Below are positions 1 through 45,332 of a DNA stretch of 45,332 nt, in pieces (within the stretch, counting starts at the first letter, position 1; each line of letters opens with the position of its first letter). The stretch is taken from NCBI RefSeq assembly GCF_002837275.1, contig NZ_NXIF01000052.1:1-45332 (forward strand), read 5' to 3'. This DNA comes from Malaciobacter halophilus. GTDB taxonomy: Bacteria > Campylobacterota > Campylobacteria > Campylobacterales > Arcobacteraceae. The notes beneath the pieces are model-generated. The model made no database searches, was not told the DNA's origin, and saw only the letters and a program-made list of their open reading frames with translations. Made by a program: the position numbers and the translations under genes.

Positions 1-8
1 AGTTTTAT

Positions 9-27
9 GATAACGATTATCAATATA
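9..27. promoter_or_regulatory. Fur box 1 upstream of feoAB
   Basis: The sequence GATAACGATTATCAATATA matches the classical 19-bp Fur consensus (GATAAT, GATAAT, C, ATTATC) at 15 of 19 positions by eye. A nearly overlapping 15-bp palindrome, TGATAACGATTATCA, spans 8-22. It lies about 110 bp before feoA, and the fur gene itself is nearby. Iron-dependent repression of feoAB is the expected role; binding is inferred. Confidence 0.7.
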
Positions 28-52
28 TAAATAATTTTTTAATGCTTTGTTT

Positions 53-71
53 GAAAATTATTATCATTATT
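53..71. promoter_or_regulatory. Fur box 2 upstream of feoAB
   Basis: Read on the minus strand this is AATAATGATAATAATTTTC, 16 of 19 matches to the Fur consensus. Together with box 1 it gives two Fur sites in the 133 bp before feoA, an arrangement that would give tight iron-responsive control of ferrous iron uptake. Confidence 0.72.
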
Positions 72-133
72 AAGTAATATTAAATTTTAAGTTGATTATA
101 ATTTTACGAACACATTAAATATGAGGATTTTTT

Positions 134-364
134 ATGAAATTAAGTGACTTAAGTAAAGGTGATGTGGCAACAATCAAAAGCATAGATTGCGATAAAAATT
201 TAAAAAATAGATTTTATTCTTTTGGAATTATTAAAGGTTCTAAAATTACTATTGAAGAAGTAACTATGACTAAAAGCACAATAGAAGTAAAAATAAATAA
301 TACAAAAGTTGCAGTAAGATTAGTTGAAGCATCAAAAATAGAGGTTGAACATGAACAACAATAA
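134..364 (+). CDS. feoA: FeoA, small SH3-like ferrous iron transport protein
   Basis: A 76-residue cytoplasmic protein with the FeoA pattern: an N-terminal stretch MKLSDLSKGDVATIKSI, then a central SFGIIKGSKITI segment typical of the small beta-barrel (SH3-like) FeoA fold. FeoA is thought to interact with FeoB and modulate its activity. An AGGA-type ribosome binding site lies about 8 nt before the ATG. The 3' end overlaps feoB by 20 nt, so the two are translationally coupled. Two Fur boxes lie upstream, consistent with induction under iron limitation. The length is normal for the family. Confidence 0.9.
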   Translation: MKLSDLSKGDVATIKSIDCDKNLKNRFYSFGIIKGSKITIEEVTMTKSTIEVKINNTKVAVRLVEASKIEVEHEQQ

Positions 365-2462
365 AAAAGTAATAAAAGTTGCATTAGTTGGACAGCCAAA
401 TGTTGGTAAAAGTATGCTTATCAACTCAATCTCTAATGCAAGATTAAAAGTAGGTAACTTCTCAGGAGTTACAGTTGCAAAAGAGCAAGTAATATTAAAA
501 TATAAAGATTATAAGATTGAAATAGTAGATTTGCCAGGTTCGTACTCTTTAAATGAATACACACTTGAAGAGAAAGTTACAAAAGATTTTTTAAATAATA
601 ATGAATATGATATTATCTTAAATGTAACAGACTCAACAAATCTTGAAAGAAATCTTTATTTAACTTCAGAATTACTTGCTTTAGATAAAAAAATGATAAT
701 TGCACTAAATATGACAGATGAAGCAGTAAAAGAAGACATTTACATAAATGAAGTTCAATTAAGTAAAATTTTGGGAAAACCATGTATCAAAACTAGTGCA
801 ACAACAAAACAAGGTTTAGATACTTTAGTAGAAGAGATAGTAAAAAAATATGAAAATGAAAAACTACCTACAAAGCTAATCTTCTCAGATGTAATTGAAG
901 AAGAGATAGCAAATATTGTTAATTTTTTTAAAGATAGTGGATATAGAACAAATAATAGTTATAGAGAAGTTGCAATAAAACTTTTAAAAGAGGATAAAGC
1001 TACTTACAAGTTTTTCCATGATGAACCAATTTGGACAAAACTTCAACCAATACTAAATAATGCATTTGAACATCTTTATATACATTATAGTACAAAAAAT
1101 ATTGAAGATATTTTCAATGATGAAAAGTTTGCTTTCTCTAAAGGTGCTGTAACAGAAACTGTTAAAACAAATACAAAAGTTGATAAAACATTAACTGAAA
1201 AAATTGACTCAATATTAATACATAAAGTTTTTGGTTTACCTATTTTTCTATTTTTAATGTGGGGTTTATTTCAATTGACATTTGAAGTTGGAAATATTCC
1301 AATGGATATAATTGATGCATTTTTTGCAAACTTAATAGATAATACTAAAGCAGTTTTAGGTGACAATCAAATATCTTCTATTATAGCTGATGGTGCTATT
1401 GCAGGAGTAGGTGCAGTTGTACTATTTATACCAAACATTGTAATTTTATTTTTCGGTATTGCATTATTAGAGACAACTGGATATATGAGCAGAGTTGCAT
1501 TTTTACTTGATGGTTTCTTTCATAAGTTTGGACTACATGGAAAGTCATTTATTCCTTTAGTAACGGGATTTGGATGTTCAGTTCCTGCATATATGGCTGC
1601 AAGAACTCTTAAAAATGAAAAAGATAGATTACTTACACTTTTTATTATAGGATTTATGTCTTGTGGAGCTAGACTTCCAATTTATGTTCTTTTTACAGGT
1701 GCTTTTTTTAGCGAAAATAATGCAGGTAATGTACTATTTTTAATATATATTGGTGGCGCAATACTTGGACTAATTGCCGCAAAAGTTTTAAAAATAGTAG
1801 TATTTAAAAGTGAAGATGAACCTTTTGTTATGGAAATGCCAAAATATAGACTTCCATCATTTAAACTAATTTGGCATACAGTTTCAAATCAAGCAATGAT
1901 GTATCTTAAAAAAGCTGGTACATTTATTTTAGCTGCATCTTTACTAATTTGGGTTGCAAGTAACTATCCAAAACATTTAGATGTTGAAAAAAGTTATGAA
2001 CAAAAAATAGAGCTTGCAAGTACGGATGAAGAAAAATTAGCTTTAGAGAATGAACTTGCTTTATATAATCTTGAGAACTCTTATTTAGGATATGTTGGAA
2101 AGTTTTCTGAGCCATTATTTGCTCCTTTAGGTTTTGATTGGAGAATGTCAGTGGCACTTGAAACTGGTCTTGCAGCAAAAGAGATTGTTGTTTCAACTTT
2201 AGGTATTTTATATGGACTTGGAGAAGAAAATGATGAAAATTCAAAAGGTTTGGTTGAAAAAATAAAAGCAAATATTCCTTTTGCTTCTGGTATTGCATTT
2301 ATAGTATTTGTAATGATTTATCTTCCTTGTTTAGCAGCAACAATGGTATTTACAAGAGAAGCAGGTGGATGGAAATATTTAGTATATCTATTTGTATTTA
2401 CAACAGCAACAGCATGGATACTTTCATTTATCACTTATAATGTAGTATCTTTACTTGTATAA
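345..2462 (+). CDS. feoB: FeoB, ferrous iron transporter with GTPase domain
   Basis: A 705-residue inner-membrane Fe(II) transporter. The N-terminal G domain shows the G1 motif GQPNVGKS (residues 16-23), the G3 motif DLPGSYSL (from residue 62) and NMTDE as the likely G4 region. The second half holds the gate and core membrane segments, including VTGFGCSVPAYMAAR and the conserved SCGARLPIY stretch. Length is normal and there is no sign of decay. It overlaps feoA, so the two form an operon. No feoC follows: the gene ends at a hairpin shared with convergent fur. Fur boxes upstream of feoA predict repression when iron is plentiful. Confidence 0.96.
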   Translation: MNMNNNKKVIKVALVGQPNVGKSMLINSISNARLKVGNFSGVTVAKEQVILKYKDYKIEIVDLPGSYSLNEYTLEEKVTKDFLNNNEYDIILNVTDSTNLERNLYLTSELLALDKKMIIALNMTDEAVKEDIYINEVQLSKILGKPCIKTSATTKQGLDTLVEEIVKKYENEKLPTKLIFSDVIEEEIANIVNFFKDSGYRTNNSYREVAIKLLKEDKATYKFFHDEPIWTKLQPILNNAFEHLYIHYSTKNIEDIFNDEKFAFSKGAVTETVKTNTKVDKTLTEKIDSILIHKVFGLPIFLFLMWGLFQLTFEVGNIPMDIIDAFFANLIDNTKAVLGDNQISSIIADGAIAGVGAVVLFIPNIVILFFGIALLETTGYMSRVAFLLDGFFHKFGLHGKSFIPLVTGFGCSVPAYMAARTLKNEKDRLLTLFIIGFMSCGARLPIYVLFTGAFFSENNAGNVLFLIYIGGAILGLIAAKVLKIVVFKSEDEPFVMEMPKYRLPSFKLIWHTVSNQAMMYLKKAGTFILAASLLIWVASNYPKHLDVEKSYEQKIELASTDEEKLALENELALYNLENSYLGYVGKFSEPLFAPLGFDWRMSVALETGLAAKEIVVSTLGILYGLGEENDENSKGLVEKIKANIPFASGIAFIVFVMIYLPCLAATMVFTREAGGWKYLVYLFVFTTATAWILSFITYNVVSLLV

Positions 2463-2488
2463 AAGCATAAGATTATTCTTATGCTTTT
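2461..2488. terminator. Bidirectional hairpin terminator between feoB and fur
   Basis: Perfect 11-bp stem AAAAGCATAAG / CTTATGCTTTT with a 6-nt loop. The A-run and T-run ends make it usable from both strands. It overlaps the stop codons of the converging feoB and fur genes. Confidence 0.8.
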
Positions 2489-2933
2489 ATTGACAATCTT
2501 CGCAAACTCCATAAATTGTCATAATATGATCACTTAAAATAAAACTATTATCTTTTGCTACTTTAAGTTGTTGTTTCTCAATAACATCATCATTAAATTC
2601 GATAATCTTATTACATGAGGTACAAATCATATGGTCATGATGTAAAGATAGATTTAACTCATATCTTTTTGCCCCATCACCAATATCCAATGAGTTTATA
2701 ATATTTAGCTCTTCAAAAAACTTTACAGTTCTATAAACAGTAGCTATTCCCATATCAACTTTATACTCTGTTTTTGCAATATTTGCAATCTGTTCAGCAC
2801 TTAAATGTTCATCATTGAAATATAAGATTTTTAATATATAATCTTTTTGTATTGAGTTTTTAAAGCCTAACTTCGATACTGTATTTTTAAAGTTTTCTAA
2901 AAAAGACTCAAAGCTCTCTTCATACTTTTGCAC
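2487..2933 (-). CDS. fur: Ferric uptake regulator Fur
   Basis: A 148-residue Fur-family repressor. It has an N-terminal winged helix (region around GIATVYRTVKFFEE), the metal-binding HHDHMIC stretch, a CTSC pair and a C-terminal CEDC pair that together fit a structural zinc site plus a regulatory metal site. It acts as an Fe(II)-dependent repressor. The start is GTG at 2931-2933, which shares one base with the TAG stop of a small upstream ORF, indicating translational coupling. Fur boxes before feoA and before the upstream small ORF suggest it controls feoAB and its own operon. PerR is the main alternative in the family; Fur is preferred because of the feoAB context. Confidence 0.9.
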   Translation of the reverse strand: MQKYEESFESFLENFKNTVSKLGFKNSIQKDYILKILYFNDEHLSAEQIANIAKTEYKVDMGIATVYRTVKFFEELNIINSLDIGDGAKRYELNLSLHHDHMICTSCNKIIEFNDDVIEKQQLKVAKDNSFILSDHIMTIYGVCEDCQ

Positions 2934-3064
2934 TAGCTTATTCCTTTTATAACTATTATTCCTATACTAATTATCAAAGCAACTGTATATGGCTTCCAAA
3001 GATTCTTATGTATTTTTAAATTTTGTTTGTACAAAAAACCCTCTTGCTGACATTTTCTTTTCAT
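2933..3064 (-). CDS. 43-residue single-pass membrane peptide coupled to fur
   Basis: A small ORF read directly from the sequence (ATG at 3062-3064, TAG at 2933-2935). It encodes a basic N-terminus (MKRKCQQEG, then KIHKNLWKPY) followed by a hydrophobic C-terminal helix, TVALIISIGIIVIKGIS. A ribosome binding site AAGG lies 7 nt before the ATG. Its stop overlaps the GTG start of fur by one base (TAGTG), so translation of fur may depend on it. No homology is recognised. A Fur box lies about 60 bp upstream, so it probably belongs to the same iron-regulated transcript. It could be an upstream coupling ORF with no function of its own. Confidence 0.6.
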   Translation of the reverse strand: MKRKCQQEGFLYKQNLKIHKNLWKPYTVALIISIGIIVIKGIS

Positions 3065-3094
3065 AAACCAACCTTAATAATTAGTATCAATACT

Positions 3095-3100
3095 ATAATA
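3095..3100 (-). promoter_or_regulatory. Putative -10 element of the small ORF-fur operon
   Basis: TATTAT on the minus strand, inside the near-palindrome TACTATAATAGTA, about 30 bp before the ATG of the small ORF. The Fur box at 3126-3144 sits just upstream of where a -35 would be. It is weak as a motif by itself; position gives most of the support. Confidence 0.35.
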
Positions 3101-3125
3101 GTACATAATAAATACTTAATCAAAT

Positions 3126-3144
3126 ATTAATGATAATAATTATC
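3126..3144. promoter_or_regulatory. Fur box 3 between the fur operon and a divergent gene
   Basis: ATTAATGATAATAATTATC matches the Fur consensus at 16 of 19 positions, with perfect second and third hexamers. It lies in the 138-bp divergent region between the small ORF-fur operon and the 138-residue gene at 3203, so it could serve autoregulation of fur, iron control of the divergent gene, or both. Confidence 0.7.
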
Positions 3145-3172
3145 GTTTTAATCTCTTGTTAAGTTTACTTAA

Positions 3173-3178
3173 TATAAT
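3173..3178 (+). promoter_or_regulatory. Putative -10 element of the 3203 gene
   Basis: TATAAT preceded by a T/A-rich stretch, 24 bp before the ATG at 3203. The Fur box at 3126-3144 is centred about 40 bp upstream of it. Confidence 0.45.
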
Positions 3179-3202
3179 ATTTCTTTATTATAAGGAGTTA
3201 AA

Positions 3203-3619
3203 ATGTTTAATATTAGTTTAGCCTTAGTAGGACAAGTAGCTAGAAATGCAGCATTTGGAGCAATAGCAACTAAGGTAGTTGATACATTTATTCTTTCAAA
3301 AGTAAATAATAAAATTGATCAAAAAAGATGGATTAGACAATCTAAGCTTGAAGCATATGCAAAACTATCTCAAGAGATATTATCAATTGATTTAAAAAAT
3401 TTAAAAGATGAAAATATTAGAAATATAAAAGAGTATAGTGCAAAAACAATTCTACTTTTAGAAGATAGAGTTTTAATTAATAGAATTGAAAACTATTTAG
3501 AACACTTAATAAATCTAGACAAATCTTCCCATGATAGTAGTAAAGATATGCTATCAGTAGTAGATAAAAAAGGAATAGATTTAGTTATGTGCCTAAATAA
3601 GAACTTGAAAAAAGTTTAA
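3203..3619 (+). CDS. Uncharacterised 138-residue protein, possibly iron-regulated
   Basis: No family is recognised. A strong AAGGAG ribosome binding site precedes the ATG. The first 30 residues are weakly hydrophobic and alanine/glycine-rich (GQVARNAAFGAIATKVVDTF), which could be an amphipathic or membrane-associated helix. The rest is mainly helical and charged, with a KRWIRQSKLEAYAKLSQEIL stretch and paired leucine/lysine segments. It is divergent from fur across a Fur box, so iron regulation is inferred. It converges on the next gene with no intergenic space (stop at 3619, opposite stop at 3620). Confidence 0.7.
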   Translation: MFNISLALVGQVARNAAFGAIATKVVDTFILSKVNNKIDQKRWIRQSKLEAYAKLSQEILSIDLKNLKDENIRNIKEYSAKTILLLEDRVLINRIENYLEHLINLDKSSHDSSKDMLSVVDKKGIDLVMCLNKNLKKV

Positions 3620-3955
3620 TTACTTTAATTCAAATTCAGTTTTATAAGTTTTATCTTGGTCTTTAACTTTAAAAGTCCAAATGCCTTTTTTTCGTCCATC
3701 AATATATCTAAAATCATATATTGAACCATGACCAGCTGGTATTACCATATCCCTACTTCTTGATATCTCTTGGTCAGGGTCTATCCATATAAAAGTTACA
3801 TTTTTATCAAATTCAACTCTTTCTTGTATGTATTTACAAATAATTGAATTTTCATCTTTTAATATAACACAATCCACATGCTCAATCTCTTCTTGTTCAC
3901 TAGCAACAGCAAATGAGAAAAGTGATACTAATAATACTATTAAAAACTTCTTCAT
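3620..3955 (-). CDS. Small secreted (periplasmic) protein of unknown function
   Basis: A 111-residue protein with a clear signal peptide (MKKFLIVLLVSLFSFAVAS, cleavage likely after the AVAS). The mature part has two cysteines 11 residues apart (HVDCVILKDENSIICKY), which could form a disulphide, and a beta-rich C-terminal half ending in alternating GIWTFKVKDQDKTYKTEFEL. No family is recognised. It lies 3 bp downstream of a small membrane protein gene and probably shares its transcript with bpt and trpA upstream. Confidence 0.7.
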   Translation of the reverse strand: MKKFLIVLLVSLFSFAVASEQEEIEHVDCVILKDENSIICKYIQERVEFDKNVTFIWIDPDQEISRSRDMVIPAGHGSIYDFRYIDGRKKGIWTFKVKDQDKTYKTEFELK

Positions 3956-3958
3956 AAT

Positions 3959-4198
3959 CTATTCCTTCTCTTCTTCCACATCCATATACTTAATCAAAAA
4001 GTATTTAATTGGTGCGTAAAATGTTGTCATTGACACAACGGCTACAATCAACTGAACTATCTTAAATAGTGAATGAGTCTTTTCAAAAAATATTAAACTT
4101 ATATAATGACTTGCTAAAAGTGAAATTACTGCTGTAATAACAATTGCAATTAATGATACTATATTATAACTCATATTTTTCCCAAATTGCTTCTTCAT
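3959..4198 (-). CDS. Small two-helix inner-membrane protein
   Basis: 79 residues with two hydrophobic segments (about residues 13-33 and 46-66) and a short acidic tail, MDVEEEKE. Function unknown. The longest start overlaps bpt by 35 nt; the methionine at residue 9 (near 4174, MSYNIVSL) is an equally good start and reduces the overlap to about 11 nt. Its position within the trpA-bpt run suggests co-transcription. Confidence 0.65.
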   Translation of the reverse strand: MKKQFGKNMSYNIVSLIAIVITAVISLLASHYISLIFFEKTHSLFKIVQLIVAVVSMTTFYAPIKYFLIKYMDVEEEKE

Positions 4199-4901
4199 CT
4201 AAAGAAGCTCTATTTTTTAATATTTCAAATGGTTTATAGTTTACTTTATATCCCATAGAGTAATGTTCTTTAATCCAATATCCTAAATATATATATGGTA
4301 TTTCAAGCTCTTTTGCTATTTTAATTTGTGCTAAAATTGAAAACTTACCTAAAGACAACTCTGAATATTCATGGTCATAAAAACAATAAATAGCTGAAAT
4401 AGATTTAGGTAAAATATCAACTAAGGCAACAGCTACTAACTTTTCATCTTTAAAGTACAAAAACTCTTTTGTAAATTTATCCTTCCCTTCAACATATGAC
4501 CTTGCATAATCTTCTGGACTTATAGGCTGATATGGCCATTGCTTTTTTCTATGCATAAACTTGTGATATTTATCATAAAGTTTTAAATGGTCAATACTAA
4601 TACTTGGAGCTTGTATATATAATTTTGTATCTTTATTTTTATTTATTACTCTTTTTTCAGATTTTGAGAATTTATAATTTTTTGCATCAATTCTCATACT
4701 TATACATTTTGTACAGTTTGAGCATTCAGGTACAAAATGCATCTTTCCAAATCTTCTCCACCCATGCTCTAGCATATTTTGATAATCTTCAATGGAACAA
4801 TGATTTATATACCTATATCTCATATCTGAGATTTCATTACTAAAATAAGAGCACTCCCTATTCTCTTCTACAAACTCTAAGTCTTCATTTAATATTTGCA
4901 T
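4164..4901 (-). CDS. bpt: Bpt-type aspartate/glutamate leucyltransferase (N-degron pathway)
   Basis: A 245-residue aminoacyl-tRNA-protein transferase of the ATE/Bpt family. The N-terminal domain carries the cysteine cluster CSNCTKCISMRI, preceded by the conserved GWRRFG. The C-terminal GNAT-like domain contains LVDILPKSISAIYCFYDHEY and YLGYWIKEHYSMGYKVNYKPFE (conserved GYWI and MxYK features). Bpt transfers leucine from Leu-tRNA to N-terminal Asp or Glu, making the protein a ClpS substrate. It follows trpA by 2 bp. The same window also has aat, clpA and clpS. An arginyltransferase label is often used for this family; bacterial members of this type act as leucyltransferases. Confidence 0.9.
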   Translation of the reverse strand: MQILNEDLEFVEENRECSYFSNEISDMRYRYINHCSIEDYQNMLEHGWRRFGKMHFVPECSNCTKCISMRIDAKNYKFSKSEKRVINKNKDTKLYIQAPSISIDHLKLYDKYHKFMHRKKQWPYQPISPEDYARSYVEGKDKFTKEFLYFKDEKLVAVALVDILPKSISAIYCFYDHEYSELSLGKFSILAQIKIAKELEIPYIYLGYWIKEHYSMGYKVNYKPFEILKNRASLDEEAIWEKYEL

Positions 4902-4903
4902 AT

Positions 4904-5644
4904 TTACTCGTTGATTTTCTCTTTTATCTCTCTTGAAATTTTACATATTCTATCAATTTTTTCATTATATGACAACGAATCATCAATTATATGTTTTACA
5001 AAAGCACTTCCTACAATTACTCCATCAACTCCCATAGCTTTTTCTTTACAACTTTTTTCATCAACACCAAAACCAATATATAAAGGCGTATTACTGTTTT
5101 CTTTAATAGTTTTAATTACTTGTGTTAAATCTTCACTTCTTCCACTTCCTGTAATTCCAGCATAAGCTACCATGTAAATAAATTTTTTAGCATCTTTTAC
5201 AACTCTTGCTACTCTTTCTTTACTATGTGTAGGCGCAACAAATGTAATAATAGATTGTTCATATTTTTCTGCTAAAGCAACATATTTCTGCGCCTCTTCA
5301 AAAGGTAAATCAGGAATAATCTGCCCTGTAATGCCAAGCTCTTTGGCTTTTTGAAAAAAGTTTTCCATTCCATAGTTATGAAAAGGGTTTAAATATCCCA
5401 TCCATAAAGTATCCATCTTAGGAGCAATTTTTGATGAAACTTCAAATAAATCTTTTAGTTTAAAACCATTATTTAAGGCTAAAAGATTTGCTTTTTCAAT
5501 AACTGGTCCATCTGCTACTGGGTCTGAAAATGGTATTCCTAACTCTAATGTATCCACTCCTGCATCTTTCATACTTAATGCTAAATCGATTGTAAAATTA
5601 TTCTGTGGATAACTAGCTGTAATATAACCTACAAGTTTTTTCAA
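4904..5644 (-). CDS. trpA: Tryptophan synthase alpha subunit
   Basis: A 246-residue TIM-barrel enzyme that cleaves indole-3-glycerol phosphate to indole and glyceraldehyde-3-phosphate. Catalytic Glu34 and Asp45 sit in LELGIPFSDPVADGP with the family spacing, and the phosphate-binding GITGSGR and GFGV loops are present. The start is TTG at 5642-5644, supported by AGGA about 9 nt upstream. TrpB and the rest of the trp pathway are not in this window, so the gene is separated from its usual partner. It heads a minus-strand run with bpt and two small proteins. Confidence 0.95.
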   Translation of the reverse strand: MKKLVGYITASYPQNNFTIDLALSMKDAGVDTLELGIPFSDPVADGPVIEKANLLALNNGFKLKDLFEVSSKIAPKMDTLWMGYLNPFHNYGMENFFQKAKELGITGQIIPDLPFEEAQKYVALAEKYEQSIITFVAPTHSKERVARVVKDAKKFIYMVAYAGITGSGRSEDLTQVIKTIKENSNTPLYIGFGVDEKSCKEKAMGVDGVIVGSAFVKHIIDDSLSYNEKIDRICKISREIKEKINE

Positions 5645-5673
5645 AACAAAATCCTATATTTAATAAATTTGGA

Positions 5674-5679
5674 TATAAT
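5674..5679 (+). promoter_or_regulatory. Candidate -10 in the trpA/panB divergent region
   Basis: TATAAT on the plus strand, about 70 bp before panB. The 105-bp region between the two divergent genes is very AT-rich and offers further -10-like hexamers on both strands, so the exact promoters are uncertain. Confidence 0.3.
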
Positions 5680-5749
5680 AGTAACATATTATAACAAGGT
5701 TATAGATTAATATATAAAAAATAGAATTTGATTTTAAGGAACTATTATT

Positions 5750-6559
5750 ATGAGTATAATTAAAAATGATTTTGAAAAAATATCAATTACAAAAATTTTA
5801 AAAGCTAAAAACAATAAAAAACTTACAATGATTACAGCATATGATGCACTTTTTGCCAACCTTTTTCAAGAACTTGCAGATATGATTTTAGTTGGGGATA
5901 GCTTAAATATGAGCTTTGCAGGAAAACCTGATACTTTAAGTGCAACGCTTGAACAAATGATTTATCATGCAAATGCAGTTTGTACAGGTGCTTCTAAAGC
6001 TTTTGTTATTTTAGATATGCCTTTTGGAACATACATAAATAAAGATATAGCACTTAAAAACGCAGTTAAAATCTATCAAGAAACAAATGTAGCAGCTGTA
6101 AAAGTTGAAGGTGGAGAAGATAGAGCTGATATTGTAAAACATTTAACATCAAACTCAATTGCAGTAATGGGACATATTGGACTTATGCCTCAATATGTTA
6201 GAAGTGAAGGTGGATATAAAGTAAGAGGAAAAACTAAAGAGGATGAAGAACAGTTAATAAAAGATGCTTTAGCTATTGAAAAAGCTGGAGCCTTTGCTAT
6301 TGTAGTAGAAGGAGTCTTAAGTAGTGTTGCAAAAAAAATCACTGAAGCTGTAAATGTTCCTGTTATTGGTATTGGTGCTGGAAATGTAACTGATGGACAA
6401 GTATTAGTTTGGTCAGATATGTTAGGGTTTTTTGATGAATTTAAACCAAAATTTGTTAGAAGATATTTAGATGGAGCTACATTAGTAAAAAATGCAGTTT
6501 TACAATATAGAAATGATGTACAAACAAAACAATTTCCATCAAAAGATGAAGAGTATTAA
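5750..6559 (+). CDS. panB: 3-methyl-2-oxobutanoate hydroxymethyltransferase
   Basis: A 269-residue TIM-barrel enzyme of pantothenate/CoA synthesis that adds a hydroxymethyl group from 5,10-methylene-THF to ketoisovalerate. Family motifs are intact: TAYDALFANLFQELADMILVGDSL near the N-terminus (metal-binding Asp in VGDS), GHIGLMPQ mid-protein, VVEGV and the GIGAG loop. AAGGA lies 9 nt before the ATG. It is the first gene of a plus-strand run with ruvB, a permease and a response regulator. The length is normal. Confidence 0.96.
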   Translation: MSIIKNDFEKISITKILKAKNNKKLTMITAYDALFANLFQELADMILVGDSLNMSFAGKPDTLSATLEQMIYHANAVCTGASKAFVILDMPFGTYINKDIALKNAVKIYQETNVAAVKVEGGEDRADIVKHLTSNSIAVMGHIGLMPQYVRSEGGYKVRGKTKEDEEQLIKDALAIEKAGAFAIVVEGVLSSVAKKITEAVNVPVIGIGAGNVTDGQVLVWSDMLGFFDEFKPKFVRRYLDGATLVKNAVLQYRNDVQTKQFPSKDEEY

Positions 6560-6577
6560 GATTTAAGGGAGAGCATA

Positions 6578-7606
6578 GTGGAGAGATTAGTAGAAGTTGA
6601 ACAAATATCTTTTGAAGAGGACAAAAGTGAAGTAAATTTAAGACCCTCTTCATGGGATGATTATATAGGTCAAGAAAAAATTAAAAAGAATCTAAAAGTT
6701 TTTATTGAAGCTAGTAAAAAAAGAGAAGAAGCCCTTGACCATATTTTGTTTTATGGACCTCCAGGTCTTGGTAAAACTACACTTTCTTATCTTATCTCAA
6801 GTGAAATGAACTCAAATATAAAAATTACTGCTGGGCCTATGATAGAAAAAAGCGGTGACTTAGCTGCAATTTTAACTAACCTTGAAGAAGGAGATATTTT
6901 ATTTATTGATGAAATTCATAGATTAAGTCCAGCAGTTGAAGAGATATTATATCCTGCCATGGAAGATTATAGACTTGATATTATTATTGGTTCAGGCCCA
7001 GCAGCACAAACTGTAAAAATTGATTTACCTAGATTTACACTAATTGGAGCAACTACAAGAGCTGGTATGCTAAGTAACCCTTTAAGAGAAAGATTTGGTA
7101 TGCACTTTAGAATGCAGTTTTATGATCATGAAGAGTTAGCAAAAATTATTCAAAAAGCTTCATTAAAACTTAATAAGACTTGTGAAGATGATGCTGCATT
7201 AGAGATTTCTAGAAGAAGTAGAGGTACTCCAAGAGTTGCTTTAAGATTATTAAGAAGAGTAAGAGATTTTGCTGAAGTTGAAAACGAAGATACAATAATC
7301 AAACAAAGATGTAAATACGCACTTGATGAATTAGGTGTAAATGATAGTGGATTTGATGAAATGGATATAAACTTACTTGAACTTTTAGTTTCAAATAAAG
7401 GTAAACCAATGGGATTATCTACTATTGCAGCTGCATTAAGTGAAGATGAAGGAACAATTGAAGATGCCATTGAACCTTATCTTTTAGCAAATGGTTTTAT
7501 TGAAAGAACAGCAAGAGGAAGAGTTGCAAGTGTAAAAACATACGAAATGTTTAGATTAAACTATCCTCAAAGTGAAGAAAAAATCACTGAAGGTTCGCTG
7601 TTTTGA
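6578..7606 (+). CDS. ruvB: Holliday junction branch-migration ATPase RuvB
   Basis: A 342-residue AAA+ motor that works with RuvA and RuvC at recombination junctions. The sequence shows [12 protein letters not shown], Walker [10 protein letters not shown], Walker B with DEIHR, sensor GATTRAG, and the C-terminal winged helix ending near RTARGRVA. The start is GTG at 6578, with GGGAGAG upstream. It lies 18 bp after panB, and its TGA stop overlaps the TTG start of the next gene. ruvA and ruvC are not here, as is usual in this phylum. Confidence 0.97.
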
Positions 7607-8637
7607 AACCACAGCATTTTTTAGTTGCCATAGCAATTGCAATACTTTTTTTCTTGTTTGAACTTTTTAGTCCATTTTTAAAGGCCATTTTTGTAGCACT
7701 TCTTCTTACAGTAGCTACAAATTCACTTGACTCTTTTGTAACAATTAGAGTAAAAAGTAGAACTATTTCAGCATTTATTATGACTATTATGCTTGCTGTT
7801 ATATTTTTTGTACCTGTTATGTATTGTATATTCTCTTTTGCTAATTATTTAAATCAGCTTGACCAACAAGCAATAATGCAAAATTATGGGAAAATTGAGA
7901 ATTGGGTGATGAATATTCCCCAAGAGTTTGAGTTTTTTAAACAACAATTAACATTAATTCTTGAAAAAATCAATATTGCAGAAAGTATTAAAAATATATT
8001 ATCAATTGGTGCATATTTAGGTAAGAACTCTGCTTCTTTTATGATAGATATGTTTATGATACTTATTTTTTATTTTTTCTTTACTCTTTATGGAACAAAT
8101 CTATCTCACTATATAAAAGATATACTTCCTTTAAAAAAAGAGGATTCTAATACTTTATTTTATGAATCTTCAAATGTTATGAGTATTGTTTTATATTCAA
8201 TTTTAGTAACAGCTATTTTTGAAGGTCTTTTATTTGGCTTTTTTATCTCAGCATATGACTACAATGGTTTCTTACTTGGAGTTTTATATGGATTTGCTTC
8301 ATTAGTTCCTGTTGTAGGTGGCTTAATTATGTGGCTTCCAATAGCACTTTATGAACTGTATTTAGGTGATTTTTATGATGCAATTGTAATAGTTGCTTAC
8401 TCAATCATTGTAATTTCAATTATTGCTGACACTTTTATTAAGCCCATAATTATTAGGTATATTAATCAAAAAGTAGTAAAAACCCCAACAAAAATAAATG
8501 AACTACTGATTTTCTTTTCAATTGTCGCAGGCTTGTCAACATTTGGTTTTTGGGGTATGATTATAGGTCCAGCTATGGTAACTTTTTTTATATCAATTGT
8601 TCAATTGTTAAAAAAGTATAGTAATGATATGATATAA
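7603..8637 (+). CDS. AI-2E family / PerM-type permease
   Basis: A 344-residue polytopic membrane protein with about eight hydrophobic segments: a pair at the N-terminus, a soluble insert around residues 85-130, and C-terminal helices containing [28 protein letters not shown], the family-typical P-V-V-G-G region. Members export diverse small molecules or ions; the AI-2 name comes from one member, and the substrate here is unknown. The start is TTG, overlapping the ruvB stop (TTGA), so coupling to ruvB translation is likely. Confidence 0.85.
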
Positions 8638-8664
8638 TTTAGAAAATAAAAAAGTGGTGTATTT

Positions 8665-9507
8665 ATGCAAATAGATTTAAGAGAACTAAAACAGATAACT
8701 GTACTTTATGTTGAAGATGATAATGTAATAAGAGCACAAACTCTTTCTGTTTTTGAAAAAATCTTTAAAAAAGTATATGTAGGGAAAGATGGAAAACAAG
8801 GAGTAAATCTATTTTATAACCATAAAGACGAATTAGATGTAATTGTTACTGATTTGAATATGCCTAAAATGTCAGGACTTGAACTTGCAGAAGAAGTACA
8901 TAAAGTATCTAAATATATTCCAGTAATTTTTACGACAGCTTACACTGATGAAGAGTTTTTAATAAAAGCAATATCTTTAAATATTGATAGTTATGTAACA
9001 AAACCTTTAAAAATAAAAGAGCTTACAACAACTATTTTAGAAAGTGTAAAAAAATACAAAGAGAGTAGAAATTTATATAAGACAACAAAAGCATTAGCAA
9101 ATGAGATGCTTAGTACAAAAAAAGATTATGATGAGTTAAAAGACTCTTGTGATTTATTAGAAAGAGAAGTCTCTTTTTATAAGTTTTTAGCTGAACACTT
9201 TATCTCGTCTATAAGATTGGATAAGTTTGGAATAATTGAAGAGGTTTCAAATCAATTTACTAATATTTATAAATACTCAATTATGGATTTAAAAAATAAG
9301 CCAATTAATGCTATTTCAGGAAATGCAGCAAATATACAAAAAAAGATGTTAGAGTCTTTAAAAAGAAAAGAAGCCGTAGGATTTAATGAGAAATTTATAA
9401 CTGCTGATAATGAAGAGCTAGAATTTCATAATATCTTGTACCCACTTTATGAAAACAAAGATGAATATGCAAGTGGATACATAATCTATCAATCATTGGA
9501 AAGATGA
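8665..9507 (+). CDS. Response regulator: receiver plus PAS-like output domain
   Basis: A 280-residue protein. An N-terminal receiver holds acidic residues in VEDDN (residues 16-20), phospho-acceptor Asp63 in VTDLNMPKMSG, the switch residue in FTTAY (89-93) and Lys113 in the TKP motif. A coiled linker (about 125-170) leads to a PAS-like domain (about 172-280, starting FYKFLAEHFISSIRLDKFGIIEEVSN). There is no DNA-binding, GGDEF or kinase domain, so output is probably through protein contacts. No partner kinase is adjacent; the histidine kinase at 28118-30109 is far away. Last gene of the panB run. Confidence 0.85.
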   Translation: MQIDLRELKQITVLYVEDDNVIRAQTLSVFEKIFKKVYVGKDGKQGVNLFYNHKDELDVIVTDLNMPKMSGLELAEEVHKVSKYIPVIFTTAYTDEEFLIKAISLNIDSYVTKPLKIKELTTTILESVKKYKESRNLYKTTKALANEMLSTKKDYDELKDSCDLLEREVSFYKFLAEHFISSIRLDKFGIIEEVSNQFTNIYKYSIMDLKNKPINAISGNAANIQKKMLESLKRKEAVGFNEKFITADNEELEFHNILYPLYENKDEYASGYIIYQSLER

Positions 9508-9523
9508 GTCAACTACTCATCTT
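9501..9523. terminator. Hairpin between convergent response regulator and FTR-rhodanese genes
   Basis: Perfect 9-bp stem AAGATGAGT / ACTCATCTT with a 5-nt loop, overlapping both stop codons. A convincing T-run is missing on either side, so termination efficiency is uncertain. Confidence 0.5.
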
Positions 9524-10262
9524 CTCCACTTATAATCTCTCCATTATAAGTCATAATTCCATAATCAAAGTTTGTTACAGATTTAAAACCTAAATCGTAC
9601 ATTACTTTTTGACAATATGCACTTCTACTACCACTTAAACAGTAAACAACTACTGGAATATCTTTTTGTTTGTCTAATTGTTCAATAGCTTGATAAAAAG
9701 AGGTTGTAGGAACTAAATAATCACACCCTTTAATTCTTTGAGCTACCCACTCCATCCACTCTCTTGTATCAACTAAATTAAATTTTATAAAGCCTAATTC
9801 TCTTGCTTCAAGTAGTGATTCTAACTCATCTGCATCTATTTGTTCTTTTTGCAGTAAAAGTTCACACTCTTTCTTTGTAAGACCTCTTGAATGTGTATGA
9901 GTAACTTCACTAACTTCAGATTTGATAGCTTCACTTTGAGCAAATTCAGGAGTACAAAAAATACCACAGTGACACTTTCCATCTCTTGGAATTTCAACTT
10001 CTAATGCAGGTTTACAAGGACATAATCTATTGTCTGCTTTTTTTTGTTCCTCTTTTGTTTGACCTTTTACCATAAAACATGGACAAAATCTTTTTCCATA
10101 AATTAGTTTATTTCTTGTTAGTCCTTGCTGAACTGATTCATTTACATCATTTTCTGGATTATATACGAAACCAAATCTATCTAAAACTTTATCAGTAAAC
10201 TGTTTTGTTAGTTCAAATTCTGTTTCAAACTCGTTTGAATTCATATCAATTTTTTTAATCAT
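9513..10262 (-). CDS. Ferredoxin-thioredoxin reductase catalytic domain fused to rhodanese
   Basis: A 249-residue two-domain protein. Residues ~10-105 carry the FTR catalytic-chain cysteine set: CPC, a second CPC 18 residues later, then CHC with GIFCTPEFA following, the pattern that binds a [4Fe-4S] cluster next to a redox disulphide. Residues ~145-249 form a rhodanese domain with VDTREW and the catalytic loop VVYCLSGSRS (active-site Cys plus C-x-x-G-x-R). The fusion suggests sulphur transfer or persulphide/disulphide reduction using ferredoxin electrons. The ATG at 10260-10262 has AAGG 9 nt upstream. No partner FTR variable chain is seen, as expected outside phototrophs. Confidence 0.85.
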   Translation of the reverse strand: MIKKIDMNSNEFETEFELTKQFTDKVLDRFGFVYNPENDVNESVQQGLTRNKLIYGKRFCPCFMVKGQTKEEQKKADNRLCPCKPALEVEIPRDGKCHCGIFCTPEFAQSEAIKSEVSEVTHTHSRGLTKKECELLLQKEQIDADELESLLEARELGFIKFNLVDTREWMEWVAQRIKGCDYLVPTTSFYQAIEQLDKQKDIPVVVYCLSGSRSAYCQKVMYDLGFKSVTNFDYGIMTYNGEIISGEDE

Positions 10263-10291
10263 TACTTACCTTGAATACATAATTTTTGCGT

Positions 10292-10297
10292 ATTATA
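10292..10297 (-). promoter_or_regulatory. -10 element for the FTR-rhodanese gene
   Basis: TATAAT on the minus strand, 30 bp before the ATG, within TATTATAAGT. The same decamer recurs 40 bp further upstream (10331-10340), giving a second candidate -10. No clear -35. Confidence 0.45.
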
Positions 10298-10374
10298 AGT
10301 AAAAGTTTTTTTAATCTATTTAAGTAAAGGTATTATAAGTTTTTATTAACTTACTTTTAAAATCTAATCAGTAA

Positions 10375-10423
10375 TAAAAAAGGATTGAAATCAATTCTTA
10401 TAAATCTTATATTTAAGAATCCT
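10375..10423 (-). terminator. Possible terminator of the CRISPR transcript
   Basis: Downstream of the last (degenerate) repeat in the transcribed direction there is an AGGATT / AATCCT pair (10418-10423 and 10381-10386) directly followed by six Ts. An alternative 7-bp stem, ATTCTTA / TAAGAAT, lies inside it. The loop is long, so this is only a candidate. Confidence 0.3.
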
Positions 10424-10437
10424 AATTTTATTAGATT

Positions 10438-10467
10438 CATTTTATACATTATATGTTTTGGTTTAAA
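10438..10467 (-). repeat. Degenerate leader-distal CRISPR repeat
   Basis: The core ATACATTATATGTTTTGG is intact, but both ends have drifted: the plus-strand start reads CATTTT and the end reads GGTTTAAA. Loss of the tag sequence (ATTGAAAT on the transcribed strand) would impair the crRNA made from this end. Typical of the oldest end of an array. Confidence 0.85.
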
Positions 10468-12935
10468 GAAAACAAATACAGTTCTTGCTGATTCTATCCA
10501 AATTTCAATACATTATATGTTTTGGTTCAAGATTGTGTTTGAGGTGTGCAGTAATGCAAAAAAGCTTATTTCAATACATTATATGTTTTGGTTCAAGCTT
10601 TTGATTTGTAGTGATTTTTCATTTCATCTGAAATTTCAATACATTATATGTTTTGGTTCAAGCAAGTGATTATCAAATTGATGTAGAATTTATTGAATTT
10701 CAATACATTATATGTTTGGTTCAAGAATAAAATCAGCTATCCTTTTAGCACCATAAACAACATTTCAATACATTATATGTTTTGGTTCAAGATTCTAAAT
10801 AAACACTTCCAACCCTCAAACAAGTATTTCAATACATTATATGTTTTGGTTCAAGCAAAAGTTTATTGATGAATATAATTTAGACCCTAATTTCAATACA
10901 TTATATGTTTTGGTTCAAGCTTAAAACATCATTATAATGTTTTGCTTCAACATCATTTCAATACATTATATGTTTTGGTTCAAGGAATGATTTAAGATAT
11001 AAATGTAACTACTTTGCTTTATTTCAATACATTATATGTTTTGGTTCAAGTATATGCTTAATCGCAAATGTGTACTCCATTCGTATTTCAATACATTATA
11101 TGTTTTGGTTCAAGCAACTATTTTTGGTGTACCAGCTGCTATGTTAAAATTTCAATACATTATATGTTTTGGTTCAAGCGTAAATACTAATCTTCTAATA
11201 TTTTCTTCATACATTTCAATACATTATATGTTTTGGTTCAAGCTTCAAAAAAAGCAAATAATTTATAAAGGAATATTAATTTCAATACATTATATGTTTT
11301 GGTTCAAGGGTAATAGTGAAGTTGAGTTTGGAAAATATAAGGGATTTCAATACATTATATGTTTTGGTTCAAGGTGCGATGATTGGCTTCGCAGTTGTTA
11401 TCATAAGATTTCAATACATTATATGTTTTGGTTCAAGTAGGCTCAATTTGAGCCTATGGTTAAGCTCAATTATTTCAATACATTATATGTTTTGGTTCAA
11501 GATATTAGTGGTCTTAATTCAAAGATAACTTCTCTATTTCAATACATTATATGTTTTGGTTCAAGAAATCCCTCAAACACAAAGAGGAGTTAATCAGTTA
11601 GTATTTCAATACATTATATGTTTTGGTTCAAGTTTTTATCTACATCTTTAGATGCACTTTCTATAATATTTCAATACATTATATGTTTTGGTTCAAGTAC
11701 GAACATACATATTTAGGAATACCTAAAAAAGAATTTCAATACATTATATGTTTTGGTTCAAGTTTTGTTTATACTTTTCGTCATGTGCTGAAACCATATT
11801 TCAATACATTATATGTTTTGGTTCAAGTTAGGATAATTAATGATAGAATATGAAATAACAAGATTTCAATACATTATATGTTTTGGTTCAAGACTACTGG
11901 TGCAAGTTCTTCAATCTCTTTTGCAAGATTTCAATACATTATATGTTTTGGTTCAAGTAGATTTTAAAGAAAAATTAAAGGCTCTCTATTTAAAATTTCA
12001 ATACATTATATGTTTTGGTTCAAGAAAGTTCTATGTGCAAATGGTGCAAATGGTTATACATTTCAATACATTATATGTTTTGGTTCAAGGACGATTTATT
12101 GTTTAAAAAGTTATTGACTATTGAATTTCAATACATTATATGTTTTGGTTCAAGAGCAAAAAATGGAAACAGTTACAATATCAACTGAATTTCAATACAT
12201 TATATGTTTTGGTTCAAGAAAGCGTCTGTTTGTAAAGCGTCTTTAAATGCAAATTTCAATACATTATATGTTTTGGTTCAAGCAAACTCACCATCACCCT
12301 ACTCTTTAATTAAAGAATTTCAATACATTATATGTTTTGGTTCAAGTCAAAAAGCAGCAATTATTAAAATCACTGGAGATAAATTTCAATACATTATATG
12401 TTTTGGTTCAAGATTTTGTATTAACAGATTTTATACAAGAAATATTAAACATTTCAATACATTATATGTTTTGGTTCAAGTAGAATTAAATTTAAGTGAA
12501 TTCTGTAATAGATAATTTCAATACATTATATGTTTTGGTTCAAGATTTTTAAAAATTACCCTATCCCATCAATAGATAAATTTCAATACATTATATGTTT
12601 TGGTTCAAGTAGTTCTGCTTTAGGATCTGATCTAGCTATTACTGCATTTCAATACATTATATGTTTTGGTTCAAGAAAGTTCTCAAATTTTGAGATACAC
12701 CTAGTCAGGATTTCAATACATTATATGTTTTGGTTCAAGAAAGAAGAATTTCAGAAGATGAAATATTTAAAAGTTATTTCAATACATTATATGTTTTGGT
12801 TCAAGTTTGATATAGATCATACTAAGCAAAGCTTTTTAGGATTTCAATACATTATATGTTTTGGTTCAAGCATGTTTCTATATCTGCAATAAGATTTTTT
12901 TTCTGATTTCAATACATTATATGTTTTGGTTCAAG
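10438..12935 (-). CRISPR. Type I-B CRISPR array, 39 repeats and 38 spacers
   Basis: The repeat unit is 30 bp (plus strand starts ATTTCAAT, ends GGTTCAAG). By my count there are 37 identical copies, one 29-bp copy lacking a T (10697-10725) and one degenerate terminal copy (10438-10467). Spacers are 34-38 bp, all different. Transcription is on the minus strand: the reverse-complement repeat ends ATTGAAAT, the usual type I-B 8-nt crRNA tag, the cas genes share that strand, and the worn repeats are at the low-coordinate end, as expected for the old, leader-distal side. So the leader is at 12936-13099 and the newest spacer should be 12871-12905. No spacer was seen to match the rest of this window, but that was not searched exhaustively. 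Confidence 0.97.
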
Positions 12936-13099
12936 GAAGATAAAATCGCTCTTTATAAAATCATCTTTCCCATAAAAAGGATTTTCTTTAAAGTTTTTCC
13001 AACCAATTATCATAAAAACAATAAGTTGTCAAAGAACTCTTGAAAAGTTCGATATTATAGCTATTTTTAAATGATATTATTTTTAAATAGGTTGGAAAA
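12936..13099 (-). promoter_or_regulatory. CRISPR leader
   Basis: A 164-bp AT-rich non-coding stretch between cas2 and the first repeat, with no repeat copy. It contains a 10-bp inverted repeat whose arms are far apart (TTTTCCAACC at 12995-13004, GGTTGGAAAA at 13090-13099) and an imperfect palindrome, GAACTCTTGAAAAGTTC, at 13035-13051. These could bind host architectural proteins or Cas1-Cas2 during spacer integration; that role is inference. Confidence 0.8.
13006..13032 (-). promoter_or_regulatory. Candidate promoter of the CRISPR array in the leader
   Basis: On the minus strand a consensus -35, TTGACA (13027-13032), is followed after 15 bp by GATAAT (13006-13011). The spacing is slightly short. 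Transcription would begin about 60-70 bp before the first repeat. The imperfect palindrome at 13035-13051 lies directly upstream of the -35. Confidence 0.5.
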
Positions 13100-13426
<327 letters not shown>

Positions 13427-14431
13427 TTATATTTTCTCTTTTAAAATAAAAGGCTTAAACTCTTTATCTTCTACAATATATTTGATAAGTTTATATCCAT
13501 CTAATTTTATACAATTTTTATAACTTGTTTTTCTTTTTAATCTTTTATGCATAAAAGTTTCATTTATTCTAGTTTCAAAAGCATCAATAAAAATCTTTTT
13601 TCCTTCATCATTTAATAAAGCATAATTCAAACTTTTATCAAAATGCTTACTTACTTGAAGCTTTTTTTTCCCAACTAAATCAAATATAGTTTTAAAAACT
13701 ATTATTGGCTTAAAAGTTTCACTTATATCAAGACTTAGACTAAATCTTCCTTCTCTTGGAGAGTGTAAAAAACTAATTGTTTGATTTAGATGAGTTTCAT
13801 ATAAGCTTGAGATAGTTTTTGTATAAAGTAGTGTATTCCCAAAGCTTATAAGTGCATTGATAGGATTATTGGGTGGTCTTTTTACTCTTTTATTCATGAT
13901 AAAATCTTCAGGTAAAAAGTATTTAAAACTATCATAAAACCGCGACCACATTTGACCTTCTATAAAAAGTATTTGCTCAATTGTAAGCTCTTTTTCTAAA
14001 AATTTTTCAATATCATTTTTTAACCAATCAAGATAATTTTTAAGCTCTTTTTTCCCATGCCTAAAATAGTGATACAAAACTTCATGAATATTTGAAGCTA
14101 TAGATTTTACTATTTGTTTTGCAATAATCAATCTTTTTTCAATAAAGCATAAAGACTGTTTTATAGTCAAGTCTCCACTTACTAGTTGCTCTTTTGGATA
14201 AAAACTTCCGCTATAATTTCCATGATAATTAAAAAGATGTAAAGTTATCCCAGCTTTTGAAATAAAATCTAAAAACTTTGTATTGAAACTAACTTCATTC
14301 ATACAATAAAGCTCTCTTGTATCTTGTATGGGAATATAAAAATTACCTTTTTTATTTATAAAAGCAATAGAGTTATCTTTTCTTTTTAATTCACCCATTG
14401 AAAATATATATCTAGTATGATTTTTTGCCAT
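13427..14431 (-). CDS. cas1: Cas1, CRISPR integrase (type I-B)
   Basis: A 334-residue Cas1. The N-terminal beta domain is followed by the catalytic helical domain with metal ligands Glu158 (in FIEGQMWSRFYDSF), His223 (in FLHSPREGR) and the acidic LDISETFKP motif (Asp235, Glu238). NNPINALISFGNTLLYTK is also typical of I-B Cas1 proteins. It inserts new spacers next to the leader with Cas2, and Cas4 normally helps choose and trim prespacers. It starts 11 bp after the ATPase gene that separates it from cas4, so its expression probably depends on that gene's promoter or on read-through. Confidence 0.95.
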   Translation of the reverse strand: MAKNHTRYIFSMGELKRKDNSIAFINKKGNFYIPIQDTRELYCMNEVSFNTKFLDFISKAGITLHLFNYHGNYSGSFYPKEQLVSGDLTIKQSLCFIEKRLIIAKQIVKSIASNIHEVLYHYFRHGKKELKNYLDWLKNDIEKFLEKELTIEQILFIEGQMWSRFYDSFKYFLPEDFIMNKRVKRPPNNPINALISFGNTLLYTKTISSLYETHLNQTISFLHSPREGRFSLSLDISETFKPIIVFKTIFDLVGKKKLQVSKHFDKSLNYALLNDEGKKIFIDAFETRINETFMHKRLKRKTSYKNCIKLDGYKLIKYIVEDKEFKPFILKEKI

Positions 14432-14442
14432 AATATTTAAAC

Positions 14443-15696
14443 CTATTCAAAAATAAAGTTTTCAAAACTTAAAATCTTTATTTTTTCATTTTCTTCATTT
14501 GTATCATAAGTTATCAACTTTGCGTTACTACTAATATGAGAAAAATAATCAAAAACTCTTAACTCTCTTTGTCGTGTTTTTTTATCTTCGATATTATAAC
14601 AAACCTGATAAAGACACTTTTCATCATAAAAATCAACTTCATAGTTATCTTTCAGATATGTAAGTTCATCTGATTTTGAAGATAAATAGTTAAAAACAAA
14701 ATTTTCAAGTAATGCTCCAAGTTGTGGAGTTTTTTTAGTAGCTATTTGAAAGAAACCATTATCTTTCATATAAAGCTTTTTTATAGATTTGATTTTTTCT
14801 TTTGGCTTTGTATGATATTTATCAATTCTTTTAATCATAAAAGCCTCTTCAAAATATGATATGTACTCTTTTATAGTTTTATCACTAATATCAAATGTAT
14901 TAGCTAAGGTAGTATAATTTAATGGGTTTGTTGTATTATTTATAAGATAAAAAAACAGTTTTTCTATTGTTTGACTATTTCTTATATTATATCTAGGAAC
15001 AATATCTCTGTATATAATATTTCTAATATAACTTACTAATAATGACTTTTTTGCAAACTCATCTTTAATTTCAAAGACTTCATAAAAACCACCCCATTTT
15101 AAATATTCATCTTTAGCTCTTGCAATTTGAATTTTGTTATTTATTCGTTGTAATTTACTGCTATAATCTATTTGTTTATAAGATAGAAACTCTTTAAATG
15201 AAAAGGTATCAAGATGAATATTTAAACTTCTTCCTGTTAATAATGTAGCAAGTTCAGTAGAAAGCATTGAAGAGTTTGAACCAGTAATGATAAACTTAAT
15301 ATTACTAGATTCATACTTACTTTTTATATATACTTCCCAATTTTGAAAAAATTGAATTTCATCAAATACTACATAAGTTTTTCCATTAGGATTAGCAAGT
15401 TTTAAATACTCCTCATATATTTTTTCTAAAAATGTTGCATCATCTCTATATTCTAAAAAAAAAGGTTGCTCTAAATTAACAAATAGTATATTTAAAGGAT
15501 TGACTCCTTTATCAATCAAATAATTTATAGCAGTTTTTGCCAAAGTACTTTTACCACATCTTCTAATTCCAGTAATTGTAATTATTTGTTTTAAAGGAAG
15601 AAAATCAACTAATGTTTGAAATTTCTCTCTTATGATATAACTTTTCTTTTCACCAAACCAGTGTCTATTTTGTTCATTAAGTATTTTATCTATCAT
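14443..15696 (-). CDS. AAA ATPase with DUF4143 domain inserted between cas4 and cas1
   Basis: A 417-residue protein of the AAA_14/DUF4143 type. Walker A GIRRCGKST is at 43-51, Walker B TYVVFDE at 107-113 and TGSN (sensor) at 138-141, followed by the typical LTGRSLNIHLDTFSFKEFL. The middle section (about 200-290) contains winged-helix-like segments. The C-terminal DUF4143 part has the restriction-fold-like pattern GALLENFVFNYL, then EVDF and LYQVCY. The function of this family is unknown. It is not a standard cas gene. It lies on the cas strand, 84 bp after cas4 and 11 bp before cas1, and a promoter/dyad sits in the 84-bp gap. It could be a passenger, a defence or control gene, or an accessory to spacer acquisition. 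Confidence 0.88.
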   Translation of the reverse strand: MIDKILNEQNRHWFGEKKSYIIREKFQTLVDFLPLKQIITITGIRRCGKSTLAKTAINYLIDKGVNPLNILFVNLEQPFFLEYRDDATFLEKIYEEYLKLANPNGKTYVVFDEIQFFQNWEVYIKSKYESSNIKFIITGSNSSMLSTELATLLTGRSLNIHLDTFSFKEFLSYKQIDYSSKLQRINNKIQIARAKDEYLKWGGFYEVFEIKDEFAKKSLLVSYIRNIIYRDIVPRYNIRNSQTIEKLFFYLINNTTNPLNYTTLANTFDISDKTIKEYISYFEEAFMIKRIDKYHTKPKEKIKSIKKLYMKDNGFFQIATKKTPQLGALLENFVFNYLSSKSDELTYLKDNYEVDFYDEKCLYQVCYNIEDKKTRQRELRVFDYFSHISSNAKLITYDTNEENEKIKILSFENFIFE

Positions 15697-15726
15697 AATT
15701 CTTATTTTCCTTTAATTATTAAGAAG

Positions 15727-15763
15727 TATACTTACTAATATTATATCATAATTAGTAAGTATA
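15727..15763 (-). promoter_or_regulatory. Promoter with a 13-bp dyad operator before the ATPase-cas1-cas2 genes
   Basis: A perfect 13-bp inverted repeat (arms 15727-15739 and 15751-15763, core ATACTTACTAAT / ATTAGTAAGTAT, 11-bp centre). On the minus strand an extended -10, TGATATAAT, falls at its centre and edge (TATAAT at 15740-15745). The predicted start is about 30-40 bp before the ATPase ATG. There is no T-run after the dyad, so an operator is likelier than a terminator. A repressor bound here would block the -10. Confidence 0.65.
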
Positions 15764-15780
15764 ATAAGAAATTTATCTTT

Positions 15781-16275
15781 TTATATAAAACAATACTCAT
15801 AATAAGCACATTTTTTACACTTTGACTCAAACTTTACTTGTGGTGGAGTATCTTGATTTATCAAAATTTCAATCTCTTCCAAAATCTTTAAAAGCTCTTT
15901 TTCTCTTAGCTCATCAAGTTCAATATAATGTATTTTTTTATCTTGTTTGTTTTTCTCGATAAACTCAATCTTTCCTTTTTTTATCACACCTTTTTGTTTT
16001 AGTTTATATAAATAAAGTAAAACTTGCCATTTTACAGACTCCACATCACTATCAGATTTTTTTACCTCAACCAAGTAATCCTTTGTAAGCTTGTCGATTT
16101 TTATATTTTCTATACTTACTTCAGATTTTTTAGATTTTGCTTCATTTATCTCATGTAAAATTTTTCCTATTCGAACATCTTCACTATTATCTTCTAAATT
16201 TATGCGGTTTGCATGAAGCCATAACTTTTTCTTACATATAAAATAATATGAAATTAGTGTTCCGTTTATATTCAT
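15781..16275 (-). CDS. cas4: Cas4, RecB-like nuclease of the adaptation module
   Basis: A 164-residue Cas4. Cys14 and the C-terminal trio Cys153, Cys156, Cys162 (CKKCAYYEYC) form the [4Fe-4S] ligands. His41 in GKILHE and the VEVKKSD and WQVLLYLY segments match the RecB-type exonuclease core. Cas4 trims prespacers and helps ensure PAM-correct integration. The gene starts directly after the cas3 stop (16276), so it is in the same operon. Unusually, it is separated from cas1 by an unrelated ATPase gene. Confidence 0.93.
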   Translation of the reverse strand: MNINGTLISYYFICKKKLWLHANRINLEDNSEDVRIGKILHEINEAKSKKSEVSIENIKIDKLTKDYLVEVKKSDSDVESVKWQVLLYLYKLKQKGVIKKGKIEFIEKNKQDKKIHYIELDELREKELLKILEEIEILINQDTPPQVKFESKCKKCAYYEYCFI

Positions 16276-18489
16276 TTATAATCCCAATTGGCATAATCCT
16301 TGATTCTCTTCGTCTTCATTTTTTATTCCCTCTTTATATTCATAGGGAATATTCAAAACTTTATAATTTGTTTCTTTTAGTGCTTGATACAAATACTTCG
16401 TTTCATAATAATAAGGCAAGAATATTGTATACTCATGATAATCTTTACTTTCAATATCATCATTTATAAAATCATCATAAAGTAAATAATCATTTTTAGG
16501 AATAGTTATGTCTCTTAGTTCATATTTGTCTTCTGATTGTTTTATTCCACAAAGTTTTTTTTGTATTTCATCATAAAATTTATATCCATCATTAAACTTT
16601 TCTAATTCATTTTGAGTTTTTATATCTTCTTTAAATAGTTCATCATAAACTATATTTAGCCACTCTACATATTTACTAAGTTTAAAATACCCATTTTCTA
16701 TAGTTTTAAAAGTAAGTTCCAAAAGATATTCAGAACTATAAGGAAATCTTTGTTCATATCTAAATATATATATTTCCCCTTTTTTAATTTCTACTTTTTT
16801 ACGATTTACTCTACCAAATCTTTGTATCAAAGCATCTATAGGAGCATTATCAGTAAACATAACATCAAAATCTATATCTAAAGATATTTCTACTATTTGT
16901 GTAGCTATTAGAATAAAAGGTTTATCTCCATCTAACTTTTCAAATATATCTTTCTCTTTTTGATTTTTATCTCGTTTTTTAAATGTAGAGTGATAAAGTA
17001 TCAAATCATTTTCATCTATTAAATAATCATCTCTTAATTTTTTATATGTATCAGTTGCACTTCTTACTGTATTTCGTATGATTAGTACATTTTTCTTTTC
17101 TTCAAACTTTTCAAGTATCAAATCAAAATTATCATCTAACTCTTCATCTATCTTAATAATCTCATTTGCTTTTTTTTCAAAAAGTTTTTCCTCTTTTATT
17201 AGTGGGTAATTTTCAATACCTAGCAACTTTTTGACTTCATTAGGTATGGAAGCACTCATAAGACAAACTTTCACATCAAATTCACAACATAGCTCTAAAA
17301 ACTTTTTTATAAAACCCATCAGTTTAAAATCATAACAATGAATCTCATCTATTATGACAATAGAGTTCAAATAGTTTTTAGTAGCAATATTAAATCTACC
17401 GATATTTATAAAAAACTTTAAAAGTGAATCTATAGTAGAAACAGTAACTGGCTTTGAAAAGTTTTTATTAAATGTTATCTCACTTTTAAAAAAATCATCT
17501 ACTACTCCATGTTCCTCTTCATATTCTTTTTCCAAATATAGCTTTGAAGAGGAATGAATAAGTCCACACTCTTTTTTATCAAAAAATATAGTTACTCTTT
17601 CGTATAGTTTATTTGAAGTTACTTGTGTAGGAAGAGTATATATTATCTTAGAGTTCTTATCATAAAGATTTTTTATAGCCCAAAGAAGTGAGCCTTCAGT
17701 TTTTCCTTCACCCGTTGGAATCTCTACTAAAATACTATTTTTACAGTTTGATAAATCTTTCTGAAAACCTCTTAATCTCTCAAAAGATAAATTAGATATA
17801 AAACTCTCTTTTGTAGGAATATTATTAAAATAAGTACTAGGTAAACTATTACTAAATCTTGCACTTGCTAACCAGTCTGCTAGATTTAATATACCGCTAC
17901 AGTATGTATATAATGTTCTTAATTTATGATTTTTATTTATATATTTTAAGTCACTATCCATACTATTTATTTCATTTGAAATATCATTTTCTATTTCAAA
18001 ATCAAATTTATATAAACACTCTTTTTTTAAGTATTTTTCATAAGCATTTTTATACCCATAAAAAAACACCTCTGCATCACTTAAAAACACATATCTCACT
18101 TTTTTCACATTATAAGGAAGTAAAGTGTGATGTGTTAAACAAAGTATCATCAAAAGATTTATATAACTATCATATTCTCCTCTTATGTCAAATTCATCAA
18201 ACATAGATAAAACACTTGCAGAATATAATGAGTGATAAGAGTTACTACCATTATTAATAGTATCCTGAAACTCCTTTGTAGCTTTACCTATATCATGAAA
18301 ATAGGCGCTAAAAAAAATCAAATCTAAGATTTTATCTTTATCCCAGCCACATATTTTAGATACTCTTTCAAGTGAACTTTCATCTACCAAATTAAGTGCT
18401 TCTTCTATTACCCAGCACGTATGTTCTTCTAAAGTTTGAGTAGATACAATTTCTCCATCTACTTGTAATTTTTTAGCTAAAATCTCCAC
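16276..18489 (-). CDS. cas3: Cas3, HD nuclease-helicase
   Basis: A 737-residue fused nuclease-helicase that degrades DNA marked by Cascade. The HD domain has His23, the HD pair at 65-66 (YFHDIGKA), His86 and the HH pair at 120-121. The helicase has Walker A IPTGEGKT (about 257-264), DEIH (381-384), SAS (412-414), IATQIVEISLDID and motif VI QRFGRVNR (556-563). All motifs are intact. It overlaps cas5 by one base (18489) and abuts cas4. The length is at the compact end for type I-B Cas3. Confidence 0.96.
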   Translation of the reverse strand: MEILAKKLQVDGEIVSTQTLEEHTCWVIEEALNLVDESSLERVSKICGWDKDKILDLIFFSAYFHDIGKATKEFQDTINNGSNSYHSLYSASVLSMFDEFDIRGEYDSYINLLMILCLTHHTLLPYNVKKVRYVFLSDAEVFFYGYKNAYEKYLKKECLYKFDFEIENDISNEINSMDSDLKYINKNHKLRTLYTYCSGILNLADWLASARFSNSLPSTYFNNIPTKESFISNLSFERLRGFQKDLSNCKNSILVEIPTGEGKTEGSLLWAIKNLYDKNSKIIYTLPTQVTSNKLYERVTIFFDKKECGLIHSSSKLYLEKEYEEEHGVVDDFFKSEITFNKNFSKPVTVSTIDSLLKFFINIGRFNIATKNYLNSIVIIDEIHCYDFKLMGFIKKFLELCCEFDVKVCLMSASIPNEVKKLLGIENYPLIKEEKLFEKKANEIIKIDEELDDNFDLILEKFEEKKNVLIIRNTVRSATDTYKKLRDDYLIDENDLILYHSTFKKRDKNQKEKDIFEKLDGDKPFILIATQIVEISLDIDFDVMFTDNAPIDALIQRFGRVNRKKVEIKKGEIYIFRYEQRFPYSSEYLLELTFKTIENGYFKLSKYVEWLNIVYDELFKEDIKTQNELEKFNDGYKFYDEIQKKLCGIKQSEDKYELRDITIPKNDYLLYDDFINDDIESKDYHEYTIFLPYYYETKYLYQALKETNYKVLNIPYEYKEGIKNEDEENQGLCQLGL

Positions 18490-19220
18490 TAGTAAAACAC
18501 CAATTTATTTTCAAGTTCATTATCTACAAAAGTCTTTACTTCATCTTGAAACTCTATTTCACAGTTTAAATATTCAACTTGATTAAACTCATAATCCTTT
18601 TTAGATTCTTTAGGGATTCTTTTATTTTTTTTATCAAAACCTATAAACTTTGTAGGTGTTATATTTAATATAGGGAACTCTATATTTTTGTGTAAATCTT
18701 TTACAAATGATTTATATTTTATCCCTTTATCTAAAAATACACTGTTTATTTTATTAGTATCATTTTTAGTTAGTTCTATCTGTTTTATATTCTTTATCTC
18801 TATAAGTTCATCATCCATACCTAAAGATGGAGTATTTTTAGGCTTATTTAGATTTTCAAGAATCTCATTATAAAACTCTTCATCTTCTATTTTTAAATAA
18901 ACTAAATAGCTTGGTAAAAATAGTTTATCCCTTCTCACTACAGAAAAGTCTTTTCTTTTCCCCTTTTCTAGTGGTTTTAGAGTTTTATATCTCCATAAAT
19001 CTTTAGCTTTCCCTTTTATCTCATTTATAACAATAGAGATTTCTATCAACTCTTTATCCAAAATCTCAAAAAACTCTTTTTGAGATTTTAAAGAGATATT
19101 ACAAAGCATACCTATTAAAGTAGTTTTAGGAGGTGCTAAAAAACTTTTATGATAAGTTCTAAAAAAAGGTATTCTATATGAGTTTACAAGTCCTTGTATC
19201 TCAAATCTTATAACTTTCAT
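18489..19220 (-). CDS. cas5: Cas5 (type I-B), Cascade subunit
   Basis: A 243-residue RAMP protein. The N-terminus MKVIRFEIQGLVNSYRIPFF, then TYHKSFLAPPKTTLIGMLCN, is the classic Cas5 signature. Cas5 caps the 5' tag of the crRNA (ATTGAAAT here) and contacts Cas8. It shares single bases with cas7 upstream (19220) and cas3 downstream (18489), indicating tight translational coupling. It looks most like the Cas5t (Tneap-type I-B) group; the subgroup is a judgement by eye. Confidence 0.92.
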   Translation of the reverse strand: MKVIRFEIQGLVNSYRIPFFRTYHKSFLAPPKTTLIGMLCNISLKSQKEFFEILDKELIEISIVINEIKGKAKDLWRYKTLKPLEKGKRKDFSVVRRDKLFLPSYLVYLKIEDEEFYNEILENLNKPKNTPSLGMDDELIEIKNIKQIELTKNDTNKINSVFLDKGIKYKSFVKDLHKNIEFPILNITPTKFIGFDKKNKRIPKESKKDYEFNQVEYLNCEIEFQDEVKTFVDNELENKLVFY

Positions 19221-20143
19221 TATTTACTCTTTAAAAGGTTTTTATACTCTTGTAGTGCTTTTGATACAGTTATAACATTTTCAAACTTTTCTTTTATCTC
19301 ATCTTCATTGTTAAATATCCCTTTTGATATACCAATTGTTAATTTTTCCACATCATTTTCTTCTATAGTTTCTAAAATGTTTTCAATGTTTATATTACCC
19401 TCACTGTCTACATCAAGACTATTTAATAAAAATGGGTTTCCAGTTTTTTGATGTGATATTACAATAAATTTAGGTGAAATATCTTCTAAATTTCTTGATT
19501 GTTTTGCTCCACCATTAAAGTTTTTAACAGCATCTAAAAATATATTTAATCTATGATTTTTTTCATCAACATTAAGTATTTCACTTACATCATATGTATA
19601 TTCATCTACTTCATTCCCTATATGAGAGATATTTACCATAATATTACCTCTCATAAAATTTAATGTATCAACTTCTATTTGTACTATATTTCCACTTTTT
19701 TCATTCTCTTTTTTAGGTTTTTGTTTTCTAGTAAGATAATCATATTCACCCTTATAAGGTAAAATTGAAATAAGTGGAGTAACTTTTATAGGAGACCATC
19801 TTCGACCACCACTTGGGAACATATATCCAAATAAATCCAGATCAACAAATTTTTTAAAAGCTTCTTCTTTTACATCTTTTAATTTCTTATCAAGATCAAT
19901 ATATTTACCATTCTCATCTCTAAATGTTGGTTCACCTTTCTCACTTACTTCTGTTATTCTTTCTCCTAATTGATGTAAAGTCTCTTTAAAATATCTTCTT
20001 AAGGCTTGTCCAGATACATAAGCAAACTCTTCACCATTTGCACTAGAGATTTTTTTCATTTCTGTTATATTTCCACCTGTTCCTTCACTACCATTTAATG
20101 ATGCTAAATTTACTTTTGTTATATATGCGATATTTAAAAACAT
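19220..20143 (-). CDS. cas7: Cas7 (Cst2/DevR-like), Cascade backbone
   Basis: A 307-residue RAMP protein that polymerises along the crRNA spacer. It begins with an RRM-like strand, MFLNIAYITKVNLASLNGSE, followed by GTGGNITEMKKISSANGEE and SGQALRRYFKETL, as in Cst2/DevR-type Cas7 proteins of subtype I-B. RNLEDISPKFIVIS is another family-typical segment. One base separates it from cas8. Length is normal. Confidence 0.92.
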   Translation of the reverse strand: MFLNIAYITKVNLASLNGSEGTGGNITEMKKISSANGEEFAYVSGQALRRYFKETLHQLGERITEVSEKGEPTFRDENGKYIDLDKKLKDVKEEAFKKFVDLDLFGYMFPSGGRRWSPIKVTPLISILPYKGEYDYLTRKQKPKKENEKSGNIVQIEVDTLNFMRGNIMVNISHIGNEVDEYTYDVSEILNVDEKNHRLNIFLDAVKNFNGGAKQSRNLEDISPKFIVISHQKTGNPFLLNSLDVDSEGNINIENILETIEENDVEKLTIGISKGIFNNEDEIKEKFENVITVSKALQEYKNLLKSK

Positions 20144-20144
20144 T

Positions 20145-21848
20145 TTATTTCCCTTCTTTTTTCATTTTATTTCTATAATTAGTAGCTTTGTATTTATCAA
20201 TTGCATAAATTGCAATATAATCCCTTACTATTTCCCATTCATTTTCTAGAACATTTAAAACTTCTTCTAAAGATTCATTAAACTCTTTTGAAAACCTAGC
20301 TTTTTCACCATGCTTTAAACTTGCAAACTTTAAGTCTTTAAAATATGATAATAATTGTTTATAATTTTTCACATTTCTAAGTTTAAAAAGTAAATCTTTA
20401 TCTCCTAATTGCGCACAAAAATACCCTATTGAATCTCCTAATATTTTTGATTTTTCATGAATATTCATATTTTTTTCTCCCATTATATTTTTTAAATAAA
20501 GTTTTTCGAACTCAAACAAGTTTTTTCCAAAAGACTTTGAATCATTTTTTAATATATTAAAACTTGCCAAGTAATAATATTTCCTAAGTTCTTTAAACTC
20601 CAACAATCCCTTACACCATTTTTGATAATTAACATTAACTTCTTTAGAACCTTGAGATTTATAAAAAATTACAAATATATCAGCAAAATAAGTAAATAAA
20701 TCAGCCTCTTTTATCTTCTCAAAGAATCTTATAAGTTGATATGCTTTTGTATATTCATTTAAAGATTTTTTGAAAGTTCCATCCTCAACATATGTTACAA
20801 ATGTAATCTCTTGAAGAGCATTATAAATTCTCTCTTTAAGTTTTTTCCTTTTTTTATTTGCTTTTTCATACTCCTCTTCTATATGATAAATTTTAGAAAA
20901 TAGATACATAAAAAACTTCAATTCAAACTCAACATCACTTTTTGAAATATAAAAGTACGTATTAAAAATCTCATCTTTTTTTAACTGCTCATAAAAATTG
21001 ATATTTGTATTAGGTTCAACTGTATTTCCAGAAGAGTCTTTAAAACTCTCTTTTTCATCACTTATTTGTAAATCATATTTAAAAATATCAAGTGCCTCTA
21101 AACTTGAAGAGTTTGGATAAATAAAAAATGAATAATTAAAATAATGCTGTACCTTAGTACCAAACCAATAAATTAAAGCTTCCCATTTATCAATATTATA
21201 CTCTTTAGATATCTTTAGCATATCATGAAAATTTTTTTGGCCATCTTCAAAATTATGGATAGAAGAGTTTAAAACTAAAAAATCATTTTTTACTAAATAA
21301 GATGAAAATCTTTCTATATGCTCATCTAAGGTTGATAATACATAAATTTCATTTTTTGATTTATCATAATAACACTTTTCAATTTTAAAATCATCTTTAT
21401 CATGATTATCATATTTTGATTTGTATAATTTCTCTTTTTGAAATAATTCTTTTTGAGATATTCCTAAATCATCTATATGAAATCTTATCAAAGAGTTTTT
21501 AGAATCATTATTACCACCATTTTTTATATTTATTTTATTTGTTTGAGTAAACTGTTTTTGTTTCATATCAAAAAATATTCTTTTATTTTTTTCATTAAAA
21601 CTAACTATCTTTTTATCTTTTAAAAACTTATTTAAAATCTCAAAATATATTTTTTCATCTTTATATTCTAATTCTAAATAATTACTTTGAAACTCAAACT
21701 CTATATCAAAACTATTATCTTGTAAAAACTGATATAAATTCACTATGCCATTATTAAAAAATACATCTTTTACAATAAATTTTTTAGAAATAGTTTCGCA
21801 AGAAGATTTTTCATCAAATAAACTATTTTGCACTAGTTCCATAAACAA
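20145..21848 (-). CDS. cas8b: Cas8 (type I-B large subunit)
   Basis: A 567-residue protein in the large-subunit position between cas6 and cas7. Sequence similarity is low, as is usual for Cas8, so the call rests mainly on position and size. The N-terminal half is mixed alpha/beta and lysine-rich. The last ~150 residues are helical (GDSIGYFCAQLGDKDLLFKL, and a DYIAIYAIDKY segment near the end) and resemble the C-terminal small-subunit-like bundle of Cas8b. Cas8 recognises the PAM and recruits Cas3. It overlaps cas6 by 16 nt; the second Met (residue 3) is an alternative start. No CXXC zinc finger was seen. Confidence 0.8.
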   Translation of the reverse strand: MFMELVQNSLFDEKSSCETISKKFIVKDVFFNNGIVNLYQFLQDNSFDIEFEFQSNYLELEYKDEKIYFEILNKFLKDKKIVSFNEKNKRIFFDMKQKQFTQTNKINIKNGGNNDSKNSLIRFHIDDLGISQKELFQKEKLYKSKYDNHDKDDFKIEKCYYDKSKNEIYVLSTLDEHIERFSSYLVKNDFLVLNSSIHNFEDGQKNFHDMLKISKEYNIDKWEALIYWFGTKVQHYFNYSFFIYPNSSSLEALDIFKYDLQISDEKESFKDSSGNTVEPNTNINFYEQLKKDEIFNTYFYISKSDVEFELKFFMYLFSKIYHIEEEYEKANKKRKKLKERIYNALQEITFVTYVEDGTFKKSLNEYTKAYQLIRFFEKIKEADLFTYFADIFVIFYKSQGSKEVNVNYQKWCKGLLEFKELRKYYYLASFNILKNDSKSFGKNLFEFEKLYLKNIMGEKNMNIHEKSKILGDSIGYFCAQLGDKDLLFKLRNVKNYKQLLSYFKDLKFASLKHGEKARFSKEFNESLEEVLNVLENEWEIVRDYIAIYAIDKYKATNYRNKMKKEGK

Positions 21849-22567
21849 AACCCTCCACCATAACTTTGACGTTCACCCAAGCCACAAGCAAGTGCTGTAA
21901 ATGCAAGTTTTTGACTTATTTCATCTTCATTAACTATTATCTTAAACTTATTTCCAAAAAGTCTTACTTTTTGCTCTTTTTTATCATTTATTTTTTTAGT
22001 AAAATAGATTGATTGAGGTTTTTGATTTTTGATTTCAAAAAGTTGTATAAAATTTTGTGTAGGTTCTAAATCTTTTTCATAAAATGATTTATATTTTTTT
22101 AGTAAGTTATTTTGTAGTTGTTTTTGCAAAATAAATATATCATCTTTTATACTCCAAAACATCTGTTTTTCTCCCTTTTGTCTTGGAAGTGATACTATTA
22201 CAGGAGTTACACTATAAAGTTCTGTTATAAAAAATTGCTTTACTATTTTTTTATTTGTTTCTACTATTTGTAAAAAATGATTATTTATATTTTCTTTAAG
22301 AAGAGTAGATAATGAATCTATAAATCTTTCATCAAGTGAGCGAAGTGTAAATTTATAAACTCTTCCTTTTTTATAGAGTTTATCTTTTTCAAGGGGATAA
22401 AACCCACCAAAACTATAATATTTATAACCTTTTTGCTGATGAAAATCTTTCAACTTATCATTTTTTAGCATACTAAAATTTATAAATTTTGAAATTACAT
22501 CAAAACTATTTATAAACTCTATGTCTACTTTAATAAATACTGTACATATCAATTCAAAGTATTTCAT
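21833..22567 (-). CDS. cas6: Cas6, crRNA-processing endoribonuclease
   Basis: A 244-residue RAMP endonuclease that cuts the repeat RNA to leave an 8-nt 5' tag. It starts with a hydrophobic strand, FELICTVFIKVDIEF, has His43 in a typical catalytic position (DFHQQKGYKYY), and ends with the glycine-rich loop ACGLGERQSYGGGF that defines the family. It is the first gene of the cas operon, with GGAG about 7 nt before its ATG and a -10 element about 50 bp upstream. Confidence 0.92.
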   Translation of the reverse strand: MKYFELICTVFIKVDIEFINSFDVISKFINFSMLKNDKLKDFHQQKGYKYYSFGGFYPLEKDKLYKKGRVYKFTLRSLDERFIDSLSTLLKENINNHFLQIVETNKKIVKQFFITELYSVTPVIVSLPRQKGEKQMFWSIKDDIFILQKQLQNNLLKKYKSFYEKDLEPTQNFIQLFEIKNQKPQSIYFTKKINDKKEQKVRLFGNKFKIIVNEDEISQKLAFTALACGLGERQSYGGGFCLWN

Positions 22568-22613
22568 TTCTACTCCAATAAAACTATATTGTAATAATTC
22601 TACTGAAACAAAT

Positions 22614-22619
22614 ATTATA
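22614..22619 (-). promoter_or_regulatory. -10 element of the cas operon
   Basis: TATAAT on the minus strand in an AT-rich stretch, 47 bp before the cas6 ATG and just after aat, which is on the same strand. No clear -35 is visible, and the promoter would make the cas genes independent of aat. Confidence 0.45.
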
Positions 22620-22655
22620 AATACTTAATTATGACTTTTTTATAACCAATTTTAA

Positions 22656-23324
22656 TTAGAATTGTGGAAAGTTCTCAATAGATACTTTTAATCTATCTAA
22701 AAATTCATCTCTACTTATACACTTTGCACCAAGTGATTGTAAGTGATTTGTTGGTGTTTGACAGTCAAGTAAGCTAAAACCTTTCTGTTTTAATCTTTGA
22801 ACAAGATAATAAAGTGCAACTTTAGATGCATCACTTTTTTTTGCAAACATAGACTCTCCACAAAACATATCTCCTATACAAAGTCCATAACCTCCACCAA
22901 CTAACTCTCCTTCATAATAGCTTTCAAAAGAGTGTGCATAACCCAACTTATGAAGGTTTGTATATGCTTGTATTAGTTCATCTTGCAACCATGTTCCATC
23001 TTGTTCTGGTCTATAAATATTTTTACATTCAATCATCACTTGTGTAAAGTTTTCATCAAACTTTACTTCAAACGTATCTTTTTTGATTGTTTTTGCTAAA
23101 CTTTTAGATAATTTAAAATCATCTAATTCCATTACTAATCTTGGATTAGGACTCCACCATAATATTGGTTCATCAGGGTTATACCAAGGGAAAATACCAT
23201 GAGCATATGCAGTAATTAATCTCTTAGCACTAAGATCACCTCCATAAGCTAAAACACCTTCATCACATGCAAGTCTTGGATTTGGGAAAGTATAAACATC
23301 ATCAGTTAGTGGGAATATTTGCAC
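22656..23324 (-). CDS. aat: Leucyl/phenylalanyl-tRNA-protein transferase
   Basis: A 222-residue Aat enzyme that adds Leu or Phe to N-terminal Lys or Arg. Family motifs: FPNPRLACDEGVLAYGGDLS, AYAHGIFPWYNPDEPILWWSPNPR, GTWLQDELIQAY, GYAHSFESY, GGGYGLCIGDMFCGESMF and LLDCQTPTNHLQSLGA. The start is GTG at 23322-23324 with AAGGA 6 nt upstream. It works in the same N-degron pathway as Bpt, ClpS and ClpA, all encoded in this window. It is on the same strand as the cas genes but 88 bp before cas6. Confidence 0.96.
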   Translation of the reverse strand: MQIFPLTDDVYTFPNPRLACDEGVLAYGGDLSAKRLITAYAHGIFPWYNPDEPILWWSPNPRLVMELDDFKLSKSLAKTIKKDTFEVKFDENFTQVMIECKNIYRPEQDGTWLQDELIQAYTNLHKLGYAHSFESYYEGELVGGGYGLCIGDMFCGESMFAKKSDASKVALYYLVQRLKQKGFSLLDCQTPTNHLQSLGAKCISRDEFLDRLKVSIENFPQF

Positions 23325-23360
23325 AATAATCCTTATTGTTTTTGCGTGATTATAACAAGC

Positions 23361-24209
23361 TTACCTAAATAGATATCTTAACATTGCTTCTTGAATTTTA
23401 TTTGCCTGTGCCATAGCAAATATACCAGCTTGAACTAAGATTTTTAGTTTACTAAAATGTGCTACTTCTTTTGCATAATCAACATCTCTAATAACAGATT
23501 CACTTGCTTTAAGATTAGTTTTTAAAGTCATCATATATCTAACAGAAGACTCTAGTTGATTCTGAGTTGAACCAACCTCTGCTCTAAAAGTATTTAAAGT
23601 AGTTAAAGAGTTATCAATATTATCAAGCCAATTTTGTGCTTCTGTTTTACTTAAAGAGTTTGCTCCTAAGTTTTTCAAAGCATCTAAACCTAAGCCTACT
23701 GTATTTGCTTGTATTCCTTTTAAATCTATTGTATTTAATGCTTTTTCACCAATTTGAAATGTACTATCATCAGATATTGCTGTATCATTTTGATCTTTTT
23801 GTAGTATGTAGTTTCCATTGTAGTTTGTTTGAGAGGCTATATTATTTAATTGACTTAATAGTTTAGTTATGTCTTTTCTTATTGCTTCTCTTCCTTCATC
23901 TGTTGTTGTATCAGTTGAAGCTTGTAAAAGTTTTACTTTTACAATATCTAAAATATTTGATTGCTCTGCCATTGCTTTATCTGCTATTTGAGTCATTGCA
24001 ATAGCTGAATTAGCATTTTCTATACTTTGTTGAACAGAGCTAGCTTGTGTTCTAAGTTTATCTGCAATTGCAAGCCCAGAAGGGTCATCACTTGCACTAT
24101 TTATTCTAAGACCTGTTGATAGTCTTTTTAAAGATTCACTTAGAAGTTTACTATTTCGACTATAATTTTCATATGCAATCATACTTGATACATTTGTATA
24201 TAATCTCAT
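23361..24209 (-). CDS. Short divergent flagellin
   Basis: A 282-residue flagellin with intact D0/D1 ends (MRLYTNVSSM, LKRLSTGLRINSASDDPSGL and, near the C-terminus, AGIFAMAQANKIQEAMLRYLF) and a small variable centre. Several usually invariant positions differ: the start reads MRLY rather than MRIN, and YENYSRNSKLLSESL replaces the common N-terminal helix. This suggests a minor or paralogous flagellin, not the main filament protein. Such proteins pass through the flagellar export apparatus, whose genes lie at 35-45 kb. Its AAGGAG ribosome site is strong. Confidence 0.9.
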   Translation of the reverse strand: MRLYTNVSSMIAYENYSRNSKLLSESLKRLSTGLRINSASDDPSGLAIADKLRTQASSVQQSIENANSAIAMTQIADKAMAEQSNILDIVKVKLLQASTDTTTDEGREAIRKDITKLLSQLNNIASQTNYNGNYILQKDQNDTAISDDSTFQIGEKALNTIDLKGIQANTVGLGLDALKNLGANSLSKTEAQNWLDNIDNSLTTLNTFRAEVGSTQNQLESSVRYMMTLKTNLKASESVIRDVDYAKEVAHFSKLKILVQAGIFAMAQANKIQEAMLRYLFR

Positions 24210-24232
24210 AGTAAACTCCTTTTAAACTTAAT

Positions 24233-24238
24233 ATTATA
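24233..24238 (-). promoter_or_regulatory. -10 element of the flagellin gene
   Basis: TATAAT on the minus strand, overlapping the stop codon of the cytochrome gene and about 24 bp before the flagellin ATG. No sigma-54 or sigma-28 consensus was seen, which is unusual for a flagellin; co-transcription with the cytochrome is the alternative. Confidence 0.4.
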
Positions 24239-24848
24239 ATGTAGAGATGTACTCTGCCATAGCCTCTATATCACTATCACTTAAAGATAAAACTTGGCTT
24301 TTCATAACACCTTTCATAGCTTTTCCATAAGTATCATTTTTATATCCATTTAAAGCATCAATTGTTCTTTGCTTATCCCATCCTTGTATAATTTCTGATT
24401 TACCCAATGCTTTAAGTTCACCTTTTTGTCCATGGCAACCAGCACATTTTAAAAATAGTTGTTCACCTTTTGTTGAATTACTACTTTTTATTATATTATT
24501 TATACTTTTTTCGATTTTATCGGCTGATTTTTCAACCTCTTTTTGTACTTCTTTAGTTACTTCACTGCCTTTTTTGACAACCTCTTCAGTAACTATTGAG
24601 GCCTCTTCTCCAACCTCTTTTGAAGTTTTATTAATAATCTCTTTTATCTGTTTAGAAGCTTCACCTACTTTTGCAGTGATATTCTCACTAGTATTTTTAA
24701 TTTTATTAATTAAATCATCTTCTTGTACTGGCTTCTCTTCTGTTTTTTCTACTGGTGCAACTTCGTTTGTATTGTTTTGTTCAATTTTTTGTTCACAACC
24801 TGTAAGCAATAAAATCGCAACAAATGAACTTATTAACGCAGTTTTCAT
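24234..24848 (-). CDS. Lipoprotein c-type cytochrome with a long helical spacer
   Basis: A 204-residue protein. It has a lipoprotein signal (VAILLLTGC, lipid-modified Cys18), an acidic linker, then a charged Lys/Glu/Thr-rich helical stretch (about 45-122), and a C-terminal cytochrome c domain with a single heme motif CAGCH (135-139) and a likely Met ligand in KAMKGVM. It is probably anchored to a periplasm-facing membrane, with the heme domain held away by the helical stalk, and would shuttle electrons. It is upstream of the flagellin gene by 24 bp. Which oxidase or reductase it serves is not visible here. Confidence 0.88.
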   Translation of the reverse strand: MKTALISSFVAILLLTGCEQKIEQNNTNEVAPVEKTEEKPVQEDDLINKIKNTSENITAKVGEASKQIKEIINKTSKEVGEEASIVTEEVVKKGSEVTKEVQKEVEKSADKIEKSINNIIKSSNSTKGEQLFLKCAGCHGQKGELKALGKSEIIQGWDKQRTIDALNGYKNDTYGKAMKGVMKSQVLSLSDSDIEAMAEYISTL

Positions 24849-24936
24849 TAAATAACCTTTTTTTAATAATAATACATATTATCCTATAATAATTTTAAAA
24901 TAAGTTTAAAAACCATTTCTAAAAGTTAGTTTAAAG

Positions 24937-27141
24937 TTATAAATACTTAAAATTAAACTCTTCTTTTACAAAATCGATTTTTACTTCTCCACCTTTTTTA
25001 AGCTTTCCAAATAGAATCTCATCAGTCAATTTATCTTTAATTTTCTCACTTATTACTCTACTTAATGGTCTAGCGCCCATAGCTTTATCATACCCTAAAA
25101 CTGCAAGTTGTTTTTTAGCTCTTGCTGTAATAGAAATTTTTACTTTCTTATCACTTAATTTTTCTTGTAAATCTTCAATAAACTTACCTGCAATTTTTGC
25201 AACAATATCAATACTAAGAGCATCAAAAGTAATTGTAGAATCAAGCCTATTTCTAAATTCAGGAGCAAAAAATTTACTAATAGCCTTATCTTCATTTAGC
25301 TTGTCATCTTTTGCAAATCCCATAACATTAGCTTCACTAGCACCCAAATTTGAAGTCATAATCAAAATTACATTTTGAAAATCAGCTTTATTTCCATTAT
25401 TATCAGTAAGTTCAGCATTATCCATAACTTGTAATAATACTGACATTAAATCAGGATGTGCTTTTTCAATTTCATCAAGCAGTAATACACAATGTGGATG
25501 CTTTCTAATAGCTTCTGTCAATAATCCACCATTTTCAAAACCAACATATCCAGCTGGTGCACCTATAAGCCTAGAAATAGTATGAGGCTCCATATATTCA
25601 CTCATATCAAATCTCTCAAAATGAATCCCCAATTGAGTTGATAACTCTTTTGCAACTTCAGTTTTACCAACACCAGTAGGCCCAGTAAATAAAAAGCTTC
25701 CAATTGGTTTTTTATCAAGTCCAAGTCCAGCTTTGTTTCTTTTTATTGATTTTACTATTGTTGTTATTGCTTTATCTTGTCCAAATACTCTTTTTTGCAT
25801 ATTTTTTTCTAATGATTTCAATAAAGACAAATCAGATTTTGTAGCTGATTTAGGAGGAATATGTGCCATTTTTGAAATAGTATTTTCAATATCCTCTTTT
25901 GTAATATTTACAGCTTTTTTTATATTATCTTTTTCTATTTTCTTTAAAGAACCAACTTCATCAATTACATCAATTGCACTATCAGGTAAAAATCTATCAT
26001 TTATAAATTTCTTACTTAATTGAACGGCTAATTCAATAGAGTTTTTATTATATTTTACTCCATGGAACTCTTCATATTTTGATTTTAGTCCTTCTAAAAT
26101 CTGAACAGTATCTTCTATTGAAGGCTCATTAATATCTACTTTTGCAAATCTTCTACTTAATGCTTTATCTTTTGAAAAGTCATTTCTAAACTCAGCAAAT
26201 GTAGTAGCTCCAATACATCTTAATTTTCCATTTGAAAGCATAGGCTTTAATATATTTGAAGCATCCATTGCACTTCCACCTACACTTCCAGCTCCAACAA
26301 TAGTATGTATTTCATCAATAAATAAAATCGCATTATTAACTTGTGAAATCTCTTTTAATAAAGATTTTAATTTCTTTTCAAAATCTCCTCTGTATTTAGT
26401 TCCAGCCAATAAAGAACCTAAATCTAAAGAGAAAACTTTGGCATCTTCTAAACTTGAAGGTACATTTTCATTTGCTATTTCTAAAGCCAAACCTTCTGCA
26501 ATTGCAGTTTTACCAACACCTGGTTCACCAACTAGGATTGGGTTATTTTTCTTTCTTCTACTTAAAATCTGAATCACTCTTGAGATTTCATTCTCTCTAC
26601 CTATTACAGGGTCAATTTCTCCTTTTTTTGCAAGGGCTACTAACTCAACACTATTTTTATCAAGTACACTTGATGAAGATGTTTTTTCCTCACTTATATC
26701 TTCTGTTTCATCAGAAATATCTGAGTGAGAAATCTCTTCTAAAATATCCACTTTTTGAATACCATGAGATTTTAGAAGATATGAAGCATAGCTATTTTCA
26801 TTCCTAATTATTGCTACAAACATATCCTCTACACCCGCATCTCTTTTTCCACTTGCTTGTGTATGAGCAACCATATGTTCAATTGTTTTAGTTAAAGTAA
26901 TACTCTCAATTGGCTCATCTTCCACACTTTGTGGTAATAAAGGAGTATTACTATCTATATATTTTTTTGTCTTTTCAAATAAATCATCTGTATTTAAACC
27001 TAAATTTGTTAATAAATTCTCAATAACCTCATCATGTAAAGTCATCAAAAAAATATGCTCCAAAGTCAAATACTCATGCTTACTTGTCCTAGCATAACTA
27101 ACAGCTTGTGCAAATATACTTCTTAACTCATTACTAATCAT
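24937..27141 (-). CDS. clpA: ClpA, AAA+ unfoldase of the ClpAP protease
   Basis: A 734-residue ATPase. An N-terminal Clp repeat domain (about 1-140) is followed by an acidic linker, AAA module 1 (Walker A GEPGVGKT at 205-212) and AAA module 2 with Walker A GPTGVGKT, then C-terminal LGYDKAMGARPLSRVI. It lacks the ClpB middle domain, so it is ClpA. It lies 9 bp after clpS, its adaptor, in the same direction. With ClpP it degrades proteins that Aat and Bpt have tagged. clpP is not in this window. Confidence 0.95.
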   Translation of the reverse strand: MISNELRSIFAQAVSYARTSKHEYLTLEHIFLMTLHDEVIENLLTNLGLNTDDLFEKTKKYIDSNTPLLPQSVEDEPIESITLTKTIEHMVAHTQASGKRDAGVEDMFVAIIRNENSYASYLLKSHGIQKVDILEEISHSDISDETEDISEEKTSSSSVLDKNSVELVALAKKGEIDPVIGRENEISRVIQILSRRKKNNPILVGEPGVGKTAIAEGLALEIANENVPSSLEDAKVFSLDLGSLLAGTKYRGDFEKKLKSLLKEISQVNNAILFIDEIHTIVGAGSVGGSAMDASNILKPMLSNGKLRCIGATTFAEFRNDFSKDKALSRRFAKVDINEPSIEDTVQILEGLKSKYEEFHGVKYNKNSIELAVQLSKKFINDRFLPDSAIDVIDEVGSLKKIEKDNIKKAVNITKEDIENTISKMAHIPPKSATKSDLSLLKSLEKNMQKRVFGQDKAITTIVKSIKRNKAGLGLDKKPIGSFLFTGPTGVGKTEVAKELSTQLGIHFERFDMSEYMEPHTISRLIGAPAGYVGFENGGLLTEAIRKHPHCVLLLDEIEKAHPDLMSVLLQVMDNAELTDNNGNKADFQNVILIMTSNLGASEANVMGFAKDDKLNEDKAISKFFAPEFRNRLDSTITFDALSIDIVAKIAGKFIEDLQEKLSDKKVKISITARAKKQLAVLGYDKAMGARPLSRVISEKIKDKLTDEILFGKLKKGGEVKIDFVKEEFNFKYL

Positions 27142-27150
27142 AATATATTC

Positions 27151-27450
27151 CTATTCTTCTTCCATAATAGCTTTTAAAGGAAATCCCTTCTCCCTTGCCA
27201 TTGTAGTAACTTGCGCAACTTTTGTAGCAGCAATTTCATGGGTATATACACCACACAACTCTTTGCCCTTATTATGTATATTCAACATAATTTGAGCCGC
27301 TTCATCTTGACTCTTTCTAAAAACTTTTACTAAGACATCTATTACAAAATCCATTGTTGAGTAATCATCATTTAATAAAAATACTTTATATTTTTTTGGT
27401 TCTTCCAATTTTACGTCATTATCTAATTCTACTTCAAATTCATTAGCCAC
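27151..27450 (-). CDS. clpS: ClpS, N-degron adaptor for ClpA
   Basis: A 99-residue adaptor. The conserved core [20 protein letters not shown], the metal/binding-pocket stretch [21 protein letters not shown] and [13 protein letters not shown] match ClpS. It binds destabilising N-terminal residues (Leu, Phe, Trp, Tyr) and hands them to ClpA. The start is GTG at 27448-27450 with AAGG upstream. It is divergent from bioD. Confidence 0.95.
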
Positions 27451-27481
27451 TTCAAACCTTTTTTCGATAAAATATCAAATA

Positions 27482-27493
27482 TATAATATTATA
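27482..27493. promoter_or_regulatory. Back-to-back -10 elements for clpS and bioD
   Basis: The perfect palindrome TATAATATTATA gives a TATAAT on each strand, correctly placed to serve bioD (ATG at 27511) and clpS (GTG at 27450). The two promoters would share the same face of the DNA, so only one polymerase could probably use the site at a time. Confidence 0.45.
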
Positions 27494-27510
27494 CCAAAAA
27501 AGAAATTACA

Positions 27511-28146
27511 ATGATAAAAGATAAAAATTACTATTTAAATAAAAGTTTATTTATAAGTGCAACTAACACAGATGTTGGAAAAACTTACGCATGCAGCAAG
27601 TTTGCGAAGTTTTTAAGTTCTTTAGGATTAAAAGTTGGCTATTTTAAGCCTTTTGAAACTGGAGTTATTGACAATAAACCACTTGATGGAAGTGCTATGC
27701 TTAAATTAGTAAAAAGTCTAAATCCACAATTTGATTTTCACATAAATGATGTAGTACCATATCAATTTAAACTTCCTGCTGCTCCTTATGTAGCAAAAGG
27801 TGATACTATTTTAGATTTTGACTTTTTACAAAAAAAGAAAAAAGAACTAGAACAAAAGTGTGATGTACTAATTATTGAAGGGGCTGGAGGATTAATGGTT
27901 CCAGTAGATAAAGATATTTTTATTATTGATTTAATTAAGCTATTTCAATCTAAAGCTATATTAATTACGCCAAGTAAACTTGGTTGTATAAATGATACTT
28001 TACTAAGTATAAATGCCTTAAAACAAAAAGATATTGATTTTGATTTTTATATAAATTTATATGAAGATAAAGATAGTTTCAAAGAGGTTTCATTACCTTT
28101 TTTAAAAGATTATTTTCCTAAGTTAACTTATTTACAGGAAGTTTAA
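27511..28146 (+). CDS. bioD: Dethiobiotin synthetase
   Basis: A 211-residue P-loop enzyme that closes the ureido ring of biotin using ATP and CO2. Walker A is SATNTDVGKTYAC, the KPFETG loop follows, and the IIEGAGGLMVPVDKD segment is the family signature. The other bio genes are not adjacent. Its 3' end overlaps the converging histidine kinase gene by 29 nt. Confidence 0.93.
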   Translation: MIKDKNYYLNKSLFISATNTDVGKTYACSKFAKFLSSLGLKVGYFKPFETGVIDNKPLDGSAMLKLVKSLNPQFDFHINDVVPYQFKLPAAPYVAKGDTILDFDFLQKKKKELEQKCDVLIIEGAGGLMVPVDKDIFIIDLIKLFQSKAILITPSKLGCINDTLLSINALKQKDIDFDFYINLYEDKDSFKEVSLPFLKDYFPKLTYLQEV

Positions 28147-30109
28147 TCTCAAAACAAGCACCAAGATAAATCTCATCTTGATGCTTAAATTCAACATTTT
28201 TAGCAAAAATTTCTCCATGTAGATGCTTTACAATTATCTCTCTTGTCATATAAAGTCCTATTCCTGTACCTTGACTTTGATGTTTTGTAGTAAAATAAGG
28301 TTCAAAAACCTTATCAATTATTTTTTTATTGATTCCACCTGCATTATCTTTTATTTGAATATATACATACTCATCTTTTTTATAACTTTTTACAAAAATA
28401 TATCTTTTTGCTTTAGTATTATCTACTTTTTCTAAAAGTGCATCTTTTGCATTAGTTAATATATTTAAAATTGCTTGAGTCAACTCATTTTCTATTGTAT
28501 ATAACTCAATTTTTTCCAACTCTTTAAACACTTTTATATGATGGTTTTTTAAAGATGAGTGCATAATATTTAAATCTTTTTTTATTAACTCTTCTAAACA
28601 AAATCTCTTTTTAATTTTTGTTGCTTTAAAAAAGCTTCTAAAATCTTCAATTGTTTCAGAAAGATATAAAGTTGTATCAACAATAGATTTTAAATCCTTT
28701 TTTAATTCCTCTTGTGTTGCAAGATTATAATCAATCTTTATAGACATACCACTAGCTGCTGTACTTATTGTACTTAAAGGTTGCCTCCACTGATGAGCAA
28801 TATTTCCTATCATCTCTCCCATACTTGCCATTTTTGATTGATTAAAAAGCATTTGGTCTTTTTTTCTATTCTTATGAACTTCTATATCAACTTTTTCTTT
28901 TAATTGTAAATTCAATTTCTCTAACTGCTTTGTTTTATCATTTACTTTTGATTCTAACGTTGCATTAATATTTTTAAGTGCTGATTTTTGACTTTCTATA
29001 TTTGTCTTATACTCTTTAAATAACATCTCAATTTTTTTTGAAAGAAATAGTGTTAGTAATGAACCAAACAAAATAACAACAAATGCAATCTTAATACTAT
29101 AATTTATAAACTTATCTTCTTCGTGCTTTTTAGTACCTAAAACTTCAATTATACTATTTTCTAAATTTTTCAAATCAATACTTGAAAAAATAACCCAATC
29201 CCATTTCTTAACAAATTTATATGAAATTAGCTTTTCATAATTCTTTGTCCAAAAAAAGTATATTTTATCGTACTTTTTATATTTAAAGTTTTCATTTACT
29301 TTTTTTCTTAACTCTTCTACAAAATAACCACTAAAATAGTTATTTGTTATATTTTTAAAATCTTTATCATATATAAAAATAGTTTGATTACTATTATCTT
29401 TTAGAAGATTGACTCTATTTAAAACTTCACTTTTAATCTGATTTTCAATATCTATTTTATATTTTCCATAACCAATCAACCAATTAAAAGGTTCAAATCT
29501 CTTTATATAAGAAATTTTATTGAAATCTTTGATTTTTAAATCCTGTTTATGTAAAAGATACTCCACAAAGCCTTCATTAGATTTTTTTAGTATTTTTTTA
29601 CAAGTTTGTAAAAAACTTTGATGTTCTTTATCTTTCACATTTGAAATATCTTTTCCCACAAACTCTTTCTTTGCTGGATACAATAAAGGAATTATCTTAT
29701 TATTTTTATACTCTTTTACAAAATAATAAGTACCATGTTCAAAAGTTATTTGAGATAGGTCTTCAATTAAATCTTTTTTAATCTTTTCATTTGATACTAT
29801 TCCTGTATTTGTATTATATTTATTTAAAGCAACATCATAAATAATTTCTACTCTTTTTTTTATTTGCCTATTTAAAAGCTCTTTTGTTGTTGATTGTTTA
29901 TAATTAATATAATCATCTAAACCATTGATTTTTTGAGCTAATTTATTTTTCTCTTCTTGAATAAGTTTTTGTTTTAATTTTGCACTATCTTTATTAAATC
30001 TTGTTTCTAAATGACTAATTTGAGTATAAGTAACTAAAGTAGTTACCAAAATAATCAATACTATTGGAGTAAATATTATGAGTTTAGATAAGTTTTTTTC
30101 TTGAAACAT
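28118..30109 (-). CDS. Membrane sensor histidine kinase with Cache-type periplasmic domain
   Basis: A 663-residue kinase. TM1 is at about 11-31, a long periplasmic region (about 35-335) shows Cache-like features (HGTYYFVKEY, NEGFVEYLLHK and FNWLIGYGKYKID), and TM2 is at about 338-357. A coiled coil (370-415) leads to the phosphoacceptor His439 in IAHQWRQPLSTIST. The ATPase has Asn553 (ILTNAKDAL), DNAGG (588-592) and GTGIGL (614-619). It ends the long flagellar-operon run, 18 bp after the MFS gene; no response regulator is next to it. The signal sensed is unknown; Cache domains bind small organic acids or amines. Confidence 0.9.
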   Translation of the reverse strand: MFQEKNLSKLIIFTPIVLIILVTTLVTYTQISHLETRFNKDSAKLKQKLIQEEKNKLAQKINGLDDYINYKQSTTKELLNRQIKKRVEIIYDVALNKYNTNTGIVSNEKIKKDLIEDLSQITFEHGTYYFVKEYKNNKIIPLLYPAKKEFVGKDISNVKDKEHQSFLQTCKKILKKSNEGFVEYLLHKQDLKIKDFNKISYIKRFEPFNWLIGYGKYKIDIENQIKSEVLNRVNLLKDNSNQTIFIYDKDFKNITNNYFSGYFVEELRKKVNENFKYKKYDKIYFFWTKNYEKLISYKFVKKWDWVIFSSIDLKNLENSIIEVLGTKKHEEDKFINYSIKIAFVVILFGSLLTLFLSKKIEMLFKEYKTNIESQKSALKNINATLESKVNDKTKQLEKLNLQLKEKVDIEVHKNRKKDQMLFNQSKMASMGEMIGNIAHQWRQPLSTISTAASGMSIKIDYNLATQEELKKDLKSIVDTTLYLSETIEDFRSFFKATKIKKRFCLEELIKKDLNIMHSSLKNHHIKVFKELEKIELYTIENELTQAILNILTNAKDALLEKVDNTKAKRYIFVKSYKKDEYVYIQIKDNAGGINKKIIDKVFEPYFTTKHQSQGTGIGLYMTREIIVKHLHGEIFAKNVEFKHQDEIYLGACFEIKLPVNKLT

Positions 30110-30127
30110 AAGAAGAAAAGTACCAAA

Positions 30128-31309
30128 TTATAGCCATTGTAAAACCTTTTTATAGTAAAAAGCAACTATTATAAATCCAAATGAAATAATATATGTTATT
30201 ATATCAAGAGAAGTTAAACTTGCCATTAAACCAATAAAAATTGTTGTAGCTACATTTGAAAGCATAAATATCATATCATTATAAGATATAACTCTTCCTA
30301 AATATCTCTCTTCACATTTTTCTTGTAAAAGCGCATATGTATAAGACCAAATAACTGTGGTAAAAAAACCTGTAAAAAATAGCCCTATTAATGCATAATA
30401 AAAATCAAATTGCAAACTAGCCCATAAAGCAATACCAATGCCTTGAAAAATTAAAATATAAAAGAAATTTTCCCTATTCGCAAAGCGTCCTAAAAAATAT
30501 GGTCCTATCATTAAAGCAAAAGCTCTTATTGCATTTGAAATACCAATAGATAAAGGTACAGCAATGATATATTTATACTCATTTTTAGCAAGTAACGTTA
30601 CTAGTGCATCAAATGAAGTTAAACCAACACTTGCATGAAGAAGTATTAAATGAAGCAAAATTCTATTATTTTTTATATAAATAAATCCATCTTTTATAAT
30701 AGTAAAAAATCTATCTTTTATCTCAGACTCTTTTACTACAAAATTAATCTTTGCAAATACAACAATAGCAGTTAAAAAAAATAACGAATCAATAACAATT
30801 GCAGGTTTAGCACCAATATAATTAACTACGACACCACTCACTGCCATTCCAAAAGCATAACAAAATGACCAAATTATAGAGTGAATTTCATTTGCTTTTT
30901 GTAAAGCTGCTCCTTTAACTAACTTAGCCAATAAAGACATCTCTGTTGAAAAAAACATTGAAGCACTACTCATTCTAATAAATATAAAAATAAGTAAAAG
31001 CCAAAGCTCTTCTTTACTATCAATAAGTAAAAAACTTAAAGTCATAATAAACTCAACCAAAAGTAAAAAAAGCATTAAAGGCTTTATTTTAAATCTATCA
31101 ATTATAGCGCCAGAAAAAGGAGCTATTAATACAGCTGGTAGAAAATGCATTGCTGTAACAACTGATATTGCTAAAGCAGAAGAGCCAAAATTTACAAGCA
31201 TTGTATAAATTGCTACATTAGAAAACCATGCCCCAAAATAAGAGATAAATTGAACCAAAGATAAATCACGAATAACTTTGTGTTCTTTGAAGAGTTTACG
31301 ATAATTCAA
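30128..31309 (-). CDS. MFS transporter
   Basis: A 393-residue major facilitator with about 12 hydrophobic helices. The loop between helices 2 and 3 (GAIIDRFKIKPLM) is the MFS signature, and the overall pattern resembles the EntS/MFS_3-type exporters. The start overlaps the molybdopterin oxidoreductase gene by 14 nt, so it is in the same operon. The substrate is unknown. Confidence 0.85.
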   Translation of the reverse strand: MNYRKLFKEHKVIRDLSLVQFISYFGAWFSNVAIYTMLVNFGSSALAISVVTAMHFLPAVLIAPFSGAIIDRFKIKPLMLFLLLVEFIMTLSFLLIDSKEELWLLLIFIFIRMSSASMFFSTEMSLLAKLVKGAALQKANEIHSIIWSFCYAFGMAVSGVVVNYIGAKPAIVIDSLFFLTAIVVFAKINFVVKESEIKDRFFTIIKDGFIYIKNNRILLHLILLHASVGLTSFDALVTLLAKNEYKYIIAVPLSIGISNAIRAFALMIGPYFLGRFANRENFFYILIFQGIGIALWASLQFDFYYALIGLFFTGFFTTVIWSYTYALLQEKCEERYLGRVISYNDMIFMLSNVATTIFIGLMASLTSLDIITYIISFGFIIVAFYYKKVLQWL

Positions 31310-33005
31310 TACTTACTAAGACCTCTTGATACATTGCACTATGAGAAGATTCATCACTTTTATATGGTGTTAAATAGTTAGCTTTCTTATTTCCAGCATA
31401 ACATAATACACAATTAGGTTTTACATCATTAGTTAGTTTCACTTCAAAGCTAGCTTCACCATACTTTGAACGAAGCTTTACTCTACTTCCCTCTTTTATA
31501 TTGCTTTTTGGATTTAAATATAAATAGTTATCAATTTTAAAAGATGAATTTAGACTCTTTTTTTGTTTTGCAGTTATAAAATAATACTCATTTTCTAATT
31601 TTTGCTCATATAAATGCTCAATTTCAATATCATCTATAAACTCAAAATTTTCAAATTTATACTCTTTTATATCTGTTGTTTTATAATATTCTAAAACCTC
31701 TTTTTGCTCTTTTAAACCTTCAAATCCAAAAATTTCAAATAGATACTTAGTTAAATCATACTCACTTATTGTATTAGTTGAAGGCTCATCTATTTTATTT
31801 GAAAAAGCTTTATATTGATGTCCATAAGAAAGACGAATATCCTCTTTTTGTAAAAAAGAGCAAGAAGGAATAATCAAATCTGCATATTCACAAGTATCAT
31901 TATAAGTTGTTCCCATAAAAACAACAAAACTATTTTTTAATCCTTCAATAACTCTTCTTGTATTAGGAGCACTAACAACTGGATTAGCACCTTGAATAAA
32001 TACTAATTCATACTTAGAAAAATCAACTTGACTTACATCTTCTTTTTCTAAACTAGAAGTTGTATCAAACTGCTTTTCATATCCATACATTGAGTTACTT
32101 AAATACCAAACTCCACTATGTTTAGAACTATTGTGCAATCCTAAAAAAGCTGCAAAAGAGTCTATACATCTAGTTATATTAGCACCTTCATAATATTTTT
32201 GAACTCCAAGTCCTAAAACTAAAGCAACTTTTTTATTTTCTATAATTTCAAAGAATCTATTTACATCTTCTAAACTTACTCCTGTTGCTTCTTCATAAGA
32301 GATAATTGGCCTACTTTTAGCTAAATCAAAAAACTCTTCACTTGTTTCAAATCTTTGACAAAACTCTTCATCTTCCATATCTTGCATATACGCAAATCTT
32401 GTAAGCAATAAAGCAAGTTCATAATCAGTTTTAGGATTCAAAGCTAAATGTAAATCAGAATTTTTTGCAATATGAGTTTTTATAGGATCAATTGTAATAA
32501 AAGTTTTATCTTTTACTAAATTATACATATGAGAGGAAGTAACAGAGAAGTTTCTTCCCCATACAATAATTACATCTGCTGTTAAAAGATTTTCAAGGGG
32601 AGGATTTACAACCTCACCTCTTGTAGCTTTTATACCTTCACCACCTCCACCATCACATAAACTTCCTTGAGTTAAAGTAGAACCATATTTTGCAAAAAAG
32701 CTTTTTAGACTACTTTGCATTACTCCTAAATTACCACTTCCTTTATAAAAAAGTGTGTTTTTAGCTTCTGTATTTTTTAGCTTTTGAACTAAAATATCTA
32801 AGACTTTTGATAAAGATATATTTTGTTTATTATACAAAGGTGTTTGTAAATATTCTGATTTTAAACATGCAACAAAATTTGCACAAAGTTTTCCATCAGT
32901 TGGAAAATGTCCTTTATTTCCTCTTATTTTACCATCAACAACAATAGCTTCACATGTATCATAACAGTCAAGTGGACATGCTATAGTTTTATTATCTAAA
33001 CTCAA
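31296..33005 (-). CDS. Molybdopterin-dependent oxidoreductase with N-terminal [4Fe-4S] site
   Basis: A 569-residue member of the DMSO-reductase/formate dehydrogenase superfamily. Cys10, Cys14, Cys18 and Cys41 (CPLDCYDTC then GKLC) form the iron-sulphur site. GSGNLG, VIIWGRNFSVTSSHMYN and a C-terminal dinucleotide-binding part (about 460-560, ending near CVLCYAGNKKANYL) are recognisable. It lacks a Tat signal, so it is probably cytoplasmic, and it is shorter than typical members. The substrate is unknown. The start overlaps the upstream HlyD-like gene by 14 nt. Confidence 0.85.
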   Translation of the reverse strand: MSLDNKTIACPLDCYDTCEAIVVDGKIRGNKGHFPTDGKLCANFVACLKSEYLQTPLYNKQNISLSKVLDILVQKLKNTEAKNTLFYKGSGNLGVMQSSLKSFFAKYGSTLTQGSLCDGGGGEGIKATRGEVVNPPLENLLTADVIIVWGRNFSVTSSHMYNLVKDKTFITIDPIKTHIAKNSDLHLALNPKTDYELALLLTRFAYMQDMEDEEFCQRFETSEEFFDLAKSRPIISYEEATGVSLEDVNRFFEIIENKKVALVLGLGVQKYYEGANITRCIDSFAAFLGLHNSSKHSGVWYLSNSMYGYEKQFDTTSSLEKEDVSQVDFSKYELVFIQGANPVVSAPNTRRVIEGLKNSFVVFMGTTYNDTCEYADLIIPSCSFLQKEDIRLSYGHQYKAFSNKIDEPSTNTISEYDLTKYLFEIFGFEGLKEQKEVLEYYKTTDIKEYKFENFEFIDDIEIEHLYEQKLENEYYFITAKQKKSLNSSFKIDNYLYLNPKSNIKEGSRVKLRSKYGEASFEVKLTNDVKPNCVLCYAGNKKANYLTPYKSDESSHSAMYQEVLVSIELS

Positions 33006-33699
33006 TTTTTACTAACCTTGAGAATTTTTTTACATCTTTTATATGTAATTCTACTTTATAAGAAGAAATATGCTCACTATCTGCAACATCATATATTTTA
33101 GCGATTTTTAAATCACTCTTTTTATCATCAATATAAATATCTTTTGTTTTGATAGTTTCTATATCTTCAATAGGAATAAATATCTCTAGTTTTCCTTTAC
33201 TTAAATCTTTTGCTTCATAAAGTAGTGTTCCAGGAGTTACATAGTCATCTTTTTTTACATTAATGTTGTAAATATAATTACTTTTTTCAATGAGTTTTTT
33301 ATTTTTAATACTATCTTTTAAATTTGCAATTTTTATCTCAATATCTGCTTTTGTTGTTTCAAGATTTATAACTTTTATTTTTTGATTATCTTTTTCAAAT
33401 TCAGATTTTGATGAAACTCTATTCATTCTTTCATAGTTTCTTTTTTCAATCTCAATCATACTATTAACAGCTTGCAATTTTTTTTGTGTCTGCTTTAAAT
33501 CAACTTTATCAACATATGAATCAATTTCAATAATTGTAGAGTTTGCTGCTCTTTTTCCCTCTATTTCTTCGTTTGAAAAAATTACTTTACCACTTACACT
33601 AGATTTTACTTTATAGCTATTTATTGGTTCTAACTTTGCATAAAAAACTGATGCAAATGCTAAATTTGCAGTAATAATAAATGCTAATAAATATCTCAT
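32992..33699 (-). CDS. Exported HlyD-like (membrane-fusion type) protein
   Basis: A 235-residue protein with an N-terminal signal sequence (MRYLLAFIITANLAFAS). It shows the adaptor layout: a lipoyl-like half (KVKSSVSGKVIFSNEEIEGKR), a central coiled coil (about 70-130), the second lipoyl-like half (YNINVKKDDYVTPGTLLYEA) and a beta-barrel-like end. It is short and no ABC or RND partner is adjacent. It overlaps batD by 4 nt and lies between batD and the molybdopterin enzyme. The role is unknown. Confidence 0.7.
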   Translation of the reverse strand: MRYLLAFIITANLAFASVFYAKLEPINSYKVKSSVSGKVIFSNEEIEGKRAANSTIIEIDSYVDKVDLKQTQKKLQAVNSMIEIEKRNYERMNRVSSKSEFEKDNQKIKVINLETTKADIEIKIANLKDSIKNKKLIEKSNYIYNINVKKDDYVTPGTLLYEAKDLSKGKLEIFIPIEDIETIKTKDIYIDDKKSDLKIAKIYDVADSEHISSYKVELHIKDVKKFSRLVKIEFR

Positions 33700-35156
33700 T
33701 TTTTCCCTTTTTCAATCTCTTTAACAAGTAAATAAATCTCTTTTTTTATACTTTTAAACTCATGTATATTATCTATATTTTGTAGTTTAAATATCAATTT
33801 ATCTAAATTATCATCTTTTTTTATCATAAAAGCCAATACTTTGATTAACTCACTAGCTGTTTTTGAAGTTTTTATTTTTGTTAAAAGATTACTCTCTTTT
33901 TGCTTTTTAAATCTTTTATTTATAACATAGTTATATAAATAAACTATTAATAGTGCAAAAACGCAACCTAATAAGAAAAATATTATCTTATCTTTTATTG
34001 ATGATTTTATAATCTCTTTTTTTACAACTTCTGTTTGTTTTGCCGTTAAAAGTTCTGGTCGTTTTGAACTTTTTTGTTTAACATTGATTTTATAACTCTT
34101 TGTTTTTTTAGTAATTACTTTTTTTGTTTTAGCATCAAAATACTTTAAAGTTAAAGGCTTAATATCAATAGTTTTGCTAGGAACAATAGAAAAGCTTTTT
34201 TCATATGTTCCATAAAGTTTTCCATCTTCAATTTTTGTATCTATTTTAGGCTTATTTTCAAAAACCTGTGCATCTTCTATTTGAAGTTTAAAATCTTTAA
34301 TATCATCAATATTTCCATATCCACTAACTTCTACTTTATAAGATACTGCATCACCTTGGTTAATACTTAAATTATCAATAGATGTTTTAATATTAAAATC
34401 ACCCATTAAATTGATATTTTCAGGTAAAGGTTTTACATCAATAGTTAAAGAATTAGAGTATATTTGCCTTGTTGAGTAACTACTATTAAAAAAGCTACTT
34501 GAGTTTAAATCTAACAATTTCATTATAATCTTAAAAGGTTCAATCCTTAATTTCCCACTTTTTTGAGCAAATAGCAAAAATTCTAACTCATTTACAATAA
34601 ATCCATCTTCTTTATACTGTTTTGAATTATCTGTTTGTTTATACCAAAAATCTTTAAAATCTGCATTTGAAATTGATAAGTCTTGTACATTTAACTCTTC
34701 TAAATATTTAAATTTCACTTTTAATTTAAATCCTTGAGCTACATATACAGATGACTTTGATGTGCTTATTTCAAAGTCTGCATAACTTAAATTACTCTTT
34801 TTAAGCTCTTTTTGCTCAACTTTTTTAGAGTCTGTTTTATACTGTTTATTATCAATAGTAAAATTAAAAGATGGAATTGTAAAACTAGAAGTTGGGAAAA
34901 ATCTAAAGACTTTTATTATCTTTTTTTGCATTTTTGAATTTATAATATTAACTACATTTTGAGTTGAAATAACATCAACTGGTTGATTATCTATCTTTTC
35001 TATATTTGCGAACTGTATATCTTTACCTGTTGCAATAATTTTAAAAGTATATGCTTCGCCTTTTACAAAAGTAGATTTTGCATCAAGTTTTACATCAGCA
35101 TAAGCAAAATAAAAAGTAAAAAGTAAAATAGTTATTATCTTAACTAATTTCATCAT
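33696..35156 (-). CDS. batD: BatD-type (oxygen tolerance) membrane protein
   Basis: A 486-residue protein with a signal peptide (ILLFTFYFAYAD), a long beta-rich periplasmic region with repeated Ig-like segments (for example SVYVAQGFKLKVKF and LSINQGDAVSYKVEVSGYG), one TM segment near residue 395-415 (FFLLGCVFALLIVYLYNYV) and a short cytoplasmic tail. This is the BatD layout. BatD usually accompanies BatA/B/C/E and MoxR; none is here. It shares one base with flhA (35156), so it is translated from the flagellar transcript. Confidence 0.75.
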   Translation of the reverse strand: MMKLVKIITILLFTFYFAYADVKLDAKSTFVKGEAYTFKIIATGKDIQFANIEKIDNQPVDVISTQNVVNIINSKMQKKIIKVFRFFPTSSFTIPSFNFTIDNKQYKTDSKKVEQKELKKSNLSYADFEISTSKSSVYVAQGFKLKVKFKYLEELNVQDLSISNADFKDFWYKQTDNSKQYKEDGFIVNELEFLLFAQKSGKLRIEPFKIIMKLLDLNSSSFFNSSYSTRQIYSNSLTIDVKPLPENINLMGDFNIKTSIDNLSINQGDAVSYKVEVSGYGNIDDIKDFKLQIEDAQVFENKPKIDTKIEDGKLYGTYEKSFSIVPSKTIDIKPLTLKYFDAKTKKVITKKTKSYKINVKQKSSKRPELLTAKQTEVVKKEIIKSSIKDKIIFFLLGCVFALLIVYLYNYVINKRFKKQKESNLLTKIKTSKTASELIKVLAFMIKKDDNLDKLIFKLQNIDNIHEFKSIKKEIYLLVKEIEKGKK

Positions 35157-37273
35157 TAAAACTCTACTGTTCCTTCAATTGCAAAGTTTGCTCTTGAATC
35201 AAGTTCTGCATGGGATAATACAGCAACTTGCAAACCAAACTTTTCATATATTTCTGAAACTCTTTTTCTTAAAAGAGGGTCAACAACCATTGCAACTTTA
35301 CTAAAACCTTTTGCTTCTACTTGCTCAATTACTTCTTTTGTCTTTGTCACTAAATTATTAATCTCTGCAATTGAAAGCATCAGCTGTGAAACTCCATGCT
35401 GTTCTTGAAGTTTTCCTATAAATTGTTGCTCTAAATCAGGTTTTATAGTAATAATATGCAAAGTTCCATCATTATCTTTAAATCTTTCTGTAATAAGTCT
35501 ATAAAGTTTACTTCTTACATGTTCAAGTAATACATCTGGTGCTTTTGTAAACTCTGCAATATCTGCAATAGCCTCAACAATTGTAAGCATATCAACAATT
35601 GGTATTTTTTCATGTAATAAATCTTTACATACTTTTAATAAAGAACCATATGAAGTAACTTTCATAGCCTCTTCTACAACAATAGGAAAATCTTTTTTTA
35701 AGCCTTCAATAATATCAACAATATCTTGTCTTGTAATAATATCTTCTGCATGTTTTTTAATAATTTCTGAAATATGTGTAGAGATAATAGTTGGAGCATC
35801 AACAACAGTAAAACCTTTCATTAATGCCTCTTCTTTAAGCTCTTGAGTAATCCAAGTAGCATCAAGGTTAAATACAGGCTCTTTTACATGTAAGCCTTTT
35901 AGCTTTTCATTTCCAATTCCACCCATTGCAAGAAGTTTATCTATTTCAACTCTACCTTTTACAATAGGTATTCTTTTTAAATATAATTGATACTCATTTT
36001 GAGATAAGTTTGCATCATCTGAGATTCTAATTTGTGGAATAATAAATCCCAAATCAGCAGCAATTGTTTTTCTTATACCTTTAATCTTATCAAGAAGTTC
36101 AGAGTCACCTTGAACTAATTGTAAAAGTCTAAACCCAAGTTTTAATTCTAATACTTCCATTTTCATAATAGATTCAATAGCTTGACTCTCATCTGGAGCT
36201 TTTTGTTTTTTCATCTCTTTTAACTCATCAACACTTTTTGAAGTCTTTGAAGTAGCTGCTTTTTGAGCTTGAGGTTTAAAAAACTTTGTAATTGCATTGT
36301 CTCTTTGGTCTTCTATCATAAAAATAGTATAACTAGTTGCCATTAGTAAAAGTCCCATTAGTAAAAGTATTCCAGTAGGAAAACCTGGAACAAAACCAAA
36401 AAGAATCATACCAATACCAACAAGCATTAAAGCTTTACTATCTTTTACAAGTTGTAAAACCGATTGATTTGCAAATCTATCCTCATCCATATTTGAACGA
36501 GTAATAATAATAGCAGTTGCTGTTGATAAAATAAGTGCAGGTATTTGTGCTACTAAACCATCACCAATAGTTAAAATTGTATATATTTCTCCACTTTGAG
36601 AAACTGTCATATCATGTTGAAATAGTCCTATTAACAAGCCACCTATTAAGTTTACTAAAGTAATAATAATACCAGCAACAGCATCACCTTTAACAAACTT
36701 AGATGAACCATCCATTGCCCCATAAAAGTTTGCATCTGAAATTAATTCTTTTCTTCTTATTTGTGCTTCTTTATCGTCTATAAATCCAGCATTTAAATCT
36801 GCATCAATTGCCATTTGCTTACCTGGCATTGAATCAAGTGTAAATCTTGCAGTAACTTCTGCAACCCTTGTGGCACCTTTTGTTACAACCATAAAGTTAA
36901 TAAGAACCAAAATAATAAAGATTATTATCCCAATTACCATATTACCACCAACAACAAAATCACCAAATGCAGATATAATGGAACTTACAGCTTCTGGACC
37001 ATTGTGTCCTTCACTTAAAATTGACCTTGTTGTTGCAATATTTAAAGATAATCTAAAAAGTGCTAATATTAAAATAATTGTTGGGAATGTTGTAAGGTCT
37101 GATGGTCTTTGTATATATAATGAAATTAATAAAATAAGTAGTGATAAAGATAAAGATACTACCAAAAAGAAATCTAATACTCCTTTTGATAAAGGAACAA
37201 TAATAATCATTAATATAGCAACAAATAGTGCTACAACAAATAAGTCTTTTGACAGTATCTTTCTTATATTCAT
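35156..37273 (-). CDS. flhA: FlhA, flagellar type III export gate
   Basis: A 705-residue export-gate protein. About eight N-terminal TM segments are followed by the conserved FHIPEP-like loop region (RFTLDSMPGKQMAIDADLNAG) and a large cytoplasmic domain with GFTVVDAPTIISTHISEI. It binds export substrates and chaperones and uses the proton gradient. It is downstream of flgL by 12 bp and overlaps batD by one base. Confidence 0.96.
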   Translation of the reverse strand: MNIRKILSKDLFVVALFVAILMIIIVPLSKGVLDFFLVVSLSLSLLILLISLYIQRPSDLTTFPTIILILALFRLSLNIATTRSILSEGHNGPEAVSSIISAFGDFVVGGNMVIGIIIFIILVLINFMVVTKGATRVAEVTARFTLDSMPGKQMAIDADLNAGFIDDKEAQIRRKELISDANFYGAMDGSSKFVKGDAVAGIIITLVNLIGGLLIGLFQHDMTVSQSGEIYTILTIGDGLVAQIPALILSTATAIIITRSNMDEDRFANQSVLQLVKDSKALMLVGIGMILFGFVPGFPTGILLLMGLLLMATSYTIFMIEDQRDNAITKFFKPQAQKAATSKTSKSVDELKEMKKQKAPDESQAIESIMKMEVLELKLGFRLLQLVQGDSELLDKIKGIRKTIAADLGFIIPQIRISDDANLSQNEYQLYLKRIPIVKGRVEIDKLLAMGGIGNEKLKGLHVKEPVFNLDATWITQELKEEALMKGFTVVDAPTIISTHISEIIKKHAEDIITRQDIVDIIEGLKKDFPIVVEEAMKVTSYGSLLKVCKDLLHEKIPIVDMLTIVEAIADIAEFTKAPDVLLEHVRSKLYRLITERFKDNDGTLHIITIKPDLEQQFIGKLQEQHGVSQLMLSIAEINNLVTKTKEVIEQVEAKGFSKVAMVVDPLLRKRVSEIYEKFGLQVAVLSHAELDSRANFAIEGTVEF

Positions 37274-37285
37274 TTAAACCTAAAA

Positions 37286-38431
37286 CTATTTAACAAAATT
37301 AACTAAAGACATTTCATTTGCTCTATTAATTGTCGTATAAAGCGATGTATATGTCAATTCTAATGCTTTTGCTTCCATTGCTACTTTTGCTACATCAGCT
37401 CCAGCAGTTTCCACATAAAGAACATCAAAATGTGTTAATTTTGCTGAAACTTTTTCTAATGAAACTTCAAAAATTTTATTTCTAACCCCTAAGTCAGTAT
37501 GTGCAATATTTACTGTATCATAGGCTTTATTTACATCTTCTAAACTCTTTCTTAATGCAGCTTCTGCATCCGCTTCGCTAACTGGTGCACCAGTAGAATC
37601 TACTTGTTTTAATGCATTAATTGCATTATCTAAAACATCAAAAATACTCTCTTTTGCTTCAAGAATTTGACCTGGAGTACCAATTGGTGCAGTTGTTTCA
37701 TATGTTTTTGGAGTAGTTGAAGGCAAAATTTCAGTAACAGGCATTGTATCCGTAGTAGCACCCATTTCTGTATATTTTACAATTTCAGGAACTGCTGGGT
37801 CTAGTATCCACTCATTCCCATCATTATCAACAATTCTGTTTTCTTCACTAAATGTTAATTTTTGCCCAACTGCTGCTTCATTAACAGTATTCATCATCAA
37901 ATCAAAACCAGATACACCTCTTTGTCTATAAGCACCCTCTTCAACAGCTACTTTTTTTAAGTATCCATTACCTTCATAAGTAATTTTTCCTGTTGTAGGG
38001 TCTTGATGAAAAGGAGGCTGAGTACCATCAGTACCACTAAATAAATACTCTCCATTTGCTTGTTCGTTAGCAAATAAGAAAATATTCTTTTTTATACCTT
38101 CAAGACTAATTGCAATACTTTTTTTTGATTCAGGTTCTGTTGTATCATTTAAAGCCCTTAATATCTCAGATTTTACTGTTTTCATTAGGTCTTTAATTTC
38201 AGCAATAGATGAATCAGCTGATTGATTTTGTGCATCAGTAATCTCTATTTGTTTTTTAATCCCTTCAAATACAGAGATTTTATCTTCAATATAAATCTGC
38301 TTAGTAAAAACTAAAGAGTCATCACTTCCATCATCAATCTTAGCTCCCGTACTTTGTTGATAACTTAATTTTTGATATTTTTCATTTAAAATATCTAATC
38401 TATAAATTGATTCACTTAAACTATTAATCAT
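37286..38431 (-). CDS. flgL: FlgL, hook-filament junction protein
   Basis: A 381-residue flagellin-like protein. N-terminal INSLSESIYRLDILNEKYQK and C-terminal TSLYTTINRANEMSLVNFVK are typical FlgL ends; the middle has FANEQANGEYLFSGTDG, the conserved junction-protein segment. It joins hook to filament. The ATG overlaps fliI by 4 nt. Its usual partner flgK is not in this window. Confidence 0.9.
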   Translation of the reverse strand: MINSLSESIYRLDILNEKYQKLSYQQSTGAKIDDGSDDSLVFTKQIYIEDKISVFEGIKKQIEITDAQNQSADSSIAEIKDLMKTVKSEILRALNDTTEPESKKSIAISLEGIKKNIFLFANEQANGEYLFSGTDGTQPPFHQDPTTGKITYEGNGYLKKVAVEEGAYRQRGVSGFDLMMNTVNEAAVGQKLTFSEENRIVDNDGNEWILDPAVPEIVKYTEMGATTDTMPVTEILPSTTPKTYETTAPIGTPGQILEAKESIFDVLDNAINALKQVDSTGAPVSEADAEAALRKSLEDVNKAYDTVNIAHTDLGVRNKIFEVSLEKVSAKLTHFDVLYVETAGADVAKVAMEAKALELTYTSLYTTINRANEMSLVNFVK

Positions 38432-39732
38432 TGTAGCACCTCCTTAAGCATACGAACAATATCTTCAAAGGTATATTGTTCTTTAGTGCCTTGAGTAAGA
38501 AACTCTCTTATTCTCTCTTTTTTAGCTAACGCATTGTCAAGCTCTGGATCCATTCCTGCTTTATATGCACCTACTCTAACAAGTACCTCATTCTCTTTTA
38601 TAAGAGATAATACCCTTTTTAACTTTAAAAAGTAATTATAGTGATTATCATCTACAACTTTATCCATTACCCTTGAAGCAGACTTTAAAAGGTTAATTGG
38701 AGGATAAAATCCTTGCTCTGTCAAATCTCTTGTCAATACAATGTGACCATCTAAAATTGACCTACTTTGGTCTGCAATTGGGTCATTCATATCATCACCA
38801 TCAACTAACACAGTAAAAAATGCAGTAATTGAACCTTTTGCATTACTACCTGCTCTTTCCATAAGTTGTGGAAGAAGTGCAAAAACTGATGGAGGATAAC
38901 CTCTACTTACTGGTGGTTCACCAGTACTTAAACCTATTTCTCTTTGTGCCATTGCAAATCTTGTAACTGAGTCCATCATTAAAAGAACATCATGACCTTT
39001 ATCTCTAAAAAATTCTGCAATAGCCATTGCTGTAAAAGCACCATATTTACGCATTAGTGCTGATTCATCTGAAGTGGCTGCTACAATAATAGTATTCTCT
39101 AAGTTATCACCTAAATTAAAGTGAATGAACTCTGGAATTTCTCTTCCTCTTTCACCAATAAGTGCAATAACTTTTATCTGAGCTTCACAACCTTTTACAA
39201 TCATTCCCATTAAGGTTGATTTACCAACTCCAGAACCTGCAAAAATACCTACTTTTTGCCCTTTACCTGTTGTAAGCATAGAATCAATTGCCTTAACACC
39301 AGTTGAAAATCTTTGATTAATTATTCCCCTTTCAAGTGCTGGCATAGAGAGTTTATTTATGGCTGCATTCTCTGGAGTATCTTTTATTTTTCCACCTTCA
39401 TCAATTGGTTCTCCCAAAGCATTAACAACTCTTCCTAAAAGACCATATCCAGCTTTTACATTAAGCCCCTCTTTTTGCAAATAAACCTTATCATGAATTT
39501 TAAATCCTTCAATAAAAGAGAAAGGAACAACAGTAAAATCTTGTGCTTCAATTGAAGCAACCATTCCCAAAACTGTGTAAAGATGTTGAACTGACTCTAT
39601 TTTTACAATATCTCCAACAGCAACTTCAATACCAGTTGCTACAATTGTTGTTGTACTAATATGTTTAATTCGTCCAAAAGGAATAGATAAACTTGCACTA
39701 TCAATGCTATTTAATAAACTATCAATATCCAT
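38428..39732 (-). CDS. fliI: FliI, flagellar export ATPase
   Basis: A 434-residue F1-ATPase-like motor. Walker A GSGVGKST is at 166-173; other signatures are ALIGERGREIPEF, LLMMDSVTRFAMAQREIGLS and PPSVFALLPQLMERAG. It unfolds and delivers export substrates to FlhA/FlhB. fliH, which usually precedes it, is not in this window. It shares one base with the upstream TPR gene. Confidence 0.95.
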   Translation of the reverse strand: MDIDSLLNSIDSASLSIPFGRIKHISTTTIVATGIEVAVGDIVKIESVQHLYTVLGMVASIEAQDFTVVPFSFIEGFKIHDKVYLQKEGLNVKAGYGLLGRVVNALGEPIDEGGKIKDTPENAAINKLSMPALERGIINQRFSTGVKAIDSMLTTGKGQKVGIFAGSGVGKSTLMGMIVKGCEAQIKVIALIGERGREIPEFIHFNLGDNLENTIIVAATSDESALMRKYGAFTAMAIAEFFRDKGHDVLLMMDSVTRFAMAQREIGLSTGEPPVSRGYPPSVFALLPQLMERAGSNAKGSITAFFTVLVDGDDMNDPIADQSRSILDGHIVLTRDLTEQGFYPPINLLKSASRVMDKVVDDNHYNYFLKLKRVLSLIKENEVLVRVGAYKAGMDPELDNALAKKERIREFLTQGTKEQYTFEDIVRMLKEVLQ

Positions 39733-41729
39733 TATTGCATCTCATCACACATTCTTTTATATAAACTATCTTGTGTTCCTTGAATCTGTTTACACTTCTT
39801 AACATATTCCTCTTTTTTTTGTGTATTTCCTAATGTTTCATAAGCTTTAATTACTTCATAATATGATTTTGCTAAATCATTTGGTTTTATTTTTCTATTT
39901 GTATCTAAACCTTCAAGTAGATAATCTAAAGCCTTTTTTGTATTATTTTTATTCTTCTCATATTTTGCTAACTCTTGCTCTACAAAAGGAGAATAAACCC
40001 TAGCTTTTATATCTTTTTGTTTTATATATAATCTATTTAATATATCTATTGCTTCTTGTTTTTTATCATTATTTAATAGATATAAATAGTATTGATAGTA
40101 AAAGTCAATAATCAAAGGATTATCTTTGTTTGCTTCTATATAATCTTTATTATTATCTGCATATGCATAAAATCTTTTCATAGATATAGGTTCATTTTTT
40201 GCATTTAAAATCAAAAATCTATATAAAAACTCTTTTGCTAAAACATCTTTATCATTTACCATCTCTACTTTTGCAGAAAAGCCCATAGCTTCATCTAATA
40301 AACCTAATTTATAAGCCATACGTTCTAAATACAAATATATTTGAGCATCTCTACTTCTATTAAAAGCATCTTTCATAAGCATATAAGCTCTTTCATAAGG
40401 CTCTTGAACCATACATTGAAAAAACTGCTCTTTTGTATCAACATCATCAATAAGTTTTTGCAAGGTTTCTCTTCTTGAAGTTTTAAGAGTATCTTTTAAT
40501 TGAGCACATTTTCCTTCTTCTAAATACTGCTTAATCATCTCAATATTTACAACATCAAATATTGCATTCATACTATCATAACCAAATCTTTTAGCAATTG
40601 AATTAGAGATTTTACTATACACTCTTTTTTTTCTTAATATCATTTTATACTTTTTATCTCTTTTTTCATTTAAAAGTTCTTGTAATAAAACTTTTTGTTG
40701 CATAGATTCTGAATTTGGATATTTGTTTGAAACTACATTTGGGTCAATTTTACCCTCTCTCATAAAAATCTCATCAATATACATTTTAGCTTTATCAACA
40801 TACATTCCATTTGGAAACTTATTTAATATATCTTCATAAAGAGTTCTTGCTTTTATTAAATATTTAGGCGTACCTTCATACATTAACATATAAGTATTTG
40901 CTAACTTAAACTTAAAGTCTTCAATTGCTTGTTTATCATCGGCTCTCTTAATTAATTCAGTTAAAATCTTAACAGCAAACTCTGGCATTTGAGCATTTAT
41001 CAATTTATCTACTTTTTCCAAAGCAATATATGAATCTGTGGCATAATAATCAATATTTTTATCTAAAACTTTAGTAATTAACTCATAAGCTTCATCATAT
41101 TTATTATCTAAAATATAAACATCAAAAAGCTCATCAGCAACAATAGTAGCTACTAAAATATCAGTTGTTTTAGTAAGTACTTCATACAAAATTCTTTCTG
41201 CTTTTTCATATTTATATTGAAATCTATGAACTTTTGCTAATTGAATTTTTCCATAAGCTTTTGTCAAATTATCATTAAAGCTATTTACTATAATATCTGC
41301 AAAATATTTAGCTTCACTTACTTTATTTGAGTATAGTTTTAAATCAACTAAAAGCATATAAGCTTTTGCAAGTTGGTCTTCTCTAATTTTTGAGCTATTT
41401 ATAGCTGTTTCTAATTCATTTACCGCGTCTAAAATAAATCTTTTTGATTTTTTCTTAATTGATAATTCTGCATATAAAATATATATATCAGATTCAAGTA
41501 TTTTTATTTTATTTTTATTTTTAAAATCTTTTATTTGTTGATATGCATCATCAACCTTGCCTTTTTTAGCAAGCATCTTTACATTTTCAATAATATCAAA
41601 TCCATTTGTAATTGCTTGTTTTCTTTCTTGTGAAATCTGTTCATTTGCAGAATTAATAAAACTATAATAAAAATCTTTTTTTGCAAAAGAAAAAGATATT
41701 AATAAAAACAAAATTATAATACTTTTCAA
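39732..41729 (-). CDS. Exported 665-residue helical-repeat (TPR-like) protein in the flagellar operon
   Basis: No named family is recognised. A signal peptide (MKSIIILFLLISFSFAK) is followed by helix-turn-helix repeats across nearly the whole length, for example LAKAYMLLVDLKLYSNKVSEAKYFADII and AEFAVKILTELIKRAD-like units, a TPR pattern. It lies between flhB and fliI and overlaps fliI by one base, so it is co-translated with export-machine genes. A periplasmic scaffold or disc component of the Campylobacterota motor is a reasonable guess, by analogy to known TPR-containing motor proteins. Confidence 0.75.
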   Translation of the reverse strand: MKSIIILFLLISFSFAKKDFYYSFINSANEQISQERKQAITNGFDIIENVKMLAKKGKVDDAYQQIKDFKNKNKIKILESDIYILYAELSIKKKSKRFILDAVNELETAINSSKIREDQLAKAYMLLVDLKLYSNKVSEAKYFADIIVNSFNDNLTKAYGKIQLAKVHRFQYKYEKAERILYEVLTKTTDILVATIVADELFDVYILDNKYDEAYELITKVLDKNIDYYATDSYIALEKVDKLINAQMPEFAVKILTELIKRADDKQAIEDFKFKLANTYMLMYEGTPKYLIKARTLYEDILNKFPNGMYVDKAKMYIDEIFMREGKIDPNVVSNKYPNSESMQQKVLLQELLNEKRDKKYKMILRKKRVYSKISNSIAKRFGYDSMNAIFDVVNIEMIKQYLEEGKCAQLKDTLKTSRRETLQKLIDDVDTKEQFFQCMVQEPYERAYMLMKDAFNRSRDAQIYLYLERMAYKLGLLDEAMGFSAKVEMVNDKDVLAKEFLYRFLILNAKNEPISMKRFYAYADNNKDYIEANKDNPLIIDFYYQYYLYLLNNDKKQEAIDILNRLYIKQKDIKARVYSPFVEQELAKYEKNKNNTKKALDYLLEGLDTNRKIKPNDLAKSYYEVIKAYETLGNTQKKEEYVKKCKQIQGTQDSLYKRMCDEMQ

Positions 41730-41733
41730 CTAA

Positions 41734-42786
41734 TTACCTTTTTTTCTTTTTTAATTCAAATACATAAGCAAATATCTCTGCAATTGCTTTATAAAACTCC
41801 GAAGGTATCTCTTGAGATATCTCAATTTGATTATATAAAGATCTTGCTAAAGCAGGATTCTCAATAATAGGAATATCATTATCCTTTGCTACATCTTTTA
41901 TTCTTAACGCAATGAAGTCAATACCTTTTGCAATCATTTTAGGTGCTGCATCTACTTGATTATCATACTTTAATGCAACTGCATAGTGAGTAGGATTAGT
42001 AATCACAACATCTGCATCAGGAACATCTGACATCATTCTTTTCATGGACATTTCCATCTGTATTTTTCTAATACGACCTTTTACTTGTGGGTCCCCGTCC
42101 ATATTTTTAAACTCATCTTTAATCTCTTGTTTACTCATTCTTAATGATTTTAAATAATAATATTTAGTAAAGAAGAAATCCATTATAGCAAAAATTATTA
42201 TAATTAATAATATAGTTGCTAAGAAAATAACGATTAAATTGACCATTTTATCTAAAGCTGCATATAAAGACATATCCATCATAGCAAGGTAGTCTTCTCC
42301 TGTTAAAAGAACAACAACAACCATAACTGCCATGATTATTATGAGTTTCATTGTTAATTTTAAAGACTCAACTGCTTTTTTTAAACCAAATATATTTCCA
42401 AATCCCTTTATTGGGTCAAGTTTTTGTAAATCAAACTTTAAAGGGGTTACAACAAAACCAAATTGAGTCCAATTTGTTATTAAAGTTAATAATACAACCA
42501 AAGCAAACAATGGAGCTAATGCTGAAATCATAGTCATTGTAATAGTGTACGTTAAAGTAAAATATACATTTGAATCTAGTTCTTGACCGATAAAACCATA
42601 AGAGTATAACATTAGTTTTTTTATCTGTGTCCAAAAATGACCAGAAAAAAACACTAAATAAATAGAGCCAAAGAACAAAATTGCTGCTCCTGTAACTTCC
42701 ATAGATTTGTTAACATTACCCTCTTTTTTGGCATCTTCAATCTTTTTAGGTGTGGGTTCTTCGGTTTTTTCATCTTCATCAGCCAT
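41734..42786 (-). CDS. flhB: FlhB, flagellar export switch protein
   Basis: A 350-residue membrane protein with four TM segments and the autocleaved cytoplasmic NPTH motif (Asn264-His267, in VITNPTHYAVAL). The N-terminus EKTEEPTPKKIEDAKKEGNV is conserved. It switches export from hook to filament proteins together with FliK, whose gene is two genes upstream. Confidence 0.96.
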   Translation of the reverse strand: MADEDEKTEEPTPKKIEDAKKEGNVNKSMEVTGAAILFFGSIYLVFFSGHFWTQIKKLMLYSYGFIGQELDSNVYFTLTYTITMTMISALAPLFALVVLLTLITNWTQFGFVVTPLKFDLQKLDPIKGFGNIFGLKKAVESLKLTMKLIIIMAVMVVVVLLTGEDYLAMMDMSLYAALDKMVNLIVIFLATILLIIIIFAIMDFFFTKYYYLKSLRMSKQEIKDEFKNMDGDPQVKGRIRKIQMEMSMKRMMSDVPDADVVITNPTHYAVALKYDNQVDAAPKMIAKGIDFIALRIKDVAKDNDIPIIENPALARSLYNQIEISQEIPSEFYKAIAEIFAYVFELKKKKR

Positions 42787-42795
42787 TATCTAACC

Positions 42796-43545
42796 TTACT
42801 GAAATTTACTAATAAAAAAATTTGTAAAAGAGTGAGTAAATATCTCCATTCCAAATATTAAAAATAGAAAAATTACTGCAAACTTCAACTGAAACGTAAT
42901 AACAAATGGTGAAAATGCAGGCATTGACCTAGTACCATAACCATAATATAAATCAAGTATAAAAGCAATAAAAAACAAAGGTAAAGCAAAAGCAAAAGCA
43001 AAAGCAAAAAGTCTATTTATTTCATCAATTATTATTTGTATTCCATCATAAGAGAATATATCAAAATAACCTAAATGAATAATTGAAAAACTTTTAACTA
43101 AAATAACAAAAGTCATTTCATACATTCCTGTTTCAAAAAATAAAACCAATGCAACTAAATAAAGAAATCTATTTACAACACCCTCTTGTGTACCAGTAGC
43201 TGGGTCAAACATATTTGCCATAGATAAAGCAGTTGAATACTCAATTAACTCTCCCATTATTCTAACAGCTGAAAAAATCACATGAACAAAAAATGCAGCA
43301 ACAGCTCCAAGCGTAATCTCACTTATTAAAGAAAGAGCAAACATATCTTTAGTTATTGGATTTGTTACTTCAACAATTGGAAATAAAAAAATAGTAATAA
43401 AAAAAGCAAAAGTTACCCTTACTCTTGGACTTACTGAAGTATGTCCATATACAGGCATAAAAGCAACAAAAGACAAAATTCTTGCAAGAAGTAAGGCAAA
43501 TTTTATTACAACAGCTTCATTAAGTAAAGATAAGAAAGCTTCCAT
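42796..43545 (-). CDS. fliR: FliR, flagellar export channel subunit
   Basis: A 249-residue polytopic protein. MPVYGHTSVSPRVRVTFAFF, EITLGAVAAFF and SMANMFDPATG are recognisable FliR segments. It forms part of the export channel. It shares a base with fliK upstream (43545) and precedes flhB by 9 bp. Confidence 0.93.
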   Translation of the reverse strand: MEAFLSLLNEAVVIKFALLLARILSFVAFMPVYGHTSVSPRVRVTFAFFITIFLFPIVEVTNPITKDMFALSLISEITLGAVAAFFVHVIFSAVRIMGELIEYSTALSMANMFDPATGTQEGVVNRFLYLVALVLFFETGMYEMTFVILVKSFSIIHLGYFDIFSYDGIQIIIDEINRLFAFAFAFALPLFFIAFILDLYYGYGTRSMPAFSPFVITFQLKFAVIFLFLIFGMEIFTHSFTNFFISKFQ

Positions 43546-45332
43546 TACATATAGTGTGAACTTTCTTCAGTTTTTTTATTTGAATTATTCAAAGAGTTTA
43601 ATATATCAGTTGAAGAAGGAGTTTCTCTTCTATTTTGTTGGTTTTGTTGTTGATTAGAAGAGTTACTATCTTGACTTTGGCTATCTGAACTTGTACTATC
43701 ATCTGAAGCAAAACTCAAGTTAAACTCTGTATCGGAATCAAAACTTTTTAATAAAGCATTTCTTAAACCTGTTTCATTATTTGCAAAAGCATCTAAAGTA
43801 GATGAATTTGAAATATTTAAACTAATATTAATTCCATTTGAATCTCTATCACTTTTCATTAATATAGCAATTGAACCTAATTGTGCAGGTAAAAGATTAA
43901 TCCTAAAAGCAGTTACAGGTGGTTTATAGTTTTCATACATACTTCTAGCAACATCAGACATCATTGAAGACATTTGTTGTTGTGCACCAATAATTCTACT
44001 TTGAATACTCATAGCTAAATTATTTGGCACATTTATATTTACATCTACTCCTTCATTTGCTTTTGTACTAGCACTTGAAGATGCTTGTGCATTTGATGTA
44101 TTATTATTTGTAATCTCTTGCATCATATTTTTATTTGTTGTAAACTTCTCTAATAAATCATTTTTTTGAATCTGTTTTTGTGTATTATCTTTTATTTCAA
44201 CTTTTGCTTCTTGTAATTCTAAATCAAGCTGTTTAGCACTAGTTTTAACATCTTCAATACCTTTGGCCTCTTTTGCAATCTTAACACCTTCATGTTTAGC
44301 AATAATTGATTGACTTGCAATACTATTTTTTTGTGAACTTAAATATATATTTGTTAAGACATCATTTCTACTATTTAAAGAGCTTTTTTGTTGTTCAACT
44401 TCAACTCTTTTTGTTTCAACTACTTCATCTTTATTTAAAGCTTTTGATTCTTCCAAAAGTTTATCCATTAAACTTTTTGGTTCTTTTTCTTTTGCACTAT
44501 TTTGTATACTATTTTCTTGTTTTAAATCTAAATTTGTAGTTTCAACTTTTTGATTTTGAGTTGAAGTTTTATTATCTAGTTTTGATAACTCTTGTGCAAC
44601 TTTTTCATTTTTTGTATTTGTAGATAAACTACTATTTTCAGAGGCATTTTTTGTATCTTCTACTGATAAATTAGTATCTAATTTTGTAGTTTGAACTTGT
44701 TTTTCAGTTTGTTGCTTTACATCTTGTTTTTTTATATCTACAACATTTTCTTGAGTCTTTTTACTATCATTTTTTATATCTTGCTTTTCATTTGATGTAG
44801 AAGCTTCAATTTTAGTGTCATTTGTTTTTTTATCATCACTAATATTTACTGATTTTTCTTTAGTAGAATCAACATTTTTTTTATCTATTAAATTTTCAGA
44901 ATCAACTTTTTTTGTAGAAGTTTCAATATTTTGAGTATTAGAAGTATTATCAACTTTACTATTTTGTTTTATTTGCTTTTTATCATCAATAATCACTTCA
45001 TCTGATTTTACTGTTTTGTTACTATCTAAATTAGTATTATTAGGCTTAGTATCTATATTATCTTGCTCTTGTTTACTCTCTTTTAAATTTTGTAAAATAG
45101 AAGGGTTTTGAGTTTTTTCTTCATTTGTATTTATTTTGGATTTACTATTTATATCAACTTTATTTTCATTTTCTAAACTATTTAGTTTTTTGCTATTTTC
45201 TACATTTTGTTCTAAATTTGTTGTAGTTTTATTTTCTGTTTTATTATCTTTAACTAAAGAGTCAATAGCTTTTTCAGTATCTTTTTTAGACACTTTTTCA
45301 GCATCTTTACTTTCACTAGTTGTATCGTTATT
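43545..45332 (-). CDS. fliK: FliK-type hook-length control protein, 5' end open at window edge
   Basis: The frame is open to the window edge. The first internal start is GTG at 45293 (MSKKDTEKAIDSL), but 13 more codons upstream are also open and that GTG has no ribosome binding site, so the true start probably lies outside. The ~400-residue N-terminal part is low-complexity and rich in K, N, D, T, S, Q and E, as in FliK rulers. The C-terminal part (FRINLLPAQLGSIAILMKSD and LRNALLKSF) is the Flg_hook domain that contacts FlhB. Ends with a Q/N/S-rich tail. Confidence 0.8.
   Translation of the reverse strand, partial: NNDTTSESKDAEKVSKKDTEKAIDSLVKDNKTENKTTTNLEQNVENSKKLNSLENENKVDINSKSKINTNEEKTQNPSILQNLKESKQEQDNIDTKPNNTNLDSNKTVKSDEVIIDDKKQIKQNSKVDNTSNTQNIETSTKKVDSENLIDKKNVDSTKEKSVNISDDKKTNDTKIEASTSNEKQDIKNDSKKTQENVVDIKKQDVKQQTEKQVQTTKLDTNLSVEDTKNASENSSLSTNTKNEKVAQELSKLDNKTSTQNQKVETTNLDLKQENSIQNSAKEKEPKSLMDKLLEESKALNKDEVVETKRVEVEQQKSSLNSRNDVLTNIYLSSQKNSIASQSIIAKHEGVKIAKEAKGIEDVKTSAKQLDLELQEAKVEIKDNTQKQIQKNDLLEKFTTNKNMMQEITNNNTSNAQASSSASTKANEGVDVNINVPNNLAMSIQSRIIGAQQQMSSMMSDVARSMYENYKPPVTAFRINLLPAQLGSIAILMKSDRDSNGINISLNISNSSTLDAFANNETGLRNALLKSFDSDTEFNLSFASDDSTSSDSQSQDSNSSNQQQNQQNRRETPSSTDILNSLNNSNKKTEESSHYM

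What the first reader, a model, noticed from the sequence alone, without database searches (positions are those of the whole stretch)
14443..15696. DUF4143-type ATPase gene wedged between cas4 and cas1
The adaptation genes cas4-cas1-cas2 are normally contiguous in type I-B. Here a non-cas ATPase (Walker A GIRRCGKST, Walker B TYVVFDE, DUF4143 end) sits between cas4 and cas1 on the same strand, 11 bp before cas1. The module is otherwise intact, so it was tolerated. It may be a regulator or accessory of spacer acquisition, or a passenger.
Basis: partly seen in the sequence, partly recalled or inferred. Interest (0 to 1): 0.7.

Follow-up and report, generated by a model that had tools for sequence, protein, structure and literature searches.

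The report
Defence-type ATPase embedded in CRISPR operon
A wandering ATPase gene that databases list as a candidate anti-phage gene sits inside a CRISPR operon next to cas4, a spot where related bacteria park many other guest defence genes; it is most likely a self-contained guest with its own promoter rather than part of the CRISPR machinery.

Summary
In detail: an intact 417-aa AAA_14-DUF4143 ATPase lies between cas4 and cas1, 11 bp before cas1. It is not an adaptation gene. It matches the PADLOC candidate family PDC-S01 (E 5.8e-105), named by others through "guilt by embedding". In 42 related I-B loci, cargo sits beside cas4 in 16 of 41 (BRO-N/PDC-S13, RhuM-Fic/PDC-S23, toxin-antitoxin pairs, this ATPase) and never between cas1 and cas2. 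The same ATPase recurs between cas3 and cas4 in two other I-B loci: G416 and the Arcobacter cloacae plasmid pACLO. The three CRISPR-borne ATPases form one clade (100/99), but their cas1 and cas4 do not (p 1.6e-50; 6.5e-5), so the ATPase moved between CRISPR loci independently and changed sides of cas4. Most relatives live elsewhere, some beside BREX, McrBC, GmrSD or cas12a. The gene carries its own promoter, with repeats spaced 33 bp around the -10 box that are conserved in non-CRISPR relatives. The C-terminal domain has the PD-(D/E)XK fold but lacks the usual lysine. Most likely it is an autonomous embedded defence cassette. Possibly new: a CRISPR-resident sublineage and the operator-like promoter, which could also feed cas1-cas2.

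The parts
14443..15696 (-). AAA_14-DUF4143 ATPase, 417 aa, PADLOC PDC-S01
   Evidence: ORF, Pfam, PADLOC E 5.8e-105
15184..15591 (-). AAA+ domain (AAA_14, residues 36-171): Walker A GIRRCGKST, Walker B YVVFDEIQ, sensor TGSN; key residues invariant in 40 homologs
14827..14934 (-). helical segment resembling a winged helix-turn-helix (residues about 255-290)
   Evidence: sequence pattern and predicted helices 261-268, 272-285; assignment is inference
14449..14721 (-). C-terminal PD-(D/E)XK-fold domain (residues 326-416); D355 and Q364 invariant, Lys position is S/C/A/T
   Evidence: AlphaFold2 model of the domain, matched to Can2/Card1/Cdn1/McrC and restriction enzymes; conservation
15718..15762 (-). 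promoter region of the ATPase: repeat 1 ATACTTACTAAT (15751-15762), -10 TATAAT (15740-15745), repeat 2 ATACTTCTTAAT (15718-15729); repeats 33 bp apart
15708..15713 (-). AAAGGA ribosome-binding site of the ATPase
   Evidence: sequence
15781..16275 (-). cas4
   Evidence: PF01930 E 1.1e-47
13427..14431 (-). cas1 (type I-B)
   Evidence: TIGR03641 E 2.1e-116
13100..13417 (-). cas2
   Evidence: PF09827
16276..18489 (-). cas3
   Evidence: TIGR01587, Cas3_HD
18489..22567 (-). cas5 (18489-19220), cas7 Cst2/DevR (19220-20143), cas8-position gene with no family hit (20145-21848), cas6 (21833-22567)
   Evidence: cas8 by position and similarity among loci
10438..12935 (.). CRISPR array, 39 repeats of about 30 nt, about 65 bp period

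Best explanation
The gene is an embedded, self-contained defence-type cassette of the PDC-S01 kind, not part of the CRISPR adaptation machinery. Shown: an ATPase of this family, with its own conserved promoter region, has settled beside cas4 in three I-B loci, moves between loci independently of cas genes, is under purifying selection, and shares this niche with other known or candidate anti-phage genes. Inferred: the AAA+ domain is an ATP-driven switch, a winged-helix-like segment and the PD-(D/E)XK-fold domain bind nucleic acid, the protein senses infection or foreign DNA and acts alone, and the operon is a permissive address where a second layer of immunity is kept and transferred together with CRISPR. 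Its promoter is probably autoregulated through the conserved repeats, and may also supply transcripts of cas1-cas2 downstream.
For: PADLOC PDC-S01 match E 5.8e-105. PDC-S01 was defined by embedding in immune systems and described as an ATPase fused to a PD-(D/E)XK member (PMC12988326). Cas4-flank cargo in 16 of 41 I-B loci, 0 of 40 at cas1|cas2. Other cargo at the same slots is PDC-S13, PDC-S23 and TA pairs, and Septu PtuAB, a DRT reverse transcriptase, PDC-S02 and PDC-S04 occur at other junctions. Two further I-B loci with the ATPase; a one-clade ATPase tree against rejected cas1/cas4 clades. Relatives beside BREX pglX/pglZ, McrBC, GmrSD, MutH-type RM and cas12a. The 33-bp spaced repeats around the -10 box: mean 9.5/13 matches at lag 33 against at most 7.9 at any other lag and 7.7 in shuffles, in 16 sequences from mixed contexts. 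dN/dS about 0.15. C-terminal domain fold.
Against: No anti-phage activity is shown here, and in the papers read none is reported for PDC-S01. Many relatives sit beside housekeeping genes, so the defence link is partial. The canonical catalytic lysine of PD-(D/E)XK is missing, so cleavage is doubtful. Autoregulation by the protein itself is untested. The CRISPR recurrence is one clade of three.
Confidence: 0.6

Rival explanations
1. Selfish or neutral passenger: the gene has no immune function for the host and uses the cas operon only as a harmless landing site, perhaps kept by addiction-like behaviour.
For: Cargo at the same slots includes toxin-antitoxin pairs; about two thirds of close relatives sit in ordinary gene neighbourhoods; PDC-S01 is extremely common and unproven.
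Against: Purifying selection with dN/dS about 0.15 and fully conserved motifs in 40 homologs; neighbours of relatives are enriched in defence families: 117 PADLOC models hit by 54 nearest neighbours against 11 by 52 farther genes.
Confidence: 0.22
2. Accessory or regulator of spacer acquisition, working with Cas4, Cas1 and Cas2.
For: Three I-B loci carry it next to cas4, as one clade across three genera with different effector modules; in two of them its stop overlaps the cas4 start; in the window it lies directly before cas1.
Against: 39 of 42 I-B loci lack it; closest cas1 and cas4 relatives lack it and the lineages do not co-vary; unrelated genes occupy the same slots; nearly all relatives occur away from cas genes.
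Confidence: 0.1
3. Mainly a regulatory insert: what matters is the promoter, which puts cas1-cas2 (or cas4-cas1-cas2) under a separate, inducible control.
For: Promoter with -10 box and 33-bp spaced repeats, and no terminator-like site on the minus strand between it and cas1.
Against: The same promoter is present in non-CRISPR relatives, so it belongs to the ATPase; other cargo at the slot lacks such spacers and abuts its neighbours.
Confidence: 0.08

Closest known systems
PDC-S01 (PADLOC phage defence candidate, single gene; Payne et al. 2024 preprint as cited in PMC12988326)
   Same: Same family by HMM (E 5.8e-105), same architecture of ATPase plus PD-(D/E)XK domain, same embedding in an immune operon.
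   Different: Here a CRISPR-resident sublineage moves between I-B loci and between two sides of cas4, with a conserved 33-bp-spaced promoter repeat; neither was described in the papers read (the preprint itself was not available).
AAA_14-DUF4143 ATPases (Pfam PF13173 + PF13635, COG1373-like)
   Same: Both domains over curated cut-offs.
   Different: Nothing distinguishes the protein itself; only its location is unusual.
Other embedded cargo in I-B operons: BRO-N (PDC-S13), RhuM-Fic (PDC-S23), PDC-S02, PDC-S04, Septu PtuAB, DRT
   Same: Co-directional insertion between cas genes without breaking them; BRO-N uses the same two slots and also changes side of cas4.
   Different: Unrelated protein families; no shared promoter seen.
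Type I RM operons with embedded defence genes (e.g. DarTG2 between hsdS and hsdR, PMC12255303)
   Same: A guest immune gene inside a host immune operon at a recombination-prone junction.
   Different: Host system is CRISPR-Cas type I-B; guest is a single ATPase gene.

Membership tests
PDC-S01 | full-length match to PADLOC PDC-S01 profile | tested here: met
   PDLC04787, residues 19-416 on 9-407 of 412, E 5.8e-105
PDC-S01 | found embedded in immune operons | tested here: met
   window, L003/G416, pACLO; homolog between pglX and pglZ in L116
PDC-S01 | protects against phage | not testable with these tools
   needs an assay; unproven in the literature read
AAA_14-DUF4143 ATPase | AAA_14 and DUF4143 over curated cut-offs | tested here: met
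   119.8 bits over 27 and 83.2 bits over 28.1
PD-(D/E)XK nuclease | core alpha-beta-beta-beta-alpha-beta fold | tested here: met
   domain model pLDDT 79; VIA Z 8.1 (rmsd 4.0, 120 aligned) to Cdn1, 7.9 Can2, 7.8 Card1, 6.5 McrC, almost all top rows PD-(D/E)XK
PD-(D/E)XK nuclease | catalytic D...(E/D/Q)xK triad | tested here: not met
   D355 and Q364 invariant, but the Lys position is S, C, A or T in all 40 homologs
Component of the I-B adaptation module | consistently present with cas4-cas1-cas2 | tested here: not met
   3 of 42 loci
Component of the I-B adaptation module | co-inherited with cas1/cas4 | tested here: not met
   ATPase one clade, cas1 and cas4 of the same loci rejected as clades
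Component of the I-B adaptation module | affects spacer acquisition or binds Cas1/Cas4 | not testable with these tools
   experiment needed

The most novel reading that the evidence does not exclude
The ATPase is a CRISPR-adapted immune cassette whose own autoregulated promoter, inserted beside cas4, makes expression of cas1-cas2 depend on the state of the ATPase, so that a second defence switches spacer acquisition on or off; the sublineage moves specifically from CRISPR locus to CRISPR locus.
Probability: 0.12. Interest if true: 0.65.

Novelty: new member of a known kind. Interest (0 to 1): 0.4.

Why it matters
Embedding of defence genes in other defence operons is already known, and PDC-S01 is among the most common unproven defence candidates. 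This locus gives a compact test case: a small CRISPR-resident lineage, a named plasmid in a cultured strain (Arcobacter cloacae LMG 26153 pACLO), empty-site relatives, and a conserved promoter motif that predicts autoregulation. It also shows that the flanks of cas4 are a preferred slot for guest genes in Campylobacterota I-B operons.

Tried and rejected
Viral contigs: the profile scan found no relative, and phage records give only hits of at most 33% identity, so phage carriage of this lineage is not seen. No solved structure by sequence. The whole-model fold search only returned AAA+/STAND ATPases such as Avs5, CED-4, RuvB and ORC with tied scores, so no specific partner is claimed. NCBIfam has no model for it. 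The 13-bp inverted repeat in the window's cas4-ATPase gap was first read as a hairpin or terminator; relatives show instead a direct repeat spaced 33 bp, and palindromes are only clear in the more distant clade (z 5.3) and weak in the window's clade (z about 2). Literature on DUF4143 with CRISPR: nothing relevant. The PADLOC neighbour count is a count of models, not of proteins, and is only indicative. The source preprint of the PDC names was not available in the library. Codon dS is near saturation.

Full report
OBSERVATION. The ORF 14443-15696 (-) is an intact 417-aa ATPase with AAA_14 and DUF4143 domains. It lies between cas4 and cas1, on their strand, with 84 bp to cas4 and 11 bp to cas1. 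The rest is a complete type I-B operon (cas6, a cas8-position gene, cas7 Cst2/DevR, cas5, cas3, cas4, cas1, cas2) and a 39-repeat array. In the nearest cas1 relatives, 90-91% identical, cas4 and cas1 are about 8-13 bp apart, so the gene is an insertion relative to them.

WHAT IT IS. PADLOC identifies the protein as PDC-S01 (E 5.8e-105, nearly full length). A 2026 survey describes PDC-S01 as an ATPase fused to a PD-(D/E)XK member, found by 'guilt by embedding', the fourth most common defence candidate, with validation pending for most such candidates (PMC12988326). In 40 homologs the Walker A, Walker B and sensor residues are conserved throughout. A model of the C-terminal domain alone has the alpha-beta-beta-beta-alpha-beta core and matches Can2, Card1, Cdn1, McrC and restriction enzymes. 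D355 and Q364 are invariant, but the usual lysine is replaced by S, C, A or T in all 40, so it may bind rather than cut DNA. A winged-helix-like segment lies between the two domains (inference from pattern).

THE SLOT. I compared 42 I-B loci found by cas1 similarity in Campylobacterota. Guest genes lie beside cas4 in 16 of the 41 loci where the site is visible: 11 of 39 at cas3|cas4 and 7 of 41 at cas4|cas1, with two loci counted in both. None of 40 lies at cas1|cas2. Guests at these slots are BRO-N genes (PDC-S13 by PADLOC in the one scanned, eight loci by similarity), RhuM-like genes (PDC-S23 in the one scanned, two loci), toxin-antitoxin pairs (PIN, GNAT, ParE-like), small unknowns, and the ATPase. 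Other junctions hold Septu PtuAB, a DRT reverse transcriptase, PDC-S02, PDC-S04 (Fic) and a SIR2 gene. The loci are not independent, since some share guests by descent. The pattern shows that these operons commonly host embedded defence-type genes and that the cas4 flanks are favoured.

RECURRENCE AND MOVEMENT. The ATPase itself is in three of the 42 loci: the window (cas4|cas1), L003 = G416 (cas3|cas4, together with an antitoxin/ParE-like pair), and G400 = Arcobacter cloacae plasmid pACLO (cas3|cas4, with BRO-N at cas4|cas1). In a 52-row tree these three form one clade (100/99), with the window and pACLO as sisters (100/98). The cas1 and cas4 of the same loci are firmly not one clade (AU p 1.6e-50 and 6.5e-5), and the six closest cas1 relatives of the window lack the ATPase. 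So the ATPase entered loci independently of the cas genes (or was lost many times with conflicting trees, which is less simple), and it stands on either side of cas4. BRO-N does the same: the cas4|cas1 copies of G209 and G400 are 88-89% identical to cas3|cas4 copies in other loci. Selection is purifying (dN/dS 0.12-0.19, dS near saturation).

RELATIVES ELSEWHERE. Most relatives at 48-67% identity are outside CRISPR loci. Several border defence genes: BREX pglX/pglZ (L116), McrBC (L008, L011, L110 by Pfam), GmrSD (L005), a MutH-type RM (L111) and a Cas12a gene with a short array (L101, divergent, 200 bp). Many others border housekeeping genes. Nearest neighbours hit 117 PADLOC models, against 11 for farther genes in the same stretches; this counts models and is only indicative.

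OWN PROMOTER. Upstream of the ATPase the window, pACLO and L003 share a -10 box flanked by two repeats (ATACTTCTTAAT type) spaced exactly 33 bp. Across 16 relatives of the clade, from CRISPR and non-CRISPR sites, self-similarity at lag 33 averages 9.5 of 13 against at most 7.9 at any other lag from 14 to 49 and at most 7.7 in 60 shuffles. A more distant clade has instead AGGAATACATTCCT just after the -10 box (palindrome score z 5.3). The one constant in these different contexts is the gene itself, which suggests autoregulation through its helix-turn-helix segment (inference). In the window this promoter points into cas1-cas2, and no terminator-like site was found on that strand.

CONCLUSION. 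Shown: a PDC-S01 gene embedded in a I-B operon, at a favoured guest slot, with recurrence, independent movement, its own promoter signature and purifying selection. Inferred: autonomous anti-phage action. The idea of an acquisition accessory is weakened, not excluded; a regulatory side effect on cas1-cas2 is open and testable. Kind: a new member of a known kind (embedded defence candidates).

Noticed in passing
L101:8800-12942: A Cas12a gene (PADLOC E 2.8e-287) with a 7-repeat array and no cas1, cas2 or cas4 seen nearby in a Campylobacterota genome (G060); an ATPase relative lies divergently 200 bp upstream and a toxin-antitoxin-like pair follows the array.
   Followed up: partly
L081:6103-7902: A DRT-type reverse transcriptase (RT_UG13a, E 3.5e-207) sits between cas5 and cas3 of a I-B operon that also carries PDC-S02 (DUF1016), a PIN/antitoxin pair and an unknown 179-aa gene.
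   Followed up: partly
L139:15208-17447: A Septu PtuA/PtuB pair sits between cas8 and cas7 of the pACLO I-B operon; a similar pair is in G203 (L087) and G044 (L096).
   Followed up: partly
L082:6278-8665: A 795-aa SIR2/STAND-like gene without PADLOC match lies between cas5 and cas3.
   Followed up: no
L080:2111-2923; L139:8385-9281: BRO-N (PDC-S13-like) genes switch sides of cas4: these two lie at cas4|cas1 but are 88-89% identical to copies at cas3|cas4 in other loci.
   Followed up: partly
window 20145-21848: The cas8-position gene has no Pfam or NCBIfam match although it is conserved among these loci.
   Followed up: no
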